From NCBI GenBank assembly GCA_001789205.1, contig MFYT01000092.1, positions 1-5,232 on the forward strand: a stretch of DNA of 5,232 nucleotides, read 5' to 3'. The position numbers and the translations under genes were made by a program. Of the stretch, positions 1 through 5,232 are shown piece by piece. Positions within the stretch are counted from its first letter, which is position 1. The number at the start of each line of letters is the position of its first letter. The DNA is from Candidatus Raymondbacteria bacterium RIFOXYA2_FULL_49_16 (GTDB lineage Bacteria > Fibrobacterota > OXYB2-FULL-49-7 > XYB2-FULL-49-35). The notes under the pieces were generated by a model that saw only the letters and a list, made by a program, of their open reading frames with translations, made no database searches and was not told where the DNA came from.

Positions 1-54
1 AGATCTGCAAGTCCGGTTCTGTGAGGGGCGTAAGGTGTCTCTCATGATAAATAC
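1..54 (+). ncRNA. Group II intron 3' end (partial: domain V 3' half plus domain VI-like hairpin)
   Basis: Seen: bases 1-19 fit the last 19 positions of the canonical 34-nt group II domain V. They give three bases of a GNRA-type loop (AGA), a 5-nt upper stem strand (TCTGC), a 2-nt bulge (AA) and the 9-nt basal strand GTCCGGTTC. A 3-nt linker leads to a hairpin in which 22-29 pairs with 37-44 around the loop 30-36, wobbles included. This could be domain VI. Known: domain V is the most conserved part of these self-splicing retroelements, and the intron-encoded reverse transcriptase lies upstream in domain IV. Inference: the rest of the intron lies before the window. The exact 3' splice site (an AY dinucleotide, candidates 51-56) and the branch-point A cannot be fixed here. 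If correct, the intron ends about 20 bp before the next start codon. Confidence 0.6.
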
Positions 55-75
55 ACTTTATTGTAAGGAGATACT

Positions 76-864
76 ATGACGCCTACTCGACAAAGACCCA
101 ATCTTGGAACCATAATTATTGCTTCGGTTGTTATTCTGGGGACCGGTGGGGTCCTACTGGCAACCCAAATGAGTGATCGCATCGAGACATCCGCGAAAAA
201 GTCCTATGTATTTAAGACCTATTTGAAGGGGGATGATATTACAATCAAGGCGGCAAATGACAGCATTGTCACTTTAACAGGGATAGTGTCCGAATGGTCG
301 CACCGGTCATTGGCCGAAGACGCCGTTGCCGGGCTTCCCGGAGTAAAGCGCGTGGACAACAAGCTGACGGTCAAAGGGGGACAGCCTGATAAAAACTCCG
401 ATGCTTGGATTAACATGAAAGTTAAAACCATGCTCATGGTCCATCGGAATGTGAGCAGTCTTAAAACGGATGTGGATGTAAAAGATGGTGTAGTTACCCT
501 GCGCGGACAGGTGTCAAGCGAAGCGCAAATAGAATTAACAACGGAATATGTCAGGGATATTGACGGTGTTAAAAGCGTTAAGAACGATATGACCTTGGAA
601 AAAAACAAGAAAACAACCGTTGAAAAAATAAGCGGCGATATTGATGACGCCTCTATTACGGCACAGGTGAAAATAGCATTGCTGTTTCATCAATCAACGA
701 GCGCCGTTAGTATCAATGTTGAGACAAAAAACGGCGTCGTTACGGTACGCGGTGTGGCAAAAAATGGCGCCGAGAAGGATTTGGTGGGCAAACTTGTAAC
801 AAACATACATGGTGTGAAAGACGTAAAAAATGAAATAACAATCGAACAGGTTTCTCTGAAATAG
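76..864 (+). CDS. Triple BON-domain envelope protein
   Basis: The product has 262 residues. It has a short basic N-terminus and then one hydrophobic segment at about residues 11-30, either an uncleaved membrane anchor or a signal peptide. The rest is three tandem BON domains at roughly 34-100, 109-176 and 190-258. Each ends in the family's pattern: a strand with V(V)T(L/V)xG, a helix, then a GVKxVxN-type turn and a final strand (GVKRVDNKLTV, GVKSVKNDMTL, GVKDVKNEITI). BON domains (as in OsmY and secretins) are periplasmic and thought to contact phospholipid or membrane surfaces. OsmY-type members are induced by osmotic and stationary-phase stress. The start is supported by TAAGGAG at 64-70, five bases before the ATG. 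It is followed by an 84-bp gap with a strong hairpin, so it may be partly uncoupled from the genes downstream. Domain calls are firm; the stress role is inferred from family. Confidence 0.9.
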   Translation: MTPTRQRPNLGTIIIASVVILGTGGVLLATQMSDRIETSAKKSYVFKTYLKGDDITIKAANDSIVTLTGIVSEWSHRSLAEDAVAGLPGVKRVDNKLTVKGGQPDKNSDAWINMKVKTMLMVHRNVSSLKTDVDVKDGVVTLRGQVSSEAQIELTTEYVRDIDGVKSVKNDMTLEKNKKTTVEKISGDIDDASITAQVKIALLFHQSTSAVSINVETKNGVVTVRGVAKNGAEKDLVGKLVTNIHGVKDVKNEITIEQVSLK

Positions 865-875
865 ATCGTCAAAGA

Positions 876-919
876 GGCAGGTTGAACGCAGGCTGATTTC
901 AGCCTCAATTTAACCTGCC
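876..919 (+). promoter_or_regulatory. Long nested hairpin in the BON/DUF5670 intergenic gap
   Basis: An 11-bp outer stem (876-886 with 909-919, one G-U wobble) encloses a perfect 7-bp inner stem (890-896 with 899-905, 2-nt loop), separated by a 3 by 3 internal loop. No T-run follows on the + strand (next bases CCATTAAAAG), so it does not look like a standard intrinsic terminator. Plausible roles are mRNA end protection or processing, partial attenuation between the BON gene and the rest of the operon, or a protein-binding inverted repeat. The structure is seen directly; the role is inference. Confidence 0.7.
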
Positions 920-948
920 CCATTAAAAGATCGGAAAGGATACTAGTC

Positions 949-1098
949 ATGCTTTACACCATTGCCGCGGTTGTTATAGTATTATGGCTTTTGGGGATGA
1001 TTACATCTTATACCATGGGCGGCTTCATCCACATTCTTCTTATCATCGCCGTCATAGTCGTGCTGGTGAGGATCATTCGCGGCCAAAAAATAATGTAA
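949..1098 (+). CDS. Small lmo0937/DUF5670-type membrane protein
   Basis: A 49-residue ORF that is too short for most gene callers. The translation begins MLYTIAAVVIVLWLLGMITS and continues with YTMGGFIHILLIIAVIVVLV and a basic tail RIIRGQKIM. It has two hydrophobic helices (about residues 3-19 and 25-41) joined by the SYTMGG turn. This matches the well-known small family annotated as lmo0937 family membrane protein (DUF5670), in which the LWLLG, TSYTMGGFIH and LLxIAxxVVLVR blocks are highly conserved. The family has no established biochemical function. Its members often sit beside stress-related envelope genes. The start is supported by AAAGGA at 935-940, 8 nt before the ATG. It lies 26 bp upstream of the outer-membrane protein gene and probably shares its transcript. 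Confidence 0.9.
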   Translation: MLYTIAAVVIVLWLLGMITSYTMGGFIHILLIIAVIVVLVRIIRGQKIM

Positions 1099-1111
1099 CT
1101 CGAATTTTAAC

Positions 1112-1118
1112 AAAGGTG
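1112..1118 (+). promoter_or_regulatory. Ribosome binding site for the barrel protein
   Basis: AAAGGTG lies 6 nt before the ATG at 1125. It sets the start there rather than at the in-frame ATG at 984, which lies inside the DUF5670 gene, has no comparable site and would put 47 non-signal residues ahead of a clear signal peptide. Confidence 0.75.
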
Positions 1119-1124
1119 TCTTTT

Positions 1125-1619
1125 ATGAAATATTCTCTTTGTGCAGTCATCACATTCTTTCTGTTCCTCTCCGCAGCGGGGACCTTTGCACAGGAGCGCC
1201 CCTTTGGACTCGGGGTAATTCTTGGAGAACCGACCGGAATAAGTGCGAAGCTATGGGTTTCGCCGGCAACCGCATTTGATTTTGGTCTTGGATGGTCGCT
1301 TGGAGGAGATCGGATTAACCACTATAACGGCGGATATGATGGAGGAAGCCGCGTTCACTTCCACATGGATTACCTCTGGCATTGGTTTGGCGCCATTCAC
1401 TCGTCCGAACGATTTCCTTTATACGCCGGTGTTGGAGGACGCATCAATACTGGCGCTGGGTATACTAACTCGGTAGCAGCTCGCGGAGTGTTTGGCATTG
1501 CATGGCTGCCGCGCCAGGCGCCAATCGATATTTTTCTTGAACTTGTTCCTTCTCTCCAGGTCGTACCGTCAACAGGTTTTGGTATCGATGCCGGTCTTGG
1601 GGTCAGATATTTCTTTTAA
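1125..1619 (+). CDS. Small outer-membrane beta-barrel protein
   Basis: The product has 164 residues. A classic Sec signal peptide (Lys2, hydrophobic 5-17, then SAAGTFA) is probably cleaved after Ala22, before QE. The mature part is made of alternating, Gly- and aromatic-rich strands: FGLGVILGEPTGISAKLW, FDFGLGWSLG, VHFHMDYLWHW, FPLYAGVGGRIN, GVFGIAWLP, IDIFLELVPSLQVV and GFGIDAGLGVRYFF. It ends in a terminal Phe, the usual signal for barrel assembly. The length fits an 8-stranded barrel. The GxxLGEPTGxSAK block near the N-terminus is a pattern I associate with uncharacterised outer-membrane proteins of this size in environmental Gram-negatives; no specific function is known to me. Ligand or pore function cannot be read from the sequence. 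It lies 14 bp before the lipoprotein gene. Confidence 0.8.
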   Translation: MKYSLCAVITFFLFLSAAGTFAQERPFGLGVILGEPTGISAKLWVSPATAFDFGLGWSLGGDRINHYNGGYDGGSRVHFHMDYLWHWFGAIHSSERFPLYAGVGGRINTGAGYTNSVAARGVFGIAWLPRQAPIDIFLELVPSLQVVPSTGFGIDAGLGVRYFF

Positions 1620-1633
1620 AAAGGGAATGCATC

Positions 1634-2269
1634 ATGAATTCGTTATTGAAAGCAGGTGCCGTAATGGCGCTTGGTTTATTGATTTGCCAGATGTGCGGCT
1701 GCGCATCGTCCCGTCTTGTCGATACATGGCACGATCCTTCATTTCAAACGTCGCCGTTAGGCAAAATGCTGGTTATTGCAGTTAGAAAGGATGCGACAAA
1801 ACGGCGCATCTGGGAAGACGCTTTCGCAGGCGAGCTTGTAACGCATGGAATAGCCGCAATACCGTCATATAGTTTGTTCCCCGATGCACCCCCGGACACC
1901 AATCAGGTAATCGCAACGGTGCAAGCGAACGGTTTTGACGGCGTTGTCGTTATTCTCAGGCTCCCCACTAAAACGAATACGCACTATGTTCAAGGGTATA
2001 TAACCACCGAACGGAATATGCATTACAGACCTTATTGGCAAAGATACTGGACCTATTATCGCGAAATAGAACATCCGGGATACATCGATACTCAAAAAGT
2101 CGCCATGAACGCCGTTGACGTCACCACCACCGGAGACGCGGGCCGTTTGATCTGGAGTGCGACAAGCAAAACACCCGATCCTGGTTCCATGACAGGCGTC
2201 CAGAAGGAGATCGCTGGCCTGGTGGCAGCCAGCCTTGTAAAACGCCGTATTATCGGTGGCAAACGGTAA
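1634..2269 (+). CDS. Predicted lipoprotein of unknown function
   Basis: The product has 211 residues. It has a lipoprotein signal peptide with Lys6, a hydrophobic core at about 7-19 and a lipobox ending MCGC, so Cys23 is the likely lipidated residue. The following residues (Ala24, Ser25, Ser26) give no inner-membrane Asp signal, which favours the outer membrane. The mature N-terminus RLVDTWHDPSF, the block GKMLVIAVRKDATKRRIWEDAF, and the later IAAIPSYSLFP and GFDGVVVILRL belong to a recurrent but uncharacterised periplasmic lipoprotein type, with a fold probably like DUF4136 proteins. Residues 128-150 are unusually rich in Tyr, Trp and Arg. The start is backed by AAGGGA at 1621-1626. Lipidation is well supported; function is unknown. 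Confidence 0.8.
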   Translation: MNSLLKAGAVMALGLLICQMCGCASSRLVDTWHDPSFQTSPLGKMLVIAVRKDATKRRIWEDAFAGELVTHGIAAIPSYSLFPDAPPDTNQVIATVQANGFDGVVVILRLPTKTNTHYVQGYITTERNMHYRPYWQRYWTYYREIEHPGYIDTQKVAMNAVDVTTTGDAGRLIWSATSKTPDPGSMTGVQKEIAGLVAASLVKRRIIGGKR

Positions 2270-2277
2270 CAACAACC

Positions 2278-2283
2278 GGAGGT
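2278..2283 (+). promoter_or_regulatory. Ribosome binding site pointing to an ATA start
   Basis: GGAGGT, one of the strongest Shine-Dalgarno matches in the window, lies 3 nt before an ATA codon at 2287. No ATG, GTG or TTG occurs at a suitable distance in any frame that opens a long ORF. It is the main support for starting the next gene at ATA. Confidence 0.65.
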
Positions 2284-2286
2284 CCC

Positions 2287-2817
2287 ATAAAAACCACTTA
2301 TTTAATCTTAATTCCCTTTTTTGTCTGCGGATATTTTTGCGGATATCCGAATGCGGCTCAATCCCAAGCGCTGCCGGACACCGGTGCTGCAGAAGAATCC
2401 GCCAAACCAACGGGTCCCCGCACCTTGGTAGACTTGTATGCCAAAGCAATCAACCGGATCGCCGCTGGCTCTACAAAGGCCATGCTTCAAAATCAAGTCC
2501 GTATATTGCAGTTGCCGGACGACCATTGGATGCGGCGGGAAGCAGCATCAAAGCAAGTTATAGGCGGAGCAATTTACGCCGCCGGTGTTGGCAAGCCCAA
2601 TCCGGCAATGGATGCGGCGCAGAACCGGATCGAAACTACCCGGGCTGCCACCTTGGATGCGGTCCGTTGGCTGGCATATTTTATCTACTGGCGGGCAAAC
2701 AACTTTAAAACAATTTTTGGCTCCATGCCGGATGTATCCGTCCCCGGATTCGAAACAGTGCGGATGGAATTTCTAGACGATGGAACCTGCATTGCAGAAG
2801 TTAAGATAAAATTATAA
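2287..2817 (+). CDS. Exported protein of unknown function, apparent ATA start
   Basis: Read from ATA, the product has 176 residues. It has a convincing signal peptide: Lys2, a hydrophobic core TYLILIPFFVCGYFCG, and likely cleavage after PNAA. A low-complexity Ala/Pro/Glu linker (about 28-48) follows, then a mostly helical domain with LVDLYAKAINRIAAG and RAATLDAVRWLAYFIYWRAN, and a C-terminal strand pair ending in TCIAEVKIKL. The frame is open back to a stop at 2116-2118, but it has no ATG, GTG or TTG before the TTG at 2425, which would remove the whole signal peptide. A start at 2287 after GGAGGT therefore fits best, either as a real rare start or as an ATG changed to ATA. I do not recognise the family; a periplasmic location is the only firm inference. 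It is 17 bp after the lipoprotein gene and 9 bp before the kinase gene. Confidence 0.7.
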   Translation: MKTTYLILIPFFVCGYFCGYPNAAQSQALPDTGAAEESAKPTGPRTLVDLYAKAINRIAAGSTKAMLQNQVRILQLPDDHWMRREAASKQVIGGAIYAAGVGKPNPAMDAAQNRIETTRAATLDAVRWLAYFIYWRANNFKTIFGSMPDVSVPGFETVRMEFLDDGTCIAEVKIKL

Positions 2818-2826
2818 CGCGAGCAT

Positions 2827-4101
2827 ATGGCGCGATCCTTCCTTTCGGGCTCCCAACGGAAAAAACCCATGCTGTCCAAATGGCCCCGCACTATATTGAC
2901 CTTTAACTGCGGTAGTTCGTCACTGACCTTTAAAACCTTTACAGTCAAAGCCGGGAATGATATTGAGGAAATATTCATAGGCAAAGCGCATAGAGTAGGG
3001 GTCAAGGGCAGTGAGCCTTCGTTCATCGAATATACATTCTCCGGCAGGAGGGAAAAGGTGGAAACGCCACTGCCCAACCACGGTAAGGCCGCGTTGATGG
3101 TCTTGAAACAAATAGATGACCTGAACATCAAGATTGATTATATCGGCCACCGCTGGACGCTCAGCGCGGGCCATTTTACAACCGCGTTCCTTAACAGTAA
3201 ACTTCTGAACACGCTGAAGGCCCTTGTTCCGCTTTTCCCAATCCATCACCCCGCCATGATGAGCGTTATTGCCCAGTGTTTAAAAGGGTATCCCGGCATT
3301 ATCCAGTATGTCACTTCGGACAACGCCTTCCATTCTACCATTCCCGAATATGCTTCTACGTATGCCTTATCCCGGTCGATCATTAAGAAATGCGGCTTCC
3401 GGAAATATGGCTTCCACGGCTTGTCTTATAATTTTGTCGTAAAACAGGCGGGTACATATCTGAAAATACCGGCATCCGAGCTTAAAATAGTCGCCTGCCA
3501 TCTTGGTACCGGGGGTTCCAGCGTTGCCGCCATCGACCGGGGCAGATCCATCGACACGTCAATGGGTTACACGGCACTGCAGGGTTTGGTCATGAGTACC
3601 CGGGCCGGCGATATCGATCCCATGCTGACGATATATCTGATGATCACCTTTGGTCTTCGATCCGACGAGGTCGCCAACTTGCTCAATAAAAAAAGCGGAT
3701 TGCTCGGACTTTCAGGTTTTTCCAGCGACATTCGGGACATAATAAAGCGTATTCCCGGCAAGGAAAAACAGGCCGAGATTGCACTCAATATGTATGTTCA
3801 TCGATTGAAAAAATATATCGGCAGCTATGTTACGCTTCTGGGCGGCGCCGATGTAGTGCTCTTTACCGACGATATCGGACTCCACAACTGGCTAGTCCGG
3901 GAAAAAGCTTGCCAGGCCATGGATTGGTGCGGTATAATCCTTGATCAGGACCGGAACCGTCAAGCGATTGGGGATACCGTTTCCGTTATCAGCCCTCCAG
4001 GCTCGAAAGTTACGATCCTAGCCATGCCCACAGAAGAAGAACTTGTCATATGCTGGGACGGGATCCGGTTGCTGATGGAGGCGGATAATGCTGCTGATTA
4101 A
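2827..4101 (+). CDS. Diverged acetate/propionate kinase family protein
   Basis: The product has 424 residues with the acetate-kinase (ASKHA) fold throughout. Known family reaction: acetyl phosphate + ADP to acetate + ATP, cytosolic. Residues kept, by comparison with Methanosarcina thermophila AckA: Asn27, Ser30 and Ser32 (NCGSSS), Arg109 (GHR), His140 (PIHHP), Asp165 (DNAFH), His197 (YGFHG), Arg259 (STRAGDIDP) and the Glu404/405 region (PTEEEL). Residues changed: the HGGE after GHR is LSAG (112-115), HLGNG is HLGTG (225-229, so the usual Asn is Thr228), and GGIGEN is DDIGLH (348-353), part of the nucleotide-binding region. It may be active with altered nucleotide or acyl preference. The start at 2827 has a weak ribosome site and gives a longer N-terminus than usual; ATG 2869 (residue 15) is a real alternative. 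Its end overlaps the next gene by 14 nt. Confidence 0.85.
   Translation: MARSFLSGSQRKKPMLSKWPRTILTFNCGSSSLTFKTFTVKAGNDIEEIFIGKAHRVGVKGSEPSFIEYTFSGRREKVETPLPNHGKAALMVLKQIDDLNIKIDYIGHRWTLSAGHFTTAFLNSKLLNTLKALVPLFPIHHPAMMSVIAQCLKGYPGIIQYVTSDNAFHSTIPEYASTYALSRSIIKKCGFRKYGFHGLSYNFVVKQAGTYLKIPASELKIVACHLGTGGSSVAAIDRGRSIDTSMGYTALQGLVMSTRAGDIDPMLTIYLMITFGLRSDEVANLLNKKSGLLGLSGFSSDIRDIIKRIPGKEKQAEIALNMYVHRLKKYIGSYVTLLGGADVVLFTDDIGLHNWLVREKACQAMDWCGIILDQDRNRQAIGDTVSVISPPGSKVTILAMPTEEELVICWDGIRLLMEADNAAD
4077..4081 (+). promoter_or_regulatory. Ribosome binding site inside the first kinase gene
   Basis: GGAGG lies 6 nt before the ATG at 4088, within the last codons of the upstream kinase gene. It fixes the start of the second kinase-like gene and supports translational coupling of the two. 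Confidence 0.8.
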
Positions 4102-5155
4102 ACCAGACCCTCCTTATATCCGCTGGTGTTTAACGGAAAACGGAAATTGCGTCGAAAAAAAATGTGCTTTCAAAGACAACTGGCGGGAAAGAATAGCCAT
4201 TGATATCGCTAATGCCAAACAACTGACGGCCATAGCGTACCTGCTTTACCACGGCGGTGATGATATAAGCGAACCGGCGTCCAGATTGACGGTAAAAACA
4301 CTTGAACAGGTTAAGAGGGCCGTAAAATTATTCCCCGAGTCGAATCAGATTATCTACCGGTCCGCCTCCTATCTGCGTACCCGGATTGCCGGTAGCGACC
4401 ATGTCCTTCTCTGCGATACAGCCTTCTTTAACAGTTTGCCGGCGGCGGCGGGTTTTTATGCGCTTTCGTCTGGGCTCCGGGAAAAAGGAATGCGCCGGTT
4501 CGGCGGTTTTGGCTTGTTCCATGAATGGGTCTGGAGCCAGGTTCGGACGCGCCTCACCAAAAAAAAGAAAAGACTGGTCAGTATTTACCTGGGCAGCCAC
4601 CCAAATATTGCGGCGATAAAAGACGGTAAACCGTACGAAACCACGATCGGCTTTACCCCGGTTGAAGGGATCCCTTCTATTACGGGCTGCGGCGACATTG
4701 ACCCCACGATCCTGTTTCAGCTACAATCTATTGGTATGTCTTTAAGGGAAATCAATACGTTGTTCACCCGGGACAGCGGTTACCGGGGATTACTCGGTAA
4801 GAAATGCGCCATGATTGATATCATCAAAGACGGCGCTGCCGGCAATGTGTCGATGGTCCGCAGGATGCTTCGGTACCACATTGTCCGCTATGCCGGAGCA
4901 TTTATCGCCGCCCTGGGCGGTATAGACGCTTTCGCGTTCCTTACCGAACATCCGGGCGAAACATCACAATTTATTGGTGAGGTTCTCAATGACTTTAATT
5001 TTTTAAATGTTAAATGGTCGCCAGTCCGGGGTGGCGCCATTCCTTTTCGGGACATGACCGGCGCCGGTTCGGCGGCAAAAATATATTGTATCGGTTGTTA
5101 TGATTGGAAAATAATGCAAGACCATGTTGTATCATTCTTGAACAAAGGAGATTGA
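4088..5155 (+). CDS. Catalytically degenerate acetate kinase paralogue (pseudokinase)
   Basis: The product has 355 residues, shorter than the roughly 400 usual for acetate kinase; about 40 residues are missing before the HGG motif. Homology is clear in YHGGD (54-58), LLCDTAF (107-113), MRRFGG-FG (135-142), KDGKPYETTIGFTPVEG (178-194), GDIDPTILFQL (202-212) and AALGGIDAFAFL (274-285). Catalytic positions are replaced: the NxGSSS loop by KPDPPY (5-10), the Arg of GHR by Leu52, the His of DTAFH by Phe114, the active-site His of YGFHG by Phe141, HLGNG by YLGSH (167-171), the Arg of TRSGD by Gly200, and the C-terminal Glu pair by Ala330-Lys331. The frame is intact and the hydrophobic core kept, so it is not a decayed gene. 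It probably acts as a partner or regulator of the upstream kinase. A poly-Lys patch (158-161) is coded by an A8 run. Confidence 0.85.
   Translation: MLLIKPDPPYIRWCLTENGNCVEKKCAFKDNWRERIAIDIANAKQLTAIAYLLYHGGDDISEPASRLTVKTLEQVKRAVKLFPESNQIIYRSASYLRTRIAGSDHVLLCDTAFFNSLPAAAGFYALSSGLREKGMRRFGGFGLFHEWVWSQVRTRLTKKKKRLVSIYLGSHPNIAAIKDGKPYETTIGFTPVEGIPSITGCGDIDPTILFQLQSIGMSLREINTLFTRDSGYRGLLGKKCAMIDIIKDGAAGNVSMVRRMLRYHIVRYAGAFIAALGGIDAFAFLTEHPGETSQFIGEVLNDFNFLNVKWSPVRGGAIPFRDMTGAGSAAKIYCIGCYDWKIMQDHVVSFLNKGD
5144..5150 (+). promoter_or_regulatory. Strong ribosome binding site before the terminal short ORF
   Basis: AAAGGAG, inside the last codons of the pseudokinase gene, lies 7 nt before the ATG at 5158. 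It indicates that translation is meant to continue into a further gene. A second site-like stretch, AAGGAGG, occurs at 5194-5200 with no ATG, GTG or TTG after it before the window ends. Confidence 0.65.
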
Positions 5156-5157
5156 TT

Positions 5158-5220
5158 ATGGTTAACCTGGCAATGAGTCATCATCAAGGAGACAAGGAGG
5201 TTTCCCCGAGCAAGATTTAG
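5158..5220 (+). CDS. 20-codon ORF: leader peptide or broken start of the next gene
   Basis: It starts 2 bp after the pseudokinase stop, behind AAAGGAG. The translation is MVNLAMSHHQGDKEVSPSKI and then TAG at 5218-5220. It is hydrophilic, with no signal or membrane segment. It could be a genuine short peptide, an upstream leader controlling a gene just beyond the window, or the N-terminus of a larger protein interrupted by a nonsense or frameshift change. Phosphoketolase is the classical partner of acetate kinase in such clusters, but nothing in these 20 residues is diagnostic. Only 12 bases follow it in the window. Confidence 0.35.
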   Translation: MVNLAMSHHQGDKEVSPSKI

Positions 5221-5232
5221 CCGAATCACTCG

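Follow-up and report, generated by a model that had tools for sequence, protein, structure and literature searches.

What could be gained by keeping, directly behind an acetate kinase gene and overlapping it, a second gene of the same family that has lost its active-site residues? The question is raised by a stretch of 5,232 nucleotides from Candidatus Raymondbacteria bacterium RIFOXYA2_FULL_49_16 (contig MFYT01000092.1), hereafter called the window, which carries both genes on its forward strand. Gene A (positions 2827 to 4101, 424 amino acids) encodes an acetokinase with a complete set of catalytic residues that looks like the Entamoeba (Pi/PPi) type, and gene B (4088 to 5155, 355 amino acids) encodes an acetokinase pseudokinase, its putative partner subunit. 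A reading of the letters alone, referred to below as the sequence-only reading, had described a 14-nt overlap with the ribosome site of B inside A, and both points were borne out: the overlap is exactly 14 nt with no frame damage in either gene, and a Shine-Dalgarno sequence, GGAGG (about 4076 to 4080, forward strand), lies within gene A, 7 nt before the ATG of B at 4088. In a profile search both products matched PF00871 (gathering score 22), A with 331.7 bits (E 6e-99) and B with 137.2 bits (E 7.5e-40). The conserved N-terminus of A starts near residue 20, and by its sequence the gene may truly begin at the ATG at 2869. Among the other open reading frames of the window that were searched, only the upstream BON-domain protein (76 to 864) fell into a clear family, and an Rfam search of the window returned nothing at gathering score.

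We looked at gene A with respect to the known acetate kinases. The residues that had been listed for it (Asn27, Arg109, Asp165, His197, Arg259 and Glu404/405) were all seen in the sequence, and the AckA catalytic residues N7, S10, R91, H123, D148, H180, R241 and E384 are present. The sequence-only reading had moreover taken A for an ordinary acetate kinase, and here it has to be corrected, since sequence and tree group A with the Pi/PPi-dependent acetate kinase of Entamoeba histolytica (EhACK). The ADENOSINE motif GG[IV]GEN is missing from A, with FTDDIGLH in place of FTGGIGEN, and the PHOSPHATE2 motif contains one extra Gly (HLGTGGSS), so that the protein is not an ATP-type AckA. The canonical, housekeeping AckA of the genome sits on contig C8 and has the usual HLGNGSS and FTGGIGEN; motifs and tree rule out gene A as an ordinary AckA. 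The best PDB match of A is EhACK itself (4h0o; 315 bits, 43% identity). Throughout the 50 aligned A-type sequences, Asp replaces Gly/Ala330, Gly331 is never found and GG[IV]GEN is absent, while Gly239 is changed to Ser or Asn in nearly all of them. Together with the additional Gly of PHOSPHATE2, these replacements are hallmarks of EhACK (PMC5517563). N7, S10, S12, R91, H123, H180, R241 and E384 are retained in every one of these sequences that covers the position, and D148 is retained except in one frame-broken copy. In a tree of 98 acetokinases (SH-aLRT support), all A-type sequences and EhACK were separated from canonical AckA with a support of only 80, and EhACK nested inside the clade made up of window-type A (A1) and the lone A of Anaerolineae (As) with a support of 98–99.

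EhACK uses Pi/PPi and not ADP/ATP, and is distinguished by an altered ADENOSINE motif and by one additional Gly in PHOSPHATE2 (PMC5517563). Gene A is like EhACK in the extra Gly, the loss of GGIGEN, the Asp at 330, the catalytic residues and the clade to which it belongs; it is unlike EhACK in having Asp-Ile where the latter has Gln323-Met324. Gene A therefore appears, as far as motifs and tree can tell, to transfer phosphate with Pi/PPi rather than ADP/ATP. We infer this specificity with some caution, since the position of Gln323 is occupied by Asp or Thr in the bacterial A enzymes, which makes PPi use less than certain, and no published measurement of PPi use was found for any bacterial A. 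A membrane pyrophosphatase encoded in the same genome lends it some help, in keeping with a PPi economy. Lone acetate kinases of Anaerolineaceae with the EhACK marks have already been flagged as possible PPi-ACKs, their PPi use being left open, by Dang and Ingram-Smith (2017, PMC5517563), whose section on these enzymes mentions neither a paired pseudokinase nor other phyla. These candidates (Flexilinea, Leptolinea, Longilinea, Ornatilinea) have the same A-type signature and belong to our As group but, unlike the window's A, have no B gene beside them.

The acyl pocket was then considered. The acetate pocket (V93, L/I122, F179 and P232) is intact in most A proteins. In the window's A, Val93 is changed to Thr, Pro232 to Ala and HGG to LSA, changes that are partly common to its nearest relatives, from Elusimicrobia; in the window clade including the latter, V93 becomes T, C or G, P232 becomes A or G, HGG is altered and N124 is replaced by His. 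The small residues at V93 and P232, together with the His for N124, suggest that the acyl substrate of this clade may be larger or different, and acetate may perhaps not be the substrate of the window's A.

Gene B has diverged in another way. In M. thermophila numbering, N7 is K, S10 is P, S12 is Y, R91 is L, H123 is S, H180 is F, R241 is G, E384 is D and E385 is W, D148 being the sole key catalytic residue kept. The losses that had been read from this gene (phosphate loop, arginines, histidine and C-terminal glutamates, with the fold kept and the frame undamaged) are all found again in the site table and the predicted structure, and they extend to its homologues: the N7 residue, R241 and E384 are absent in 17 of 17 window-type B (B1) proteins. 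These proteins have acquired invariant residues of their own (L122 to E, H152 to F, and a Met to Ser, Ser197 in the window, each in 17/17), and E385 is changed to W in 15 of the 17. The dimer-interface pocket is incompletely preserved in B (R309 is missing from B1), which counts against the A-B dimer proposed below. An AlphaFold2 model of B made with 16 homologues (pLDDT 86.4, pTM 0.88) aligned over its whole length with acetate and propionate kinases (Z 34–38), the next structural matches including TsaBDE and pantothenate kinase structures (Z about 12–13). The dN/dS of B between relatives was mostly 0.08–0.19, a sign of purifying selection; for one pair of copies inside a single genome it was 0.39, compared with 0.35 for A. 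As judged from its sequence, gene B is a maintained pseudokinase with a predicted complete fold and not a decaying copy.

We examined how widely the two genes occur together. A scan of species genomes with an alignment of A yielded 80 loci, to which the two loci of our own genome were added, as a second, divergent A-B pair is found there on contig C38. The A signature was present in 51 loci (the two own ones included), with B directly downstream in 38; 12 intact A-type loci without B all belong to Chloroflexota, and one further locus is cut by a contig end. Outside Chloroflexota, B lay directly 3' of A in 37 of 37 intact A-type loci, these having been fetched by similarity to A. We also carried out a census that was independent of B, in which a DNA signature of the PHOSPHATE2 loop of A was searched for in 285 Omnitrophota, 343 Planctomycetota and 167 genomes of our own phylum. 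It detected 19 real A genes (16 in Omnitrophota, 1 in Planctomycetota and 2 in our own phylum), each followed by B; the two sets overlap slightly. Whether the genes are always adjacent, a question left by the sequence-only reading, can be answered positively for both of these sets and negatively for the 12 Chloroflexota loci. In nearly all pairs B starts at most about 26 nt from the stop of A. The phyla bearing B, about a dozen in all, include Elusimicrobiota, Omnitrophota, Acidobacteriota, Ignavibacteriota, Planctomycetota, Sumerlaeota, Kiritimatiellota, Lentisphaerota, Verrucomicrobiota, Spirochaetota and Myxococcota, and A stands alone in most Anaerolineae. B1 and B2 form one clade (support 99, with long branches), and distances among the A proteins parallel those among their B partners (r = 0.80 for 15 pairs, 0.91 for 19 pairs), a signal that can arise from shared ancestry alone. 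The A-B pair seems to predate the split into the two locus types described below. A scan of genome contigs with the window's B alone gave no relatives; patterns derived from one divergent sequence were too narrow, and the alignment of A succeeded.

No natural A-B fusion was seen. Long open frames (about 790 amino acids) among the same-phylum matches were considered as such fusions and rejected, as they are canonical AckA with extra N- and C-terminal regions. In extended AckA proteins of this phylum (open frames of about 780–890 amino acids at loci L013, L014, L016, L018, L020 and others) the N-terminal part resembles a cyclic-nucleotide-binding domain, and the one of L013 carries, judged by eye, a C-terminal PduL-like phosphotransacylase. 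Such AckA fusions are possibly one-protein Pta-Ack enzymes with a sensor.

Two types of loci can be distinguished by their gene order. Type I, that of the window, is A-B-FolE2L, where FolE2L is a homologue of FolE2. Of the 16 external type I loci, 15 contain it, 3' of B in all except one, where it precedes A; L042:2658-3440 and L043:10297-11079 are examples of the gene. The copies from different phyla are 57–79% identical to the first-listed copy and score 82–88 bits against PF02649, far under the FolE2 equivalog cut-offs. When aligned to Neisseria gonorrhoeae FolE2, FolE2L has Tyr at C147, Phe at H159, Gln at E201 and Val at E216, H246 alone being kept among these five residues, which we take to be the metal and catalytic residues of the gonococcal enzyme. 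FolE2L is, on this alignment, a well conserved FolE2 subfamily without the usual catalytic residues. Beyond FolE2L, no wider conserved neighbourhood of type I was found, and there was no conserved link of A-B to pta or phosphoketolase.

In the window itself, the contig stops 77 nt past B. A probable Shine-Dalgarno sequence, AAAGGAG (5144 to 5150, forward strand), and an ATG (5158 to 5160) presumably mark the start of the FolE2L gene that normally follows B, and directly behind them a repeated element begins, a probable group II intron, whose 5' end occupies 5161 to 5232 on the same strand and runs to the contig end. These last 72 nt recur at six other contig ends. The partner end lies on contig C100, on which the genome's only FolE2 homologue is the last gene (minus strand). 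The 3' end of the element found there resembles domain V/VI of a group II intron (RF00029, 25.6 bits, E 0.004, under the gathering score of 40). Read across the element, the ATG continues in frame with AAT GAC GAA CAG and onwards (codon 2 on being from C100), to give MNDEQRFLADVGM, which matches the N-terminus of FolE2L from other genomes. The frame at the junction and this match make the order A-B-intron-FolE2L likely in this genome, an order that joins two contigs where the assembly itself stops at the element.

The element was also seen at contig ends C100, C102, C104, C97, C95, C66, C46, C84, C87, C99, C86, C85 and C29. All seven readable 5' junctions end with ATG followed immediately by GTTAACC, and most of them are preceded by a Shine-Dalgarno-like stretch. 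On the 3' side, 6 of 8 junctions are continued by an in-frame reading frame that starts with the next codon (signal peptides, a receiver domain, FolE2L). The element, probably a group II intron, would thus be inserted exactly between the ATG and the apparent codon 2 of genes, which means that splicing would be needed to supply these genes with their start codon. Insertion at start or stop codons occurs with some bacterial introns; we found no paper on such insertion. OsmY-like BON-domain proteins are encoded both in the window (76 to 864) and by a minus-strand frame of C100 (1537 to 2361 of the reverse-complemented locus L120), and their position on either side of the presumed A-B-FolE2L cluster suggests a stress island.

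Type II, that of the C38 pair, has the order YgeY-like M20 hydrolase, A, B, and is in many cases accompanied by a divergent V4R/XylR-type sigma-54 regulator. The M20 hydrolase gene near A2-B2 (L006:10069-11304 in this genome; also L098:1428-2672) is degenerate in our genome, its product scoring below the cut-off of PF01546; the homologue in Pontiella (L079) scores well, and a close relative in a Spirochaetales MAG is degenerate by eye. In the region L006:1607-9061, the C38 pair lies upstream of, and on the same strand as, a STAS-like frame, a protein joining PhoU to a low-molecular-weight phosphatase-like domain, and genes resembling PstS/PstC/PstA/PstB, all judged by eye except PhoU and seen in this genome only. 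A link of this pair to phosphate is possible, and would be consistent with a Pi-using kinase.

What, then, does B do for A? TsaD-TsaB (YgjD-YeaZ), in which a degenerate ASKHA protein partners an active ASKHA subunit, offers a precedent by function and not by membership, differing from A-B in family, reaction and dimer surface. The ATP-dependent AckA, TdcD and PduW, which have the fold and PF00871 in common with A and B, are symmetric homodimers; they differ in that A lacks the ATP motif and B the catalytic residues. In the homodimers of solved acetate kinases, domain II makes most of the dimer contact, and the active site sits in the cleft that separates it from domain I (PMC3475010). Four B proteins of Omnitrophota (235–252 amino acids, possibly stemming from a single event) consist of domain II only and are encoded beside an intact A; they have retained the dimerisation domain without the active-site cleft, which points to dimerisation. 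In full-length B, domain II is 1.35–1.65 times as conserved as domain I, compared with 1.07–1.17 times in active kinases. Taken together, the domain-II-only forms, the conservation of domain II and the coupling of the genes are the strongest, indirect, support for an A-B dimer. We propose, with a probability of about 0.6, that A and B form an acetokinase heterodimer in which A would be the sole catalytic subunit and would move phosphate between an acyl phosphate and Pi/PPi, as the Entamoeba enzyme does. The acyl phosphate would be acetyl phosphate in most relatives; in the clade of the window it would possibly be one whose acyl group is somewhat larger. B, an acetate kinase descendant keeping the dimerisation domain, would have turned its old active site into a non-catalytic, possibly ligand-binding site, and would stabilise or regulate A much as TsaB does for TsaD. 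The parts of this proposal that we infer are that A and B associate physically, that A is specific for Pi/PPi and that B has a regulatory role.

Against a heterodimer, an A-type kinase works without B in Entamoeba, as the purified enzyme, and apparently in Anaerolineae too, and a pathway or a stoichiometric regulator could also explain why the genes stay adjacent. In this alternative, A would be a Pi/PPi acyl kinase working as a homodimer, and B would be a protein apart, homodimeric or monomeric, that acts as a coupled regulator or ligand sensor and makes only transient contact with A or with other proteins. The new invariant residues of B1 at the former active site, which suggest a ligand site, would suit such a role, as would the A-only lineages; the 19/19 linkage with overlapping genes, the mirrored distances and the B forms devoid of an inter-domain cleft fit a structural partner better, and we regard a separate regulator as unlikely. 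Nor is B likely to be a decaying duplicate kept by chance under relaxed selection. It does evolve faster than A (mean identity of 0.38 compared with 0.55 in type I), but a dN/dS well below 1, the spread over about a dozen phyla, the residues invariant in B and the predicted complete fold make this explanation highly improbable; the occurrence in a single genome and the relaxed selection for which the sequence-only reading had proposed to look are not what we observed. On the whole that reading is right in its observation, and its interpretation is partly supported.

A further alternative, compatible with the heterodimer, concerns the reaction: A-B, with FolE2L in the window type, may be a new kinase or phosphatase for another acid or phosphate, for which the acetokinase scaffold was recruited. 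The altered pocket of the window clade, the company of a FolE2 homologue stripped of catalytic residues in type I and of an M20 hydrolase with a sigma-54 regulator in type II, and the missing link to pta or phosphoketolase speak for it, but most A proteins keep the acetate pocket and all catalytic residues, so that we consider another substrate possible and on balance doubtful. More tentatively still, A, B and FolE2L may form a three-protein complex, distributed over different phyla, that would regulate or make use of acetyl phosphate/PPi or a related metabolite, a suggestion that is rather improbable.

We found no report of a pseudokinase partner for EhACK, nothing relevant on acetate kinase pseudoenzymes or heterodimers and no description of the A-B pair in the literature searched. 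The putative A-B two-part enzyme is apparently so far undescribed, and to this extent the claim of the sequence-only reading that no such system was known stands; it does not extend to lone A-type kinases, already known from Anaerolineaceae and flagged as possible PPi-dependent enzymes (PMC5517563). The acetate kinase is a textbook homodimer, and a conserved pair of an active and a dead subunit would be a new architecture for this enzyme and a clean case of pseudokinase-partner evolution. EhACK has been reported as the only known PPi-dependent acetate kinase, and the A clade adds bacterial candidates by the dozen, some with a partner and some alone, in which the residues setting PPi or ATP use, and whether B matters, become testable. 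If the reading as a three-protein complex is true, a PPi-type acetate kinase system would for the first time be known from bacteria, and it would point to a bacterial source of the Entamoeba enzyme.
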